Below are positions 1 through 64,000 of a stretch of DNA of 64,000 nucleotides, one piece after another. A program made the position numbers and the translations under genes. The notes under the pieces were generated by a model, which worked only from the letters and a program-made list of their open reading frames with translations, did not search any database and was not told where the DNA came from. How positions within the stretch are numbered: position 1 is the stretch's first letter; every line of letters begins with the position of its first letter. Source of the DNA: Candidatus Methylobacter favarea (GTDB lineage: Bacteria; Pseudomonadota; Gammaproteobacteria; Methylococcales; Methylomonadaceae); the NCBI RefSeq assembly GCF_902806695.1, contig NZ_CADCXN010000058.1, positions 62,001 through 126,000 of the forward strand, in the 5' to 3' direction.

Positions 1-264
1 TGCCCTACTCTGCTGGTCAAACCCGGAAACATCATCAAATCCATCCTCTGAAATATCTTCAACAATTGCATATTTATCAGCTGCCTGCCCGGCTTCAGGC
101 AAATCAAAGCCATCATTTCTGAGCAGTCTGTCGATAGCGTCTTCTTCATCCAGCCATTCATTTCCAGGCCTGAGGGATAAGTCTCCTTGATCGAGGATTG
201 CATTCAAATTATCATCGTTGTTATTTTGTTTCTCTCGTGGCTTTCTATGTATGGGATCTGTCAT
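1..264 (-). CDS. Hypothetical acidic protein, N-terminal part (runs off the window)
   Basis: An open frame on the minus strand starts with ATG at 264 and stays open for 88 codons to base 1, so the gene continues outside the window. The visible part is hydrophilic and rich in Asp, Glu and Asn (it begins MTDPIHRKPREKQNN), with no membrane segment or signal peptide. I do not recognise a family. It is divergent from the gcvR-like gene, with a 161-bp AT-rich gap that probably carries both promoters. Confidence rests on the uninterrupted frame and protein-like composition only. Confidence 0.6.
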   Translation of the reverse strand, partial: MTDPIHRKPREKQNNNDDNLNAILDQGDLSLRPGNEWLDEEDAIDRLLRNDGFDLPEAGQAADKYAIVEDISEDGFDDVSGFDQQSRA

Positions 265-425
265 TTGGGCTCTTGACTGGAAGTATGATAAACATAAAGC
301 TTAGCTATGGTAGTGGTTGTATGCCGGCCTTAACACAATTTTCTTTATTTTAATGGCTGTAAAGCTTAATGTTCGTAACGAGTTATTCATTAATGATAAA
401 CTTCCAAAAAATTTAAAAAATAATA

Positions 426-950
426 ATGCAAATAACCATCACTGCCTTAGGTAACATTCAGAGTAATTTTATTGCCGAAATATTGCCGGCCATACGCGAC
501 TGTAAATGCGCGATTCTGGAAATAAGATTATCCCGGCTGGCTCAGTCTACTGCCGCCTATCTGCTTGTTCAGGGCAACTGGAATCAGGTCGCCAAGCTTG
601 AAAACACCCTCGATTCCATCCAGAAACGCCTGGAAATCAAAATTCATACTTTCCGGCCCGAGCAAAAAGATAAAGGCAAGGAGTGCATTCCCTATTCATT
701 GGAAACAATATCGCTGGATCGCTGCAACGTTACTGAATCCATTACCTCTTTTCTGTTTGACCGGGACATAGAGATTGAGGAAATTTCGGGCAGCTGCTAC
801 CAAGCTCCCTATATTCAAACGTCAGTATTTTCGACCAAGTTTATCATTTTAATCCCTCCCCAACTCCCGTTGCTTTCATTGCGGGAAGAATTTTTGGAAT
901 TTTGCGATCACTCCAATATAGACGCCATTCTTGAACCCATAAAACGATAA
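426..950 (+). CDS. gcvR: GcvR-like ACT-domain regulatory protein
   Basis: The 174-residue protein has the two-ACT-domain layout of GcvR, the accessory repressor that in E. coli binds GcvA and restrains the glycine-cleavage genes when glycine is low. The first ACT unit begins at the N-terminus (MQITITALG) and contains the LVQGNWN segment typical of the family; a second, more divergent unit covers roughly residues 90-170. There is no DNA-binding domain, as expected. The gene lies 7 bp before bcp, the same gcvR-bcp neighbourhood as in E. coli, which is the best support for the name. No strong ribosome site is visible before the ATG. The regulatory target here is unknown, since gcvA and gcvTHP are not in the window. 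Confidence 0.8.
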   Translation: MQITITALGNIQSNFIAEILPAIRDCKCAILEIRLSRLAQSTAAYLLVQGNWNQVAKLENTLDSIQKRLEIKIHTFRPEQKDKGKECIPYSLETISLDRCNVTESITSFLFDRDIEIEEISGSCYQAPYIQTSVFSTKFIILIPPQLPLLSLREEFLEFCDHSNIDAILEPIKR

Positions 951-957
951 ACTATTA

Positions 958-1434
958 ATGACCTCAATAAATATCGGCAGTACCGTACCTGATTTTGAAG
1001 TTCCGTCCACCGGCAATAAAATAATTAAGCTGACTGAATACCTGGGCAAATACCTGATTCTTTATTTTTACCCCAAAGACAATACCTCCGGCTGTATTCA
1101 GGAAGGCCAGGGTTTTCGTGACCTTATGGAAAAGTTCGAGGCATTAAATGCGGTCATATTAGGCGTCTCTCGTGATACTGTGCGCAGCCATGAAGGCTTT
1201 AAAAGCAAACAGCAACTGCCTTTTGATCTTTTGTCAGATCAGGATGAAAAGCTGTGCCGAGCATTTGCTGTTATCAAAACGAAAAACATGTACGGCAGGC
1301 AGGTTCAGGGAATAGAGCGCAGCACCTTTCTGGTCGGCCCGGACGGCCGGCTTGTTCATGAATGGCGCAAAGTAAACGTTAAAATCCACAGTGCAGAAGT
1401 TCTGCAAGCTTTAAATAAACTCAAAGGCAACTAG
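958..1434 (+). CDS. bcp: Thioredoxin-dependent thiol peroxidase, BCP/PrxQ family
   Basis: A 158-residue AhpC/TSA-fold peroxiredoxin that reduces hydrogen peroxide and organic hydroperoxides with electrons from thioredoxin. The peroxidatic cysteine is Cys46 in the motif NTSGCIQEGQGFRD, where most relatives have TPGC. The resolving cysteine found five residues later in E. coli BCP is absent (residue 51 is Gln); the only other cysteine is Cys100 in DEKLCRAF, a position often conserved but not the usual resolving one. It may therefore work as a 1-Cys enzyme or use another partner. It sits between gcvR and phoH with gaps of under 10 bp, so the three are probably one transcript. Confidence 0.93.
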   Translation: MTSINIGSTVPDFEVPSTGNKIIKLTEYLGKYLILYFYPKDNTSGCIQEGQGFRDLMEKFEALNAVILGVSRDTVRSHEGFKSKQQLPFDLLSDQDEKLCRAFAVIKTKNMYGRQVQGIERSTFLVGPDGRLVHEWRKVNVKIHSAEVLQALNKLKGN

Positions 1435-1440
1435 ATCGTG

Positions 1441-2859
1441 ATGAATATTCAAACAACGCCGGATAAGAAGCTGTTTGTTTTAGATACCAATATCCTCATG
1501 CATGATCCTGCCGCTATTTTCCGCTTCCAGGAGCATGATATTTTTATTCCGATGATTGTTCTGGAAGAACTGGATCATTACAAAAAAGGCTTAACCGAAG
1601 TAGCCCGCAATGTAAGACAAGTCAGCCGATTCCTCGATGAATTAATCAGGGATGCGAATCAGCAAACTCTCAAGGATGGCTTGCCCTTGTCACGCCTGGA
1701 CTATGGAGCGAATACCGAGGCCGCTAACAGTGCCGGACGTTTGTATTTTCAAACCAGCGTTATGACTTCGCTGCTTCCCGACAGCATGCCGGGTAATCTC
1801 GCCGATAACTCGATACTCAATGTGGTTCTGGCTCTCACCAAGGAACTGCCTGAAATAAAAGTTATTCTGGTATCCAAAGACATCAATATGCGCATCAAGG
1901 CAGCCACTTTGGAACTGCCTGCCGAAGATTATTATAATGATCAGACAATTGACGACATAGACTTGCTGTATAGCGGCGCTACAGCCCTGGACAAGGATTT
2001 CTGGAACGAGCATGGGGCAAAAACGGAATCATGGCAGGAAAAAAACCGGACTTTTTACAAGCTGGAAGACCCGGTGGTTGCCGAATGGTACCCGAACCAG
2101 TATTTATATATTGAAGATGAATCGAATTTTGAAGCCATCGTCAGATCCTGCTCGGGTCAGGTCGCCCTACTGGAACTGGCAAGGGATTATCGGACCAAAT
2201 ACAATAATGTCTGGGGAATTATGGCGAGAAACCGCGAGCAGAATTTCGCCCTCAATGTTCTGTTGGATCCGGAAATAGATTTTGTTACCTTGCTGGGCAC
2301 CGCAGGCACTGGTAAAACCTTGCTGGCTTTGGCTTCAGGACTGACCATGACGATGGAGCATAAAATTTATCACGAAATTATCATGACCCGGGAAACCGTG
2401 CCTATCGGCGAAGATATCGGCTTTCTGCCCGGCACTGAGGAGGAAAAAATGGCGCCCTGGATGGGCGCCTTAATGGATAATCTTGAACTGCTGGGCAGCC
2501 GTTCCGGACATAATGAATGGGAGCAGGGCGCGACCAATAATATACTCATGAACCGGGTTAAAATCAGATCGCTTAATTTTATGCGCGGGCGCACTTTTCT
2601 TAATCGGTTCATGATTATTGATGAGGCCCAGAATCTGACGTCAAAGCAAATGAAAACCCTGATTACACGGGCCGGTCCCGGCACCAAAATAGTCTGCATC
2701 GGCAATCTGTCGCAAATAGACACGCCTTATCTAACTGCGACAACTTCCGGGCTAACCTATGTAGTCGATCGCTTCAAAAGCTGGCCGCATGGAGCCCATA
2801 TTACTTTACGCCGGGGAGAGCGGTCACGACTGGCGGATTTTGCTTCCGGAATTCTATAA
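1441..2859 (+). CDS. PhoH family PIN-ATPase
   Basis: A two-domain protein of about 472 residues. The N-terminal PIN nuclease fold (residues 1-150) opens with KLFVLDTNILMHDP and keeps the acidic residues of the family. The C-terminal half is a PhoH ATPase with Walker A GTAGTGKT near residue 286 and Walker B FMIIDEAQN near residue 391. PIN-PhoH proteins (PhoH2/YlaK type) are RNA-acting ATPases with reported helicase and ribonuclease activity, though the cellular role is poorly defined. It follows bcp with only a few bases between. GTG at 1438 is an equally possible start and is better spaced from an AAGG at 1424-1427. Confidence 0.9.
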   Translation: MNIQTTPDKKLFVLDTNILMHDPAAIFRFQEHDIFIPMIVLEELDHYKKGLTEVARNVRQVSRFLDELIRDANQQTLKDGLPLSRLDYGANTEAANSAGRLYFQTSVMTSLLPDSMPGNLADNSILNVVLALTKELPEIKVILVSKDINMRIKAATLELPAEDYYNDQTIDDIDLLYSGATALDKDFWNEHGAKTESWQEKNRTFYKLEDPVVAEWYPNQYLYIEDESNFEAIVRSCSGQVALLELARDYRTKYNNVWGIMARNREQNFALNVLLDPEIDFVTLLGTAGTGKTLLALASGLTMTMEHKIYHEIIMTRETVPIGEDIGFLPGTEEEKMAPWMGALMDNLELLGSRSGHNEWEQGATNNILMNRVKIRSLNFMRGRTFLNRFMIIDEAQNLTSKQMKTLITRAGPGTKIVCIGNLSQIDTPYLTATTSGLTYVVDRFKSWPHGAHITLRRGERSRLADFASGIL

Positions 2860-3049
2860 CAGACTGTGTTGAGTTAACCGGGCAGGAATCCCGTCCAAGC
2901 AAAGCCAGCCAAGGCTTACAGAAAAAATTAAAGACTTGGACATAGGGTTAATAGCAACACTGGATTTGTAGCGGAAAGCGATTGGACTTCAAGCGACCCT
3001 ACTTCTCGCACTAATAAAACTAACGTTTCCATAATAAAACTAAAAGCAA

Positions 3050-3772
3050 ATGACTGATCTATTTATTCAATGGGGAAATTTTCTTTTTCATACCCGCAAC
3101 GTCCTTTTTCCTGCTTTTGTTGCCGTGCTTTTGTTTATAGCGCCTCCCGTTGCAATTAATAATGTTCCCGGCATTTACTTTATGATTATCGGAATAGTAA
3201 TGATCCTACTAGGGCAGGGACTGCGAATACTCACTATAGGCCTTGTTTATATTGTACGCGGTGGGCAAAAAAGACGAATTTATGCCGATCAATTAGTTAC
3301 AGAGGGTATTTTTTCACACAGCAGAAACCCCTTGTATGTTGGTAATATATTGATTACTATGGGTTTTATGTTCATATCTGGCAATTTGACAGGAATTCTT
3401 GCGGGTTCAATAGGTTTTATGGCTATTTATCGACTCATAATTCTTAGCGAGGAACACTTCCTACGCCAAAAATTTGCTGATGCCTATGTCGCTTTTTGCG
3501 CACGTGTTCCTCGCTGGATACCCAGGTTTAAAGGCCTGCTGGCGACAATCAGACACTATAAATTTGATTGGTCCACCGTCGCTGTTAAGGAGTATGGCAC
3601 CATAATGACTTCGTTCATGGTCCCATTAGGCCTGATAGCCTGGAAGTTGAATTTAGCGCATAAACTGGGCGATTATCAGCCCTTATTGATTGGCCTGGCC
3701 TTACTGGTAATGACCGCTTATGCCGTGGTGCGCTATTTAAAGAAAACCGAGCGTCTCAGATCGATGCGCTAA
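3050..3772 (+). CDS. Isoprenylcysteine carboxyl methyltransferase (ICMT/PEMT) family membrane protein
   Basis: A 240-residue polytopic membrane protein with about five hydrophobic segments. It carries the ICMT/PEMT signature: SRNPLYVGN near residue 97, and an EEHFLRQKF helix followed by a conserved PRWIP stretch. Members are SAM-dependent integral-membrane methyltransferases; bacterial ones have largely unknown substrates (small molecules, lipids or protein ends). It stands alone between phoH and cmoA with about 190 and 89 bp either side. A further hydrophobic pair lies beyond residue 180, a C-terminal extension relative to the minimal domain. Confidence 0.8.
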   Translation: MTDLFIQWGNFLFHTRNVLFPAFVAVLLFIAPPVAINNVPGIYFMIIGIVMILLGQGLRILTIGLVYIVRGGQKRRIYADQLVTEGIFSHSRNPLYVGNILITMGFMFISGNLTGILAGSIGFMAIYRLIILSEEHFLRQKFADAYVAFCARVPRWIPRFKGLLATIRHYKFDWSTVAVKEYGTIMTSFMVPLGLIAWKLNLAHKLGDYQPLLIGLALLVMTAYAVVRYLKKTERLRSMR

Positions 3773-3861
3773 GCCGTTTGGCAGTGCTATTATTGTGCCT
3801 GCTCATCCTGTACACTTTACTCATATAACAAAAAAGTAGCTAATAACTCACAACACAGCAT

Positions 3862-4602
3862 ATGACTGAACAAGATAATATTTTTCAAAAGACAGGCCGG
3901 GCAGAGGATTTTGTTTTCGATGAGCGAGTCGCCCAGGTATTTGACAATATGGTCTCAAGGAGCGTGCCTTTTTACAATGAAATACAGCGTATTCAGGCCG
4001 ATCTTATTATGGATTTTTTGCCCGACGAATGCGGCGTAGTTTGCGATTTGGGCTGTTCTACAGGGACTACAATAGAACATCTTACCAGGCATTCAAGATG
4101 CCCTGTCAATGCGCGCTTTATCGGTTATGACAACTCCGAGTCCATGCTGGATAAAGCCCGGATAAAATTATCCGGGCAAATAACGGCAGAGAGAGTATCG
4201 CTGAATTTTGCCGACCTGAGTTGTCTGCCTGAATTGCCTCATTGTCATGCGGTAATTCTTAACTGGACATTGCAGTTCGTCCGGCCCATTGACAGGGAAT
4301 ATTTGCTGAAAAATATTTTTGCGGCCCTGAGGCCCGGCGGCATTTTACTGTTATCGGAAAAGATTCTCGGCACTGATCCTGTTTTAAACCGCTTGTATAT
4401 AGACCACTATTTACAGTTTAAAAAATCCCAGAGCGGTTATACCGATGCTGAAAATCAGCGCAAGCGCGAAGCATTGGAAAATGTCTTGATTCCTTATCGT
4501 CTCGATGAAAACTATGCATTACTGCAACGCGTCGGATTCAAGCGCATGGATACTTATTTCCAGTGGTTTAATTTTGTTTGTATTATTGCTGTCAAAGTTT
4601 AA
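3862..4602 (+). CDS. cmoA: Carboxy-S-adenosyl-L-methionine synthase CmoA
   Basis: CmoA converts S-adenosylmethionine and prephenate into carboxy-SAM, the donor CmoB uses to make 5-oxyacetyl-uridine at the wobble position of several tRNAs. The 246-residue length is typical. The diagnostic N-terminus FVFDERVAQVFDNMVSRSVP and the SAM-binding LGCSTGTT loop (residues 63-70) are present, as is IGYDNSESML of motif II. cmoB is not adjacent, although in E. coli the two are neighbours. The start has no strong ribosome site, but the family's N-terminus begins here. Confidence 0.95.
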   Translation: MTEQDNIFQKTGRAEDFVFDERVAQVFDNMVSRSVPFYNEIQRIQADLIMDFLPDECGVVCDLGCSTGTTIEHLTRHSRCPVNARFIGYDNSESMLDKARIKLSGQITAERVSLNFADLSCLPELPHCHAVILNWTLQFVRPIDREYLLKNIFAALRPGGILLLSEKILGTDPVLNRLYIDHYLQFKKSQSGYTDAENQRKREALENVLIPYRLDENYALLQRVGFKRMDTYFQWFNFVCIIAVKV

Positions 4603-4631
4603 AAGCCAAGCAGGACGATTTTTTCGCCCCT

Positions 4632-4647
4632 GCCAATAATTATTGGC
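4632..4647. repeat. Perfect 16-bp palindrome after cmoA
   Basis: GCCAATAATTATTGGC is its own reverse complement and lies in the 68-bp space where cmoA and the permease gene converge. Neither side has a run of T directly after it, so it is a weak terminator candidate at best; a short T-run occurs 20 bp further on. Confidence 0.4.
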
Positions 4648-4670
4648 CCCCGTGAAGCAGCCTTTTTTTA

Positions 4671-5792
4671 TTAACAAAGCATATCAGGGCTTTTATCGCC
4701 GATTCTGGGCCAGGCAGTCAGGACTGCCTTAACCACTGTCGCCAGGGGAATGGCGAAAAATACTCCCCAGAAACCCCAAAGTCCGCCAAAAAACAGAATG
4801 GCAACGACAATTGCGATAGCATGTAAATTAACCGCTTCAGAAAATAATACCGGCACTAATATTACCCCGTCCAAGGCCTGGATAATGGAATAAGCAATGA
4901 CAATATACATAAAGTTATCATTGCTTAATCCCCACTGAAAATAAGCCACTGCAAACACCGGAACAGTAACCAAAGTGGCGCCTACATACGGAATAATTAC
5001 CGACAAGCCCATCAAAACCGCCAGCAGCATGGCATAGTTCAAATCCATCGTGGCGAAAGTGATATAACTGACAAACCAGAGAATGAAAACCTCGACAAAT
5101 TTTCCGCGCACATAATTACTCATCTGTACATTGACCTCTTCCCAGACCCGCACGGTCAAATGCCTATCCGTGGGCATGAATTGCAAAAACCACTCTACCA
5201 GCAAGCGCTTGTCTTTTAAAAAGAAAAACACCATCATCGGCACCAGGAAAAGGTAAATCAGGGCGCTGACCAGGCCCACTACGGAGGCCGCCGAGACCGA
5301 TAACATATTTTGTCCATAGGTTAACAACTCCTTTTGTACCGCAAACATTATTTCCTGAATTTTGTTCTCTGAAATAAATTGCGGATACATTTTAGGTAAT
5401 CGCAGGATTTCAGTCTGCGCTCTTCTGATAATATCTGGAATCTGCTGGATAAGTTCTACAGCCTGTTGGGAAACAATCGGCATCAAATAAAATAATAAAA
5501 ATATCAGACCCGTCATAAAAACTGAAAATACCAAGCATACTGCGGGCAAACGCGGTAAATTCAGTTTTTCCGCCTTAGCCACGAGGCCTTCAAGCAGATA
5601 GGCCAGAATAATGGATGCAAAAACCGGCATTAATACGCCGGACAAAGAATAAATCAGGGCAAAACTGACAATTAAAATAAATGCCAGTGAAATAGCCTGG
5701 GAGTTTGGCAAAAAACGCTTGAAGCGTTCTCTAAAAAAATGCAAATTTACAAATTCAGCTTGTGTTGACATTACTAATGAGCCATCTTTCAT
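4671..5792 (-). CDS. AI-2E family transporter / PerM-type permease
   Basis: A 373-residue inner-membrane protein of the AI-2 exporter superfamily. Hydrophobic segments occur in an early cluster (about residues 33-50 and 80-110), a long amphipathic middle (about 115-185) and a C-terminal cluster ending in the family's conserved PLATVVKAVL region. Members are proposed exporters or ion/proton antiporters; the substrate cannot be read from sequence. The downstream ATG at 5771 (MSTQAEF) is an alternative start. It is convergent with cmoA, and its upstream region contains nested inverted repeats. Confidence 0.85.
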   Translation of the reverse strand: MKDGSLVMSTQAEFVNLHFFRERFKRFLPNSQAISLAFILIVSFALIYSLSGVLMPVFASIILAYLLEGLVAKAEKLNLPRLPAVCLVFSVFMTGLIFLLFYLMPIVSQQAVELIQQIPDIIRRAQTEILRLPKMYPQFISENKIQEIMFAVQKELLTYGQNMLSVSAASVVGLVSALIYLFLVPMMVFFFLKDKRLLVEWFLQFMPTDRHLTVRVWEEVNVQMSNYVRGKFVEVFILWFVSYITFATMDLNYAMLLAVLMGLSVIIPYVGATLVTVPVFAVAYFQWGLSNDNFMYIVIAYSIIQALDGVILVPVLFSEAVNLHAIAIVVAILFFGGLWGFWGVFFAIPLATVVKAVLTAWPRIGDKSPDMLC

Positions 5793-5818
5793 ATGCGCTA
5801 TTTTATCTCCAATAAAAC

Positions 5819-5859
5819 CCTGTACCTATAATCATTTAAATGATTAATTTGCGTACAGG
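5819..5859. repeat. Nested inverted repeats upstream of the permease gene
   Basis: An outer CCTGTAC (5819-5825) pairs with GTACAGG (5853-5859), and between them lies a perfect 18-bp palindrome TAATCATTTAAATGATTA (5829-5846). The element is 27 bp upstream of the permease start on the minus strand. It could be an operator or a cruciform-forming site; no regulator is identified. Confidence 0.4.
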
Positions 5860-6008
5860 CCCACTGTCATTATGACTCATGCAAATTAATTTCTGCCGAA
5901 GCATCGGCCAAAGGTTGACTCACCGTTTTCGCTGATGGGTTTAAACTGCCCCCGCACAGAGAATATTGTCGGCCAGGAAGCAATTCGCCGGCAATGACAT
6001 TTTAAAGG

Positions 6009-6623
6009 CTATTGGACTTTTCGGGAGCGGGCGCTGGAGGTTTTCTTCCTGGCAAGGGATTTTTTCTTGTTGACAGCCCTGGACTCAATTTTTACTTTGG
6101 CGGTGCCGTCTTTTACCATGCCCAGTTTTTTAGCCGCGGCGCGGGAAAGATCAATGGCTCGATCATCGGCGTAGGGTCCCCGATCGGTGATTGTGACACT
6201 GACTTTTTTGTCATTTTCAAGGTTGGTGACTTGGGCTTTGGTTCCCAAAGGTAATGTCGGATGTGCAGCCGTCAACTTTTTTTGGTTGAAAATTTCGCCG
6301 CTGGCTGTCTCCCGGCCATGAAATCCAGGCCCGTACCAGGAAGCCTCGCCGACTTCCTTATGGGCCGGTTTAGCAATACTGTTTTCTTTAGTTTCTTTTT
6401 GTTGCCGGGCATGATCTCCAGGCCGTTCCGAAGTGCAACTTAATAATAATAGTAGAGCGCCAGTCAGGACAAGCCGTGAATAATCGAAAAGCCGCCTCTG
6501 AAGCAGCCTTTCACGGCTGGCCCCTGACCTGATTCTCCCGCCAGGACGGTAATAAGGTGGAATGGGCGGGCATTGATTGCCCCTATACAACTCTGCATAC
6601 TGATGCCTTAGTAAATATGACAT
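6009..6623 (-). CDS. rlpA: RlpA-like lipoprotein (double-psi beta-barrel)
   Basis: RlpA proteins are outer-membrane lipoproteins; the Pseudomonas member cleaves peptidoglycan strands lacking stem peptides. The DPBB domain is clear at about residues 95-185: EASWYGPGFHGRETASGE, the AAHPTLPLGT segment and the ITDRGPY and AIDLSRAAA motifs. No SPOR domain follows, only a basic tail. The start at 6623 (MSYLLRHQ) is chosen because GGAGAG lies six bases before it. Oddly the lipobox (LLLLSC) is about 60 residues in, preceded by an Arg/Pro-rich stretch, and no closer ATG, GTG or TTG exists, so either the signal peptide has a very long n-region or the 5' end is altered. Confidence 0.85.
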   Translation of the reverse strand: MSYLLRHQYAELYRGNQCPPIPPYYRPGGRIRSGASRERLLQRRLFDYSRLVLTGALLLLLSCTSERPGDHARQQKETKENSIAKPAHKEVGEASWYGPGFHGRETASGEIFNQKKLTAAHPTLPLGTKAQVTNLENDKKVSVTITDRGPYADDRAIDLSRAAAKKLGMVKDGTAKVKIESRAVNKKKSLARKKTSSARSRKVQ

Positions 6624-7086
6624 GAATCTCTCCATTAAGTAAGTTTTAACGGCGTCAATTATTCTTGTAATTTTCAAAAGCCGCTCAGGTTACGAGAACA
6701 CAGTCAAATAGAGCGGCGTCCTTCTGGTTGCCTTCATAAAAACACACTATCCTCGACGTAAAAAATAGGCTTGGCATAAATTTAAGCTTACTGGGTTTTT
6801 GTAAAGAATTCCACAGGCTGGGCGATTGCAGGTTGCCGGAAGTTAATTCACTGCCCAGATTAGGCGGAGCCTGTTTCAAAATTATGTTATGTAGCATAGT
6901 AAGGTTGCCTCTCTTATCTCTGTGTGCCAGCGTACAGACCTCGGCAAGTTACTACGGTAGTTTTGTTACGCAATCAAGATACAGCCATACCGTTCAACAT
7001 GAGTCATTATTCGGCATAGGGATGGCGGGGGTTATCAGCCCTTATGCTTTCAACCTGGAATTTTCCAACTCCGCTGGAGGGTGCCC
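6624..7086. other. Intergenic region between rlpA and the Crp/Fnr-type gene
   Basis: About 460 bp between two divergent genes. Short open frames on both strands (for example 6685-6897 minus) have no protein-like composition or ribosome site. The region must contain both promoters but I could not assign one with confidence. A GGAGG at 7076-7080 is the ribosome site of the downstream gene. Confidence 0.5.
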
Positions 7087-7836
7087 GTGCCATTTAGCCA
7101 CTATGTCAATACTACTAATCGCCTGCTGGCGGCTCTGCCCGCTAAAGAGCGTGAGCGGCTGCTTGCGCAATGCGAGCCGGTCGAGCTCAGGTTCGCCGAT
7201 ATCATTAACAAGCCCGGAGAGTTTGTTCTCCACGTTTATTTCCCGATTAACAGTTCGATTTCGTTAGTGACCCCGCTTGAAGGAAGCACCAGCCTGGAAG
7301 TGGGATTAATCGGCAATGAAGGCATGCTCGGAATCCCACTCACCCTCGGCGTCGATGAATCGCCTTTTCTCGCCCTGGTCCAAAGCGCAGGCCTGGCATT
7401 ACGGATGAATGGCGCAGCGTTTCTTCATGAACTTAAACGCAGCGCAGCCTTGCAACGGGAATTAAACCGCTACCTCTATGTATTAATAAGTCAAATCGCT
7501 CAAACTGCCGCTTGCAGCCGCTTTCATGTCGTAGAAGCACGCCTTGCCCGCTGGTTATTAATGACTCAGGATCGCGCGCACTCCGACAGCTTTCATGTTA
7601 CGCACGTGTTTCTGGCCTATATGCTGGGCGTGCGTCGCGTCGGCGTCACCAAAGCAGCAAGTTCTTTACAGAGGCAAAAGCTTATCAGCTATCATCGAGG
7701 CGATGTTACCATTCTCGACCGCAATGGCCTGGAGGCTGCGGCCTGCCCCTGTTACCGGGCAGAGAAAGAAACCTACGAACGTTTTCTCGGCTATAACCGC
7801 GCTATCCATCATCAGAATGATCTTGCTCACAGCTAA
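7087..7836 (+). CDS. Crp/Fnr family transcriptional regulator
   Basis: A 249-residue regulator with an N-terminal cyclic-nucleotide-binding-like fold (about 15-125), a dimerisation helix (EARLARWLLMTQDRA near 160) and a C-terminal winged helix-turn-helix (FLAYMLGVRRVGVTKAAS near 180-200). The effector pocket lacks an obvious cAMP signature, so the ligand is unknown, and there is no N-terminal Fnr-type cysteine cluster. GTG at 7087 is preferred over GTG at 7081 because GGAGG at 7076-7080 is six bases before it and directly abuts the other. Relatives commonly sit among stress genes, as here. Confidence 0.85.
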   Translation: MPFSHYVNTTNRLLAALPAKERERLLAQCEPVELRFADIINKPGEFVLHVYFPINSSISLVTPLEGSTSLEVGLIGNEGMLGIPLTLGVDESPFLALVQSAGLALRMNGAAFLHELKRSAALQRELNRYLYVLISQIAQTAACSRFHVVEARLARWLLMTQDRAHSDSFHVTHVFLAYMLGVRRVGVTKAASSLQRQKLISYHRGDVTILDRNGLEAAACPCYRAEKETYERFLGYNRAIHHQNDLAHS

Positions 7837-7923
7837 CCTTTTAAATCCGGTACGGACATAAAATTTTCCTGTCAGGCCGCTCATTGGCTTTCAGGATGAG
7901 AATTTAAAAAGCCAAGTGCCCAT

Positions 7924-9294
7924 TTATTTAATAATGCGGTAACAGGGTGAATATTTTTTCCCGGGCAGTTTCATTCGGTGTTGCTCAACAAAAGATGTCA
8001 ATAAGGCATCCATCAGCTTCATGATGTGGGGATCGCCGTATATTTCAAAATGGCCATTTTGCTGAATGGCGCGAATTCCTTCGTTTTTAACGTTGCCCGC
8101 TACAATACCTGAAAATACGCGCCGCAGATTAGCGGCAAGCAAGTGGTTATCCTGATTTTTATGCAAGGCGAGATTTCTCATATTGTCATGAGTGGGAATA
8201 AAAGGCTCTTGAAATATTTTATCGGTCTTCAACAACCAGTTGAAATAATAGGCATCGCCTGTTTCCTTGCGAAAATCACGCACCTGTTTGATGCCTGCCT
8301 GCATTGCCAAAGCCACTTTAACGGGATCGTTAATAATGATTTGGTAACGCTCCCTGGCTTTCCTGCCCAAGGTGGCGTCAATAAATTGATCAATCCCGGT
8401 AAAATAATCTGCAGCGCTGTCAGGCCCTGAAAATATCAGCGGAAACGGCATGCCTCTATTATCGGGATGCAGCAATATCCCCAGTATATAAAGGATTTCT
8501 TCAGCTGTACCCGCGCCGCCGGGAAACACGACAATGCCGTGGCCGGTGCGGACGAAGGCTTCCAGACGCTTCTCAATATCAGGCAAAATAACCAGATCAT
8601 TGACAATCGGATTAGGTGATTCGGCCGCAATAATCCCCGGCTCTGTTATGCCCAGGTACTGGCCGTTTTTAATACGCTGTTTGGCGTGGCCAATGGTAGC
8701 GCCTTTCATCGGCCCTTTCATGGCGCCAGGCCCGCAGCCGGTACAAATATCCATACCGCGCAAACCCAGTTCATGGCCGACCTGTTTGGTATATTCATAT
8801 TCCTTACGGCTGATCGAGTGCCCGCCCCAACACACCACCAGATTTGGATTAGCCAGCGGCCGCAAAATTTCGGCATTGCGCAGAATATGAAAAACGGCAT
8901 CGGTAATTCCTGCCGAGGTCTCCATTTTGAACCTTGGATTATCATTGATTTCGTCGCTGACATAAATAATGTCCCTGAGCACTGCAAACAGATGCTCGCT
9001 TATGCCCTTGATTATTTTGCCGTCAACAAAAGCATGAGCAGGTGCATTCCTGACTTCCAGCTTGATGCCCCGCTGCTGCTGAATAAGCCGGATATCAAAG
9101 GCGGGATAACGATCCAGCAGTTCCTTGCCATCATCCATAGCACTGCTGCTATTCAAAACCGCGAGTGAAGAATTGCGAAAAACTCGATATAGACCGCCCT
9201 GGCTGGTATCCAGCAGCTTACTGACTTCAAGCTTCGATAAAACATCCAGACGGCCTTCAGGCGTAACTTGTGCATCAACTACTTGATATGTCAT
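7924..9294 (-). CDS. ppnN: Pyrimidine/purine nucleotide 5'-monophosphate nucleosidase PpnN
   Basis: PpnN (YgdH) hydrolyses nucleoside monophosphates to base and ribose 5-phosphate and in E. coli is activated by (p)ppGpp. The 456-residue protein has the three expected parts: an N-terminal domain with SSLAVLNSSS near residue 45, a central LOG-type Rossmann domain with the nucleotide site PGGAGTAEE and GMDICTGCGPGAM, and a C-terminal domain. The ATG at 9294 (MTYQVVDAQ) has an AAAGGA ribosome site and matches the family N-terminus; the 17 codons upstream do not look conserved. It converges with the Crp/Fnr-type gene, and an 87-bp gap separates their ends. Confidence 0.93.
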   Translation of the reverse strand: MTYQVVDAQVTPEGRLDVLSKLEVSKLLDTSQGGLYRVFRNSSLAVLNSSSAMDDGKELLDRYPAFDIRLIQQQRGIKLEVRNAPAHAFVDGKIIKGISEHLFAVLRDIIYVSDEINDNPRFKMETSAGITDAVFHILRNAEILRPLANPNLVVCWGGHSISRKEYEYTKQVGHELGLRGMDICTGCGPGAMKGPMKGATIGHAKQRIKNGQYLGITEPGIIAAESPNPIVNDLVILPDIEKRLEAFVRTGHGIVVFPGGAGTAEEILYILGILLHPDNRGMPFPLIFSGPDSAADYFTGIDQFIDATLGRKARERYQIIINDPVKVALAMQAGIKQVRDFRKETGDAYYFNWLLKTDKIFQEPFIPTHDNMRNLALHKNQDNHLLAANLRRVFSGIVAGNVKNEGIRAIQQNGHFEIYGDPHIMKLMDALLTSFVEQHRMKLPGKKYSPCYRIIK

Positions 9295-9403
9295 CGTATC
9301 CTTTAAACACCTTGTTTTTAAACTATTCATTCTATCGCAATTCATTCGACATTCAGTGTTCCCCGGATATTATCCGGTTGAAACTATAGTAGAGGAGATA
9401 ACA

Positions 9404-9727
9404 ATGAATTCATTGACTATTAAAATACTGCCTGCAGGTTTTCTGCTATTGGCGAGTGCCTGTGCCCCTTATCCTTACTATGCAAATACAGGGTTTTATG
9501 GCGGCGGCTATAGCGGCGGACACAAAAGTTATTATGGCGGTGCGCCTGATCATTATACCCCTAATTATTATCCCGGCAGATATGGCAGCCATCATCGGCA
9601 TAATGGCGATAATGGAAATCGAGGCTGGAATAATAGCTGGAGACAGCCGTATCAATCTCACGGAATCCGCTCTCACGGAGGCCATCGACCGGAGTATAAG
9701 GGCGATCGCGGACATCATTGGCATTGA
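9404..9727 (+). CDS. Small Gly/Tyr/His-rich putative lipoprotein
   Basis: A 107-residue protein with a short hydrophobic signal (MNSLTIKILPAGFLLLASAC) ending in a lipobox-like ASAC; Ala at -3 makes the lipid-attachment call imperfect. The mature part is almost wholly Gly, Tyr, His, Asn and Arg, with repeats such as YGGGYSGG and a His-rich end (RGHHWH), suggesting a disordered, possibly metal- or polymer-binding surface protein. GAGGAGATAAC gives a strong ribosome site for ATG 9404. Function unknown. Confidence 0.75.
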   Translation: MNSLTIKILPAGFLLLASACAPYPYYANTGFYGGGYSGGHKSYYGGAPDHYTPNYYPGRYGSHHRHNGDNGNRGWNNSWRQPYQSHGIRSHGGHRPEYKGDRGHHWH

Positions 9728-10092
9728 ATACCTAAGCGATCCGGCTTCTTTATGGCCTGATACACATTGACCGCATCAGCTGCATAACGACAGACAGGGG
9801 ATAAATAAAGATCAGAAGGTCTAATGCTGCAACAGTCAAAAAACAGCGCCGGGTAAAATATCGGATAGGGCGGCGTAATGAAGTCTTGCATGTCAGACAC
9901 TATAAATGGCTGTCCGCAATGATCAGGAAGATTTTATGTTCTTGCACTTGCTTCGGCCCTGCTTGTACTGCTCGGACGCTGGGGTGGTATTTGTTGACTG
10001 TCCGCCCTGGCCTGAGCGCTCATGAGCGTGCTTATTGCCGCTTGATCAAACCTACTCCTTCTACAATAAGCCCGAACTGTCCTGTGACTAGT
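9728..10092. other. Intergenic region without recognisable gene
   Basis: A 365-bp gap between the lipoprotein gene and the end of the GlcG-family gene. Frames present here lack ribosome sites and protein-like composition. I see no convincing terminator, RNA gene or repeat. Confidence 0.4.
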
Positions 10093-10527
10093 TCAGGTTC
10101 GCCAGGGATGCCGGGGCAAATCGCAAACACCCACCACCTTGACGCCAGCTTGAGCTACCAACTGGTCGTTTTCTACGGTGCCTCCACTGACGCCAATAGC
10201 GCCGATTAATACGCCCTCCTGATCTACAATCGGAAGCCCGCCCGGAAAAGTAATCAAGCCTTCATTAGAATGCTCTATGCCATAGAGAGAGCCGCCAGGC
10301 TGCGAAAGTTTGCCTATTTCGCCGGAAGGCATGGCGAAATAGCAGGCGGTTTTAGCTTTTTTTATGGCAACATCAATACTGCCGACCCAGGCGCCATTCA
10401 TGCGCCGAAAGTTTTTAAGATTGGCCCCTGAATCCACAACTGCTATACAACTCGGCACGCCGGTTTCATCGGCCTTTTTAACAGCGGCATCAATAGCCTG
10501 TTGCGCTTGTTCATAAGTCACATGCAT
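10093..10527 (-). CDS. GlcG/HbpS family protein
   Basis: A 144-residue single-domain protein of the GlcG/HbpS (PF03928) fold, whose members include haem-binding HbpS and proteins encoded with cobalamin or glycolate enzymes. Visible family features are LEAAV-like start [16 protein letters not shown], the VDSGANL strand, the [14 protein letters not shown] helix, the FPGGLPI loop and GAIGVSGG near residue 110. There is no signal peptide, so it is cytoplasmic. AAGGAGAAACCC precedes the ATG. The C-terminus (residues 130-144, [10 protein letters not shown]) differs from relatives, which usually end just after the AxAG helix. Confidence 0.85.
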
Positions 10528-10709
10528 GGGTTTCTCCTTGCCGCTTTTTTATTAAATGCCTGATATTGCAGGCGCCGTTGACGCCTCATCGCTAGCCCGG
10601 GCGGAAATCAGTAAAATAGAGGCGTGTTTGAATTTTCAGTCGTTCCTTCTGCCCGCCATAAACGAGTCCGTTTATGGGTCCGGATACCCACCTTCTTTGA
10701 ACTTCTGAT

Positions 10710-10919
10710 TTAGACTTCCGGCGACGAATACGGAGGCTCTTCAACCGGTATATTGGCCGGAATCTCACTTGGCGTATCGAGAGGTTCCTCAACAGGGGTA
10801 TTGGGGAGTATTTCATCGGGGCTTCGCTCCGGAACCTCGGTTGGCGCAGGATCCGGCACTTCATTGAACGAATAGGCGAATATTTCTTGGTAAGCCCTTT
10901 TTGGTAAATTAATGTTCAC
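10710..10919 (-). CDS. Proline/glutamate-rich mini-protein
   Basis: A 69-residue protein whose first 20 residues (MNINLPKRAYQEIFAYSF) are followed by a repetitive Pro/Glu/Val tract built of units such as EVPD, EVPE, EEP and EIP. The GTG at 10919 is chosen because GGAGAA lies seven bases upstream; a TTG 30 bases earlier lacks one. It lies 40 bp downstream of the CheB-domain gene on the same strand and could be co-transcribed. Similar short Pro-rich proteins sit among stress genes in other proteobacteria (recollection, not checked). Function unknown. Confidence 0.6.
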   Translation of the reverse strand: MNINLPKRAYQEIFAYSFNEVPDPAPTEVPERSPDEILPNTPVEEPLDTPSEIPANIPVEEPPYSSPEV

Positions 10920-10959
10920 TTTGGTTTCTCCAGTAAATTTTTTTATCAAACGACAGCTA

Positions 10960-11634
10960 TTAATTTTTACTCCGAAGCTCTGAATATACAGGTTTAATCT
11001 CTGGATCAGATCTGCCTTCGGACTTTTTTAGACGAGTACGCTCCTTGGCAATGGCGCATAATTTTTCGGCAATTTCAACGGGCGATAACAGAAAATCAAC
11101 ATAGCCGGTATTGACAGCGTGCAGCGGCATATCCGGTTGTTTTGCGGTATGAAGATCCTGGGCAATAACAATTCCACCGGCCTCCTTGATAGGCTTGAGC
11201 GCAGCTACGCCATCTGCATCCAGGCCTGACAAAATCACGGCTATGGCGTTTTTTGATTGATTAGCCGCCAGTGAATGCAAAAAAACAGAGATATTCTGCG
11301 GCCAGCCTGACTTTCTCACAAGCGGAGAGAGGCTGAACCGGTCGGCATTTAAATGAACCTGCATTCCTGAAGGCGCAATATAAACATGGTCGGGTTTCAC
11401 AATCTCCCCCTCTTCCACAAGCACAACCGGCATGGCGGTGTAAGAGGAAAGAATTTCAGTCAATAGCGTTTTCCACTTCGCAGGCTGATGTTGAATAATA
11501 ATAAACGCAAAGCCGGTATCGGCGGGCAATATTGAAAGAATCTTGATGTAGCTTTCCAGTCCACCTGCAGATGCACCCAAACAGACAATGGACAGTTCAT
11601 TATTTTTCTGTTTGGATATTTGACTATCAGTCAT
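10960..11634 (-). CDS. Stand-alone CheB-type methylesterase domain protein
   Basis: A 224-residue protein made only of a CheB methylesterase domain with no receiver. The catalytic Ser-His-Asp set is present: LGASAGGLES (Ser), IIQHQPAKW (His) and ILSGLDADGVAAL (Asp). It would demethylate or deamidate glutamyl residues of a chemoreceptor but cannot be controlled by CheA phosphorylation. The start at 11634 (MTDSQISK) is favoured over an upstream frame by a purine-rich site. It lies 3 kb from the chemosensory operon on the opposite strand, beside stress-type genes, so the link to that operon is open. Confidence 0.88.
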   Translation of the reverse strand: MTDSQISKQKNNELSIVCLGASAGGLESYIKILSILPADTGFAFIIIQHQPAKWKTLLTEILSSYTAMPVVLVEEGEIVKPDHVYIAPSGMQVHLNADRFSLSPLVRKSGWPQNISVFLHSLAANQSKNAIAVILSGLDADGVAALKPIKEAGGIVIAQDLHTAKQPDMPLHAVNTGYVDFLLSPVEIAEKLCAIAKERTRLKKSEGRSDPEIKPVYSELRSKN

Positions 11635-11715
11635 TATTTTTCCATTGTTGCAATTAAGGTTAAAAGAAAAATACTCGGTTTTGGGGCAAGCCATATCCCG
11701 GTTTTACGGTCACCG

Positions 11716-12585
11716 CTATCCATTAACTACGGTGCCTCCATTGGGATGAATGACCTGGCCGGAAATATAGGATGCATCATCCGAAGCCAGAAAGACAAAG
11801 CAATTGGCGACTTCTTCGGGCTGCCCGGGCCGCCCCATCGGTACGTCCTGACCAAAAGATTTTACATGCTCAGGCGGAAAAGTAGAAGGAATGAGAGGCG
11901 TCCAGATCGGCCCAGGCGCGACAGCGTTGACACGGATTTTTTGTTCGGCCAGCGCCAGCGACAAGGAGCGGGTAAAAGCGACAATAGCGCCCTTCGTAGC
12001 CGAGTAATCGAGCAGCTTCGGACTGCCTTTATAAGCAGTAACCGACGTAGTATTGACAATTGTGCTGCCGGGCTGAAGGTGTTTAAGAGCTGCTTTGGTT
12101 AGATAAAACATGGAAAAGATGTTGGTGCGAAACGTCTTTTCCAACTGCTCTGAGCTTATGTCCCCAATACTTTCCTGAGGATGTTGCTCAGCAGCGTTGT
12201 TAATCAGGATGTCAAGCCGGCCCAATTCACCGAGCGTTTGCTCAACCGCCTGCCGGCAAAAATTTTCCTCACCAATATCGCCTCCGATAAGCAGGCATTT
12301 TTGACCGCACTCGCTGACCAGGCGTCTGGTTTCTTCGGCATCGTCATGCTCGTTGAGATAAACAATGGCTGAATCAGCCCCTTCCTTGGCAAAAACCACG
12401 GCTATAGCCCTTCCAATCCCCGAATCTCCGCCGGTAATAAGAGCTACTTTGCCTTTGAGCTTGCCGGAGCCTCGATAAGTTGGATCGTGGGATTGCGGTT
12501 GAGGCTGCATTTGGGATTCCCGTCCCGGTTGGTTATCCTGATTTTGAGGCGGATTGGGTGGAGTGGGATGCTCGATGTCGGCCAT
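11716..12585 (-). CDS. SDR family oxidoreductase (general-stress type)
   Basis: A classical short-chain dehydrogenase of 289 residues. After a Pro/Gln-rich head of about 45 residues comes the NAD(P) site TGGDSGIGRA, then NNAAEQHPQ, Ser and the YSATKGA catalytic motif, and PGPIWTPL. The head and the PQ-rich spacer match the YhdF/YghA/GsiB-neighbour group of stress-induced SDRs, whose substrates are mostly unknown. An AGGAGG ribosome site sits five bases before the ATG. The alcohol dehydrogenase gene lies upstream on the same strand, 126 bp away. Confidence 0.9.
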   Translation of the reverse strand: MADIEHPTPPNPPQNQDNQPGRESQMQPQPQSHDPTYRGSGKLKGKVALITGGDSGIGRAIAVVFAKEGADSAIVYLNEHDDAEETRRLVSECGQKCLLIGGDIGEENFCRQAVEQTLGELGRLDILINNAAEQHPQESIGDISSEQLEKTFRTNIFSMFYLTKAALKHLQPGSTIVNTTSVTAYKGSPKLLDYSATKGAIVAFTRSLSLALAEQKIRVNAVAPGPIWTPLIPSTFPPEHVKSFGQDVPMGRPGQPEEVANCFVFLASDDASYISGQVIHPNGGTVVNG

Positions 12586-12711
12586 GAGACCTCCTGTTAA
12601 GTTTCTAGTTAAATATTAAGTTGGCAGCCTGCTTTTTCAACTTCCACGGTATCAGAAGAATTTTGAAATATGCGCAGGAGCAATATTCTAGTCTTGCTTT
12701 GACTCTGACTT

Positions 12712-13884
12712 TTAGGGTTTCAGCACCACCTTGATGCAGTCATCTTTTTTTTCCTTGAAAATATTATAGGCTTCAGGCGCATCATCAAGCCGCAATTCAT
12801 GGGTAACGACAAAGGACGGATCGATCTCGCCTTTTTCAATTTTCTCAAACAGAAGCGGCATGTATTTCTGCACATGAGTCTGGCCGGTCCTGAAGGTAAG
12901 ACCTTTATTCATGGCCGCGCCCAAGGGAATTTTATCGCCGAAGCCGATATAAACGCCGGGTATGGAAATTGTTCCACCCTTGCGGCAGCTCATAATCGCC
13001 TGTCGCAACACATGGGGACGATCAGTAGCAAGAAAAGTCGCGGTTTTCACGGTGTCCACAATTCCATCCAGGGTTCCGCCTGCATGAGCCTCGCAGCCTA
13101 CGGCATCGATACAGCGGTCAGGCCCGCGTCCGCCGGTCATCTGCATTAATTGATCGTAAATGTCCACGTCATCAAAATTAACGGTCTCCGCCTTGCCTTG
13201 CTGTTCCGCCATTTTCAGACGTTCGGGCACATTGTCAATGGCAATCACGCGTCCTGCGCCGAACATCCACGCGCTTTTGATGGCAAACTGCGCCACCGGA
13301 CCGCAGCCCCAGATGGCGACCGTATCGCCGGCTTCAATGCCGCAATTTTCCGCGGCCATATAGCCTGTAGGAAAAATATCCGAAAGAAACAGGACTTTTT
13401 CATCGGCAATGCCGGGGGGAATTTTAAAAGGCCCGACATCGGCAAACGGAACCCGCAAATATTCGGCTTGACCGCCGGCAAATCCCCCCAGCATATGGGA
13501 ATATCCAAATATTCCGGCAGTAGCATGACCCATGGCCTTGCGCGCTAATTTTGCGCCGGGATTGGAATTGTCGCACAAGGAGTACAGTTGTTTTTGGCAA
13601 AAAAAGCATTCGCCGCAGGCAATCACAAATGGCACAACGACGCGGTCGCCGACCTTCAGTTTTTTAACGGCGCTGCCAATCTCAACAACTTCACCCATTG
13701 GCTCATGACCCAATATGTCGCCTTTTTCCATAGTAGGCAGGTAGCCGTCCAGAATATGCAAGTCAGAGCCGCAAATTGCCGTAGAAGTGATTTTAATGAC
13801 GGCATCGTGCGAATTGATAATTTTAGGATCGGGCACATTTTCAACCCGGATATCGTTCGTGCCGAACCAACATAATGCTTTCAT
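12712..13884 (-). CDS. Zn-dependent alcohol dehydrogenase (glutathione-independent formaldehyde dehydrogenase-like)
   Basis: A 390-residue medium-chain dehydrogenase. Catalytic Zn ligands are in ICGSDLH and LGHEPMGEV; the structural-Zn cysteines are in [15 protein letters not shown]; the Rossmann motif is [13 protein letters not shown]. Length and insertions match the subgroup that includes glutathione-independent formaldehyde dehydrogenase and related FDH-like ADHs. In a methylotroph a role in formaldehyde oxidation or general aldehyde/alcohol stress is possible, but substrate cannot be read from sequence. Start at 13884 is supported by AGGGGA six bases before it. Confidence 0.9.
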
Positions 13885-14387
13885 TTCAATCCCCTGATAC
13901 ATATCTGCCGTCTTTTTAATCAGCCCATTTTGCGCAGCTAATTGTCTATGTTTAACTTACTATCATGAGGAAAGTTCTTCTGTGGCTTAACGTACAAACA
14001 AGCGGTTTTATTTTCAGGCATTGTCAGGCCATAAGGAAATCACGCGCCGGGGATCAGTTAAACTGACAGGGACAGGCTTTTACAGCGGGAATGCCCGGAA
14101 TTAATAGCCCGCAGACTTGCTTGATAGAGCAATTAGTGGCCGTGCTCTGAATTAAATGCTCTGGTCCATAATTTTTCTCCCGGCTTGCAAAATAAGTTTC
14201 TTGAACTAGTTTTAAGTAGACTTAATTTCAAATTACCAGAGGGGGAAAAGGACAATTGTGTATGCGAAGCTGCATCATCCTATTTAGTAAACTGCTGATG
14301 CCTTTTGCCCCGGTAAATTTTTTTCTTTCATATGCTGCTAGCTGTCGGCTCCGGTATATGGCAGGTCTTGCAAGTCATTCAATATGA
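13885..14387. other. Divergent intergenic region before the chemosensory operon
   Basis: A 503-bp gap between the divergent alcohol dehydrogenase and the first cheW. It must hold promoters for both. A 41-codon frame at 14262-14387 exists but its ribosome site is badly spaced and its composition is not protein-like. I found no clear sigma-70 or sigma-54 promoter; a TGGC-TTGC pair near 14359 has the wrong spacing for sigma-54. Confidence 0.5.
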
Positions 14388-14894
14388 ATGATTATGTCAA
14401 CTTTGTCATCTGTGAACATTACGTCCGCCCCGGTAACCGATCAAGTCAGCCACTATGTTGTCTTCTGTCTGGATGACCAACGCTATGCCCTGCCTTTGCC
14501 CTCTGTGGAAAAGGTGGTGCACATGGTAGACATAACTCCACTTATGGATGCCCCGCAAATTATTGTCGGTGTAATTAATATGCAAGGGCGGGTGCTTCCC
14601 GTCTTTAATATACGTCGGCGTTTTCAACTTACTGAACGCGACATTGCTATGGATGACCAGCTTGTCATAGCGCATGCGGCGCACCGGACTGTAGCGCTGG
14701 TGGTCGATGCAGTAGATGGCCTGGTTCAATGTCCTGAACAGGATCTGCTTGTAACAGGCGATATACTTCCCAGTCTCGAGCATGTTGAAGGCATCATAAA
14801 ACTTCAGGATGGGTTGATTCTGATCCATTGCCTCGACGCGTTTCTTTCGGGCCCGGAAGAAAAGTCTTTGGACATGGCTCTGCAAACTTCCTGA
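14388..14894 (+). CDS. CheW-like coupling protein (WspB position)
   Basis: A 168-residue single CheW domain that would link the receptor hairpin to the CheA kinase. Family features: FCLDDQRYALPLPSVEKVV at the start of the fold, GVINMQGRVLPVFNIRRRF, and VVDAVDGLVQ. It opens a run of co-oriented chemosensory genes: cheR starts 7 bp later. In the Pseudomonas wsp operon the equivalent CheW (WspB) also precedes CheR-TPR (WspC). ATG 14394 is an alternative start two codons in. Confidence 0.92.
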   Translation: MIMSTLSSVNITSAPVTDQVSHYVVFCLDDQRYALPLPSVEKVVHMVDITPLMDAPQIIVGVINMQGRVLPVFNIRRRFQLTERDIAMDDQLVIAHAAHRTVALVVDAVDGLVQCPEQDLLVTGDILPSLEHVEGIIKLQDGLILIHCLDAFLSGPEEKSLDMALQTS

Positions 14895-14901
14895 AGCAAG
14901 C

Positions 14902-16347
14902 ATGCAGCCCGGTCTTTCTCCTTTACTGCTGTCCCGCTTGAGTGAGTTTATCGCTATCCACATGGGTCTGCACTTTCCTCCGGCGCGCTGGAATGATTTG
15001 CATCGTGCGATTTCCAGCGCAGCCTATGAACTCGAGTTCACCAACGTTGAAGCTTATGTTCGCGGGTTGTTGTTCGCTCCCTGGACGAATACCACGATTA
15101 AAACCCTTGCCGGCCATTTGACTGTGGGCGAAACCTATTTTTTCCGCGATATCCGAAGTTTTGACGTGTTGGAGGACTTTATTCTGCCGCAGCTTTTGCG
15201 TTCCCGCTGCGCCCCGAAGCAGCCTTTGCGCATCTGGAGCGCCGCCTGCTGCACCGGGGAAGAACCTTATTCCATCGCCATGCTTCTGGACAGACTCATG
15301 CCGGATTCCGGAGCATTGGACATTTCCATCCTGGCTACAGATATCACGCCACAGTTTCTGCAGAAGGCGGCCGATGGCCTGTTTAATGAATGGTCATTTC
15401 GCGGGACGCCAACCTGGATACGAGATCGTTATTTCAAGAAGAGAAAAGACGGTCGCTTTGAATTAGCTCAAAAAATCCGCGATAAAGTAGCGTTTTCCTA
15501 CCTCAACCTTGTTGATGATGATTATTCACTGCAAGGAAAGCATATTCCTGCAATGGATGTGATTTTTTGTAGAAATGTGCTGATGTATTTCACTCCTGAG
15601 CAGGCAAAAAAAGTAATCGAAAAACTTTATCATTCACTTGCTGATAAAGGCTGGCTGATTGTCAGCCCTGCCGAGGCTTCCCATACCTTATTCTCTTCTT
15701 TTACGCCTGTCGAACTTCCGGGTATCGTGCTTTATCAAAAGATAGCGCATTCCGAACTGACAGATTCAGCTCCCGGCTCCCCTATTCCTTCCAGTGCAGC
15801 CTCAGCTGATTTTTTATCTACGCTAGAACGCCTGTCCGCGGCGTCCTCCTCAGTGCTTCCCCAAGCCGCGCTTTTACCGGAGCCGCCTGCTATTAGTGCG
15901 GGCTCTCAACCTGACGACTGTGAAACGGTCTCACGCATAGCCCGAAATTATGCCAACCAGGGCAGGTTTACAGAAGCGGTTGAATGGGCTGAAAAGGCAT
16001 TGGCCGTTGACAAGCTTAATCCGGCCCATTGTTATTTGCTCGCCACCATTCGACAGGAGCAGGGAGAGGGGAAGATCGCCATGCAGTTACTGATGCGCGC
16101 GCTCTATCTGGACCCTGATTTCCTCCTCGTACATTTTGCTCTGGCTAACATGCACCTGTCGCAGGGCCGACGTGACAAGGCTGACTGGTATTTTAACAAG
16201 GTGCTGAATTTGCTGGAGGCCTATTCGCAGGATGACATCTTGCCGGAATCGGAAGGCCTGACAGCAGGCCGGCTTGGGGAAATTGTCGTGCTTATGCAAT
16301 TAAATTTACCTCGCCCGACAATGCTGTATAAAAGTGAGGCCGTATGA
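14902..16347 (+). CDS. CheR methyltransferase with C-terminal TPR repeats (WspC-like)
   Basis: A 481-residue SAM-dependent receptor-glutamate methyltransferase. The all-alpha N-domain is followed by GETYFFRD (about residues 76-83), the SAM loop SAACCTGEEPYSIAM (about 113-127) and VIFCRNVLMYF near residue 220. After an Ala/Ser/Pro-rich linker (about 290-335) come two or three TPR units (about 345-430), with ANQGRFTEAVEWAEKAL the clearest. CheR-TPR is characteristic of Wsp-like systems whose receptors lack the NWETF-type tether, and the MCP here also lacks one. It overlaps the next gene by 4 bp (ATGA). Confidence 0.93.
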   Translation: MQPGLSPLLLSRLSEFIAIHMGLHFPPARWNDLHRAISSAAYELEFTNVEAYVRGLLFAPWTNTTIKTLAGHLTVGETYFFRDIRSFDVLEDFILPQLLRSRCAPKQPLRIWSAACCTGEEPYSIAMLLDRLMPDSGALDISILATDITPQFLQKAADGLFNEWSFRGTPTWIRDRYFKKRKDGRFELAQKIRDKVAFSYLNLVDDDYSLQGKHIPAMDVIFCRNVLMYFTPEQAKKVIEKLYHSLADKGWLIVSPAEASHTLFSSFTPVELPGIVLYQKIAHSELTDSAPGSPIPSSAASADFLSTLERLSAASSSVLPQAALLPEPPAISAGSQPDDCETVSRIARNYANQGRFTEAVEWAEKALAVDKLNPAHCYLLATIRQEQGEGKIAMQLLMRALYLDPDFLLVHFALANMHLSQGRRDKADWYFNKVLNLLEAYSQDDILPESEGLTAGRLGEIVVLMQLNLPRPTMLYKSEAV

Positions 16348-17009
16348 AGCGCAAAGAATCCATGGCAGTAAAAAAGAAAACCACCGGCATCGACTGGCAG
16401 GAGATTGGGCAGCGTATGAAAGCCGCTCGCGCCGCTATCGAGCATGACTGGTCGCCCTCCCCCGACGAAAGCAGACAGATTCTGAAGACGCGGGCGCAGC
16501 AGCTGGCCCAGGAGCCGATGCCGGCGGATAACGCCGGTGAGCGCATCGAAGTAGTGGAGTTCAGGCTGGCTTATGAGCACTATGCGGTTGAATCCCGATA
16601 TGTACGCGAGGTGTGCCCTTTGGAAAACCTGACTCCCTTGCCGTGCACGCCGGCGTTCGTGCTTGGCATTGTCAATGTACGAGGAGAAATTGTTTCCGTG
16701 ATTGACCTCAAAAAATTTTTCGCTCTGCCCGAGAAAGGGCTGACCGACCTTAACAAAATCATCGTACTCCAGTCCGACGCTATGGTATTCGGTATTTTAG
16801 CTAATGCGATCTGCGGCGTGCGCAGCCTGGCCCTATCTGCTCTTCAAGGATCGCTGCCCACCTTTAGCGGCCTCCGCGAAACCTATCTGAAGGGGGTAAT
16901 GAGTAAAGAAGGTATAGTGATTCTTGATGCCGGCAAGCTGCTCACGGATGAGAAAATCATCGTCCGTGAACAGGTTGACGGCGCCACAGCTGATGGTTGT
17001 AAAAGCTGA
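16344..17009 (+). CDS. CheW-like coupling protein with N-terminal extension (WspD position)
   Basis: A 221-residue second CheW. The first 65 residues form a charged helical extension (DWQEIGQRMKAARAAIE), as in WspD proteins; the CheW fold then starts at EVVEFRLAYEHYAVES and includes GIVNVRGEIVSVIDLKKFF. It begins inside the end of the cheR gene (ATGA overlap), showing translational coupling. Two different CheW proteins are expected in a Wsp-like array. Confidence 0.9.
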   Translation: MKRKESMAVKKKTTGIDWQEIGQRMKAARAAIEHDWSPSPDESRQILKTRAQQLAQEPMPADNAGERIEVVEFRLAYEHYAVESRYVREVCPLENLTPLPCTPAFVLGIVNVRGEIVSVIDLKKFFALPEKGLTDLNKIIVLQSDAMVFGILANAICGVRSLALSALQGSLPTFSGLRETYLKGVMSKEGIVILDAGKLLTDEKIIVREQVDGATADGCKS

Positions 17010-17097
17010 TGAAAAGCAATAAAGGAATCGATGAATGAATATAATCAACCGACGTCCACCGGCAATACGAAAGTTGGAATTGAATAAAAGGGCATTT

Positions 17098-19044
17098 ATG
17101 GCCAATAAAAAGATTACGGTTCCATGCCGGCCCCTTGTCATCCCTTTGATGGCTTTGGCTATCTGGCTTGCGTTTATTTTCGTTTGCGCAGCCGCCGCGG
17201 CTGCTGATTCGGCAGAATCCATAGCGCCGGCTGATCTTTCCCGCATGAGTTTGGAAGAACTGACCAATATCGAAATATCTTCGGTATCCAAACGTGCGGA
17301 GCCGCTGATCGACGCGGCCGCCTCGGTTTATGTCATAAGCCGCGAGGACATACGCCGCTACGGCGCCACCAGTATTCCCGAAATACTGCGGCTTGCTCCA
17401 AACCTCCAGGTCGCCAAAGTGGATTCAAGCCAGTATGCGATCTCGGCGCGCGGCTTCAACAGCACCACAGCCAACAAGCTGCTCGTGCTTATCGACGGGC
17501 GCAGCGTTTATACGCCCTTGTATTCAGGCGTATTCTGGGATGTTCAGGACACCATGATCGAGGATATAGAACGTATTGAAGTGGTCAGCGGCCCCGGCGG
17601 CACTTTATGGGGCGTTAATGCAGTCAACGGCGTCATCAATATCATCACAAAATCCGCCGGCGACACCAAAGGCGGCCTTTTAAGCGCCGGCGCCGGCAAT
17701 TACGAGCATGGCGGAGGCGTCCGCTACGGGGGTCAAGCGGGTGAAAATATCGCTTATCGCGTTTACGCCAAAGGCTTTGAACGGGATAATACTTTTAACC
17801 CGAAAGGCGGCAATATTGATGACTCATGGAGAAAAGGGCAACTGGGCTTTCGTCTGGACTGGGGAAAAAACAATGATACTCTAATGCTTCAGGGCGATGC
17901 GTATGAAGGATCTATCGACCAGAAAATCCTGGATGACAAGTCGCTTTCCGGCGCGCATTTGCTGGCGCGATGGGATAAAACCCTGGCGGCCGGCTCGGCT
18001 GTCCAGATTCAGGCTTATTTCGACCAGACGCGGCGCATCTATCCAGGCACTTTCGGTGAAGTGCTTAATACCTATGACATTACCGCGCAACATCGCTTCA
18101 GTCTGGGCCGGAGCCATGATATCGTCTGGGGCGGCGGCTACCGTTATGCGCGCGATGATGTCAGCAACAGCGACGTGCTGGCCTTTCTTCCCGGCCAGCG
18201 CGACCTGGCCCTGGCTAATGTTTTTGCGCAGGATACTGTTACGCTCACCGAGCAATTAAAGCTGACCCTCGGCGCGCGGCTTTCCTACAACAATTACACC
18301 GATCTGGAAGTCCAGCCCAATATACGGCTTGCCTGGAAACCTAATGAGCAGGTTCTGCTGTGGTCGGCCATTTCTCATGCCGTGCGCACGCCGTCTCGGC
18401 TGGACAGCGATTTTTTTATTCCGGGCAATCCGCCTTTCATACTTGCCCTTGCCGGCGGCCTCGATTTTCAATCCGAAAAGCTGACGGCCTTTGAGCTCGG
18501 CTACCGCATGCAGCCGACGCCGAAATCGGCGTTTTCAATCTCGGCGTTTTACAATATCTATGATGAGCTGCGCAGCCTGGAGCCCGTGAGCGCCAGCTCC
18601 TTCGTAATAGCCAATATGATGGAAGGCGATACCTACGGCCTTGAACTATGGGGCAGCTACGCGGTAAGCGACTGGTGGCAGCTTAAAGCCGGCTATACCT
18701 ATCTCAGGAAGCATTTACGCCTGAAGCCCGGCAGCAACGATCCTTTCGGCGCGCCATTGGCGGGCAATGATCCTCAAAACCAGTTTTCAGCACGCTCGAT
18801 CATGAATCTTTGGCATAACGTTGATCTCGATTTAGTTCTGCGCACGGTGGACAGCCTGCCTGCTCCCGCTGTTCCGGGATATGTCACGATGGATGGGCGC
18901 CTGGGCTGGAAGTTTTTAAAAAACACGGAGCTGTCGCTGTCAGGGTTCAACCTGCTCGATAATCGGCATCCGGAGTTTGGCAATGCGCCTGGACGCAGCG
19001 AAATTGACCGGACCTTCTATGTAAAAGTGCTATGGAATTTTTAA
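17098..19044 (+). CDS. TonB-dependent outer-membrane receptor
   Basis: A 648-residue receptor with a signal peptide (LVIPLMALAIWLAFIFVCAAAAA), an N-terminal segment SLEELTNIEISSVSKR that is common to a subgroup of plugs, the plug domain (ISREDIRRYGATSIPEILR to NAVNGVINIITK) and a 22-strand-type barrel ending in FYVKVLWNF. Such receptors normally import a ligand with TonB energy. This subgroup tends to be encoded beside YfiR-family genes (recollection), so it may sense rather than feed. It is inserted in the chemosensory operon between cheW and the MCP gene, co-oriented. ATG 17035 is an alternative start with its own AAAGGA; 17098 gives the better signal peptide. Confidence 0.9.
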   Translation: MANKKITVPCRPLVIPLMALAIWLAFIFVCAAAAAADSAESIAPADLSRMSLEELTNIEISSVSKRAEPLIDAAASVYVISREDIRRYGATSIPEILRLAPNLQVAKVDSSQYAISARGFNSTTANKLLVLIDGRSVYTPLYSGVFWDVQDTMIEDIERIEVVSGPGGTLWGVNAVNGVINIITKSAGDTKGGLLSAGAGNYEHGGGVRYGGQAGENIAYRVYAKGFERDNTFNPKGGNIDDSWRKGQLGFRLDWGKNNDTLMLQGDAYEGSIDQKILDDKSLSGAHLLARWDKTLAAGSAVQIQAYFDQTRRIYPGTFGEVLNTYDITAQHRFSLGRSHDIVWGGGYRYARDDVSNSDVLAFLPGQRDLALANVFAQDTVTLTEQLKLTLGARLSYNNYTDLEVQPNIRLAWKPNEQVLLWSAISHAVRTPSRLDSDFFIPGNPPFILALAGGLDFQSEKLTAFELGYRMQPTPKSAFSISAFYNIYDELRSLEPVSASSFVIANMMEGDTYGLELWGSYAVSDWWQLKAGYTYLRKHLRLKPGSNDPFGAPLAGNDPQNQFSARSIMNLWHNVDLDLVLRTVDSLPAPAVPGYVTMDGRLGWKFLKNTELSLSGFNLLDNRHPEFGNAPGRSEIDRTFYVKVLWNF

Positions 19045-19628
19045 CGATTCTGCAACGCATAGTGACTCGTTCCAACCGCGCCCATCTGTGGCTATTCGTC
19101 TTTATGGCGCTGACATCCGGCGCCGTTGCCACGGCCCATGCCGGCGTAGAGGAATATGCCTTGAAAGCCGCCTTCCTGTATAAGTTCGGACTATTTGTCG
19201 AATGGCCCGGCTCAGCGTTTTCATCTCCGTCCAGCCCGGTAAACCTGTGTATTGCCGGAGAAGATCCTTTCGGCGAAGCTCTTGATAAAGTGGTAGCCGG
19301 GGGGCGTATCAACGGCCGGAATGTCATGATCCACAGACTCAAAGAGATGGAACCGGATTCAAGCTGTCACATTCTTTTTATCGGCGGTTCCGACGCTGAA
19401 AGCAAAGCCAGGATGATTAAATCTGTTCGCGGCCGCAATGTGCTTACGGTAACCGATGCCGGCAACTCTGAAACGAGCGCAGCGATCATTAACTTTGTAA
19501 TTGCCGATAACCGCGTACGCTTTGACATTAATGATGAAGCGGCAGCGCAAAACGGCCTGGTTCTCAGTTCCAAACTAATGAGCCTCGCGCTCAATGTCAA
19601 AAAAAGAACATCCAAGGAAAACCGATAA
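19032..19628 (+). CDS. YfiR family (DUF4154) periplasmic protein
   Basis: A 198-residue exported protein: signal peptide (LWLFVFMALTSGAVATAHA), then the family start VEEYALKAAFLYKFGLFVEWP, a central NLCIAGEDPFG strand, SCHILFIGGSD and the IINFVIADNRVRFDIN strand near the C-terminus. In Pseudomonas YfiR is the periplasmic repressor of the CHASE8 diguanylate cyclase YfiN. Its only two mature cysteines are Cys73 and Cys112, 39 residues apart; from memory the Pseudomonas protein has a disulfide with the same spacing. The start overlaps the TonB receptor's end by 13 bp and its stop abuts the MCP start, so the three are translationally coupled. Confidence 0.92.
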   Translation: MEFLTILQRIVTRSNRAHLWLFVFMALTSGAVATAHAGVEEYALKAAFLYKFGLFVEWPGSAFSSPSSPVNLCIAGEDPFGEALDKVVAGGRINGRNVMIHRLKEMEPDSSCHILFIGGSDAESKARMIKSVRGRNVLTVTDAGNSETSAAIINFVIADNRVRFDINDEAAAQNGLVLSSKLMSLALNVKKRTSKENR

Positions 19629-21167
19629 ATGAACTGGCTGGCTGATTTACGTATCCGGGCAAAACTGACGCTGGTGACTGTGCTGACCAGCGCCATCTCA
19701 CTGCTTTTGGCTAGCGCCATCATTATTGTCTATGACAATTATGCTTATCATGCTCAAAAAACCGGCGAGATTTCTGCGCAAGCCGGGGTGATAGCCGCCA
19801 GCGTGAATGCCACGCTGGAATTTAATGATCCCAAGGCAGCGCAGGAATATCTGAATCCGCTCGAAGCCAACCCGGCAATTTCTGCGGCCGGCGTATATGT
19901 GCGTGACGGCTCGCTTTTTGCCGCCTACTCCCGCTCCGGAGCCCGCCCGCCGCCAGCTTCAATCGAATCTCAGACGCAACCGCTTGAAGATAGCGAGCTT
20001 GCCGTTTTCTGGCCGGTGCAACAAGGCCAGCGACGGATTGGCACCGTTTATCTGCGCGCCAGAATTGAGCCCCTGGCAGTTCGCATCACGCGCTTTGGCG
20101 GCATTATTCTGCTAGTAATGGTAGGCTCGCTGTTGATTACGCTGCCGATTGCCATGCGTTTGAATTCAGTCATTGCGGATCCGGTGCGCGATATTGCCGA
20201 GGCTGCATCGCGCATCGCCGGCGGCGATCTCAGTGCCCGGGTCGAAGCTGTGCAACGGGCCGATGAGATTGGCGTGCTGATAAATACTTTCGCTCATATG
20301 ATAGTCAATTTGCGTAACATGACTCAGGAGATCAGCGAAGTAGCCCAGGTGCTTGCCGGCACCACAGGTGAGATTCTGGCCAGCACTGCGCAGGTATCCG
20401 CCAATGCTACCGGCACAGCCGCCGCCGTAAAAGAAACGACAATCACGGTGGAAGAGGTAAAACAGACCGCTCAGGTAGCCAGCCAGAAAGCGAAATACGT
20501 TTCCGACAGCGCCCAGAAGGCGTCGCAGGTTTCCAAGACCGGACGCAAATCGGTTGATGATACCATTCAGGGCATGCACCGCATCCAGGAGCAAATGCAA
20601 TACATCGCTGAAAGCATCGTGCAGCTGTCCGAACAGAGTCAGGCCATCGGCGAGATTACTGCTACTGTCAATGGCCTGGCGGAACAGTCAAACCTGCTTG
20701 CGGTCAATGCCGCTATCGAGGCGGCTAAGGCCGGCGAGCAGGGCAAGGGCTTCGGCGTGGTGGCCCAGGAAATTAAAAGTCTGGCCGAACAATCCAAGCA
20801 GGCGACGGCGCAAGTGCGCGCTATTTTAGGCGATATTCAGAAAGCCACCAGCGCCTCGGTACTCGCTGCAGAACAAGGCAACAAGGCTGTTGAGTCAGGC
20901 ATGAAGCAATCCACTGAAACCGGCGAAGCCATCCGGCTGCTTGCCGACAGCATCAGTGAAGCCGCACAGGCGGCTACCCAGATTGCTGCGTCCAGCCAGC
21001 AGCAGATGGTGGGCATGGATCAGGTAGCGTTGGCAATGGAAAACATCAAGCAGGCCAGTTTTCAGAATGTCTCAGGCACCAAACAAGCGGAAGTGGCCGC
21101 TCAAAGATTGCATGAACTGGGACAGAAGCTGAAGCAACTGGCCGCGCAGTACAAGGTTTTATGCTAA
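19629..21167 (+). CDS. Methyl-accepting chemotaxis protein with CHASE8-like sensor (WspA position)
   Basis: A 512-residue receptor: TM1 about 14-35; a periplasmic part of about 120 residues with [19 protein letters not shown] and [16 protein letters not shown], which resembles the CHASE8 domain of YfiN; TM2 about 157-178; HAMP to about 235; and a long coiled-coil signalling hairpin with the tip [20 protein letters not shown] near 350-370. The hairpin is like those of ACF-class (Wsp-type) receptors. There is no C-terminal NWETF-like pentapeptide. The gene starts directly after the yfiR-like stop, with AAGGA nine bases upstream. The ligand may be the YfiR-family protein itself. Confidence 0.92.
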
Positions 21168-21200
21168 CTATGCGGCGACGTTTGTCAAGCTAATTGGATC

Positions 21201-23516
21201 ATGCCCGGGCAGAGTGAGGAATTTCTAAAGAGACTGGTGCCGATTTTCCGAATCGAGGCGGATGAGCATCTTAAAATAATGACTTCGGCACTTATCGAGC
21301 TGGAAAAATCGCCGCCGGAAAATCGGCAAGCCGAAATCATTGAAACCATATACCGGGAAGCGCACAGTCTGAAAGGGGCTGCCCGCACGGTTAACTTCAG
21401 AGAGATTGAGTCGATCTGTCAAACGCTGGAAAGCGTATTTTCAGGGTTAAAAAGCAGGCGGCTGACTATCACCGGATCTTTATTTGAGCTCCTGTATCAG
21501 GTAATCGATGGCATTGCCGGCCTGCTTGCGCCGGTGCCGGATGGAAACAAGCGGGAAACGGCTGGAACGCCAGGCGCAGCGCTGGTTCGCCGGCTCGAGG
21601 ATGCCCTGCGCGGAAGAGATAGCATGGCTGCAGCTGAAGAATTAATGTCACCCGATGACTCCACCTCATCCGAACAACTCCCGCATGCGCCGGCCCAGAC
21701 GCGTGACGCCGATGTGATGCATACGCCCTATCAGGCATTCAGCTTTTCAGCTGACACCGTCAGGGTCTCTACAGTGAAGCTCGATGCCATGATAAGACAG
21801 GCGGAAGAGTTCCTGTCGCCGCGCTTGGCTTCAGCGCAGCGCGCCAAGGAATTAGGCGAAGTCACTGCTGCTCTGGCAAGCTGGAAAAAGCAGCGCTCTG
21901 GACTTCGCCCTGCATTGCGGCAAATCGAGCGCTATGTCAACGAAACGGGTGCCAATAATGGCGCAGCTAAAGAGCTCCAGGAGCTTCCCAAGCTGCTGGA
22001 ATATATGGAAGCGGAAAAGCTTTTCCTGAAAAACCTTGACGAACAGCTACTGAGGATAAGCAAGTTAATCAGTCATGACCAGCGCATTCTTGAAAATATG
22101 ACCGATAGCCTGCTGCACGATGTAAAGGCAATACATCTGCAGCCGTTTTTTTCTTTAGTCGAGATTTTCCCCCGCTTTACCCGCGAACTGGCACGGGATC
22201 AAGGCAAACAAGTGGAACTGATCATCCAGGGAGGCGAACTCAAGATCGATCGGCGTATTCTGGAAGAGATGAAGGATCCGCTGATTCACATATTGCGCAA
22301 TTGCATAGATCACGGCATCGAGCCGCCCGCCCTGCGCCGGAACAAAAGCAAGCCGGCCAAGGGCACTATTACTCTTGCCATTGCTCAAACAGACAATGGC
22401 AAGGTTGAAATCCTCATTGCTGACGATGGAGCAGGCATTGAAGCCGCCAAGCTAAGGGCAGCCGCGTGTAAACTCGGCTTTGTTAGTGCCGACGAAGCCG
22501 AGCAATTAGGCGACGCCGAAGCGATGGCGCTTGTTTTTCAGTCCGGCATTTCCACCAGCCCTATTATTACCGATGTGTCGGGACGGGGACTGGGCCTTGC
22601 GATTGTGCGGGAAAAAGTCGAACGCCTGGGCGGGGCTGTATCGCTTGCGTCAAATCCTGTTACCGGCACATCCTTCAGAATTACCCTGCCGCTCACCTTG
22701 GCCACTTTCAGAGGCGTTCTTGTTTGCGCAGGCGAACAACTTTTCGTCATTCCTGCCGCCAGTGTCGAACAGGTGATGCGAATAGAGGAAAAAGACGTCC
22801 GAACGATGCAAAACCGGGAAACGATCCTGCACGATGGCCAGGCAGTTTCACTCGTATGGCTCAGCGAGGTACTGGAATTTCCTGCCAAGGCAGCCTCAGC
22901 ACAGACCTGCGTGGTTATTCTCTGCCTGGGCATGATCCGGGTTGCGTATCGGGTGGAAGATATACTTGGCGAGCAGGAAGTGTTGGTTAAATCGCTGGGA
23001 AAACAACTGATGCGGGTACGCAATGTCACCGGCGCCAGCGTTCTCGGAACTGGCCAGGTAGTGCCGGTGCTGAATGTTCCTGACTTGCTGAAATCGGCCG
23101 TAAAATGCGCTAAGGGGCCCTTCATTGCCGCCAGCGAAAAACCTGAACCGGAAAAACCCTCCATTCTGGTGGTAGAGGATTCGATTACTTCAAGATCCCT
23201 GCTCAAGAATATACTGGAGGGTGCAGGTTATCAGGTTACGACTGCCGTGGATGGAGCGGATGCCTATACTGCAATAAAAGCCGGAACCTTTAATCTGGTA
23301 GTATCCGATGTGGAAATGCCGGGAATGGACGGTTTTGAGCTTACTGCCAGGATTCGCGAAAATAAACAGCTGGGAGAATTACCAGTTATATTGATAACGG
23401 CGCTGGATTCACGTGAGTATCGCGAACGGGGCATCGATGCCGGCGCCAGCGCCTATATAGTAAAAAGCAGCTTCGACCAGAGCAATTTGCTGGAAGTTAT
23501 CCAGCGGCTGATTTAA
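21201..23516 (+). CDS. Hybrid chemosensory histidine kinase CheA-REC (WspE-like)
   Basis: A 771-residue kinase. Hpt domain (1-105) with phospho-acceptor His55 in REAHSLKGAA; a long helical dimerisation region (about 190-310); HATPase with N box RNCIDHGIE, G1 DDGAGI and G2 GRGLGLAIV; a CheW-like P5 domain (about 500-630); and a C-terminal receiver (about 648-771) with ED, phospho-acceptor Asp703 in VSDVEMPGMDG, the Thr of LITALDS and the Lys of YIVKSS. Single Hpt plus terminal REC matches WspE. It would phosphorylate its own receiver, the downstream CheB and possibly the 1115-residue REC protein. Confidence 0.93.
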   Translation: MPGQSEEFLKRLVPIFRIEADEHLKIMTSALIELEKSPPENRQAEIIETIYREAHSLKGAARTVNFREIESICQTLESVFSGLKSRRLTITGSLFELLYQVIDGIAGLLAPVPDGNKRETAGTPGAALVRRLEDALRGRDSMAAAEELMSPDDSTSSEQLPHAPAQTRDADVMHTPYQAFSFSADTVRVSTVKLDAMIRQAEEFLSPRLASAQRAKELGEVTAALASWKKQRSGLRPALRQIERYVNETGANNGAAKELQELPKLLEYMEAEKLFLKNLDEQLLRISKLISHDQRILENMTDSLLHDVKAIHLQPFFSLVEIFPRFTRELARDQGKQVELIIQGGELKIDRRILEEMKDPLIHILRNCIDHGIEPPALRRNKSKPAKGTITLAIAQTDNGKVEILIADDGAGIEAAKLRAAACKLGFVSADEAEQLGDAEAMALVFQSGISTSPIITDVSGRGLGLAIVREKVERLGGAVSLASNPVTGTSFRITLPLTLATFRGVLVCAGEQLFVIPAASVEQVMRIEEKDVRTMQNRETILHDGQAVSLVWLSEVLEFPAKAASAQTCVVILCLGMIRVAYRVEDILGEQEVLVKSLGKQLMRVRNVTGASVLGTGQVVPVLNVPDLLKSAVKCAKGPFIAASEKPEPEKPSILVVEDSITSRSLLKNILEGAGYQVTTAVDGADAYTAIKAGTFNLVVSDVEMPGMDGFELTARIRENKQLGELPVILITALDSREYRERGIDAGASAYIVKSSFDQSNLLEVIQRLI

Positions 23517-23533
23517 CCGAATCACGGAAATTT

Positions 23534-24607
23534 ATGCTCAAAGTCCTGATTATAGAAGACTCTCCTCCGAAACGTGAATTCCTCATCCATCTCCTGGCCT
23601 CGGCCCCCGATATTCTTATTATCGGGGCGGCCAGGAACGGTGATGAGGCGCTTGAAGCGGTGCAGCGCTATCGTCCGGATGTAATCATGATAGATATTAA
23701 TATGCCGAAAATGGGCGGCTTGGAAACGGCGCGCCGCATTATGGAAACCCATCCCACACCGATTGTCGTCGTTAGCGGCAGCGCTGGTTTACAGGAAGCT
23801 TTAACGACATTTCGGGCTATGGAGGCAGGCGCTTTGGCTTTAGTGGGTCTGCCCTCGGGACTCGCTGATCCGAATCACGACATTATGGCCGGAGAATTGC
23901 TGCAAACAGTGAAGCTGATGGCGGAAGTCAAAGTGGTGCGGCGCTGGCCGCAGGCCAAATATCATACGACAGCAGCCCGGCAGCCGGGAAATATAAGCCT
24001 TACTCAGGAAACTTCACGCAGCAAGGTGATTGCAATCGGCGCTTCAACCGGCGGACCGCCTGTGCTCCAGTCTATTCTCGCAGCATTGCCAAAAAATTTC
24101 TCGCTGCCATTGCTGATTGTTCAACACATGGCTCCCGGTTTTGTTCAGGGTTTTGTAGACTGGCTGAGCCAGTCATGCAGTATGCCCGTTCATGTGGCCA
24201 GACATGGCGAGTACATAATTTCCGGCCATGTCTATGTGGCTCCTGATGAATTTCAGATGAAAGTGGAATACGGCGGAAAAATCCTTCTCACCCGGGATGA
24301 ACTTAAAAACGGGCTGCGTCCTTCGGTTGCGTATCTGTTCAGGTCAATTATGGAAGTTTACGGTAGCGGTAGCGTAGCCTGCCTGCTTACCGGCATGGGC
24401 CGCGATGGCGCGGAGGAATTACGGCTATTGAAGGAAACAGGCGCAATAACCCTTGCCCAGGATAAGGAAAGTTCGGTAGTACACGGCATGCCCGGCGAAG
24501 CGATTAAACTTGATGCAGCTAGGTTTGTTTTACCGCCCGAAAAAATAGCCGCATTCTTGATCGAGGCGGCGAAAAAATATGAAAAAGTTCCATTAAAAAA
24601 CTTATAA
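23534..24607 (+). CDS. cheB: Chemoreceptor glutamate methylesterase CheB (WspF-like)
   Basis: A 357-residue REC-methylesterase. The receiver has the acidic pair IIEDS and Asp54 (MIDINMPKMGG), but where the invariant Lys-Pro is expected the sequence is GLPSG with Leu106, so the signalling lysine is missing. The esterase domain keeps its triad: Ser171 in GASTGG, His in VQHMAPGF and Asp in LTGMGRDGAEEL. It would counter CheR-TPR and reset the receptor. The missing lysine suggests weakened or altered control by phosphorylation. It starts 17 bp after cheA. Confidence 0.93.
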   Translation: MLKVLIIEDSPPKREFLIHLLASAPDILIIGAARNGDEALEAVQRYRPDVIMIDINMPKMGGLETARRIMETHPTPIVVVSGSAGLQEALTTFRAMEAGALALVGLPSGLADPNHDIMAGELLQTVKLMAEVKVVRRWPQAKYHTTAARQPGNISLTQETSRSKVIAIGASTGGPPVLQSILAALPKNFSLPLLIVQHMAPGFVQGFVDWLSQSCSMPVHVARHGEYIISGHVYVAPDEFQMKVEYGGKILLTRDELKNGLRPSVAYLFRSIMEVYGSGSVACLLTGMGRDGAEELRLLKETGAITLAQDKESSVVHGMPGEAIKLDAARFVLPPEKIAAFLIEAAKKYEKVPLKNL

Positions 24608-24951
24608 ACACTGATCACATCTGGAACCCAAGCCCGTTTCCTTAAATGCCGGCTATTATGTTGAAATTGACTATACTTGAAAATATTTGTTAATCAGGCT
24701 GTGCCAAGAAACCCAAAGCAAGGTTAAAAAAATCAGGTCGGAGGTTAAGTGGAAACAAAAGGCTTTACTGAGGGAAATAAACCCACAGCCAATAAGCGTG
24801 AAATTGCGTTTAAACAAATACTGCGCCACCTGGCGGTGTTTTATTATAGCTTTAACGCCGAATTTCACTGTTGGAAATCGTTAATGTTGTTTGGACCTTC
24901 TTTATTGAAATGCCTGAGCTGTATGACTATGGAGGGTGAAGGGATTAAGGC
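24608..24951. other. Gap between cheB and the GGDEF-EAL gene
   Basis: A 344-bp stretch with no convincing gene. Two overlapping short plus-strand frames (24687-24884 and 24749-24967) are not protein-like in composition. The gap is large for this otherwise tight cluster, so the EAL gene may have its own promoter. I found no clear terminator after cheB. Confidence 0.4.
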
Positions 24952-27900
24952 ATGGACAATCACATAAGAAGAGATAATTCGAATAATAATATCGAAATCC
25001 TTATTGCCGAAGACAGCAGGACGCAAGCCGAACAACTGCGTTTTTTACTTGAGGAGCGCGGCTATAAAGTAACTGCCGCAGCTAACGGCAGGGAAGCCCT
25101 TGAGTCGGCGCATACGCGCATGCCCTGGTTGATTATCAGCGATATCATTATGCCTGAAATGAACGGCTACGAACTGTGCAAGGCAATTAAATCCGATATT
25201 ACTCTGAAACAAATCCCCGTTATTCTGGTAACCACGCTGTCTGATCCAAAGGATGTAATTAGCGGTCTTGAATGCGGCGCGGACAATTTTATCCGAAAAC
25301 CCTATGATGATTGCTATTTGCTCTCGCGCATTGACTATTTGCTGATGAACCTGCAAATGCGCAAAAATCAGAAAATGCAGTTGGGGGTGGAAATCGACCT
25401 TGGCGGCAGCAAGCATTTTATTACCGCCGAGCGCCAGCAAATCCTGGATCTGCTTATCTCCACCTATGAACAGGCTATTCATATCAATAGCAAGCTAAAG
25501 CAGCGTGAACAGGAACTGGCCTGTTCCAACCTGGTACTCAATGGACTGTACCGTATCGCAGAGGGTCTCAACCAGGCTTTTAGTGAACAGGACGTGGTAG
25601 AAATAGCCCTGGAAAGAACAATGCAAGTACCGGGCATAGAATACGGCTGGATTTATTTGCGCGAAGACACTGCCCATTTCCGCCTTGCCGCCACTCGTAA
25701 TTTACCCATTACCCTGAGAATACCCGAGATACTGGATGAAAATTGCATCTGCTGCCGCCAGCTTGCTGCAGACCAGATTAAAGAAAATATCAAGGTCTTT
25801 ACCTGCGAGAAATGTGAACTGTCGGGCAAGGCTGATGTTGCTAGGGACAAACTGTCCGGCCATGTCTGCGTGCCGCTGTGGAATGGCGGACGCATTATCG
25901 GACTGATGAATCTGGCCGGCTCACGGGACAGCTTGTACAATGAAGAGAAACTGAAGGTTCTGGACAATGTCGGCAATCAAGTAGCTGTGGCGCTTGAACG
26001 CGCGCGCTTACACGAGCACCTCGAGCAACTGGTTAAGGAAAGAACCCGGGCGCTCACGCTCGAGATAGAGGAACGCAAACGCATCCAGGAAGACCAGGCG
26101 CGTCTTGTCGCTATTATAGAGGCCACGCCCGATCTGGTGGTTACCCTAACACCCGAGGGCGGCATGCTTTATGCCAATCAGACAGGCCAGCAAATACTGG
26201 GATTAAAGAAAAATAATGACCTGTCCAGACAGTCCCTGCATGGCGGCTTTCCTGAATGGATGGGCAAGCGGGTGATGAAGGAAGGCATTCCGCATGCGAT
26301 TCGGCATGGCGTCTGGAGCGGAGAAACGACCGTCTTAAGCTATGATGGCCGCGAGATGCCCTTTCTTCAAGTCATCATTGCGCACAAGGATAAGGACGGA
26401 TCGCTACAATATTTATCCACTATCGGCCGCGATATTACCCAGCTTAAGGCGGACAAAGCCAGAATTGTCCGTCTAAACCGGATTTACAGTTTACTCAGCG
26501 GCATTAATACGACCATCGTACGTGTCCGCAAGGCAGAAGAACTGTTCGTTGAGGCCTGCCGCATCGCTATTGATCTGGGTAAATTTATGTTCGCCTGGAT
26601 CGGGATGCTTGATAACAGCACCCTGAAAATTAAGCCCATTGCAACAGCAGGGTATGACGACGGCTATTTGGCGCAACTAAATTTAAGCGCCGCAGCCGCA
26701 AGTTCAGACGCCTGCCGCTTCGTAACAGAAGTTATTGCACAGGCAAGGCCGTTTATTTGCAACGACATTGCTACGGATGACCGTGTGCAAGCCTGGCGCA
26801 GCGCTGCATTAAAGCGGGGTTACCGCTCAGCCGCAGTGCTGCCGCTGATCCTGGAAATGCGGACGGTTGGCGTATTTGTGCTATATGCAGCGGAGGCAAA
26901 TGCGTTTGACAAGGAGGAAATGGCGCTGCTAGTCGAAATGGCGGGCGATATTTCATTTTCTCTTGATCATCTTGAAAAAGAGCAACTGATCAATTATCTT
27001 GCCTGCTTTGATGCCGTTACCGGACTGCCGAACCGCGCGCTGTTTCAGGACCGCGTGGATCAGTGGATAGGTACTGCAAACCTTGATCAAAGAGAGTTTT
27101 CCTTAATCATGCTGGATCTGGAACGGTTCAGCAACATTAATGAATCTTTCGGCCGCCGAGCTGGTGATGATCTATTATGCCAGTTTACCCGGCGGCTGAC
27201 TGCAATATTGGATGAAACCGATATTCTGGCGCATCTTTCAGGCGACTACTTTTGCATTGCTACCCTTCGCGGCGATAAAAGTCTCGAGGTCGCCCATATT
27301 CTTGAAATGATTTTATCGGGCATTCAAAATCAACCGTTTCGTATCTGCGAAGCCGAGTTGCGTGTTTCGGCCAGGGCAGGAATATCTTCCTATCCTGCCG
27401 ATGGACAGGACATGGAGACGCTGTTACGCAATGCCGAGGCAGCTCTGAAAAAGGCTAAACGCTCGGGCGACAAATATCTGTTTTATACGCCTGAATTCAA
27501 TGCGCAGGTTTCCGAGAAGCTGTCGCTGGAAAATAAATTGCGGCGGGCGCTTGAACAGGAACAACTGGTTCTGCATTACCAGCCGAAAATTGAGCTTATT
27601 AACGGCAGGATTATCGGACTTGAGGCCCTGCTGCGGTGGAATGATCCTGAAATCGGCCTGGTCCCGCCCATGAGATTCATACCTCTGCTTGAAGAAACCG
27701 GACTTATTATCGAGGCAGGACGCTGGGCACTTGAAAAAGCCGTAGCGGACTCGCTGGTCTGGCAGGCAAAAGGATTCCGCTCGCCGCGAATAGCGGTCAA
27801 TGTATCGCCGATTCAGCTTCGGCAGAAGGATTTTGTCAATACAGTGGCGAGTGCCCTAAGCGGCGCCGGCAAGGGGATGGTTGAACTGGAGCTTGAAATT

Positions 27901-28299
27901 ACGGAAAGTCTCATTATGCAGGATATCGAGGCCAATATCCAAAAACTGCGCCGCATTCGGGAGATGAATGTAGAAGTATCCATAGACGATTTTGGTACCG
28001 GCTATTCTTCTCTCAGCTATCTGTCCAAACTACCTGTAAACACCTTGAAAATTGACCGCGCCTTCATCACCCACATGAGCACTAACAGCGATGACCTGTC
28101 TATCGTCTCAACCATCATTTCCCTGGCCCACACATTAAATCTGAAGGTCGTCGCGGAGGGTGTGGAGACTGATGAACAGGCTAATCTGCTGCGACGGCTC
28201 AAATGCGACGAAATTCAGGGATTTCTGTTCAGTCCGGGCGTTCCCGCACCGCAGATCGAAAAATTTTTGCTTGAAGAAAAAGCCTTGATCAACAAATAG
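24952..28299 (+). CDS. REC-GAF-PAS-GAF-GGDEF(degenerate)-EAL response regulator, predicted c-di-GMP phosphodiesterase
   Basis: A 1115-residue cytoplasmic protein: receiver 1-125 (phospho-acceptor Asp64 in ISDIIMPEMNG, Lys in IRKPYD); GAF about 195-350 with cysteines 265, 267, 268, 285 and 288; coiled coil; PAS about 385-495; second GAF about 510-650; GGDEF about 670-830; EAL about 850-1105. The GGDEF signature is SGDYF (763-767), lacking the second Gly-Glu pattern, so cyclase activity is unlikely. The EAL domain looks complete: E891-A-L, NVSPIQLR, ELEITES, DDFGTGYSS (1012-1020), KIDRAF and VAEGVET. It takes the position of WspR but should hydrolyse c-di-GMP. A purine-rich site precedes the ATG. 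Confidence 0.92.
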   Translation: MDNHIRRDNSNNNIEILIAEDSRTQAEQLRFLLEERGYKVTAAANGREALESAHTRMPWLIISDIIMPEMNGYELCKAIKSDITLKQIPVILVTTLSDPKDVISGLECGADNFIRKPYDDCYLLSRIDYLLMNLQMRKNQKMQLGVEIDLGGSKHFITAERQQILDLLISTYEQAIHINSKLKQREQELACSNLVLNGLYRIAEGLNQAFSEQDVVEIALERTMQVPGIEYGWIYLREDTAHFRLAATRNLPITLRIPEILDENCICCRQLAADQIKENIKVFTCEKCELSGKADVARDKLSGHVCVPLWNGGRIIGLMNLAGSRDSLYNEEKLKVLDNVGNQVAVALERARLHEHLEQLVKERTRALTLEIEERKRIQEDQARLVAIIEATPDLVVTLTPEGGMLYANQTGQQILGLKKNNDLSRQSLHGGFPEWMGKRVMKEGIPHAIRHGVWSGETTVLSYDGREMPFLQVIIAHKDKDGSLQYLSTIGRDITQLKADKARIVRLNRIYSLLSGINTTIVRVRKAEELFVEACRIAIDLGKFMFAWIGMLDNSTLKIKPIATAGYDDGYLAQLNLSAAAASSDACRFVTEVIAQARPFICNDIATDDRVQAWRSAALKRGYRSAAVLPLILEMRTVGVFVLYAAEANAFDKEEMALLVEMAGDISFSLDHLEKEQLINYLACFDAVTGLPNRALFQDRVDQWIGTANLDQREFSLIMLDLERFSNINESFGRRAGDDLLCQFTRRLTAILDETDILAHLSGDYFCIATLRGDKSLEVAHILEMILSGIQNQPFRICEAELRVSARAGISSYPADGQDMETLLRNAEAALKKAKRSGDKYLFYTPEFNAQVSEKLSLENKLRRALEQEQLVLHYQPKIELINGRIIGLEALLRWNDPEIGLVPPMRFIPLLEETGLIIEAGRWALEKAVADSLVWQAKGFRSPRIAVNVSPIQLRQKDFVNTVASALSGAGKGMVELELEITESLIMQDIEANIQKLRRIREMNVEVSIDDFGTGYSSLSYLSKLPVNTLKIDRAFITHMSTNSDDLSIVSTIISLAHTLNLKVVAEGVETDEQANLLRRLKCDEIQGFLFSPGVPAPQIEKFLLEEKALINK

Positions 28300-28552
28300 C
28301 TCATCAGCATTCTGTTTCCATGCAAGGAGTAAGTGGTAAATTTTTATGAGATGAAGCCGTATAATACTAACCTGAAAAATAAAAGTTATGTAAATGTCAG
28401 GCTTGGCTGTCTGATCGTTCTTCTTAGCGTAATTATTACAGGCATGGCCCTATGGAAACTTGCCGCCTTTATCCTATCGAAATTATAAATTTTATTGTAA
28501 GCTATGGACAGCTGACTCCCTGAACCGCCTGCCCAGCGGCAACCAAAATATT

Positions 28553-28861
28553 ATGAGCTATTATAAATACCATGTGTTCTTCTGCACCAATCAGCGCCAA
28601 GACGGCAGAGCCTGTTGTGCAGATAAGGATGCCCGGGCAATGTGCGATTACGCCAAGGATCAAGTTAAGAAACTGAAACTGCACGGCCGCGGTAAATGCC
28701 GTATCAATAGCGCAGGCTGTATGGACCGATGCGGTCAAGGGCCGGTACTGGCGATTTATCCGGAAGGAGTATGGTACACCTATGCGGGCAAAGCCGATAT
28801 TGATGAAATTATCGAAGAACATCTGCAGCAGGGACGCATTGTAAATCGGTTGAAAATCTGA
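28553..28861 (+). CDS. Thioredoxin-like [2Fe-2S] ferredoxin family protein
   Basis: A 102-residue protein of the thioredoxin-fold [2Fe-2S] ferredoxin group. The cluster cysteines are in FFCTNQRQDGRACC and in CRINSAGCMDRCGQGP, with the family's following strand PVLAIYPEGVWYT and a C-terminal helix. Members carry single electrons; no partner is obvious here. ATG 28553 is taken as start because the family N-terminus begins with YYKYHVFFC; the 31 codons upstream look like non-coding extension. It is a single gene between the EAL protein and an empty region. Confidence 0.88.
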   Translation: MSYYKYHVFFCTNQRQDGRACCADKDARAMCDYAKDQVKKLKLHGRGKCRINSAGCMDRCGQGPVLAIYPEGVWYTYAGKADIDEIIEEHLQQGRIVNRLKI

Positions 28862-29579
28862 TTACCGGCTTGCTGACTAATCCGCATTAATTTAGTATGC
28901 TTTTTAGCTAAGCGCTTGCCTGAACGAAAGCACTTCCCTCCCTTTCTTCGCCGGGTTCACCACGCTATAATTTTTTATGAGCCTGTATATTTATATATTC
29001 CTCATCACCCTTAGCTTCATCTTCTAGCCGGACTCTTGCTGAAAAAATTTCAGCGGGCTTCTGGGTTTATCCACCACGGGCCTTTACCCATAAAAGATTT
29101 CCTTGATAGTTGCTTTACTATCCCCTTCGAATAATCGAATACACAGCCATTCTTTGGCCTTATTATTGCGGAAAAAAATCCTGGCCTTCTCCCCTTTCTC
29201 CTGAAGTCTGCCCAGGGCGATATGTGTGACAGCGCACCGACTAGAGTCACCCAAGCATTTTATTATAGATTTGAAAGAATTCATTAATTTCTGGAGTGGT
29301 TCTTAAACCTGATTGAGGCGAATACGGCGATAGGCTCACTCTCCATCGACCCTAGACAATAGGAGGAAATAAAGCAGGCATGACGACTGTAGCATCAAGC
29401 CGAAGATGAGCGTTATTGCCATAGTTGGGTTTTTTATTATTTCATCATTAGCTGTCCAGAGGCCTTGAGCAACTATTAACAGTTATCTCGAAATAGATTC
29501 TTCAAATTGAATTCCTGTTGGAATTATTTTCAAGATCAAATTGATCCTGGTAACCATTTTAAAATTAAAGGAATATTTT
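28862..29579. other. 718-bp region with no assigned gene
   Basis: This AT-rich stretch has no recognisable gene. The best frame is on the minus strand at 29084-29284 (66 codons; it contains IALGRLQEKGEKARIFF and KEWLCIRLFEG), which has fairly protein-like composition but only a weak ribosome site; I do not recognise it. A GAGGAAAT before ATG 29379 leads into only nine codons. It could hold a decayed gene. Confidence 0.4.
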
Positions 29580-30518
29580 ATGAAAACTAAAAAAATTATA
29601 CACGAAGCAAGTAACTCTATAAAAATTGACCGGTTAGAGGTAAGAAGCCTGCAATTTTTTAAAATTTTCACTCTACCGGTATGGGTGGCTATTGTTATAA
29701 CTATCGGTCTTGGTTCAATTGCCAAACCTGTACGGTCACAAACTGCCGGAACCGAAGATGTGAAGCGGAATTATCGCTATATCAAACCTCAGGGTGTAGA
29801 AAATAAAACGGAAACCGGTAACTCAGGCACCAAGAAATCCACCTCGGCAAAAACTGCTGATGAAGCTAAAAAAACAAATCAGCCAGAGCACGGAGCCACT
29901 TCAGGCACAGGCGGAACTGAGAAAAGTGCCCAGCAAGGTGCAAAGGAGAGTTCCGGCACAATGAAGGAGCCTAAGAAAGCACAGCCAGGCGAACAAACCA
30001 GAAGCTCCGGCACAGAAACCGCTCCTTTAAATTCTAAAGAGAGTTCGGCTGATAAACGCCCTGATGTTAAAAAACCCCTTTCAGGTTCTGAGAATACTGC
30101 CACAGGGGGAACTGTCGGGCAAGAACCTAAAGGATCATCTGCTGCAACAGTCAAAGAACCCAGCGGTCAAACACCGCCATCAGCCAACCCGCCTGCTACT
30201 ACCGGCCAAAACCCTCCGCCAATAACGCCCCCAGCTAAGCAAACAAAAGCCGCAAGCTCAACTTCTGAGGATCAAAAACCCCAAATTGATCATAAAATTG
30301 ATCCGGTCAGTAACGCTGCAGAAGGTGAAAAGGCATTCCTCACCTTCGATAAGGCAGATAAAAACGGCGATCACTATGTAACTAAAGATGAAATCCAGGA
30401 TTTCCCGGAGTTGCTGGAAGTATTCGACAAGGTAGATGCGGGCAAGGACGGCAAACTGGAACAACATGAATACCAAAATTTGGGTATGGAAACCAAACGT
30501 GAAGGAGAAATTCCCTAA
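29580..30518 (+). CDS. EF-hand protein with long low-complexity linker
   Basis: A 312-residue protein. Residues 1-60 are basic with one hydrophobic segment (LPVWVAIVITIGLGSIA), a membrane anchor or signal peptide. About 190 residues of Ser/Thr/Gly/Lys/Pro-rich sequence follow, with recurring SSGT and KEP units. The C-terminus has two EF-hand loops, DKNGDHYVTKDE and DAGKDGKLEQHE, both with acidic residues at positions 1, 5 and 12, so Ca2+ binding is likely outside the cytoplasm. AAAGGA eight bases upstream decides ATG 29580. Function unknown; a surface or periplasmic Ca2+ responsive protein fits. Confidence 0.8.
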   Translation: MKTKKIIHEASNSIKIDRLEVRSLQFFKIFTLPVWVAIVITIGLGSIAKPVRSQTAGTEDVKRNYRYIKPQGVENKTETGNSGTKKSTSAKTADEAKKTNQPEHGATSGTGGTEKSAQQGAKESSGTMKEPKKAQPGEQTRSSGTETAPLNSKESSADKRPDVKKPLSGSENTATGGTVGQEPKGSSAATVKEPSGQTPPSANPPATTGQNPPPITPPAKQTKAASSTSEDQKPQIDHKIDPVSNAAEGEKAFLTFDKADKNGDHYVTKDEIQDFPELLEVFDKVDAGKDGKLEQHEYQNLGMETKREGEIP

Positions 30519-30639
30519 CGAATGAGTATGAGGCGGCCTGCTGCGCTTACCGTAGTTTAAATAAGCGAGTCATAGGAAATATATATACCGTTAATTACTA
30601 ACATGCCGCATTTACAAGTGTTTTAGCGAAGGAATAATC

Positions 30640-31458
30640 ATGAGCACAACAGATGGCAGCTACGGTCTTAAAGAAGCTTCGGGCCGAATGGAAAGCTTGG
30701 AACCTTTTAAATCCCAGACCAGTGTATGTCTGGCTATAAATCGGGGATTACACATCCTGGGTAATCAAAACTGCCTGAAATCCGGAACTCGGATACCTAC
30801 GCTGCCAGATAATTTTATTGTGCCGAGAAAAATAGCCCGCTTCGCCGGTAAAGGCAGCTCTGAATGCCTGGAGCATGCGAGTGACGAAGCGGCTGTTCAG
30901 TGCTGTCAGGTTTATCGCTCGAAAGTACTTTATACCAAGGCTAAATCGGCAAAATCTGTTCAATATTCCGCTAATAAAACGCCCGTGTTTGGGCGTTTTT
31001 TTGCGGTTATTGCTCTGGATTCAGCCGGTACGATACATCAGGGCAGGCGTTTGGCCGTCAAGTTCTATACCGGGAATGAAGCCACTGCGCTTAAAATCGT
31101 AATTTTTGCTGCCGCATGGATAGGTATAGAAGCTTTTTTAATAATGAAGTCCACGCTGGAGAAAGTCGGCGTTGCAACTAAAATAGCGTCCCCCAGTCTG
31201 GGTAAAGTATTCGATGCCCAGAGCAAGAGCCTAGCTGTCGACCAGGCTGAAGATTTTTTACTGAAGATGGGCATTAAAACTAACAAAACTTCTATGCCTT
31301 CAGAAATAATTATAGGCAGCAAGACTGCTATGCCGGCAAGCTTGGCGGAGAATTTTATAGCCGCAATTGCTGCGTACCGGCAGGGGGAGCGGTTTGCGCT
31401 AACCCGAGTTAATGAAGCAACTACTATAATTAGAGCCGTTCTGCAGAGAGAAGCTTAA
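30640..31458 (+). CDS. Collapsed KatE-type catalase: N- and C-terminal pieces, haem core missing
   Basis: A 272-residue intact frame with a strong GAAGGAATAATC start. Residues about 28-148 follow the start of clade-II catalases: NRGLHILGNQNCLKSGTR, PTLPDNFI, an EHAS that matches the VHAR of the distal-His segment, KTPVFGRF and RRLAVKFYT, then jump straight to the C-terminal flavodoxin/DJ-1-like domain of the same enzymes (FLIMKSTLEKVGVATKI, PSLGKVFDAQ) and its last helix (FIAAIAAYR). Roughly 400 residues holding the haem pocket and proximal Tyr are absent, and many conserved residues are changed. It cannot be a catalase. It is either an expressed fossil or a re-used protein. The antiporter gene starts 18 bp later. 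Confidence 0.8.
   Translation: MSTTDGSYGLKEASGRMESLEPFKSQTSVCLAINRGLHILGNQNCLKSGTRIPTLPDNFIVPRKIARFAGKGSSECLEHASDEAAVQCCQVYRSKVLYTKAKSAKSVQYSANKTPVFGRFFAVIALDSAGTIHQGRRLAVKFYTGNEATALKIVIFAAAWIGIEAFLIMKSTLEKVGVATKIASPSLGKVFDAQSKSLAVDQAEDFLLKMGIKTNKTSMPSEIIIGSKTAMPASLAENFIAAIAAYRQGERFALTRVNEATTIIRAVLQREA
30976..31002 (+). terminator. Intrinsic-terminator-like hairpin inside the catalase remnant
   Basis: AAAACGCCC (30976-30984) pairs perfectly with GGGCGTTTT (30991-30999) around GTGTTT, and the T-run continues to 31002. It encodes the KTPVFGRFF segment, where catalases have Val instead of the Gly. If active it would stop transcription 340 bp into the gene and reduce read-through to the antiporter. 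Confidence 0.5.
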
Positions 31459-31476
31459 GCGGCCGTTTCAGAGGCT

Positions 31477-32805
31477 ATGTCATTCGCAATTTGGGCTCTT
31501 ATTATCGGCGCGCTGCTTATAGTCGCAGCTTTGTCGAATACTTTGCTGAAAAGGCTTCCTGTCAGTACTGCCATGGTTTATCTGGCAGTAGGTTACGGAC
31601 TGGGGCCGGCAGGACTGAGACTCATGGAGCCCAATCCGCTCACCTATTCCATACTTCTGGAAAGAATGGCGGAAGCTGCAGTGCTTATATCACTTTTCGC
31701 TGTGGGCCTGAAATTGGGGCTTCCCCTATCCAACAAAGTTTGGCGTCTGCCCGTGCGATTGGCCGTTATCTCTATGGTGGTAACCATAGGACTGATCGCT
31801 ATAATCGGAATTTTGGCTTTCAGTCTCCCTTTGGGCGCGGCAATTCTGCTAGGCGCCATTTTGGCGCCGACCGATCCGGTTCTGGCTTCCGATGTGCAGG
31901 TCGAAGAAGCAAATGATCAGGACCGGTTGCGCATAAGTTTGACTGGCGAAGGGGCATTGAATGACAGCTCCGCTTTTCCTTTTGTAATGTTGGGCCTGGG
32001 CTTACTGGGTTTACACGATTTAGGCATAGGGGGCGGGCGCTGGCTATTAGTTGATGTGCTTTGGGCCGCGGCAGGCGGTCTGCTTATAGGAACCGTCCTG
32101 GGCTCCTTGATCGGGCGCCTGGTCGTTTATATGCGCAGCCATCACAAAGAGTCAGTGGGTCTCGATGAATTCCTTACCCTGGGTCTTATCGCCTTTACCT
32201 ATGGAGTAGCCGTCCTCAGCTATACCTATGGTTTTTTGGCTGTTTTCGCCGCCGGCTTTGCTCTGCAGCGAATAAAGCAGCCCGGCAAAATCGATCCTGC
32301 CTCATCTGTATCCATTGAAGCCACCTATTTGCAGAGCAAACAGGTTCAGGAAGAGTTGGCAACCCATTCGGAATATGCAGGTCTTTATATGATGCATGAA
32401 GTGCAGGGCTTTAACGAACGCCTGGAACGCATTGCTGAAGTGGCGATTGTGCTAATAGTAGGGGCGATGTTGCCATTTATTTCTATTGCGTCTGGCTCAG
32501 TATGGTTTCTTGCAGTATTGTTTCTGCTAATACGCCCTCTTTCAGTATGGGTTGGACTGCGCGGTAATGCTATAGACCAGGATCAATGGATTTTAATGTC
32601 ATGGTTCGGGATTCGGGGAATCGGTTCAATTTATTACTTGATGTATTCAATTAACCATGGCCTGCCACCTGCGATAGCCCACGAAATTACTTCCCTGACA
32701 ATTACAACGGTAGCGGTTTCGATTGTACTTCATGGCATATCAGTAACGCCGCTAATGAGTCTTTATGCCAAAAGAAAAGCTCGAAGATCTCAGGCAAAAA
32801 TTTAA
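31477..32805 (+). CDS. Cation:proton antiporter (CPA1/NhaP-like)
   Basis: A 442-residue inner-membrane exchanger with about 12 hydrophobic segments. Family marks are ILAPTDPVLASDVQVE and TGEGALNDSSAFPFVM, which hold the transport Asp residues, and SWFGIRGIGSIYYLMY near the C-terminus. A hydrophilic insert (about 268-315) lies between membrane segments. It would exchange Na+ or K+ for H+ and support pH and salt tolerance. It follows the catalase remnant by 18 bp, so the two probably share a transcript, as catalase-antiporter stress pairs might. Confidence 0.88.
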   Translation: MSFAIWALIIGALLIVAALSNTLLKRLPVSTAMVYLAVGYGLGPAGLRLMEPNPLTYSILLERMAEAAVLISLFAVGLKLGLPLSNKVWRLPVRLAVISMVVTIGLIAIIGILAFSLPLGAAILLGAILAPTDPVLASDVQVEEANDQDRLRISLTGEGALNDSSAFPFVMLGLGLLGLHDLGIGGGRWLLVDVLWAAAGGLLIGTVLGSLIGRLVVYMRSHHKESVGLDEFLTLGLIAFTYGVAVLSYTYGFLAVFAAGFALQRIKQPGKIDPASSVSIEATYLQSKQVQEELATHSEYAGLYMMHEVQGFNERLERIAEVAIVLIVGAMLPFISIASGSVWFLAVLFLLIRPLSVWVGLRGNAIDQDQWILMSWFGIRGIGSIYYLMYSINHGLPPAIAHEITSLTITTVAVSIVLHGISVTPLMSLYAKRKARRSQAKI

Positions 32806-33022
32806 CAATTTTTGGATAGTTTACTAATTGGGACATGAAAAATAATTAAGTGCGCTACCGCACTGACTAAAACCGCTTGATTTGATATTCTTTTTTTAAA
32901 TTGTGAATAATTTTTCTGTTACACAATGAAAAAGCCAAGCTGAAAAATATTCTGTATATTTGAATTGTTCTTTAAATCGAAGTAAATAGCTCTTGTTACT
33001 ACTTTCAATCGAGGATACACCT

Positions 33023-33292
33023 ATGACCGCATCTAGTGCAGAACAACTATCCAAAGCCGCCGGCAAGACTGTCGAGCGCGTTAAAGCCGATGCCCATGAA
33101 GCGGTGGAAACCGCCGCGAACGTCTCCCGCCAGGCCGCCAAAGTTATGGGTGAAAAAGGCGAGCAAATGAAACACCTGGAAGAGCAATTTGTCGAAAATT
33201 GCCGCAACTATGTCCATGACAAGCCGGTGACCTCTCTCGGCGTTGCCGTAGCTCTGGGTTTTTTACTTAGCCGCTTGGTTAGCACACGCTAA
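33023..33292 (+). CDS. DUF883 (ElaB/YqjD) family membrane-anchored protein
   Basis: An 89-residue protein: a charged Ala/Lys/Glu-rich helix (about 1-65) and a C-terminal membrane helix after the typical HDKPVTSLGVAVALGFLLSRL motif. E. coli ElaB and YqjD are inner-membrane, ribosome-associated, stationary-phase proteins. GAGGA six bases before ATG 33023 decides the start. It leads a tight set with YqjE- and YqjK-like genes, the same order as E. coli yqjDEK. Confidence 0.9.
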   Translation: MTASSAEQLSKAAGKTVERVKADAHEAVETAANVSRQAAKVMGEKGEQMKHLEEQFVENCRNYVHDKPVTSLGVAVALGFLLSRLVSTR

Positions 33293-33301
33293 CCTTGCGT
33301 C

Positions 33302-33733
33302 ATGATATCTTCTTCTGTAGATAAAAGCCCGCCCCGGCCCGCCTCTGCGGGCGACGGACTGGGAGCGGACGATTTGATCCGGGATGCGGGAGCGCTTTGG
33401 CGCGAGCTAACCGGACTGGCGCATGAGCAGATGGAACTGGCTTCGCTTGAAACCCGACAGGCAGGCAAAAGCTTGGTCAGGTTGCTCATTTTTGCCGTCC
33501 TTTTAGCAGTCTTTTTGTTGGGAGCGTGGTTGGGTTTGCTGGGCGCAAGTGTAGTCTGGCTGCATGAACAGGGACTGCCGGTTAGCTTAGCCTTGGCGGC
33601 CGGTGTTGGTCTGAATTTGCTGGGGGCATTACTAATTTACGGAATGATCGGTTACCACAGCAGGCGTTTGCAATTTTCCGCTACCCGTCGCAGTCTGCAG
33701 GCCTTGTCAACACAGCTTAGGGGAAGCCGCTAA
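33302..33733 (+). CDS. YqjE-like phage-holin-superfamily membrane protein
   Basis: A 143-residue protein with a soluble Pro/Ser head, an amphipathic helix (REELTGLAHEQMELA-like, about 38-52) and two membrane helices (about 60-82 and 92-118). This is the YqjE/holin-X family layout. Role unknown; it is co-transcribed with the DUF883 gene (9 bp before) and overlaps the next gene start by one base. Confidence 0.82.
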   Translation: MISSSVDKSPPRPASAGDGLGADDLIRDAGALWRELTGLAHEQMELASLETRQAGKSLVRLLIFAVLLAVFLLGAWLGLLGASVVWLHEQGLPVSLALAAGVGLNLLGALLIYGMIGYHSRRLQFSATRRSLQALSTQLRGSR

Positions 33734-34137
33734 TGGCTGGACCGTTGGCTAAAGCACCGCCCTTTCGTTCTTTAGCCGCGCATATCCGCTATCACGAGCA
33801 GCGGCTGGATGAGCGGCGGCAGGTGTTGCGGATGCATGCTTCCACTTGGGCCGGCAAGCTTCGCTACACATTCAGACAACCTTCTTCGTTGCTATGTGGA
33901 GTGGCTGCAGGCTTTATTGCAGGAGAGTTAACAAGAAGGCCTACGAACTCGGCTAAAAATGCCTCTCCTCCGCGCGTTAAACGGCCTACGGCTTTGGAGC
34001 AGGTTATGAAAGTCATTACTCTTGCCCAGACCGTATCCGCCGGGTGGCCTTGGCTGGCCCCTTCTCCTGCTTCAACAGAGCCTGACGCGGCGGTTAAGGT
34101 CAACTCCGATGCCGGCGGATACGCGCCGATTGACTAA
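33733..34137 (+). CDS. YqjK-like hypothetical protein
   Basis: A 134-residue basic protein in the place of yqjK, starting at the stop of the YqjE-like gene. Its first half (AAHIRYHEQRLDERRQVLRMH) is a charged helix, then a short hydrophobic stretch (SSLLCGVAAGFIAGEL) and a Pro-rich tail. Similarity to YqjK is positional and in the basic helix only. Its end overlaps the YihY start by 29 bp. Confidence 0.65.
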   Translation: MAGPLAKAPPFRSLAAHIRYHEQRLDERRQVLRMHASTWAGKLRYTFRQPSSLLCGVAAGFIAGELTRRPTNSAKNASPPRVKRPTALEQVMKVITLAQTVSAGWPWLAPSPASTEPDAAVKVNSDAGGYAPID

Positions 34138-35131
34138 GGCTGTGGAAACCTCCGCACGATTCAGCAAGCAGGCCCTAATTTGGCTAAAAGAAGCGTTGCC
34201 CCTATGGCAGCGCCGCAGCGCCGCCATAGGGGCACAGGCGATACGCGAACTGCCCCGCTGGAGGCGCTGCGGCGCTGCCTTGTTGTCCCAGTCGGTACGG
34301 GAATGGATGGCCCATAGGGCGATTAGTAAAGGCGCGGCAGTGGCCTTTTACGCATTGTTTTCTTTAACCCCCATTCTGGTGCTTGCAATTGCCGTGGCAG
34401 GCTATTTTTTTGGCGCCGAGGCCGCGCAGGGGCGAATCATTGCCCAGATGCAGGCATTAATCGGGCCTAATGGTGCCCAAGCCGTTAATGCCTTGCTGGC
34501 GGCAGCGCGTAACACCGAGTCTGGCATTATTGCTTCGGCTGTGGCTACGGGGCTGTTGCTAGTCGGCGCTACTAGCGTGTTCGTAGAAGTCAAAGACAGC
34601 CTGGATGAAATGTGGGGTACGAATAAACCGGAGGCCTCGCCGCTTGGCATGGTTTTAAAAACCCGCCTGCTGTGCTTCGGCCTGGTGCTGGTGCTGGCGT
34701 TTTTACTGCTGGTATCGCTGGTCATCAGTGCTATCCTGGGCGTACTTCATGATTATGTAGGCGGACTCTGGCAGGTGGCCGCGCTGCTGTTATCGCCGTT
34801 GGCCTCGCTGCTTTCCTTTGCTGTCATTGCCAGCCTGTTTGCGGTGATTTATAAAATGTTGCCGGAAGCGCCGTTGACCTGGAAAGAAGCCTGGTGGGGG
34901 GCGGCTTTCACGGCGCTGTTGTTCAGCCTTGGAAAATACGCCATTGGCGCCTACCTGGGCAACAGCGGCGTAACTTCCAGTTTTGGGGCCGCCGGCTCGG
35001 TGATTGCTTTGTTGTTGTGGGTTTATTATTCGGCGCAGATCTTCTTTTTTGGCGCCGAGTTCACGCGCCAGTTGGCCGTGCAGATCGGCAGTCTGCAGCC
35101 TGCGCATCAACCTGCGCCCGAAAGCGCCTGA
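34109..35131 (+). CDS. YihY/virulence factor BrkB family membrane protein
   Basis: A 340-residue inner-membrane protein with six hydrophobic segments. It has the family core ISKGAAVAFYALFSLTPILV, SLDEMWGTNKP and the C-terminal SSFGAAGSVIALLLWVYYSAQIFFFGAEFTR. Members were once called ribonuclease BN by mistake; a transport or envelope role is suspected. ATG 34109 (MPADTRRL) is chosen over upstream frame because an AAGGT precedes it and the earlier codons overlap the previous gene heavily. Confidence 0.87.
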   Translation: MPADTRRLTKAVETSARFSKQALIWLKEALPLWQRRSAAIGAQAIRELPRWRRCGAALLSQSVREWMAHRAISKGAAVAFYALFSLTPILVLAIAVAGYFFGAEAAQGRIIAQMQALIGPNGAQAVNALLAAARNTESGIIASAVATGLLLVGATSVFVEVKDSLDEMWGTNKPEASPLGMVLKTRLLCFGLVLVLAFLLLVSLVISAILGVLHDYVGGLWQVAALLLSPLASLLSFAVIASLFAVIYKMLPEAPLTWKEAWWGAAFTALLFSLGKYAIGAYLGNSGVTSSFGAAGSVIALLLWVYYSAQIFFFGAEFTRQLAVQIGSLQPAHQPAPESA

Positions 35132-35147
35132 TCCGGACCGGACGGGC

Positions 35148-35173
35148 AAAAAAAACCCTCGTTAAACGAGGGG
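35148..35173 (-). terminator. Intrinsic terminator after the SmbP-like gene
   Basis: On the minus strand CCTCGTT pairs with AACGAGG, with an eight-T run at 35148-35155. It is 65 bp past the SmbP-like stop, in the convergent space with the YihY gene. Confidence 0.65.
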
Positions 35174-35200
35174 TTGCAGCCTTGCGAAGAGGAGGTTTTC

Positions 35201-35228
35201 TACCCCGGCGGCTGATAACGCCGGGGTA
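35201..35228. repeat. Perfect 10-bp inverted repeat hairpin
   Basis: TACCCCGGCG (35201-35210) and CGCCGGGGTA (35219-35228) pair perfectly around an eight-base loop. No T-run follows on either strand, so it is not a standard terminator; it lies between the SmbP-like stop and the minus-strand terminator and may stabilise the mRNA 3' end. Confidence 0.45.
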
Positions 35229-35237
35229 GTGCAGCTA

Positions 35238-35582
35238 TCAGTCATTGACGGCTTTCAGATGCATCCTGGCTTCATCAGCGGCTTTTTTGGCCCTATCGCC
35301 CTGGCCGAGCTTGCCCTGCTCAATGGCGCTGCCCAGACTCTTGATGGCGGCATCCAGATGCTCATCGGCGGTTTGGGCATGGCTTCTGGCCAGATGCTCA
35401 TCGGCGGTTTGGGCATGGCTTCTGGCCAGCTCGGCATGCTTGGCAATACTCGGGCCATCGTCGGCAGCGGCGGCTTCTTTCACATGTTTCATGGCTTCAT
35501 CCAGATGCTCTTCGTCAGCGGCCTGGACGGCAGGGCCTGCGCCTAGCGCCGCGCTTAACAGCAGTAAACTAAGTACTCTCAT
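35238..35582 (-). CDS. SmbP-like small metal-binding periplasmic protein
   Basis: A 114-residue exported protein: signal peptide MRVLSLLLLSAALGAGPAVQA, then a helical His/Glu/Ala-rich body of short repeats (HLDEAMKHVKEAA, SIAKHAELARSHAQTADEHL, HLDAAIKSLGSAIEQG). This resembles SmbP of Nitrosomonas europaea, which binds Cu and other metals through such heptad-like repeats. The 12-residue unit ARSHAQTADEHL occurs twice back to back. AGGAGG seven bases upstream favours ATG 35582 over 35588. It precedes a minus-strand terminator. Confidence 0.8.
   Translation of the reverse strand: MRVLSLLLLSAALGAGPAVQAADEEHLDEAMKHVKEAAAADDGPSIAKHAELARSHAQTADEHLARSHAQTADEHLDAAIKSLGSAIEQGKLGQGDRAKKAADEARMHLKAVND
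35355..35426. repeat. Perfect 36-bp tandem duplication inside the SmbP-like gene
   Basis: The 36-bp unit at 35355-35390 recurs exactly at 35391-35426, adding twelve codons in frame. The lack of any substitution suggests a recent slippage event, which would change the number of histidine pairs. Confidence 0.85.
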
Positions 35583-35619
35583 AGTCATGCCTCCTGAGGT
35601 TGAAGAGGAAAACAGCAGC

Positions 35620-36057
35620 CTAGCGGATCTCGGCTTGCTCGCGGCCCGTTTCGCCTTCGCTCAGACCGCTGCCGTAGAAGGTACTGATCTGTTCCTGCCA
35701 GGCCGGATCGTTCATATCCGGCCAGTGATCCTTGTCAAAGCCCGGGGCTGTTTCCAGGCGCTCTTTGGCGACATTGAGCACAAAGCGCTTGTTAACCGTA
35801 TCCAGGGTCAAGGCCTTCCAGGGCACGGCGAACAGCTTGTCGCCCATGCCTAAAAAGCCGCCGTAGGAGAGCACCGCATAGGCGACCGTGCCGCTGCGCA
35901 CATGCAGCATGATTTCCTTGATATTGCCCAGGTCCTCGTCAAGGTGGTTGGCCACATCATTGCCGATCAGGGTGTCAGCGCCCATCAGTTCAGGGCCGGG
36001 GCCTTCATTGTCGAGGTCTTTGTAAATGCCATAGGTATCTTTGTCGGTATAATTCAT
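35620..36057 (-). CDS. PRC-barrel domain protein
   Basis: A 145-residue cytoplasmic protein with a PRC-barrel core (ADTLIGNDVANHLDEDLGNI to LFAVPWKALTLD), followed by a helical C-terminal tail (FDKDHWPDMNDPAW). PRC-barrel proteins of this kind are small stress-linked proteins of unknown activity. CAGGAGCAACTTCC gives a good ribosome site. The neighbour on one side is the SmbP-like gene (37 bp after its end) and on the other csbD. Confidence 0.88.
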   Translation of the reverse strand: MNYTDKDTYGIYKDLDNEGPGPELMGADTLIGNDVANHLDEDLGNIKEIMLHVRSGTVAYAVLSYGGFLGMGDKLFAVPWKALTLDTVNKRFVLNVAKERLETAPGFDKDHWPDMNDPAWQEQISTFYGSGLSEGETGREQAEIR

Positions 36058-36128
36058 GGAAGTTGCTCCTGTGTAAAAGGTGAGAGCGGGCGGCCAAGGC
36101 TGCTGGTTCTAGCCCGGCCGCCTTGGGA

Positions 36129-36317
36129 TTAAGTGTTCTTGTCAATCTTGCGTTTGACGTCGGCAGCGGCATCGCCGGCTCCGGCGCGGGCCTTGCCGAC
36201 ATTCTTCTGAACCTTGCCTTCCAGTTCTGTAGAGCTGTCATCGGCGGCATCGCCGAGTTCTTCCTTGACCTTGCCCTTGGCTTGTTCAACGCGGCCTTTC
36301 ACTTGTTCTTTGTTCAT
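36129..36317 (-). CDS. CsbD family stress protein
   Basis: A 62-residue hydrophilic, Lys/Glu/Gly-rich protein matching the CsbD family: MNKEQVKGRVEQAKGKVKEE and GKVQKNVGKARAG. CsbD-like proteins are made under stationary-phase and envelope stress; biochemical role unknown. GAGGAATTTAAG precedes the ATG. It begins the minus-strand run csbD/PRC/smbP. Confidence 0.9.
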   Translation of the reverse strand: MNKEQVKGRVEQAKGKVKEELGDAADDSSTELEGKVQKNVGKARAGAGDAAADVKRKIDKNT

Positions 36318-36630
36318 CTTAAATTCCTCGCTTGGCGATTAATAAATGGCAGGGCGAATGCCCATGCCATGAGCTTATCCTAGCCGCTTTCCTGCACAAG
36401 GTCGGTGCGATGACGCACATAGAAGTGAATTCCTGCAGCTACTAAAGAGAGACGCTCTAAACGATATCCTCCGAAAGCAGTTATTCATAGGGTTTAATTT
36501 TCAGCTTTTTCGATAGGGGTAACTTTCAATTTGCTATACTCAAGGAGTAATCGGGTTTAGCATTACAGCTTCATAGAAAATTGAAATGCTGAGCTTTTAG
36601 TTTGATCTTTATCTGTTTTAGGAAATAAAC
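36318..36630. other. Divergent promoter region, csbD and HDOD gene
   Basis: A 313-bp gap between divergent genes. A TATACT at 36535-36540 is a possible -10 for the HDOD gene, but no good -35 hexamer precedes it. No RNA gene, repeat or small gene is recognised. Confidence 0.35.
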
Positions 36631-37914
36631 ATGTCTTTTCTTAATCCTTTTTTTAAAGGCAAGAAAAATGTATCGTCCATATGCAGCCTTGTTCCTGAAA
36701 AGATTTCAGTAGAGCTTTTAAAAGAGCTCATTCCTATCAGAAATTTCAGCAATGAAAAACTTCTGGCTTTTGCCACCAATCACTCATCAGAAGTTTTTCC
36801 GGCGCAAACTACCTTGTTTAAACTGGGCAGTCGGGCTGACTCCGCGCTCTACCTGTTAAGAGGCATTATTACTTTGTCCGATGACAGCGGTACATCGTAT
36901 GAAGTCGATGCCGGAACTGCAAAAGCAAAATTCCCCCTTTCGAGTGGTGCCCTGCACACAACCACCGCGATAGCCAAAACTGATGTAAGCATTTTGCGGG
37001 TTTCGCAAAAAATCATGATTGCCAAGACTGCCCCGTCATCACCTTTATCAGAACTGAATATCCCAGATTACCTGAATGACAATCGTTTGTTACAGACATT
37101 TTCACAGTATTATACAAGTGAAGAACTTGAACTGCCTTCTCTGCCGGACATTGCATTCAAGCTGCGTAAAGCTATGCAGCAGGATATCGGTATTGCCGAT
37201 GCGGTAAAAATTATTCAGCTTGATCCGATAATTTCAGCCAAGCTTATTGAAGTAGCCAATTGTGCTCTCTATATGAGTGCTGTCCCTGCAAAAAGCTGTT
37301 TTACAGCAGTTAGCCGCATCGGTTTAAATGCGGTCCGCAATCTGGTTATTGGTTTAAGTATTAACCATATTTTTAAAAGCAATTCGCCGCTGATAAAAAG
37401 ACAGCTTGATAGAATATGGAAACAAAGTTTATACATTTCCACTCTCAGTTATGTTTTGGCTGCGGTTACCAGGCAGGCTAATCCTGAAGAAGCACTGCTT
37501 GCCGGACTAATTTGCGACATAGGAGCCGTGCCATTTTTGAATTATGCGGCTAACCTTCCGAAAGACTATTATTCTGAATCAGATATCGCTCTCGCCTTGC
37601 ATCATGTTAAAGGCCCGATAGGCTATAAAATTTTGCTGGACTGGGGATTTAGTGAGGAATTCGTTAAAATTCCTATTTTCTCTCAGGACTGGTATCAAAA
37701 TAGCAGCGAAGAGCTTAACTTGACCGACATCGTTGTGCTCTCCCGTTTACACAGCTACATAGGGCAGGCGGACAGGTCTGAATTGCCTGCCATTACCTCT
37801 ATTCCCGCTGCCAGCAAATTGAAGAATTTTTCACTTTCACCCGAACATTCACTGAATTTATTGCACGAAGCCAAACAGCAAATTAATGACGCCTTGAAAG
37901 CCTTTCACAGCTAG
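36631..37914 (+). CDS. Cyclic-nucleotide-binding-like plus HDOD domain protein
   Basis: A 427-residue signalling protein. The first 135 residues resemble a Crp-type nucleotide-binding barrel (FPAQTTLFKLGSRADSALYLLRG, then a regular strand pattern). Residues about 165-370 form an HDOD domain (ELPSLPDIAFKLRKAMQQD, DPIISAKLIEVANCALY, RIGLNAVRNLVIGLSI). HDOD proteins lack the HD metal ligands and act as non-enzymatic partners, often in c-di-GMP, chemosensory or stress signalling. With the c-di-GMP locus 10 kb away a link is possible but unproven. It converges with lptG. Confidence 0.87.
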   Translation: MSFLNPFFKGKKNVSSICSLVPEKISVELLKELIPIRNFSNEKLLAFATNHSSEVFPAQTTLFKLGSRADSALYLLRGIITLSDDSGTSYEVDAGTAKAKFPLSSGALHTTTAIAKTDVSILRVSQKIMIAKTAPSSPLSELNIPDYLNDNRLLQTFSQYYTSEELELPSLPDIAFKLRKAMQQDIGIADAVKIIQLDPIISAKLIEVANCALYMSAVPAKSCFTAVSRIGLNAVRNLVIGLSINHIFKSNSPLIKRQLDRIWKQSLYISTLSYVLAAVTRQANPEEALLAGLICDIGAVPFLNYAANLPKDYYSESDIALALHHVKGPIGYKILLDWGFSEEFVKIPIFSQDWYQNSSEELNLTDIVVLSRLHSYIGQADRSELPAITSIPAASKLKNFSLSPEHSLNLLHEAKQQINDALKAFHS

Positions 37915-37946
37915 TTCATAGGGTAAAAAAGCTCATGCTGCTTTAG

Positions 37947-39014
37947 CTACTGCAGCCGGCTCACGGTAAACAGAGCCAGACCTAAAACTGTCAGGCTCGG
38001 CAATATAGCCATCAGCGCCGGATTCAGTTCATAAATTAATCCGATATGGCCGACAATTTTGTCGATTATGTTAAAGCTCATCCCGATAATAATACCTATC
38101 ATCATCCTGCCGCCAACGCTGACGCCTCGTTTAATGCCGATAACAAACGGCGCGGAAACCAGCAGCATGATAAAAATGATGAGCGGATTGACCAGGCGTC
38201 CCCAAAAAGCCAGCTCAAACACGTGGGACTTCTGATGATTTTCCTTTAAAAAATCAATATAGTTCGCCAGGTCGACTATCGATAGGTCATCAGGACTTAC
38301 TACAACAATTTTCAGCAGATCCGGGGCAATAGAGGATTTCCAAATCTGCTGATCCTGATATGCGGCGGCCATTTGCCCGCTTGAAATTTCTGATTGGCTG
38401 ATATGCATTAATTTCCATTGTTGCTTCCCCAGATAGACAGCCTGCTCTGCATGTCTGGCCAGACGCAGATGATGATCGTCATCTAGTTCATAAATGCTGA
38501 TATCGGCCAAGTTCCCGCCGTCCTTTATCTGCCTGACATTAATGAATTTTTTGCCTTCGCGCAGCCATAATCCGTAGCGGGTTCCCGCAACCACCTGTTC
38601 ATTTTGGGCAGTGACTTTAATAACCTGCGCCTTTCGTTCAGCCAAGGGCGCGATAAATTCGCCAATACAGAGGGAAACAAGGGCCAAAATGGCACCTGCC
38701 AGCAGCACCGCTTTAATAATACCGAAAATCGATAAACCGGCCGCACGCATGGCAATCAGTTCACGATGATTACCCATGGCGCCCAATATGAACAGGCTGC
38801 CCAGCAATGCCGAGGAAGGCACTAGCTCATAAAGAACGCGCGGCGAAGTCAAGGCCAGGTAATAAAAAATTTCTCTCAAACCATAATGCCCCTTGCCCAG
38901 CTCTTTTAATTCATCAGTAAAAGTAAATAAATTAAATAATGTCAATAATAATAAAAGCGCAATAAATGACCCTTTTAAAACTTCTTTGACGATATAGCCT
39001 GTTAAAACATTCAT
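37947..39014 (-). CDS. lptG: LPS export permease LptG
   Basis: One of two membrane subunits of the LptB2FG transporter that pulls lipopolysaccharide out of the inner membrane. The 355-residue protein has the YjgP/YjgQ fold: three hydrophobic segments near the start (VLTGYIVKEVLKGSF), a periplasmic jellyroll, and three at the end. The ATG at 39014 (MNVLTGYI) overlaps the lptF stop by 4 bp (ATGA) and matches the family start; the upstream codons belong to an overlapping frame inside lptF. lptB is elsewhere. Confidence 0.92.
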   Translation of the reverse strand: MNVLTGYIVKEVLKGSFIALLLLLTLFNLFTFTDELKELGKGHYGLREIFYYLALTSPRVLYELVPSSALLGSLFILGAMGNHRELIAMRAAGLSIFGIIKAVLLAGAILALVSLCIGEFIAPLAERKAQVIKVTAQNEQVVAGTRYGLWLREGKKFINVRQIKDGGNLADISIYELDDDHHLRLARHAEQAVYLGKQQWKLMHISQSEISSGQMAAAYQDQQIWKSSIAPDLLKIVVVSPDDLSIVDLANYIDFLKENHQKSHVFELAFWGRLVNPLIIFIMLLVSAPFVIGIKRGVSVGGRMMIGIIIGMSFNIIDKIVGHIGLIYELNPALMAILPSLTVLGLALFTVSRLQ

Positions 39015-40156
39015 AATGCAGCCTTTTCCCTGAGCTTCGAAATAATCCATGTCCACCCATACAATCTTGCCAGCAGAAATCCCCCGGCCAATAGCAACAG
39101 CAAATTGACTCCTATGGCCCCAAGCCATGCCGGAACTGTTTCATTCATGACCCAGCTTTCACTCACACGAGAAAGATTTCCGTAGCTGAAATAAATTAAA
39201 AAACCGGTCAGCATATTTCCATAAACTCCGCCGCGCGGCGAAATCTGGGCTAAAGGTACGGCAATGAAACTTAACAATATCATTCCAAGGGGCGTTGAAA
39301 AGCGGCGCTGCAATTCAGCAATATCCCGCATGGAGTCGGACATCCATAACCTGTCCGCAGGAACCGCGGCGCGATCAAAATCGATAGCGCCAGTTTTTTC
39401 CTCGATTCTCACGCCATACTCCGCAAATTTTTCAATGATATAATTTAAATTTCCCGGCAGACCCTGTATGCGTTCTCCATGGTCGAGAATTATATAACGT
39501 CCGTCAGTCAACTCCTGCACTATGCCTGATTCGGCCGTAATAAGCGCCAGGCCGCCGGTTTGCCTGCTTTGTACAAAAACCTTGTGCATTTTTTTATCGG
39601 CAGTTATGGTCTCCACATACACAACAACATCGCCCTGGCTATAATATTCGCTGAATTTTCCGGCACCGATGCCCCTGAGGTTGGTAGATTGAGTATCCTC
39701 ATGCATGAGTTGCTCAATCCTGGCTTCGGCCCAGGGCGCAATATACATGGACAGACCAATTGCCAGCACACTCAAGGGAAAAACCAGCAAAAATAAGGCC
39801 CGGTAAATTGTCCCTGAACCGCCCCCCGCTGAAGAAATGGCGGCCATTTCCTGATCTCTGTACATTCTGCCCAGTACCATCAATACCGTCATAAACAGTG
39901 ACGCCGGCAAAAAAGAGACGCTCGCAACAACAATTTTCAACGCCAGAATAGTCAGCAATGCTTCATTCGATACCAGCCCTTCCAGGGCCTTATCCAGAAT
40001 CCTGATAAACTGCCGGCTAACGATAATCACCACTATCACCGTCAACACCGCCAACAGCGTTCTCATCACATCCTGCATAATCATTTTATCCAGGACGGTA
40101 AGCAGCGGACGCCGTCCGATGTTGTAGCCTTTTGGCCAATTTGCTTCCAAGCTCAT
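39011..40156 (-). CDS. lptF: LPS export permease LptF
   Basis: A 381-residue YjgP/YjgQ-family membrane protein, partner of LptG in LPS extraction. Family features: DKMIMQDVMRTLLAVLTV, an early SRQFIRIL segment, RMYRDQEMAAISSAGG, and the C-terminal LGMILLSFIAVPLAQISPR. It is upstream of lptG with a 4-bp overlap and divergent from pepA, the common gammaproteobacterial arrangement. Confidence 0.94.
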   Translation of the reverse strand: MSLEANWPKGYNIGRRPLLTVLDKMIMQDVMRTLLAVLTVIVVIIVSRQFIRILDKALEGLVSNEALLTILALKIVVASVSFLPASLFMTVLMVLGRMYRDQEMAAISSAGGGSGTIYRALFLLVFPLSVLAIGLSMYIAPWAEARIEQLMHEDTQSTNLRGIGAGKFSEYYSQGDVVVYVETITADKKMHKVFVQSRQTGGLALITAESGIVQELTDGRYIILDHGERIQGLPGNLNYIIEKFAEYGVRIEEKTGAIDFDRAAVPADRLWMSDSMRDIAELQRRFSTPLGMILLSFIAVPLAQISPRGGVYGNMLTGFLIYFSYGNLSRVSESWVMNETVPAWLGAIGVNLLLLLAGGFLLARLYGWTWIISKLREKAAL

Positions 40157-40269
40157 CTCCTCAATTAAAATTAATATTTGTGTTGTATAATTAAATTCAA
40201 ACAGTTTATCCGAAAGCTTGATTTATAACTCCGGTAACTATTCCACTCAGCAAACAAGCAATAAAAATT

Positions 40270-41757
40270 ATGGACTATTCTATAGAAAGCACCTCATTAG
40301 AAAAACTGCAATGCGATTGTATTATTGTCGGCATTTATGAAGATCAGCAGCTTTGCCCATCCGCAACAGCTCTCGACAACCTGACGCAAGGAATGATCAG
40401 CAAAATTGTCGGCCGCGGCGATAGCAGCGGAAAAAATGGCGAAACGGTATTAATAAACATCATCCCTGACAGCCGTATCGAGAGTATTTTGCTGGTCGGC
40501 CTTGGTAAAAAAGAACCTTTATCCGGTAAAAACTACAGAAAAGCTCTATTCGCTGCAATTAACAGCCTTAAAAAGCCGCAAATAAAATCCATCGCCTGCA
40601 CTTTAGCCGAGTGTGAAGTCACAACGGGCGGCTGGCAGTGGAAAACCCGGCAGATCATTGAAGTTTTTAATGATGGCATTTATCAATTTACCGCACAAAA
40701 ATCAGATAAAACCACGGAAAGCAAGCTTCAGAAAATAGCTGTTCTAGCTCCGGAAAGTGAAACTGCTTCAGCTCAAACAGGCCTTTTGCAGGGACAAGCA
40801 ATTGCCGAAGGTATAAATTTGACCAAACTTCTGGGCGATTTACCCGGCAATATCTGCACCCCCGCCTATCTTGCCGGGCAAGCTATCGAACTGGGCAAAA
40901 AGCACGAAAAATTAACTGTTAAGGTTCTCGAAGAATCCGATATGGCCGAATTAGGCATGGGGGCGCTTCTTTCAGTCTCGCGGGGCAGCCGCCAGCCGGC
41001 CAAATTAATCACCCTTGCTTATCAAGGCGGCGAAAAAAACGCCAGGCCCATTGTGCTGATCGGCAAAGGCCTGACCTTTGACGCCGGCGGTATTTCATTA
41101 AAGCCCAGCCTGGGCATGGATGAAATGAAATATGACATGTGCGGCGGAGCCGCCGTATTGGGAACCTTGCTGGCCGCGGCTCAAATGCAGCTGCCCCTGA
41201 ATATCGTCGGTCTGATTCCCTCTTCCGAAAACATGCCCGACGGTAATGCCAATAAACCCGGCGATATTATTACCAGCATGTCCGGCAAAACTATCGAGGT
41301 GTTGAATACCGATGCCGAAGGCCGATTAATTCTTTGCGACACCTTAACCTATGCAGAGAGATATAACCCGGAAGTGGTTATTGATCTTGCCACTCTTACC
41401 GGCGCTTGCCTGGTGGCTCTGGGGCGCGTCGCCAGCGGCTTGCTTGGCAATGATGACGGTTTGTGCAATGATCTGCTTGGGGCCAGTGAAGCGGCCAATG
41501 ACAGCCTCTGGCGCTTACCCTTGTGGGAAGAATATCAGGAACTGCTCAAATCCAATTTTGCAGACCTGGCCAATATCGGCGGCAAGGATGCCGGAACCAT
41601 AACCGCCGCCTGTTTTCTGTCGAGTTTTGCCGAGAACTACCGCTGGGCCCATCTGGATATTGCCGGTACTGCCTGGCGCACCGGCCAGACCAAAGGCGCC
41701 ACTGGTCGCCCTGTTTCCCTGTTAAGTCAATATCTGATTAACCGGGCGAATGCCTGA
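40270..41757 (+). CDS. pepA: Leucyl aminopeptidase PepA
   Basis: A 495-residue M17 aminopeptidase that removes N-terminal residues from peptides with two metal ions. Metal and catalytic motifs: [29 protein letters not shown] and the signature NTDAEGRL. In E. coli PepA also binds DNA in carAB control and Xer recombination. It is divergent from lptF and overlaps holC by 8 bp. Confidence 0.95.
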
Positions 41758-42184
41758 AGTCACCTTTTATATACTACAGTCACAATCAAGAAACGATCGC
41801 TATCTATTTGCCTGCAAACTTATTGAAAAGGCCTACCGCAGCGGTCATTTCTGTTATGTACTGACCGATTCCGACGAGCAAAGCCAAATCATTGACGACC
41901 TGCTCTGGACTTTCAGGGCAGGCAGTTTTATTCCGCATCAGCGCTATAGCGGCGAACCACCCGCCGTTGAAAATGTTGTTTTAATAGGCTGCCTGGCTGC
42001 CCCGCCAAACTGGCAAAAAACCCTGATTAACCTGTCTTCCGAATATCCGCAGAATTTCAAGCTGGCCGAACGCATCCTTGAAATACTCGCCGACTGCGAC
42101 GATACCAAAGAAGCAGGCAGAAACCGCTACCGTCGCTATCAGCAGGCTGGAGCAAACTTGACTACTCACCAAATAAAGAAATAA
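41750..42184 (+). CDS. holC: DNA polymerase III chi subunit HolC
   Basis: A 144-residue protein with the family start [28 protein letters not shown] and [11 protein letters not shown]. Chi joins the clamp loader to single-strand binding protein. It starts 8 bp before the pepA stop, the usual pepA-holC pairing. valS, often the next gene, is not here. Confidence 0.93.
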
Positions 42185-42387
42185 ATTAAAGGCAGAAAAA
42201 GATCGGCTCCTAGCGTTATTATCGGGATTTTTCGATGTTTCGATAGCAGCCAGAACCGGGAAAAGTTTTATATTGAAAAATAACCTGACAATTTTTTGGC
42301 AATTCGTAAAAGCCAACCAGGCCGGAAAATAAAAGTCAGCTAATGCCTTTAATAATTTTCAGGATTAAAATCAATTAAGGAGGTCTT

Positions 42388-42927
42388 ATGTCCGTAAGAA
42401 CTTTTAACACTATACAGCCCAAAATCGGCCGCTCGGTATATATCGATGACAGCGCCGTGGTCATTGGCAATGTGACTATCGAAGATGACGTATCCATATG
42501 GCCTACCGTTGTAATCAGAGGAGATGTGGAAAGCGTTAAAATTGGCGAAGGCACCAATGTTCAGGATGGTTCCATATTGCATGTGACACATTATGGCGAC
42601 TTTACGGACAAAGGCTACCCTTTAAGCATAGGAAAAGGTGTGACTATTGGCCACAGAGCCGTAGTCCATGCCTGCACAATAGGCGATTATTGTCTGGTTG
42701 GAATGGGCGCGATTATTATGGATGACGCTGTTCTTGAAGATCATGTCATGCTGGGGGCGGGTGCGCTGGTGGCGCCGGGGAAAAAGCTGAATAGCGGCTA
42801 TCTTTATATCGGCTCGCCAGCCCGGCAGGCCAGACCTTTAACAGAGTCTGAAAAAAAATTTCTGGAATATTCCTATCAGCATTATATTATTTTGAAAAAT
42901 GAATATCTAAAGCAGGAGAATAAATAA
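42388..42927 (+). CDS. Gamma-carbonic-anhydrase family protein (YrdA-like)
   Basis: A 179-residue left-handed beta-helix protein built of hexapeptide repeats (VVIGNVTIEDDVSIWPTVVIRGD). The three Zn-ligand histidines are placed as usual: LHVTHYG and IGHRAVVHAC. YrdA-like proteins have the gamma-CA fold, though hydratase activity is often not shown. TAAGGAGG gives a strong ribosome site. It converges with aroE. Confidence 0.92.
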   Translation: MSVRTFNTIQPKIGRSVYIDDSAVVIGNVTIEDDVSIWPTVVIRGDVESVKIGEGTNVQDGSILHVTHYGDFTDKGYPLSIGKGVTIGHRAVVHACTIGDYCLVGMGAIIMDDAVLEDHVMLGAGALVAPGKKLNSGYLYIGSPARQARPLTESEKKFLEYSYQHYIILKNEYLKQENK

Positions 42928-42942
42928 GACCGGCTTTTGCTT

Positions 42943-43785
42943 TCAGGGTTGATTTTCACCTCTCTGGAAATTAAGCAGTTCAATAACCGGCCGGGTCTCA
43001 GGATGAACGCCTCGCCAGATATAAAAAGCTTCCGCCGCCTGCTCCACCAGCATGCCAAGTCCATCCAGGCTTTTAAACGCATGATTTTCACGTCCCCAGC
43101 GCACAAAGGCAGTCGGTGCATCGCCATAGGCGAGATCGTAACAGACGCCATTTTCAGCCAGCAAGCCTGCTTCCAAGGGCGGCAGTCGGCCGCTTAAACT
43201 GGCGGAGGTTGCGTTTAAAATCAAATCAAATTGCGAATGGTTTAAGGCATTAAATCCACAGCCTGCGATAGCACCACGGTCTTGAAATTCGCCGGCCAGA
43301 TCGATAGCTTTGGAAACGGTGCGGTTGGCGATCACTATGGATCGTGGGGACTGTTCAAGCAACGGCGCTATAATTCCCCGGCTGGCCCCGCCGGCCCCCA
43401 GAATCAAAATCCGGGCTCCTGTTAACATTAGGGCATGATTGATGAGTAAATCTCTTACCAGGCCGCAGCCGTCAGTATTATCGCCCAGAACCGAGCCATC
43501 CGCCTGAACAGAGAGCGTATTGACTGCCTTACCGAGTCGGGCCCGCTCCGTTTTACAGTCAGCAAAAGCCCAGGCGAGCTCCTTCAGGGGCACGGTACAA
43601 TTTAAACCCTTGCCGCCTTCTGCAAAAAATGTTTCGGCAGCGCTGGAAAATAATTCAGCAGAAACCTCATGCGCCTCATAGTCCAGAGACTGGCCGGTCT
43701 GTTGGGCAAAAATTTGATGGATTAGAGGTGACTTGCTGTGAGCGATGGGTTGGCCAAAAACAGCATAACGATCTTTTAAATTCAT
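42943..43785 (-). CDS. aroE: Shikimate dehydrogenase AroE
   Basis: Reduces 3-dehydroshikimate to shikimate with NADPH. The 280-residue protein has substrate-site motifs SKSPLIHQ, NCTVPLKE (catalytic Lys) and NTDGCGLV (catalytic Asp), and the nucleotide motif GAGGASRGI with NRT. ATG 43785 (MNLKDRYAVFGQPIAHS) matches the family start and shares one base with the stop of the upstream membrane-protein gene. aroB and aroK lie 5-7 kb away in the pilQ operon region. Confidence 0.94.
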   Translation of the reverse strand: MNLKDRYAVFGQPIAHSKSPLIHQIFAQQTGQSLDYEAHEVSAELFSSAAETFFAEGGKGLNCTVPLKELAWAFADCKTERARLGKAVNTLSVQADGSVLGDNTDGCGLVRDLLINHALMLTGARILILGAGGASRGIIAPLLEQSPRSIVIANRTVSKAIDLAGEFQDRGAIAGCGFNALNHSQFDLILNATSASLSGRLPPLEAGLLAENGVCYDLAYGDAPTAFVRWGRENHAFKSLDGLGMLVEQAAEAFYIWRGVHPETRPVIELLNFQRGENQP

Positions 43786-44315
43786 TAGTATGCTTTTTTT
43801 GCCTGCCAGACTTCCCATACAATTGTTGCCAGCACAATAAGAAGGGCAATAAGCAGCTCTATCCAGAGAAAATGTTCGGTATAGACGGCTATGACGGCAG
43901 AAACTCCAAGAAAAATTCCAACCAGACTAAAACGCCATCCTACCCGCAAGCCATCAAGGATGGTGGATAATGATAAAATCAGCAAAATGACAAGGCCAAT
44001 ATCATCAGTTTGAATGCGGCCTGATTTTTGTATTAAAAATGCGCCGCCGACTATCATTAAGGAGGTAAACCAGTGTATCGATTGCTCACGTAATATTTTC
44101 TTAAAATCAACCGAACGATGTTTGGATTGCCGCCAGCCAATAATTATTGCAGACAACGCAAACACGAACATCATAATAATCCAGTATCCATAACCGTCAG
44201 AGGGAGAAAAATCGGTAATTCCAATCCCAACCAGCGACAGAATAAGCAGCAAAATCAAAAGCGCTTCTTCAATGTGAAATCTTTTTTTAGGGATAATTAT
44301 GGCGTCTTCTGACAT
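43785..44315 (-). CDS. Hypothetical membrane protein
   Basis: A 176-residue protein with five or six hydrophobic segments separated by short polar loops, and a cytoplasmic Lys/Arg-rich head (IIPKKRFHIEE). No motif recognised. Its stop codon overlaps the aroE start by one base, so the two are likely co-transcribed and translationally linked. Good composition and a solid upstream site (AAGGAGCTTGTC before the ATG) support that it is real. Confidence 0.72.
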   Translation of the reverse strand: MSEDAIIIPKKRFHIEEALLILLLILSLVGIGITDFSPSDGYGYWIIMMFVFALSAIIIGWRQSKHRSVDFKKILREQSIHWFTSLMIVGGAFLIQKSGRIQTDDIGLVILLILSLSTILDGLRVGWRFSLVGIFLGVSAVIAVYTEHFLWIELLIALLIVLATIVWEVWQAKKAY

Positions 44316-44619
44316 GCGACAAGCTCCTTTCCGGGCAGGGTTAAAGGATAGATTATTAAAAATACCAGGTTAAGCGTCAAGACAACAATTATATTAACTT
44401 TCGCTGAATACCCTAGTCTTGTTTTTAATGAAATATTTTACCTCAACAATGATTCCTGACAGATATTCCGGCATTCCCACATCCCGGCCTGAATAAATCA
44501 GGACAAGTATTCTTTGATAAGATTCTATTTTAATTTTAATTCAGCATAAACTGCTGTATAAACTCTGGAATTTACTAATTTAAAGCAGTTTCGCCAATGG
44601 CTTTAAGGAAAAAATTTAA
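44316..44619. other. AT-rich divergent gap
   Basis: About 300 bp between two divergent membrane-protein genes. Very AT-rich. No gene, hairpin or repeat recognised; promoters for both sides presumably lie here. Confidence 0.35.
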
Positions 44620-45249
44620 TTGGGAATGCAAAAGATTTTATCGATGAATAAAATGGAAACAGGCTTGGGTATATTTTTTTTGGTACTGCTGTGGTCGGTT
44701 ATAAATCCCAAAGATTACTTAACCTGGATACTGGAAACGGCTCCCGCACTGATCGCTGTTATTGTTCTGATAATAACGCGTCGGCAATTTCCGTTGACCA
44801 GTCTGGCTTATATTCTGATTTTGATTCACAGCATTATTTTGATAATAGGAGCCCACTACACCTATGCAGAAGTTCCCCTGTTCAACTGGTTAAAAGAAGC
44901 GTTTAATCTGGAACGCAATAACTACGATAAAATCGGCCATTTTGCACAAGGCTTTGTGCCGGCTATAATTGCGCGGGAAATCATCATCAGGAAGCAGATT
45001 CTTAGGAATATTAACTGGCTAAATTTCTTTATTATCTGTATTTGTTTGGCAATCAGCGCTTTTTACGAGCTAATTGAATGGTGCGTGGCGCTGGTTAGCG
45101 AGCAAGCGGCGCAAGCATTTCTAGGAACCCAGGGTTATATCTGGGATACTCAGTCAGACATGGCTTTTGCATTATTCGGCGCCATTGCTGCACTTGTAAC
45201 ATTAAGTCAATTGCACAACCGCCAGATTAGCCAATTAAAGAGTGGATAA
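44620..45249 (+). CDS. DUF2238 / YjdF family inner-membrane protein
   Basis: A 209-residue polytopic protein with six hydrophobic segments and the family signature YDKIGHFAQGFVPAIIARE, then SAFYELIEWCVA and GYIWDTQSDMAFALFGA. The function of the YjdF family is unknown. A TTG at 44620 follows AAGGA by ten bases; ATG 44626 and ATG 44644 are alternative starts. Confidence 0.87.
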   Translation: MGMQKILSMNKMETGLGIFFLVLLWSVINPKDYLTWILETAPALIAVIVLIITRRQFPLTSLAYILILIHSIILIIGAHYTYAEVPLFNWLKEAFNLERNNYDKIGHFAQGFVPAIIAREIIIRKQILRNINWLNFFIICICLAISAFYELIEWCVALVSEQAAQAFLGTQGYIWDTQSDMAFALFGAIAALVTLSQLHNRQISQLKSG

Positions 45250-45446
45250 CTGTAATCTTGCTAATCAAGGTAATATTTTTGTCCTGACTACAATCCTAAA
45301 TTGTCCCATTAAGCCAGCGGCAGGTCTTCCGATTGGATCATTTTTATCCGCTTCTGATTCTGTTGCCGTGTAATTTGAAAAACTGATTAATATACTGCTT
45401 GCCTTCAGTCATAAATAGCCGGTATTGTCTTGAGCAGCGAAAATCA

Positions 45447-45902
45447 TCAATCTCCCTTGTAACTATTAAATATCCGATAATGATTTTCCTTGTCGAAACT
45501 CATAACGTTATAGGCCTCTTTTTTACCGCCCATTTCCATACCGGGCGTACCGGCCGGCATGCCCGGAACCGCCAGGCCAACTACCTCGGGTTTGGCCTTT
45601 AACAGCGCCACAATATCTTGCGCGGGCACATGGCCTTCAATAATATAATTGTCGGCTTTCGCGGTATGGCAGGAAGCCATTGCTTTTGAAACGCCGTATT
45701 TGACCTTTATTGCCTCGACTTCATTGGTAACGATGTCTTTTACATTAAAGTTATTTTCTTTCAAATGTGCCAGCCATTTAGCGCAGCAGCCACAGGCCGG
45801 GCTTCTATATACCACAATATCAACAGGCTGTATTGCTTGAATACTCTCAGCTTTAACGCCGGTTACAAGCAAACTTATTGCCAGAAACTTTAATATCTTC
45901 AT
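45447..45902 (-). CDS. DUF411 family periplasmic protein
   Basis: A 151-residue protein with a signal peptide (MKILKFLAISLLVTGVKAES) and the DUF411 core: VVYRSPACGCCAKWLAHL, a KYGVSKAMASCHTA segment and the closing VVGLAVPGMPAGTPGME. DUF411 proteins are copper- or metal-linked, with the CGCC cluster as likely ligands. It lies 30 bp downstream of hemE on the same strand. Confidence 0.9.
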   Translation of the reverse strand: MKILKFLAISLLVTGVKAESIQAIQPVDIVVYRSPACGCCAKWLAHLKENNFNVKDIVTNEVEAIKVKYGVSKAMASCHTAKADNYIIEGHVPAQDIVALLKAKPEVVGLAVPGMPAGTPGMEMGGKKEAYNVMSFDKENHYRIFNSYKGD

Positions 45903-45932
45903 AATTATTGCCTCGCCTGGGTTACTTATTGT

Positions 45933-46997
45933 TCAGGATTGATGATAGGCCGGACTGTATTTATGCACGGCATCAACCATTGCTTTAACATGATCCGGCT
46001 TAACGTCAGGCAGAATACCGTGGCCTAAATTGAATACATGACCGCTGCCTGAGCCGAATTTATGCAAAATGGATTTCACTTTTTCAATGATAATTTCAGG
46101 CTGAGCGTAAAGCGAAACAGGGTCCATATTGCCCTGCAAAGCGACTTGATCGCCGACTCTTGCGCGAGCTTTTTCCATATCGGTCTGCCAATCCAGACCC
46201 AAGGCGTCATAGCCTGAGGCGGCCATGGCTTCCAGCCAGAGCCCGCCGCCTTTCGTGAACAGAATGGCTGGAATCTGCCGGCCGTCTCTATGGGTTTTAA
46301 GCAATGCTTTGACTTGTCTGGAATAATAGAGAGAAAATTCGCTGTAATCTTCAGATGTTAATATGCCGCCCCAGGTATCAAATACCATTACGGCCTGAGC
46401 GCCCGCCTCAATCTGGGCATTTAAATAAGCCGCTACTGACTGAGCCAGTTTATTCAGCATGACATGCATTAACCTGGGCTGCTCAAACATCAAACCTTTA
46501 ACTTTTTGAAAACTCTTGCTGCTGCCTCCCTCAACCATATAAGTAGCAAGCGTCCACGGGCTTCCGGAAAAACCGATTAACGGCACCCTGCCGTGCAAGG
46601 TTCTTTTGATTAACCGGACTGCATCCATTACATAAGCCAAATCGGTTTCAGGATCGGGAATCGGTAACTTATTGATATCCGCCACCGTTCGCACCGGGTG
46701 TTCAAATGCAGGGCCTTCTCCTTCGGTAAAATTAAGCCCCAAGCCCATCGCATCCGGAATCGTCAGGATATCAGAAAACAGAATTGCGGCATCAAAATCA
46801 AAGCGCCGCAATGGCTGCATCGTCACTTCACAGGCAAGCTCCGGATTCGTACACAGCTTTAAAAAGCTGCCCGCCTGCTCCCTGACCTTTCTATATTCCG
46901 GCAAATACCTTCCCGCCTGCCGCATCATCCATACCGGCGTTCGTTCAACAGGTTGTTTTAGCAGAGCTCTAATGATGGTGTCGTTTTTTAATACCAT
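45933..46997 (-). CDS. hemE: Uroporphyrinogen decarboxylase HemE
   Basis: Decarboxylates uroporphyrinogen III to coproporphyrinogen III in haem synthesis. The 354-residue protein carries the two family signatures: [16 protein letters not shown] near the N-terminus and [18 protein letters not shown], plus the active-site Asp in [16 protein letters not shown] and the VQGN-like LQGNMDP. ATG 46997 ([13 protein letters not shown]) is the family start. The unit follows damX on the same strand. Confidence 0.95.
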
Positions 46998-47117
46998 GAC
47001 TTTGATTATAAGACTTAAGCGAGTAAATTTGACGGCGAATAACTGCCCTTTCAAACGGCAAAAATAATCAACGCCAGCCATATCACACGGATGGCCATTA
47101 TACCTGTGATTCTACGA

Positions 47118-48698
47118 TTATTTCATCGCACTGATTTTTCTGGGATATGAATTCTGGAACTCGCGGGGCAGAGACTGACGGCTTTTATTGGCTAAAGCGG
47201 CGCTGGCAAATGAACCATAAAACACTATTAATCTTTCCTTGCCGTTAGTCACCGTCCTGATATATTTAATATCTTTCCCTGGCAATGGATGTTTTTCCAG
47301 AATATCCGCTATCGACTGCGGTTTTGATAATACCATGAGCTGTAGCGTGTAATTATCAGCAGGTTGCGCCATCAGCCATTTCCTGCCATCGCTTTCAGTA
47401 ATTGCAGATTTTATTGGCTTCTCTTCAGGGACGGCGATCTGTTTTACCGGTTTTTGCTGCGGCTGAATCATTTCAGGCTTTTCAGGTACGGATGGCTGTA
47501 CCGTAGTACGATCTATCTCGGGTTGGCCTGGCTTCTTATTGTCAAAGCCCAGAGGCTCAGCAGCTTTCTGCTCACTGGCGTTATGAAACCTGTCCTTCAA
47601 CGACTGATCAATGCCAATGGTATTCACGGCTTCAGGATTATTTTTAGCGACTGGCAGAGGCCCTGCATCAACTGAATCATCTGTAGCACCCTCTGCTTCA
47701 TACTGCTCTGAATTCCCGTTATTACCCTGCTTCCGCTCTGAAAGCGGCGCCTCATGTTTAATTTCCGCTGATCGCTCGCCAGGATTAATTGCCGGCGCTG
47801 AAGACGGAGGGATCAGCAGGGGTTGTGCAGGGCCGGTATTGATCGCTTTCTGATCAACTGCAGCAGGGGGTATTTTTTCTTTTTCAGGATTTTTTGATAA
47901 AGTGAACCACTGAAAGCCAAGTGCTATAGCAACCAGTACGGCAACGGCCGGCCCAAGAAAACGGATTGAATTTTCGTCAGGTTTATTTTCTGGCAAATCC
48001 AGCAATCTGGAGATAATTCTTCCCGGGATGCCATGGGTTGTTCGATAAATAGTTTCTACCCTACTGTCAGTAATGGCATTTAAAGCCAGATGCGACCAGG
48101 GCTGTGTCGATAAATGCTGCAAAAATTCACCACATTGTTTTTCCGATAAGGATGGGATTTCAATTAAATGGCAATCATCAATAGCCCGGTCCGACTGGTT
48201 TTTTAGATATAATTCATCATGGGTTAACGCAAAAATCACTCTTAAAACAGGATTTGCGGCCGCATGCTGAATAATTGCCGTTATCAGTCCGGGCACTAAA
48301 GCGCCTGCATCATCGATTATTAAAACTATTTTTTTATTTGGACGGGCAAACTGATGCAAAGTCCTGGTCAAAGAGTGACTCTGTGGATAAGCTTCATGCT
48401 GATTGCTGACCCTGGCCAGGGTCGCCTGAATCTCTTCGAAACTGAGCTCAGTATTACCCTGTATCAGGCAATAAAGCCATGATGTAGCCTCGCGCTCCTG
48501 CAAAATTTTCAGCAGCGTCGTTTTGCCAATTCCCGTCGGCCCGCAGATAACCAGGGTTTGTGTCAGATTTGAAATCAGATGAATTAATAATTCAAGTTTC
48601 TGAGTCCGCTCCTGTGTTATCAGGGAATGAACTGTCGTATTTGTTTGATCATGTGCCGACTTCTTCGCCTGACAGGTTAAGGTATCATGTTCTGCCAT
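47118..48698 (-). CDS. damX: DamX-like AAA ATPase with SPOR domain
   Basis: A 526-residue protein: N-terminal ATPase (Walker A CGPTGIGKTTLL near residue 54, Walker B IVLIIDDAG), one membrane helix (about 255-275), a long Pro/Glu-rich linker, and a C-terminal SPOR domain (YTLQLMVLSKPQSI to LIVFYGSF). SPOR binds denuded septal glycan, so the protein is placed at the division site. It overlaps the aroB end by 14 bp, the same order aroK-aroB-damX as in E. coli, though E. coli DamX has no ATPase half. Confidence 0.87.
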   Translation of the reverse strand: MAEHDTLTCQAKKSAHDQTNTTVHSLITQERTQKLELLIHLISNLTQTLVICGPTGIGKTTLLKILQEREATSWLYCLIQGNTELSFEEIQATLARVSNQHEAYPQSHSLTRTLHQFARPNKKIVLIIDDAGALVPGLITAIIQHAAANPVLRVIFALTHDELYLKNQSDRAIDDCHLIEIPSLSEKQCGEFLQHLSTQPWSHLALNAITDSRVETIYRTTHGIPGRIISRLLDLPENKPDENSIRFLGPAVAVLVAIALGFQWFTLSKNPEKEKIPPAAVDQKAINTGPAQPLLIPPSSAPAINPGERSAEIKHEAPLSERKQGNNGNSEQYEAEGATDDSVDAGPLPVAKNNPEAVNTIGIDQSLKDRFHNASEQKAAEPLGFDNKKPGQPEIDRTTVQPSVPEKPEMIQPQQKPVKQIAVPEEKPIKSAITESDGRKWLMAQPADNYTLQLMVLSKPQSIADILEKHPLPGKDIKYIRTVTNGKERLIVFYGSFASAALANKSRQSLPREFQNSYPRKISAMK

Positions 48699-49767
48699 AG
48701 CTCTTAAGCGTCGCTTCCAATAGTTCTTGAGGTATGTTTACAGGCAAAGTCGCCGCACCTATCTGTTTTAACAGGATCAGTCTGATTTGACCGTCGCTAT
48801 TTTTTTTGTCGACAGCCATTAACTCCAAAAATCGGCCAGCATTAATTTCTTTTGGCGGAGTGACGGGCAGTCCGGCTTTTTTAAATAAATGAATAATTCT
48901 TTTCACATCCGCATCATTTAACCAGCCCTGTCTTCTGGAAATATCCGCCGCCTGACAGGTTCCAATGGCTACAGCCTCGCCATGAAGATAGACGCCGTAA
49001 CCGGCCCCGGTTTCGATGGCATGACCGAAGGTATGGCCTAAATTCAAGGTAGCCCTGACGTCGGCCTCGGTTTCGTCTTCAGCGACAAGCTCCGCTTTAT
49101 TCCGGCATGAACGCTCAATGGCGAAGGCTAAAGCCTGTTTATCACGAGCCAGTAATGCATCGATATTGTTTTCCAGCCAGTTGAAAAAGCCGGCATCCCT
49201 GATCAGACCATATTTTATAACTTCGGCAAGACCGGCCGCTAATTGCCTGTCATCCAGGGTATCCAGAACATCGGCATCGGCGATAACGCATTGAGGCTGA
49301 TAAAAGGCGCCAATCATGTTTTTCCCCAAGGGATGATTGACTCCCGTTTTGCCGCCCACGGAAGAGTCCACTTGCGCTAGTAAGGTGGTTGGTATTTGCA
49401 GAAAAGCAATGCCGCGCTGGTAGCAGGCAGCTGCGAAGCCGCCCATATCGCCGACAACACCGCCGCCCAAAGCGATTAAGGTGGCATTACGGCTGAACTT
49501 GCAGGTCAGCAATTTATCAAAAATTCCAGAGACAATGTCTAAAGTCTTGAATTGCTCGCCATCGGGCAATATGACCTGTTCGGCAATATAGCCCTGTATA
49601 TTTTTCAACACCCGATCCAGATATAAAGGCGCAATGGTTTCATTGGTGACGACAATGACTTGTCTGGACTTGATATGCTGCGTCAGCAACCCAGCCTGAT
49701 CAAGCAAGCCCGAACCTATATAAATGGGATAACTACGCTCTCCTAGTTCTACAAGTAATTTTTTCAT
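48685..49767 (-). CDS. aroB: 3-dehydroquinate synthase AroB
   Basis: Converts DAHP to 3-dehydroquinate with NAD+ and a metal ion. The 360-residue protein has the usual LGERSYPIYIGSGLL start, the GGGVVGDMGGFAAACY nucleotide site, PTTLLAQVDSSVGGKTGVN, and the metal-ligand NLGHTFGHAIE. It begins 3 bp after aroK's stop. Confidence 0.96.
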   Translation of the reverse strand: MKKLLVELGERSYPIYIGSGLLDQAGLLTQHIKSRQVIVVTNETIAPLYLDRVLKNIQGYIAEQVILPDGEQFKTLDIVSGIFDKLLTCKFSRNATLIALGGGVVGDMGGFAAACYQRGIAFLQIPTTLLAQVDSSVGGKTGVNHPLGKNMIGAFYQPQCVIADADVLDTLDDRQLAAGLAEVIKYGLIRDAGFFNWLENNIDALLARDKQALAFAIERSCRNKAELVAEDETEADVRATLNLGHTFGHAIETGAGYGVYLHGEAVAIGTCQAADISRRQGWLNDADVKRIIHLFKKAGLPVTPPKEINAGRFLELMAVDKKNSDGQIRLILLKQIGAATLPVNIPQELLEATLKSYGRT

Positions 49768-49770
49768 GGT

Positions 49771-50295
49771 TCAGCGATTCACCGAACGGTATTCTTCCAG
49801 GATATGGTTAACCGCCGCTTTGCTTTGCAAGACGCCTGTGTCAATTTTATAATCGGCGCAAGCCAGATAGAGAGGCTCGCGCTGGGCAAACAAGGTCTCT
49901 ATCCGTTGCCGGGGATTAATTGTTTTTAGCAAGGGCCGTTGCGTGTCGCGGCGCGTGCGCTCCAGAATTCTTGCTACCGAGCATTGCAAATACACGATAA
50001 AGCCATTTTCTTTTAATAATTTGCGATTTTCTTCCCGTAAAATAGCGCCGCCGCCGGTCGCCAGCACAATCCCCTTCATTTGCGTCAGCTGCTGAATCAT
50101 TTTCTGTTCGCGGTCCCGGAAGCCTTCTTCGCCTTCGAATTCAAAAATGGTGGGAATATCCACGCCGGTGCTTTCTTCAATCGCCTTGTCGCTGTCATAA
50201 AAAGGCACAGACAAAGCTCTCGCTAGCTGCCGTCCTATGGTGGTTTTTCCGGCACCCATGAGGCCAATTAAGTATATATTCTCTGCTTGCATCAT
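49771..50295 (-). CDS. aroK: Shikimate kinase AroK
   Basis: Phosphorylates shikimate with ATP. The 174-residue protein has the P-loop GLMGAGKTTIGRQLA, the shikimate site SDKAIEESTG, GFRDREQ and LATGGGAI, and the lid RTRRDTQRPLL. It is the first gene of aroK-aroB-damX and is separated from pilQ by a strong hairpin terminator. A second ATG one codon in is equally possible. Confidence 0.96.
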   Translation of the reverse strand: MMQAENIYLIGLMGAGKTTIGRQLARALSVPFYDSDKAIEESTGVDIPTIFEFEGEEGFRDREQKMIQQLTQMKGIVLATGGGAILREENRKLLKENGFIVYLQCSVARILERTRRDTQRPLLKTINPRQRIETLFAQREPLYLACADYKIDTGVLQSKAAVNHILEEYRSVNR

Positions 50296-50322
50296 GAGTT
50301 ATTCTGTCTATGTTAAGTCAAT

Positions 50323-50349
50323 AAAAAGGAGGCATTATGCCTCCTTTTT
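50323..50349 (-). terminator. Intrinsic terminator between pilQ and aroK
   Basis: AAAAAGGAGGCAT (50323-50335) pairs perfectly with ATGCCTCCTTTTT (50337-50349). The T-run is present on both strands. It ends the pilMNOPQ transcript 19 bp after pilQ, so aroK needs its own promoter or read-through. Confidence 0.8.
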
Positions 50350-50367
50350 GCTCCGGGTAGAAGCTGT

Positions 50368-52671
50368 TCAATAAGTGGCTACGTTATCTGTGATAATTTT
50401 TGGGGTTACGAAAATCAACAGTTCCCTTTTATCATCCTGCTTGAAAGTTCTCTTGAATAAAAACCCTATGCCGGGCAAATCACCAAAAAAAGGCACTTTA
50501 TTAGTGTTATTGTTTTGCGTCCCTTCAAACACCCCACCCAGCACAACGGTTTCTCCATCCTTCACTTGTACACTGGTTTTAATTTCCCGCTTGTCGATCT
50601 GGCGGTCGCCATTACCGGTCACTACATCGCCTAAAGTGTTTCTGGTAATATATAAACCCATAATCACATTTCCATTCGGAGTGATTTGAGGCAATACGCC
50701 CAATTGCAGTACAGCATCAATAAATACAGTATTTGTTCCCGCATTACCGCTTGAAGACAGGTATGGAATTTTAGCTCCCTGTTGAATAAATGCCAGACAG
50801 CGGTCAGAAGTCATGACTCTTGGATTGGAAACCAGCTCGCCACGATTTTGATCTTGCAAAGCTGATATTTCAAGGTTAAGCACATAATCAGCGCCTCTTG
50901 CCAAGGTCATGCCCAGTGCGCCATAAGGATTTCGAGAGGTGCCGAGGTCAACCAGCGCATCATTTACAATTGCTGTTCCATTGATGCTGCCCACTGTACC
51001 GCCATCTCCATTTACTGAGCCCACGGCCCCCGAGCTGGTTCCAAAGTTAACATTATTTCCTGCTACCCCAAACCTGACACCCAGCTCTCTCGCAAAGGTA
51101 TTGGAAGCAATGACTATCCTTGACTCAATCATAACCTGGCGTACCGGAATATCCAGCTGGTGTATCAGCTTCTTTATTTCTTCCAGGCGTTTTGCTGTTT
51201 CGCGCACGATCAGGGTATTTGTTCTTGAATCGACTACTGCAGAACCTCGATCGGAAAGCAAGATAAGTCTATCCTTGTCTGCCTCTGAATTATCTCCTGA
51301 ACTACTACTACCCTGGTTTTGGTTTTGATTTTGACCTTGGCCTGGCATCTGGTATTGTGACTGCGCCAGTGCCGTTCCAGATTGTCCGCTAGATGAAGAA
51401 AAGTCAGACGCACTTACCTTGGCACAACTGCCTATAGCACTGGCATCTCGTCCATACATCAAGTTTCTAAAATCTTCTGCCTTGGCATAATTAATTTTAA
51501 TGTATTCAGTCAGCAATGGATCCAACTGCTCAACCACTGCCGCTGTTTCCTGCTGTTTCTTCTTATATTCTTTAATTTTATCCAGTGGTGAAATCAATGT
51601 GACATTGCCAGACTCATACTTACCCAGATCCTTGGTCATCATGATAAAGTCCAGCGCTTCATCCCAGGGCACATCGTCCAGTTTTAAGGTAATGTTGCCG
51701 GTCACGTCATCGCCGGCAACGATATTCTGACCGGTAAACTCCGCCAGGATCGCAATAACGCTGCGTATTTCTATATCCTGAAAGTTCAATGTCAGCCTTT
51801 TCAGGCCACTGGGTCTGTTACTATCCAGAACCTCTTTTTCCGCGCTGGTTAAAGGCCGGAACTCAACCGTCAGTAAGCCATCGGACTGAAACAGCGAGTA
51901 ATCATAAAGGCTGTTTTGCGGCACGATGGTAACAGTCGTTTCCAGCCTTGAGGCGACGGCTTCAATAAATTTTACCGGCGTTCCAAATTCGGAAACATCC
52001 AGCCTTTTAGCCAGTTTTTCAGGCAGCCGGGTATTGAGAAAACTCAAGATGACTTTTCCGCCTTCTTCTTTGGTATTAACTACCGTATTGGGATTTGCCA
52101 GGGAAACCAGCAAGCGTCCTTCGCCATTATCGCCGCGCTTGAAGTCAAAGCCGCTGATCGCCTGTTGGGGCAGTAATACCGGGATCACTGAAGTTGTTGA
52201 TTTTTCACTAACAGGACCTGATGCAACAGGCATTAAGGGTTTTGCACGGCTTAATGTCAGCAATACCTTATTGCCCGCAACTTTGGTTTCAAAGGGGGCT
52301 GATTCGATAAGATTGACCACGATGCGCACGCGGTTGCCAGCTTCGGCCACATAGATACTGCTGGCGGTGCCCTGATTTACGGGGTACATTTTTTTATCCA
52401 GGGCATTCTTTACGCCGGGAAAATCCAGCGCAATTCGCGCCGGGTTGTCCGTGTGAAATACTTTCGGCGTGATGGCTGGACCGGTCATTTCCAACTGAAT
52501 CTGCAGCTTATCCCCCGCCAGTGTGGCAATGTCGATTCCTGAAATAGCCAGATCACCGGCTTTGACTGAGGCAATCTGGAAAATAAAAAGTAATAAACCC
52601 AAGCCAAGCACCCACAAAGATGGCTCCCTTTTATCTAACATAACTCTACCACCTTGTTTATTATTCATCAT
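50368..52671 (-). CDS. pilQ: Type IV pilus secretin PilQ
   Basis: The outer-membrane channel for the pilus fibre, 767 residues. After a signal peptide come AMIN domains (about 40-270, GDKLQIQLEMTG), a secretin short domain (TLNFQDIEIRSVIAILAEFTG), an N1 region and the secretin barrel with RTNTLIVRETAKRLEEI, VMIESRIVIA and VKDGETVVLGGVFEG. A Gln/Asn/Ser-rich insertion lies near residues 425-465 between the N1 parts. It closes the pilM-N-O-P-Q operon. ATG at 52641 is another start candidate with its own AAGGT. Confidence 0.95.
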   Translation of the reverse strand: MMNNKQGGRVMLDKREPSLWVLGLGLLLFIFQIASVKAGDLAISGIDIATLAGDKLQIQLEMTGPAITPKVFHTDNPARIALDFPGVKNALDKKMYPVNQGTASSIYVAEAGNRVRIVVNLIESAPFETKVAGNKVLLTLSRAKPLMPVASGPVSEKSTTSVIPVLLPQQAISGFDFKRGDNGEGRLLVSLANPNTVVNTKEEGGKVILSFLNTRLPEKLAKRLDVSEFGTPVKFIEAVASRLETTVTIVPQNSLYDYSLFQSDGLLTVEFRPLTSAEKEVLDSNRPSGLKRLTLNFQDIEIRSVIAILAEFTGQNIVAGDDVTGNITLKLDDVPWDEALDFIMMTKDLGKYESGNVTLISPLDKIKEYKKKQQETAAVVEQLDPLLTEYIKINYAKAEDFRNLMYGRDASAIGSCAKVSASDFSSSSGQSGTALAQSQYQMPGQGQNQNQNQGSSSSGDNSEADKDRLILLSDRGSAVVDSRTNTLIVRETAKRLEEIKKLIHQLDIPVRQVMIESRIVIASNTFARELGVRFGVAGNNVNFGTSSGAVGSVNGDGGTVGSINGTAIVNDALVDLGTSRNPYGALGMTLARGADYVLNLEISALQDQNRGELVSNPRVMTSDRCLAFIQQGAKIPYLSSSGNAGTNTVFIDAVLQLGVLPQITPNGNVIMGLYITRNTLGDVVTGNGDRQIDKREIKTSVQVKDGETVVLGGVFEGTQNNNTNKVPFFGDLPGIGFLFKRTFKQDDKRELLIFVTPKIITDNVATY

Positions 52672-52682
52672 TTATCCTCAAA

Positions 52683-53243
52683 TCACTCTGCCAAGGCTAA
52701 TGACGCTTGCTGTTCGCGCCATAATCCGGGTTTATCGGGCACTATTTCCATTAATTCAATTTTGTCGCTGCCGATGCGTATAATTTTTCCGTAATTTTTT
52801 CCCATATAATTGCCAACCTGAACGCGATAGATTATTCCGTCGCTGGCTTTTACCAATCCCCACAAGTTCTGTTGCATGGCAACAGTGCCCACCATTCTGA
52901 GGCCGTCCAACGGATAATTTTCCAGATCTTCCTTGCGTCGGGAGGTATCGGGCCTTATACCGCTGCCCGTCGTGTTGTCGTTTTTTCCATTCTGTTCCGG
53001 CTGCTCCAGCGCTTTAAAGGGATCACGCAAACCTTCCGGTGCAAAAATAAAGGGTTCAATAACCTTGATGGCGGGCAAAGGCTCGATCGGCTCTTTCGGT
53101 CTGGCTTTAACTTCCGAGATAAATTGATTTAAATCCGAGAAATCGTCATTACCGCAGCCGGCTAACAATGCCAAAATAACCGCATAACCTAGCCGCAACT
53201 TTTTCCCTCTGCGGCTTGAAAACAGCAGCATGAATGGTCTCAC
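52683..53243 (-). CDS. pilP: Type IV pilus assembly lipoprotein PilP
   Basis: A 186-residue periplasmic lipoprotein that links PilNO to PilQ. The lipobox LLAGC follows a hydrophobic signal (about 20-30); the mature part has a disordered Pro-rich stretch and a small beta domain beginning PLDGLRMVGTVAMQQNLWGLV. The stop is 12 bp before pilQ; the start overlaps pilO by 4 bp. Confidence 0.94.
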   Translation of the reverse strand: MRPFMLLFSSRRGKKLRLGYAVILALLAGCGNDDFSDLNQFISEVKARPKEPIEPLPAIKVIEPFIFAPEGLRDPFKALEQPEQNGKNDNTTGSGIRPDTSRRKEDLENYPLDGLRMVGTVAMQQNLWGLVKASDGIIYRVQVGNYMGKNYGKIIRIGSDKIELMEIVPDKPGLWREQQASLALAE

Positions 53244-53872
53244 GATTTTTTCCTTTTTTTCCTGGCGGCTGCGTTCTCTGTAGCGCCATCTGAACCTTCA
53301 TTGTAGGTTTTCACGGTAGCATTCATCAGCATAGCCCCGCTTTTCTCTTCGGGAGACATGTTGACATCATGTACAGTTACAATGCGTGGCAATGAGGCGA
53401 GGCCGCTCACGAATAAACCCAGTTCCTCATATTTTCCTGTTACCTGAATGCTGATCGGCAGCTCCGAGTAGAACTCTTTAACAACCGGAGCGGCGGGTTT
53501 GAATAGTTTAAATTCCAGTCCGCTTGCCAATCCTGTCTGCGAAATATCAACCAGCAAGCTTGCAACTTCTTCTTCCGTAGGCATTTGCCGGATCATTTCC
53601 TCCAGCGAGGCTTCTATTTGCACCAGTTGATCATGATAATCCTGAAGATTTACGGCTTTCTTTTGTTTTGTCTCAAACGCGAGTTTTAATTCCTGCTCTT
53701 TCCGCTCAGAAGCTTCAAGCTCCGCTAACTGATCAAGCGTAATCAGATAAATCCCTGCGCCAGCTACTACCGTGCATATAATCAGGATTATTGCAGACTT
53801 AAGGGGTAGCGGCCACGTGCCTGCCGCGTTAATATCCCAATTAATTTCCGACAGATTCATGCGCGCTTTCAT
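53240..53872 (-). CDS. pilO: Type IV pilus inner-membrane protein PilO
   Basis: A 210-residue bitopic membrane protein: one N-terminal helix (about 22-42), a coiled coil and a ferredoxin-like periplasmic domain with ELPISIQVTGKYEELGLFVSGLASLPRIV. It pairs with PilN in the pilus alignment complex. ATG 53872 (MKARMNLSEINWDIN) is chosen because AAGGAAG precedes it; ATG 53860 is an alternative. It overlaps pilN by about 30 bp. Confidence 0.93.
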   Translation of the reverse strand: MKARMNLSEINWDINAAGTWPLPLKSAIILIICTVVAGAGIYLITLDQLAELEASERKEQELKLAFETKQKKAVNLQDYHDQLVQIEASLEEMIRQMPTEEEVASLLVDISQTGLASGLEFKLFKPAAPVVKEFYSELPISIQVTGKYEELGLFVSGLASLPRIVTVHDVNMSPEEKSGAMLMNATVKTYNEGSDGATENAAARKKRKKS

Positions 53873-54431
53873 TTTCTGCTTCCTTCTCTTGCTTGCCCTG
53901 CTTGGCATGCAGGGTAAAATCACTTAACTGATCGGCGCTCGCTTGAGCCGGGGTCTGAATGACATCCAGCGTTGGCTTTTGCAGCCAGGGGGATGCCTCT
54001 ATTGCTTGCATAAAGGCGGAAACCCGCGCATTTGATTGTGATTTGCCGGTAAATGCCAGCTCCGTTCCCGTTTGAATGACTTTGGTTAGAAAAACCCCGT
54101 CCGGCGTAGTTTTTGGAATTTCATCAAACAAATGCACAATTTCCGGACGGCTTTTCTGAAGTTTTTGAAGCAGTTCTATTTTGGCCAGCAATTTACTTTT
54201 CTTTTCCTCAATGCTTTTTATTTCTACGATTTTTTTGTCCACCAGTGCTATTTCGTCCTGCAGCAGTTTGTTTCTTTGTTCCTGATACTCTTCAAGTCCT
54301 TCAATGTACATATAAACCATGCCCAAAACGGCGATAGTCATTAATACGGCTAAGCCAATCGCATTTAGAAAAATCTGCTTTTTTTGCTTGCGTAGCTCTT
54401 CGCGCCAGGGAAGCAGATTGATTTTCGCCAT
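53841..54431 (-). CDS. pilN: Type IV pilus inner-membrane protein PilN
   Basis: A 196-residue bitopic protein. The short cytoplasmic head INLLPWREELRKQKKQ is the PilM-binding signature; a membrane helix (about 22-42), coiled coil and a periplasmic domain follow. The tail is Glu/Lys-rich. It starts at the pilM stop (one-base overlap). Confidence 0.95.
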   Translation of the reverse strand: MAKINLLPWREELRKQKKQIFLNAIGLAVLMTIAVLGMVYMYIEGLEEYQEQRNKLLQDEIALVDKKIVEIKSIEEKKSKLLAKIELLQKLQKSRPEIVHLFDEIPKTTPDGVFLTKVIQTGTELAFTGKSQSNARVSAFMQAIEASPWLQKPTLDVIQTPAQASADQLSDFTLHAKQGKQEKEAENESAHESVGN

Positions 54432-55492
54432 CAGTCAAAACTCCTTAAAGCCAAGCCGCAGGCAATCATCATGCCCGGTGCGTCATTGCTCAGCGCTTGA
54501 GGCTTGACTTTATTGGACAAGGCCATATTTACAAAGGGATTAGCTACATAAACGGGGACTCCCACGCTTTGTTGAACCAGTTTCTCGATACCCGGTATCG
54601 AGGCGCAACCGCCCGCCAGAACGACGCTGTCAATACTTCTATTTGCGCTCGATGATACAAAAAACTGTAATGAGCGTTGAATTTGTTGCACCATTGCCTT
54701 TTTAAAGGGGTCAAGCACATCAGAGCTATAATTATCCGGTAATCCGCCATGTCTTTTTGCCAGGCCAGCCTCTTCATAAGAGAGTCCGTACCGGCGCTGA
54801 ATTTCTTCAGTCAACTGTTTACCGCCAAAGCCCTGCTCTCGGCTATAGATTGTCCGGAAATCATATAAAACATTCAGAGTTGCTATGGTTGCCCCTATAT
54901 CTGCAATGGCAATAGTCTGGCCTTCCAGGGAATCCGGCAATTGAGCCGCCAGTAATGTGAAGGCATTTTCCATGGCGAATGCTTCTACATCCACAATCCG
55001 GGCCTTTAACCCGGCTATTGTTAAAGCTTCAACCCTGTCATCAACATTTTCTTTTCTGGAGGCTGCCAGCAGAACATCAACCATTTCAGCATTGGTTTCA
55101 TTAGTGCGCTGTACTTCAAAATCAAAATTAACTTCATCAAGCGAATAAGGCACATATTGATCTGCTTCGACCAGGATTTGTTCTTCCATTTCATCCTCGG
55201 TTAAATTAGCAGGCATCTTTATAATTTTGGTCATGACGGCTGATCCGGCTACGGCCACCGAAGCTTGTTTTTGCTTTGATCCGGATTGTTTCAGTGCAAC
55301 TTTAATTGTCTCAGCTATGACATTGACATTGGCAATCCTCTTATCTATAACGGCATCTTGAGGCAAAGGCGCTACGGCATAACTTTCAACTCGATAACGT
55401 GCGCCCGCCCTGCTTAATTCCAGTAATTTTACCGCTGCCGTACTGATATCAATGCCGAGAACTATATTCTGATTTTTATTAAACCAGCTCAC
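54431..55492 (-). CDS. pilM: Type IV pilus assembly protein PilM
   Basis: A 353-residue cytoplasmic actin-like ATPase that binds the head of PilN. Motifs: VLGIDISTAAVKLLELS (phosphate 1), ADIGATIATLNVLY (phosphate 2), and VLAGGCASIPGIEKLVQ (adenosine site). It is the first gene of the pil operon, divergent from ponA, the usual gammaproteobacterial arrangement. Confidence 0.95.
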   Translation of the reverse strand: MSWFNKNQNIVLGIDISTAAVKLLELSRAGARYRVESYAVAPLPQDAVIDKRIANVNVIAETIKVALKQSGSKQKQASVAVAGSAVMTKIIKMPANLTEDEMEEQILVEADQYVPYSLDEVNFDFEVQRTNETNAEMVDVLLAASRKENVDDRVEALTIAGLKARIVDVEAFAMENAFTLLAAQLPDSLEGQTIAIADIGATIATLNVLYDFRTIYSREQGFGGKQLTEEIQRRYGLSYEEAGLAKRHGGLPDNYSSDVLDPFKKAMVQQIQRSLQFFVSSSANRSIDSVVLAGGCASIPGIEKLVQQSVGVPVYVANPFVNMALSNKVKPQALSNDAPGMMIACGLALRSFD

Positions 55493-55603
55493 GGAATACC
55501 TTTAAAAGTTTGCTCATTAATTTATATCCAGGGGCGATGTCTGTGGTTGGAATCGTTAAAGTCGAACTTATCAAGTTAAAAAAGTATAGTTATGTTTTTT
55601 AAT

Positions 55604-55632
55604 TTGACGCTGAAAATTATTAAATTTATTTG
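55604..55632 (+). promoter_or_regulatory. Candidate sigma-70 promoter for ponA
   Basis: TTGACG (55604-55609), 17 bp, TATTTG (55627-55632), in the divergent pilM-ponA space about 125 bp before the ponA start. The -10 is imperfect. A TATACT on the opposite strand near 55588 may serve pilM. Confidence 0.4.
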
Positions 55633-55755
55633 TTTGCAGCGTTGGTCTATACTCCACAACCCAGCTTATTTCTATCGGTATTAAACTGACAAAGCGCTTG
55701 TTTATTCTTGAATTACGGTTTTGGTCTTTTCCGTATAATCTTCGGAGAATTACTT

Positions 55756-58092
55756 GTGGCTGAAAAAGGACTACTCAAACGACTTTTAAAATGGATGGCT
55801 ATTTTTTTTATACTGATCAGCACGGGCGTACTGATCAGCAGTTACGTTTTATATACTCATCTGATAGCTGATCTGCCCGATATTAATAGCCTGCGTAATG
55901 TTAAATACCAGATTCCTCTAAGTGTTTACAGCAGGGACAATCTTCTGATTGCACAGTTTGGAGAGAAGAAACGCATACCGGTCGCTATAGAAGATGTCCC
56001 TCATCAACTTGTGCAGGCATTCCTTGCTGCGGAAGATGGCAGGTTTTTTGAACACCCTGGCGTTAATTATAAAGGTCTGCTTCGAGCCGGCGTTCAATTG
56101 GCTGTGTCGGGCAAAAAAAAACAGGGCGGGAGCACCATCACTATGCAGGTAGCTCGCAATTTCCTGCTAACTAACGAAAAAACCTATACGCGTAAAATAA
56201 AAGAAATCATCCTGGCTTTAAGAATAGAAGCCGAATACTCCAAAGATAAAATTCTTGAGCTTTATTTTAATCAGATTTATATGGGCCATAGAGCCTACGG
56301 CATAGCCGCAGCAGCGCAGACTTATTACGGCAAATCCCTGCATGACCTGACCCTGGCCGAATGCGCCATGATTGCCGGCTTGCCTAAAGCACCGTCGGCC
56401 TATAATCCGATTACCAATGAGACGCGAGCCATTCAACGACGTAATTATGTGCTGCACCGAATGCTTGAGCTTAACTACATAAAAAAGGATGATTATGACG
56501 CCGCGCTCAAGCAATCTTCTACAGCTAAACTACACTATCAACTTCCTGAATTTTCCGCCCCTTATGCGGCGGAAATGGCAAGGCAAACACTTTACGATCA
56601 ATACGGCGAACAGGTATACACTTCAGGATTCAAAGTCTATACAACGATAAGCCGAGTGCTGCAAACAGCGGCGGATCAGGCGCTTAGAAATACTTTACAT
56701 GCTTACGACGAGCGTCATGGCTACCGCTCAAGTGCTGATTCCAACTCTGGCCAGGCTACTGAATTTATGGCTATTCCCATTATTGGCGATACCTTGCCCG
56801 CCTATGTGTTAAGCCTGACCGATAGCAGCGCCACTGCCCGGCTTCAGAATAAAGCCGTCATTAAAATACCGTGGGAAAATATTAAATGGAATGGCAAATC
56901 CGTTGATAAGATTATGAAAATTGGTTCTGTCATTCGTGTTCGTCAATTAAAAAACAAGACATGGGCTTTAACTCAGGTTCCTGAAGCTGAAGGGGCGTTT
57001 GTTTCCCTAAATCCCGCCAATGGGGCGATTTTAGCCTTGACCGGCGGCTTTGATTTTTTACGCAATAAATACAACCGCGCAACGCAGGCAAAAAGACAGC
57101 CGGGCTCAGGTTTCAAACCCATTATTTATACCACGGCCTTAGAAGAAGGCTACACTGCTGCCAGTGTAATTAATGACGCTCCCTTGATCATTGACGATGC
57201 CAGCCAGCAGGAAAATGAGTGGCGCCCTGAAAATTACAACCGGAAATTTCTTGGGCCGACAAGTCTCAGATCAGCTTTGACGCATTCTCGAAATATCATC
57301 TCCATACGCTTATTAAAGGAAATAGGTGTCGATAAAGCCATCTCAACCGGGCTGCGCTTTGGCTTTACTCAGGAACAATTACCCAAAAGCCTGTCTTTAG
57401 CATTAGGCAGCGGCTATGCCTCGCCGCTACAAATGGCAAGGGTTTACGCTACCTTCGCCAACGGCGGATTTCTCGTTAATCCTTATTTTATCGAGCGTAT
57501 TGAATCCAGCGAGGGCAACTTAATTTATCAGGCCAAACCCAGGCTTGCCTGCCGTTTATGCGACAGCAGCAAGGAGGCAATGAATCGTTATGCCCCGAGA
57601 ATTATTTCGCCAGCGATTAATTTTCTTATGAATTCCTTATTAAGGGATGTCGTGCAACATGGCACAGCAACGGCTGCGCAGGTATTAAATCGACAGGATA
57701 TAGCGGGTAAAACAGGTACGACAAATGATCAAAGAGATGCCTGGTTTAATGGCTATACGCCTTCAATTGTGGCAACTGCCTGGGTTGGATTTGACAATTT
57801 CGCGCCTCTTGGCGTTCTTGAGACCGGAGGAAAGGCGGCATTGCCAATGTGGATAGAGTTTATGCAGACGGCTTTAAAAAATATACCGGAAGCTCCATTT
57901 GAAATGCCTGGCGGTATAGTTAAAGCCTTTATTAATCCTCAAACGGGTCTTTTAGCACCCGCTGAAAGTAAAGCGGGTATGTGGGAGTTTTTTCAGGCTG
58001 AACATGTACCCACCCGCTTCTCTTCTCCTTTCGATGAGTCCACAGTAGATGAGGATGAGGTTACTGCAAAACCGGTTGAAGCGCTGTTTTAG
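55756..58092 (+). CDS. mrcA: Penicillin-binding protein 1A
   Basis: A 778-residue bifunctional peptidoglycan synthase: N-terminal membrane helix (about 15-38), glycosyltransferase domain with EDGRFFEHPGVN and QGGSTITMQVARNF, an OB-like insert (about 300-420), and a transpeptidase with SxxK in GSGFKPI, SRN in THSRNIIS and KTGT in AGKTGTTND. GTG 55756 is chosen over an upstream TTG because GGAGAA lies eight bases before it and the family begins near here. It is divergent from the pil operon. Confidence 0.94.
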   Translation: MAEKGLLKRLLKWMAIFFILISTGVLISSYVLYTHLIADLPDINSLRNVKYQIPLSVYSRDNLLIAQFGEKKRIPVAIEDVPHQLVQAFLAAEDGRFFEHPGVNYKGLLRAGVQLAVSGKKKQGGSTITMQVARNFLLTNEKTYTRKIKEIILALRIEAEYSKDKILELYFNQIYMGHRAYGIAAAAQTYYGKSLHDLTLAECAMIAGLPKAPSAYNPITNETRAIQRRNYVLHRMLELNYIKKDDYDAALKQSSTAKLHYQLPEFSAPYAAEMARQTLYDQYGEQVYTSGFKVYTTISRVLQTAADQALRNTLHAYDERHGYRSSADSNSGQATEFMAIPIIGDTLPAYVLSLTDSSATARLQNKAVIKIPWENIKWNGKSVDKIMKIGSVIRVRQLKNKTWALTQVPEAEGAFVSLNPANGAILALTGGFDFLRNKYNRATQAKRQPGSGFKPIIYTTALEEGYTAASVINDAPLIIDDASQQENEWRPENYNRKFLGPTSLRSALTHSRNIISIRLLKEIGVDKAISTGLRFGFTQEQLPKSLSLALGSGYASPLQMARVYATFANGGFLVNPYFIERIESSEGNLIYQAKPRLACRLCDSSKEAMNRYAPRIISPAINFLMNSLLRDVVQHGTATAAQVLNRQDIAGKTGTTNDQRDAWFNGYTPSIVATAWVGFDNFAPLGVLETGGKAALPMWIEFMQTALKNIPEAPFEMPGGIVKAFINPQTGLLAPAESKAGMWEFFQAEHVPTRFSSPFDESTVDEDEVTAKPVEALF

Positions 58093-58251
58093 AGATTGCC
58101 GAAAAATACAAGCTTGTCCAAAGACAATTCAACAGTTGCTTGTTATTTATCTTCGGCTTGCACGATTAGTCGCCTGGAATAACAGCTTTATTTAAGCTGA
58201 AGAGCGCAACCTGTTGCAGATAACGGCTCTTCGCGCAAAAACCTGACAAAT

Positions 58252-58452
58252 TTATTTGCCGTATTTTTTACGGAACTTATCAACCCGGCCTGCTGTGTCA
58301 ACTACCCGCTGCTTACCTGTATAAAAAGGATGGCAGGACGAACACACCTCAATCTGCAAATCCTTACCTAATACAGAACCGGTCACAAAGGAATTACCGC
58401 AACCGCATGTCACAGTAATCTGTTTATATTGAGGATGAATTTCTGGCTTCAT
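58252..58452 (-). CDS. rpmE: 50S ribosomal protein L31 (zinc-binding type)
   Basis: A 66-residue L31 with the Zn ligands CGCGNSF and [12 protein letters not shown], thus the Cys-containing (C+) form, and the basic tail [12 protein letters not shown]. It is a single gene, convergent with ponA. Two promoter-like pairs lie upstream on the minus strand: TTGCAT-16 bp-TATAAA (58544-58571) and TTGCGG-17 bp-TATCAT (58504-58532). Confidence 0.95.
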
Positions 58453-58929
58453 ATCACTTCCACATTACCCTTGAGCGGGCTACCTGCTATTAAAGAACTG
58501 CATATGATACTTTCGCTATAAAAAAACCGCAACACTTCTTATATTTATACGCATTATTATTTTCCATGCAAACAGCATGCGCTCGATCGGCTGCATGTAA
58601 AGGTTTTTTCATCTGGATGCAGATGCTTATGGCCATTTGCGCGTGTGCTTGCGGGCTCAAAATATTTTTTATAAGGCTCCATTCTCAATCAGTTAGCTCG
58701 CTTTCGTAGGCTTTTTTAACTTTTAATAAAAAATACCTGTTTTTTTAGAAGTTGTTTTGCAAGACAGCTTCTCAATATCTAGAGACTTCCAACAGACGCC
58801 GATCCGGCGACTTCTGGACATTTCTACCCAGAGCGATTATCCGAATTGCCATAATTCAATCTGCACCCGCAAAATATCCACGAGCCTGCAAGTAAGGTCA
58901 ATCTTACCAAGTGAACAATCGGCCTGGTT
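58453..58929. other. AT-rich gap between rpmE and the integrase remnant
   Basis: About 480 bp. The first 120 bp hold two promoter-like pairs for rpmE. The rest has no recognisable gene; a 64-codon frame at 58757-58951 overlaps where the integrase N-terminal half would be but does not look like it. It may be further decayed element sequence. Confidence 0.4.
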
Positions 58930-59641
58930 AGAAAGTACCGCGATGAGCTGAGCGAAGAGCCGCCAGTCGAGCTAATAAAGAACCGGCTTACATCAAGCGG
59001 ATTTTCAGTTGGGCATATGAGTATGAAATGATCAAAACCAACCCAGCCACTGACGTTAAAAAGGGGTTAGTTAAAGCGCGCCAACATTATGCCGAGGACG
59101 AAGACTACCAAATCATGTTAAAAATTGCGGCTGCTTCACCTTAAGTATGCACCCCCTGCCTCGAAAGCGATCATCTAGGCCGCATGCGTTATAAGAAATG
59201 TTAGATATGCCGGCTCCCGGTGGACCGCCCATTGGGTTACTAATAATGCGGCGCAAAGGTTTACGGGGTAACATTATCGCGTGGAACGACCGACTAAAGG
59301 CCGCCGGCAAACTGCGGGAACAATCCCAATCAGATAATGAACAGGCGCAGACAACCACATCCGTTCAGAGCGGAGAACCATTTTTGATTACCTCAGAACG
59401 AACCCGCGATGGCATCCAGTTATCGAGTTTGAAAACGGCCCTCGGTAGAATTACGACCACAGCGCAAGCGGAAGCAGATCAATTAGATATTCAGTGAACG
59501 CGCTTCACTTGCCACGATTTAAAACCCCAAGCTGTGAGTGATGTAACCGGCAATAAACAGGACGCGAGCGGACATAGAAACGCATCGATGTTAAATATTT
59601 ATGACGTGAGATTAAAGACTGTCGAACCCTCTGGCGAGTAA
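58930..59641 (+). pseudogene. Decayed tyrosine recombinase (phage/island integrase)
   Basis: Three collinear pieces match one tyrosine recombinase. Piece 1 (58947-59144) reads ANKEPAYIKRIFSWAYEYE and TNPATDVKKGLVKARQHYA, the core-binding domain and its junction, then stops. Piece 2, in another frame (59198-59497), has MRRKGLRGNIIAWNDRLKAA and GEPFLITSERTRDGIQLSS. Piece 3 follows in the same frame after a TGA at 59495-59497: FTCHDLKPQAVSD, ASGHRNASMLNIYDV, holding the catalytic HxxR-like, GHR and Tyr region, and ends at 59641. A frameshift, an in-frame stop, lost N-terminus and a probable deletion make it inactive. It lies 73 bp from the CCA end of tRNA-His, a plausible attachment target. Confidence 0.8.
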
Positions 59642-59713
59642 ACTGGTTTGTTACCAGCTTTGTTACCAGGGATTATTTTTAGCAGTAACTTTAGCATAAG
59701 TTGCTGATTTTAA

Positions 59714-59790
59714 TGGGGTGAACGACGGGGCTCGAACCCGCGACAACCGGAATCACAATCCGGGACTCTACCAACTGAGCTACGCTCACC
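59714..59790 (-). tRNA. tRNA-His (GTG)
   Basis: Cloverleaf with anticodon loop TTGTGAT between CCGGA and TCCGG. The acceptor GTGAGCG pairs with CGTTCAC with one G-T; the extra 5' G(-1), discriminator C73 and encoded CCA are present, all hallmarks of tRNA-His. It is last in a three-tRNA minus-strand cluster. Confidence 0.97.
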
Positions 59791-59811
59791 ATAGTATGGG
59801 ATATTTAGAAA

Positions 59812-59888
59812 TGGCGCGCTTGGCAGGACTCGAACCTGCGACCCCCGGCTTAGAAGGCCGGTGCTCTATCCGGTTGAGCTACAAGCGC
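59812..59888 (-). tRNA. tRNA-Arg (TCT)
   Basis: Anticodon loop CTTCTAA between CCGGC and GCCGG; acceptor GCGCTTG pairs with CAAGCGC; CCA encoded. It lies 21 bp before tRNA-His in the same transcript. Confidence 0.97.
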
Positions 59889-59891
59889 TTA

Positions 59892-59968
59892 TGGTCGGGG
59901 TAGAGGGATTCGAACCCCCGACATCCTGCTCCCAAAGCAGGCGCGCTACCAAACTGCGCTATACCCCG
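59892..59968 (-). tRNA. tRNA-Pro (TGG)
   Basis: Anticodon loop TTTGGGA between CCTGC and GCAGG; acceptor CGGGGTA pairs with TACCCCG; CCA encoded. It is first in the cluster, 3 bp from tRNA-Arg, and 59 bp downstream of a good promoter. Confidence 0.97.
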
Positions 59969-60026
59969 ACAAGCTTCTTTTTAATGGCTTGTTTATACCT
60001 CTTCAACCATGTTGGAAGAGCTCAAT

Positions 60027-60055
60027 ATAATAGCGGCGCATCCTGTTAACGTCAA
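60027..60055 (-). promoter_or_regulatory. Sigma-70 promoter of the tRNA-Pro-Arg-His operon
   Basis: On the minus strand TTGACG (60055-60050), exactly 17 bp, TATTAT (60032-60027). It reads toward the tRNA cluster with a predicted leader of about 50 bases before tRNA-Pro. Confidence 0.7.
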
Positions 60056-60176
60056 TTGTTTTTTATGGCTACGATGATTTTAACCAAATCAACACAGCAG
60101 CTATGGGTTTTTAAGAAATTTATGACTCGAACTTACTGCCGGCAGCAAGTGTTTAGCTTAGCCAGAGCGCTGGTAA

Positions 60177-60806
60177 TTACAGTTTGGCCTTAACAATCTT
60201 ATAAACTTCTTCTACGCCTTTATCCACTCCCTTCAAAATTGCTTCCAGTTCAGCCAGTTTTGCATCGGCGAATGCCCGATCTTTGAGAGCCGCCGCATTC
60301 GTATAAACATTTAGCGCTGCACTTTTCAACCCGCCATAGCCCGCCAATACCGCCACACCGGCATCGCTGACAACGCCGGAGTTGCCTTTATCGGCGGCAA
60401 TTCGGCTTAATGCAATCGCTTCAGCACAGGCGCGGGCACAATTTAGAGGCACCTCTGTCGCTTCTTTTAATACTGATTGGATTGCCTCGCTACGCGCCGT
60501 CTTTTCTTCATCTGTGGTCTTCGGCAAGCTGTAGGTAGCCATTAAGCGGTTAAATACATCGACATCGGCTTTTATCATATCGGTCAGTGTTTTTCGCAGC
60601 GCTTCTGATTTTTGCAGCAAGGTCTGCATTTCGGCTTCGACCTCTGCGTACCTGGGTTTACCAATAGTCAAATTACACATCATACTGGTTAACGCAGCCG
60701 ATTGCGCGCCCATGAGCGCCGCTACGCTACCCCCGCCCGGCGTAGCATTTTTACTGGCTAATTCATCAAGAAATATCTGAATTGACTGGTCTTTTATTTC
60801 ATTCAT
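60177..60806 (-). CDS. fchA: Methenyltetrahydrofolate cyclohydrolase FchA
   Basis: A 209-residue cyclodeaminase/cyclohydrolase-family protein. It opens with FLDELASKNATPGGGSVAA, has MMCNLTIGKPRYAEVEAEM, LPKTTDEEKTARSEAI, NSGVVSDAGVAVLAGYGGL and ALNVYTNAAALKDRAFA, a close match in order and length to FchA of methylotrophs, which hydrolyses methenyl-H4F in one-carbon assimilation. The other family branch is formimino-H4F cyclodeaminase; the methylotroph-type motifs favour FchA. It lies 93 bp after cysS on the same strand; mtdA is not in the window. Confidence 0.88.
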   Translation of the reverse strand: MNEIKDQSIQIFLDELASKNATPGGGSVAALMGAQSAALTSMMCNLTIGKPRYAEVEAEMQTLLQKSEALRKTLTDMIKADVDVFNRLMATYSLPKTTDEEKTARSEAIQSVLKEATEVPLNCARACAEAIALSRIAADKGNSGVVSDAGVAVLAGYGGLKSAALNVYTNAAALKDRAFADAKLAELEAILKGVDKGVEEVYKIVKAKL

Positions 60807-60899
60807 GGCGCCACTTCGCTGTTATTAATATTCACTACGATTGCCGGGGTTCGCTGCGCTAATCCCGCCTATACACTCTTGCTATCTAGACAGGTTAAG

Positions 60900-62336
60900 C
60901 TATTCTCGTCGCCAACGGGTAGTGCGGTTGGGGGTATCTTCCAGAATCACGCCTTGTTCTTTGAGCTCATTGCGGATTTGATCTGCTAAAGCCCAGTTTT
61001 TAGCTTTTTTGGCATCTAAACGGGCTTGGATTTTCTGCTCAATACTTTCTTCAGAGACATAACTTACTGTCACTGCAGGACTAAAAAACGTATTGCTGTT
61101 AGTAAATAGGCTTAGCTCAATCGTTTGTTTCAGCCAGGCATCCGGCTCAGACTGCAATATTCCTAACAAACCGCCTAAAAATTTAAGGCTGGACGCCAAT
61201 TCCCTGGCTTTTGCCGTCTTATTTTCCTTGGCTTTATTCAGCTCCCTGGCCAAATCGAATAATACTGACAGTGCGACTGGCGTATTAAAATCGTCATCCA
61301 TCGCCTGTTTAAAACGGGTTTTATAGCCAGTTTCAATAGATGCTTCTTCAATTTTATCAAAACCTCGCAAAGCCAGGTAAAAGCGATCCAAAGCGACTTT
61401 TGCATCATTCAGCTGTTCGTCCGAATAATTCAACGGACTGCGGTAATGGCTGGAAAGAATAAAAAAACGTATTATTTCAGGCTTATACTGCTTCAATACT
61501 TCGCGCACGGTAAAAAAATTACCGAGCGACTTGGACATTTTCTCATCATCAACGCGCACAAAACCGTTGTGCATCCAGATATTAACAAATTTCTCGCCGG
61601 TTGCGCCTTCGGACTGGGCGATTTCATTTTCATGATGCGGAAACTGTAAATCCATGCCGCCGCCATGAATATCAAAATGATTACCGAGGCAGGAGGTAGA
61701 CATGGCCGAACATTCAATATGCCAGCCAGGACGCCCCAAGCCCCAAGGCGATTCCCATGCCGGTTCATCGGCTTTTGCCATTTTCCATAAAACAAAATCC
61801 AGCGGATTGCGCTTGGCCTGATCAATATCTACTCGCTCACCGGCCTGTAAATCGTCCGGATTTTTGCCCGATAATTGACCGTAATTTTTGAATTTGTCTA
61901 CCGCATAAAACACATCGCCATTATTGCCCACATAAGCAAGGTCTTGGGCTATCAAAGCTGCAATCATGGCAATAATCTCAGCAATAGATTGCGTGGCTCT
62001 CGGTTCGATATCAGGCGGCAGCACGGAAAGCGCCCGTTCATCTTCATGCATGGCGTCAATAAACCGCCCGGTCAATTTACGAAAATCTTCGCCGTTTTCA
62101 TGAGCGCGCTGAATGATTTTGTCATCAATATCGGTAATATTGCGCACATAGGTCAGCTTATAACCTGAATAGCGTAAATAACGCGCTACCGTATCAAATA
62201 CCACCATGACCCGCGCATGACCGATATGGCAGTGATCATAAACCGTCATGCCGCATACATACATACCGATTTTGCCCGGTTCACGCGGCTGAAACAGGTC
62301 TTTTTTTCGGGTCAGGGTATTGTATATTTTCAGCAT
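60900..62336 (-). CDS. cysS: Cysteinyl-tRNA synthetase
   Basis: A 478-residue class I synthetase. HIGH motif in [16 protein letters not shown] in [11 protein letters not shown], Zn ligands in [16 protein letters not shown] and [13 protein letters not shown]-terminal anticodon-binding domain ends in TRWRRE. Divergent from the cyclophilin-lpxH pair, genes with which it is also clustered in E. coli. Confidence 0.96.
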
Positions 62337-62504
62337 GGATTTTTACAATAAAAGCAACTGGACACACAGTTCATAATAGCAAGCGGATTACCTGGACGAT
62401 AAATTTTAGTAATAGAACTAAACAATTTATCAAGATTAATGCTTCTCTTTCAAGATAAAAACACCTAGAATTTATTTTTTGCATTACCTAGATAAGGATA
62501 ATCA

Positions 62505-63086
62505 ATGCGTATACTCATCCTTCCCATAATGCTGTTTTTAACGGCGACACTCTCTTTTGCAACGGAAAATAAAATGTCTGACAAAGCCACGAAAGTTAAA
62601 TTAACGACCACGCTTGGGGAAATTATTATTCAGCTGAATACTGAAAAAGCCCCGGTTTCATCGGCAAATTTTTTGACCTATGTTAATGAGGGATTTTACA
62701 ACGGCACTATTTTTCACCGGGTAATCCCCGGCTTCATGGCGCAAGGCGGCGGCTTTGATACCAATTTCAGTCAGAAAGCCGTGCACGATTCTATAAAAAA
62801 TGAAGCCGACAACGGCTTGCTTAACAAGCGCGGCACTCTAGCCATGGCCCGCACATCCGATCCCCATTCCGCAACGGCGCAGTTTTTTATCAATTACAAA
62901 GACAATGCCTTCCTCGATCATACCAGCCCGACTGCCAATGGCTGGGGCTATGCCGTATTTGGCGAAGTGGTGGAAGGGATGGATGTTGTCGATGCGATGG
63001 CAAAACAACCGACAGGCAGCCGCGGCGGCCATCAGGACGTACCCAAAACGGACATCATTATTGAAAAAGCTGAAGTTGTAGAATAA
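62505..63086 (+). CDS. Cyclophilin-type peptidyl-prolyl isomerase, exported
   Basis: A 193-residue PPIase. The N-terminus [19 protein letters not shown] is a signal peptide, so it acts in the periplasm (PpiA-like), although the neighbourhood (cysS, lpxH) is that of cytoplasmic ppiB in E. coli. Active-site motifs: [36 protein letters not shown] and [15 protein letters not shown]. It begins 168 bp from cysS and is followed 70 bp later by lpxH. Confidence 0.93.
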
Positions 63087-63156
63087 GGAAAAAAGCGCAC
63101 CTTTAAAGGCTTCTTTTAACTTTTCGCCGTCCTTAGTACTAATCAGCAAAGCCGCT

Positions 63157-63888
63157 TTGAGCAACGAAATTCTGTTTATTTCCGATTTGCATATTTCCCT
63201 GGAAAAACCTGATATCACCCGCCGGTTTCTTTCATTTCTGGAAAATCGGGCCGCCAAGGCCAGCGCTGTTTATATATTAGGCGATCTTTTTGATGCCTGG
63301 GTAGGCGATGACGATCCCACTCCCCCGACTCATAAGATCAGAAAACAGCTTAAGCGATTGACCGGTTCAGGCACTAAAGTTTATTTGCAGCAGGGCAATC
63401 GCGACTTCCTGTTGGGCAATAAATTTTGCGAAGATACCGGTGTTATCCTTATTGATGAATTTGTCGTAATCGATCTGTGCGGCGTGCCTACTCTGCTTAC
63501 CCACGGCGACTTGCTGTGCACCGATGACCTGTTATACCAGGCCTTTCGCGCCAGGTCCCATACGCCCGAATGGAAAAACCAGGTGCTGTCCAAGCCGCTG
63601 CTGCTGCGCTTGCTGGCGGCGCGCTGGTATCGCTTTCGCAGTTATTTCCATAAACGCAACAAGACCCTGGAAATTATGGATGTTAATCAGGATAGTGTAG
63701 TAAAGGTCATGCGCGATCATAATTGTTTGCGCCTGATTCATGGCCATACTCACCGCCCCGCCCTTCATCACTTTGAAATAAACGGCCAGCCTGTCCAGCG
63801 CTTTGTACTTGCCGCCTGGAGCAAAGAGAGAGCTGAAATATTGTGCTGGAACAGCGCCGGTCATAGTATTGAGGTTTTAGTAAATTAA
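63157..63888 (+). CDS. lpxH: UDP-2,3-diacylglucosamine diphosphatase LpxH
   Basis: A 243-residue metallophosphoesterase that makes lipid X in lipid A synthesis. Metal ligands: FISDLHIS, LGDLFDAWVGDD, QGNRDFLLG, LLTHGDLL and HGHTHRPAL. The family start is placed at TTG 63157 because no ATG or GTG lies upstream in frame and the domain begins four residues later; the ribosome site is weak. The cyclophilin-lpxH order is conserved in gammaproteobacteria. Confidence 0.93.
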   Translation: MSNEILFISDLHISLEKPDITRRFLSFLENRAAKASAVYILGDLFDAWVGDDDPTPPTHKIRKQLKRLTGSGTKVYLQQGNRDFLLGNKFCEDTGVILIDEFVVIDLCGVPTLLTHGDLLCTDDLLYQAFRARSHTPEWKNQVLSKPLLLRLLAARWYRFRSYFHKRNKTLEIMDVNQDSVVKVMRDHNCLRLIHGHTHRPALHHFEINGQPVQRFVLAAWSKERAEILCWNSAGHSIEVLVN

Positions 63889-64000
63889 TCAGGCGCACAG
63901 CAAAAAACCACCGTCTGAAATACTGCATCAATGACGCGATTGGCCTTGTACCTTCTGTTTTTGGCTTATTAACAGTTGACTTTTTAAGCAAAATCATTAA

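Follow-up and report, generated by a model that had tools for sequence, protein, structure and literature searches.

A probable TonB receptor-YfiR-CHASE8 input module in a Wsp-like chemosensory cluster of Candidatus Methylobacter favarea

Results

Gene content and layout of the cluster

The window analyzed here is a stretch of 64,000 nucleotides of Candidatus Methylobacter favarea DNA (contig NZ_CADCXN010000058.1, positions 62,001 to 126,000). An earlier note, made from the sequence alone, had described a nine-gene Wsp-like chemosensory operon within it, and all nine genes, with the claimed domains, were found at 14388-28299 on the + strand:

14388..14894, + strand, cheW-like coupling protein 1 (PF01584, 90.8 bits)
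14902..16347, + strand, cheR methyltransferase with C-terminal TPR repeats (PF01739, 168.7 bits; several TPR models)
16344..17009, + strand, cheW-like coupling protein 2 (PF01584, 98.6 bits)
17035..19044, + strand, TonB-dependent outer-membrane receptor, TOL_0244 family (PF00593, PF07715; NF053590, 869.8 bits, cut-off 645)
19032..19628, + strand, YfiR-like periplasmic protein, TOL_0243 family (PF13689, 142.2 bits, cut-off 24.9; NF053591, 159.7 bits, cut-off 125)
19629..21167, + strand, MCP with TM1, CHASE8 periplasmic domain (about residues 35-156), TM2, HAMP and MCP signalling domain (PF17152, PF00672, PF00015)
21201..23516, + strand, cheA-REC hybrid kinase with Hpt, HATPase, CheW-like and receiver domains (domain profile matches)
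23534..24607, + strand, cheB methylesterase with receiver (domain profile matches)
24608..24951, no strand, 344-bp gap with a terminator-like hairpin at 24823-24839 (ORF map, hairpin scan)
24952..28299, + strand, output protein REC-GAF-PAS-GAF-GGDEF(SGDYF, degenerate)-EAL(intact motifs) (domain profiles, alignments)

From cheW through cheB the intergenic gaps are at most 33 bp, and cheR and the following cheW overlap by 4 bp. The overlap and abutment described in the note are present: the TonB receptor gene and yfiR share 13 bp, and yfiR runs to 19628, the MCP coding sequence following directly from 19629 without a change of frame. The gap and hairpin after cheB mean that the GGDEF-EAL gene may be a separate transcript; hairpins of this kind are no more frequent in the region than expected by chance. 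The source genome contains two YfiR matches and two CHASE8 matches, which adjoin each other at both sites, a pairing that is not due to chance. It has only two MCP-signal matches, the second of which is on another contig and carries its own CheW domains.

The MCP sensor and the YfiR docking residues

The periplasmic domain of the MCP is a CHASE8 domain (PF17152, 64.2 bits), accompanied by a HAMP domain (44.6 bits). CHASE8 is the domain by which YfiR acts on YfiN, forming the YfiR-CHASE8 signalling core (Malone 2012), and E. coli DgcN/YfiN, encoded beside YfiR, has the same Pfam domain. Residues 9-227 of the MCP score 189.4 bits against the YfiR-associated kinase family NF053592, slightly below the cut-off of 194. 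Residues 1-232 are similar to a kinase-type receptor (TM2 95%), and the remainder of the protein is similar to the MCPs of sister clusters that do not have the TonB-YfiR module. Judged by these similarities, the window MCP is a chimera joined at the end of HAMP.

The residues by which YfiR would dock are conserved. MCP F65 aligns with YfiN F70, and is phenylalanine in 155 of 156 CHASE8 partners (E. coli DgcN and the window counted), the sole exception being an MCP case (L201, serine) from an assembly with split frames. The YfiN motif AAVVF is ATLEF in the MCP, its other four letters being kept only in part. On the YfiR side, V162, F164 and L185 align with the hydrophobic patch 160, 162 and 183; in the alignment W58 is tryptophan in 154/156, F164 is phenylalanine in 122/156 and leucine in 26/156, and the columns of C73 and C112 are cysteine in 135 and 143 of 156 homologs, respectively. 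MCP F65 and YfiR W58 and F164 agree with the hydrophobic sites mapped genetically (Malone 2012). AlphaFold predictions of YfiR and the MCP sensor half as a read-through chain, a weak design of single copies and a tether, did not confirm a contact: they gave pTM 0.48 with 22 rows and 0.57 with 101 rows (pLDDT 84 and 92.7), in which the domains are good and their relative placement is without confidence; the YfiR part superimposes on solved YfiR with TMt 0.72-0.79. Because the MCP bears a CHASE8 domain with the YfiR-docking motif, YfiR very probably acts on it, as the note had proposed, and the two would be in contact.

Sister clusters and recurrence of the module

The note had also considered the receptor to be moved behind an inserted gene pair. 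This does not hold, since the MCP also lies between cheW and cheA in four same-order sister clusters that are complete from cheW to cheA (L095, L150 and L151, with both cheW genes, and L146, with one cheW seen). TonB and YfiR genes are absent from all four; in three more same-order sister clusters (G435, G486 and G479) the sequence breaks off upstream of the MCP gene or inside it. Absence of the pair from orthologous clusters, which the note had held to speak against its reading, is true of the four complete sisters, but six named records and genome G246 do carry the pair, so that the outcome is mixed. Given the recurrence of the unit at further loci, the TonB/YfiR pair in the che cluster is not a chance insertion.

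Across the loci compared, TonB-YfiR-CHASE8 is recognizable as a widespread input module whose usual end is a histidine kinase or a GGDEF protein. An MCP-type partner is rare (1/91 YfiR genes in the class sample). The TonB-YfiR-MCP unit occurs in at least eight loci (the window, L145, L168, L170, L171, L174, L175 and L201), and of the seven found beyond the window, six are betaproteobacterial by name and five have che genes beside them. The note's view of the three genes as one unit is supported, and the unit recurs within che clusters elsewhere. Relatives were scanned for the module with two short peptide patterns on genome contigs, covering the best 80 of 94 relatives. The TonB gene is adjacent in 8/8 MCP-type loci found, and identity between the window and L145 is 48% for TonB, 52% for YfiR and 62% for the MCP. 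With two TonB queries, no adjacent receptor was found for 38/91 YfiR genes of the class sample, from which it follows that TonB is not obligatory in YfiR systems generally; in the same scan, 24/56 YfiR-CHASE8 pairs of the histidine kinase or GGDEF type have no TonB neighbor. A loose pattern of the TonB N-terminal motif (MSLEEL..IEISSVSKR in the window) matches 87/110 YfiR-adjacent receptors longer than 500 aa and 11/21 other receptors of those loci, with evident false matches. Two loci, L189 and L265, have two TonB-YfiR pairs ahead of one CHASE8 kinase. L211 and L225 were rejected as further examples; a CHASE8-GGDEF gene is also found upstream, and each may therefore comprise two separate modules.

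The distribution of the system is patchy. A search of 310 further genomes of the order gave best-scoring YfiR matches with no more than 39% identity, and a search of three other genomes of the family of G246 found no match. Thirty of the YfiR loci of the order were classified, 29 from among the best-scoring matches together with the second YfiR locus of the window genome. Five weak or partial YfiR matches (in G154, G233, G058, G350 and G036) were left out. In a quick-search YfiR tree of 152 rows (151 different, L165 appearing twice; rows shorter than 160 aa or with a cut, other or absent partner excluded), the MCP cases fall within a group of 14 with support of 83, below the 95 at which the program stars a group. 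For L175, whose YfiR ORF is 803 aa, the YfiR end alone was used, and the long YfiR ORFs of L184, L232 and L285, considered as possible fusions, seem in our judgement to be ORF over-extensions.

The output protein

The output receiver is 60-75% identical to the receivers of seven outputs that occupy the equivalent position in relatives, and its identity to that of L175 is 56%, but only 30-35% identical to the CheB and CheA receivers of its own cluster. By this measure it is orthologous to the sister outputs. The five outputs of relatives that were scanned are REC-kinases, in contrast to the degenerate GGDEF and intact EAL of the window protein. A REC-EAL gene is also found downstream in sister clusters L148, L149 and L151, and in L318 (G444) cheB is followed by a REC-GGDEF gene encoded on the other strand. 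The EAL domain aligns over 253/266 residues with the MucR phosphodiesterase (5m1t), and it retains the motifs EALLRW at 891 and DDFG at 1012, whose residues we take to be catalytic. The GGDEF-EAL output described in the note belongs to this cluster and does not extend to the family; the protein is a predicted phosphodiesterase, and the cluster probably lowers c-di-GMP.

Discussion

What distinguishes this cluster from the systems that it resembles? YfiBNR of P. aeruginosa (yfiR-dgcN-yfiB in E. coli) likewise has a YfiR-family protein beside a TM-CHASE8-TM-HAMP protein, with conserved docking residues, but the output of the partner is a GGDEF cyclase there and an MCP here. YfiBNR has the YfiB lipoprotein, whereas the nine genes of the window operon include a TonB receptor and no YfiB, and the window YfiR scores 42 bits against YfiR proper (NF053586, cut-off 85). 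In some Yfi homologs, MCP domains take the place of the YfiN GGDEF domain, according to one sentence in Malone 2012. The closest families are those named by NCBIfam after TOL_0244 and TOL_0243 (NF053590 and NF053591), whose cut-offs are exceeded by the window TonB receptor and YfiR, respectively; of the NF053592 kinase, the sensor half is matched by the MCP, and the kinase half has been exchanged for an MCP signalling domain in a che operon. TOL_0244 is sevenfold higher on the alkane n-C28 than on Tween 80 (PMC6304351).

Compared by genes and domains with published descriptions, Wsp shares with the window two CheW proteins, CheR-TPR, CheA-REC, CheB and a REC output. The Wsp receptor sensor is 4HB_MCP (PMC8846402) rather than CHASE8, and relative to the order wspABCDEFR the window MCP is sixth, between the second cheW and cheA, with TonB and YfiR added. 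Wsp outputs are a REC-GGDEF cyclase (WspR) or a hybrid kinase (WspH), unlike the REC-GAF-PAS-GAF-degenerate GGDEF-EAL protein of the window. PMC8552884 assigns the R type to Pseudomonas and the H type, with its hybrid kinase output, to Burkholderia, and it is the H-type output that resembles the outputs of the sister clusters. Another TonB receptor linked to chemotaxis is Alcanivorax dieselolei OmpS, which PMC6304351 and PMC5174103 cite as an alkane detector reported to set off a chemotactic response; its cited descriptions include no YfiR or MCP operon, and the 40.3% similarity given there is between OmpS and TOL_0244, not the window receptor. The note knew of no described system with this wiring. 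For the parts, that view is superseded by the MCP outputs of Malone 2012 and the named NCBIfam TonB, YfiR-like and kinase families, while the joined assembly of TonB receptor, YfiR and chemosensory array is without a description in the literature searched.

We propose a Wsp-like, non-motility chemosensory system with TonB-YfiR-CHASE8 as input and c-di-GMP hydrolysis as output, a reading that we regard as evenly balanced when taken as a whole. The only receptor of the cluster, the MCP, would be driven by the module: occupancy of, or transport by, the TonB receptor would alter the amount of YfiR bound to the CHASE8 domain, shifting TM2 and HAMP and setting CheA activity. CheA would then phosphorylate the output receiver, and the EAL domain of that same GAF/PAS/GGDEF-EAL protein would hydrolyze c-di-GMP in the cell, with CheR-TPR and CheB supplying adaptation. 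The individual steps differ in strength. That YfiR acts on the MCP we consider highly probable, that CheA drives the EAL protein likely, and that the TonB receptor is the input rather likely.

The input could instead be YfiR itself, sensing redox or envelope state through C73/C112, with the TonB receptor merely a co-transcribed transporter and the MCP array reading periplasmic stress. A redox input through YfiR able to work without YfiB was proposed in the Discussion of Malone 2012, and the Cys71-Cys110 chemistry of YfiR, the frequency of both cysteines among homologs and the kinase and cyclase pairs without a TonB neighbor are all consistent with it; we nevertheless find it somewhat unlikely, given the TonB gene beside every MCP-type case, the dedicated families to which receptor and YfiR each belong, and the two kinases preceded by two TonB-YfiR pairs. 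The sign of the response is a related matter. YfiR binding might switch the MCP on, as co-activator or ligand carrier, rather than off, for the sequence leaves the sign unfixed and the receptors diverge below HAMP, but YfiR represses in YfiBNR (Malone 2012) and we think activation unlikely here.

Two further explanations concern the ends of the system. If the input half is correct and the GGDEF-EAL gene is an independent neighbor, CheA would have as its partners CheB, the receiver that it carries itself and regulators at unlinked sites. The gap with its hairpin, the REC-kinase outputs of relatives and the opposite-strand gene of L318 would fit, yet the output receiver is far closer to its counterparts in relatives than to the receivers of its own cluster, and REC-EAL genes recur downstream in sister clusters, which makes independence quite improbable. 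That the TonB/YfiR pair was inserted by chance beside an ordinary Wsp-type MCP is scarcely credible: the pair is missing from the complete sisters and G+C is 52.7-55.5% here compared with 43.7-51.5% in the surroundings, but the sensor half of the MCP is itself part of the module, and the unit recurs in other loci. Composition and tree together point to transfer of the whole module rather than random insertion.

A more general form of the proposed system falls a little short of an even chance. In it, a chemosensory array with methylation-based adaptation would receive its signal from an outer-membrane transporter by way of a periplasmic adaptor, thereby following changes in surface nutrient capture and converting them to c-di-GMP hydrolysis. 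The TonB-YfiR-CHASE8-HAMP cartridge would have been exchanged between kinases and MCPs at its HAMP end, seemingly on more than one occasion. Known chemoreceptors recognize a ligand in the periplasm, either free or loaded on a binding protein. If the proposal is true, an outer-membrane transporter lies upstream of a chemoreceptor array, and YfiR, known as a cyclase repressor, gains a general adaptor role. As a natural chimera, the MCP would mark by its HAMP-end join the point at which receptors of the kinase and MCP types are interchangeable. The system is also present in a named strain open to testing, Andreprevotia chitinilytica DSM 18519 (L170).

A Wsp-like cluster built around a YfiR-CHASE8 core

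In this cluster a variant of the YfiR-CHASE8 core, which is known to be modular, is coupled to a Wsp-like array. Profile and ORF annotation of the window recovered the gene cluster that the earlier note had observed, with its nine genes, their order and their overlaps:

14388 (start), + strand, cheW
14902 (start), + strand, cheR-TPR
16344 (start), + strand, second cheW
17035 (start), + strand, TonB-dependent receptor gene
19032 (start), + strand, YfiR-family protein gene
19629 (start), + strand, MCP gene
21201 (start), + strand, cheA with C-terminal receiver
23534 (start), + strand, cheB
24952-28299, + strand, REC-GAF-PAS-GAF-GGDEF-EAL protein gene (output)

Intergenic gaps are at most 33 bp from cheW through cheB, the TonB gene overlaps yfiR by 13 bp, and the MCP gene abuts yfiR. 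The output gene is separated from cheB by 344 bp, a gap holding a terminator-like hairpin of a kind not commoner than in shuffled sequences.

A Pfam search identified the periplasmic domain of the MCP as CHASE8 (PF17152, 64.2 bits), which is also borne by E. coli DgcN/YfiN (115.7 bits), encoded beside yfiR; residues 8-243 of the MCP match the DgcN/YfiN model at 57.8 bits, under its cut-off of 325. YfiR therefore adjoins its known kind of partner. Genome-wide, the window's genome has two YfiR and two CHASE8 matches, side by side at both places, the second locus (L005) encoding YfiR, a CHASE8-GGDEF-EAL protein and a TonB receptor. This second module occupies 3192-8318 of contig C48, beside genes that we take to be those of serine-cycle (methylotroph) enzymes.

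In the model put forward by Malone 2012 (PMC3375315), three hydrophobic residues of YfiR (Val160, Phe162, Leu183) form a patch that docks on YfiN at its AAVVF segment, with F70 at the centre. In our alignment of 156 CHASE8 proteins the F70 equivalent, F65 of the window MCP, is Phe in 155, all but the Polaromonas row. The patch equivalents in the window YfiR are V162 (V in 72/156, I in 49/156), F164 (F in 122/156, L in 26/156) and L185 (L in 125/156). With the CHASE8 sensor and these docking residues, the YfiR-MCP link suggested by the earlier note is better founded than it was there. A read-through YfiR-CHASE8 chain was predicted as two good domains. Solved YfiR structures match the first (TMt 0.72-0.79); the second shows weaker similarity, at TMt 0.65-0.76 and E 7e-4 to 5e-3, to CitA-like periplasmic domains. 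Their relative placement is of low confidence (pTM 0.48 and 0.57 in two models), so the models speak neither for nor against a contact.

Exchangeable outputs of the module

In the class sample YfiR was found in 57 of 369 genomes, and 91 YfiR genes were classified across 89 fetched loci. A CHASE8 gene adjoins 62 of these and is absent beside 29; the 62 neighbours carry a histidine kinase (40), GGDEF (16), an MCP (1) or a cut or unclear output (5). By two TonB queries, at least 53 of the 91 have an adjacent TonB gene. The order sample (30 loci, 31 YfiR genes) gave 21 kinases, 5 GGDEF, 0 MCPs and 5 others. Scanning GTDB genomes with the YfiR of the window and of L145, both MCP-linked, so that the count is biased towards MCP cases, yielded 84 YfiR genes at 80 loci among the best 80 of 94 relatives: 59 kinases, 6 GGDEF, 6 MCPs and 13 others.

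The evidence that the wiring is novel is weaker than the earlier note had it, the modular YfiR-CHASE8 core being already known. Searches of open-licence papers, judged mostly by titles and the start of abstracts, listed no description of TonB-YfiR-MCP wiring that we recognised. Malone 2012 (PMC3375315) does report Yfi homologues in which the GGDEF domain of YfiN gives way to MCP domains, but its main text lacks the word "TonB", and those of Kessler 2021 (PMC8552884) and a CheR-TPR survey (PMC3447774) mention neither TonB nor YfiR.

Other arrangements were seen. Two loci (L189, L265) have two successive TonB-YfiR pairs ahead of one CHASE8 kinase, possibly a two-ligand input; L211 and L225 resemble them, yet also have an upstream CHASE8-GGDEF gene. 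At L301:179-2881 and L302:1912-4629 one polypeptide comprises a YfiR domain, a long charged linker, coiled-coil-like by eye, and a hybrid histidine kinase; our search found no CHASE8 in these fusions. Immediately upstream of a YfiR/CHASE8-kinase pair at L248:1139-6798 stands the gene for an MCP with a PDC-type sensor and matches to two HAMP models.

A chimeric and recurrent MCP

Identities to two loci mark the window MCP as a chimera, joined near residue 232 at the end of HAMP. Compared with L165, a TonB-YfiR-CHASE8-HAMP-PAS locus whose contig ends inside a segment read as a kinase H-box, identity is 67% for TonB, 68% for YfiR, 74% for CHASE8, 95% for TM2 and 70% for HAMP, and 19-40% past HAMP. 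Against the first MCP of the sister cluster L146 it is 15-44% before HAMP and 54-84% after, with 79% over the signalling domain.

TonB/YfiR next to a CHASE8-MCP recurs at seven further loci, of which the first six below are the MCP cases of the GTDB scan:

L168, Pseudogulbenkiania MAG, 15-kb contig on which no che gene was detected
L170, Andreprevotia chitinilytica DSM 18519, two further MCPs ahead of TonB
L171, Methylotenera MAG, locus starting inside TonB, two further MCPs after the CHASE8 one
L174, Betaproteobacteria MAG, order as in the window, cheW-cheR-cheW-TonB-YfiR-MCP
L175, Burkholderiaceae, window order from cheR onward
L201, Polaromonas sp. P2-4, split frames, cheW-cheR-cheW-TonB-YfiR-MCP like the window
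L145, genome G246, MCP at the end of a 4.4-kb contig

L145 is 48% (TonB), 52% (YfiR) and 62% (MCP) identical to the window; the nearest CheA in G246 (48% identity) begins on another contig, 124 bp from its end, as would be expected if assembly had broken up a single cluster. Neighbouring MCPs within the Andreprevotia and Polaromonas clusters have 87-88% and 93% identity, respectively, to the signalling half of the CHASE8-MCP; this half therefore follows the local array, the sensor half following TonB and YfiR. In a quick YfiR tree, MCP-linked rows lie within one 14-row group (support 83), interleaved with kinase-linked rows; three changes of MCP label are needed, two forced by starred branches. 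The MCPs are of two lengths, 512 aa (window 19629-21167, L145, L201) and about 590 aa (L168, L170, L171, L174, L175), the extra ~77 residues sitting between HAMP and the signalling domain; the two may represent separate fusion events.

Origin of the unit

For comparison we took the seven clusters of the same order whose CheA is nearest to that of the window (G382, G444, G435, G486, G479, G550, G482). The four that are complete from cheW to cheA (L095, L146, L150, L151) contain no TonB/YfiR, and each has one or two MCPs without CHASE8, likewise between cheW and cheA. This place therefore appears to be ancestral rather than a result of the insertion, contrary to the earlier note, in which the receptor was moved behind an inserted pair. 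The other three (L147, L148, L149) reach a contig end upstream of or inside the MCP, so that the module could lie beyond; YfiR matches listed in their genomes have 33-35% identity to the window YfiR, below the 45-52% of MCP-linked YfiR.

The TonB-YfiR-MCP unit is patchily distributed: YfiR matches in the second genome of the genus and elsewhere in the order are all distant, the classified loci of the order include no MCP-linked YfiR, and searches of three relatives of G246 gave no YfiR match. From the second cheW to cheA, G+C is 52.7-55.5% vs 43.7-51.5% around it. We infer horizontal transfer of the unit, probably from betaproteobacteria.

Output of the cluster

The output receiver has 60-75% identity to the receivers of seven cheB-adjacent outputs in relatives and 56% to the L175 one, against 35% to the CheA receiver and 30% to the CheB receiver of its own cluster; a system further removed gives 51%. 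By its receiver, the protein is therefore orthologous to the relatives' outputs. Its effector differs from theirs: SGDYF replaces GGDEF, and the EAL motifs, aligned to the MucR phosphodiesterase, are intact. For a phosphodiesterase as the output in general, the evidence is weaker than in the earlier note: five of six scanned outputs of relatives are REC-kinases (L170, L175, L147, L095, L150; L175 cut at its end) and the sixth (L171) ends after GAF. G444 (L318) has a REC-GGDEF gene after cheB on the opposite strand. A REC-EAL gene lies downstream in three sister clusters (L148, L149, L151), so the window is not alone in having a link to c-di-GMP hydrolysis. The only other MCP of the window's genome (G000:C107:10881-14678, a 782-aa frame) lies on another contig with three CheW-domain matches, and perhaps belongs to a motility chemosensory system.
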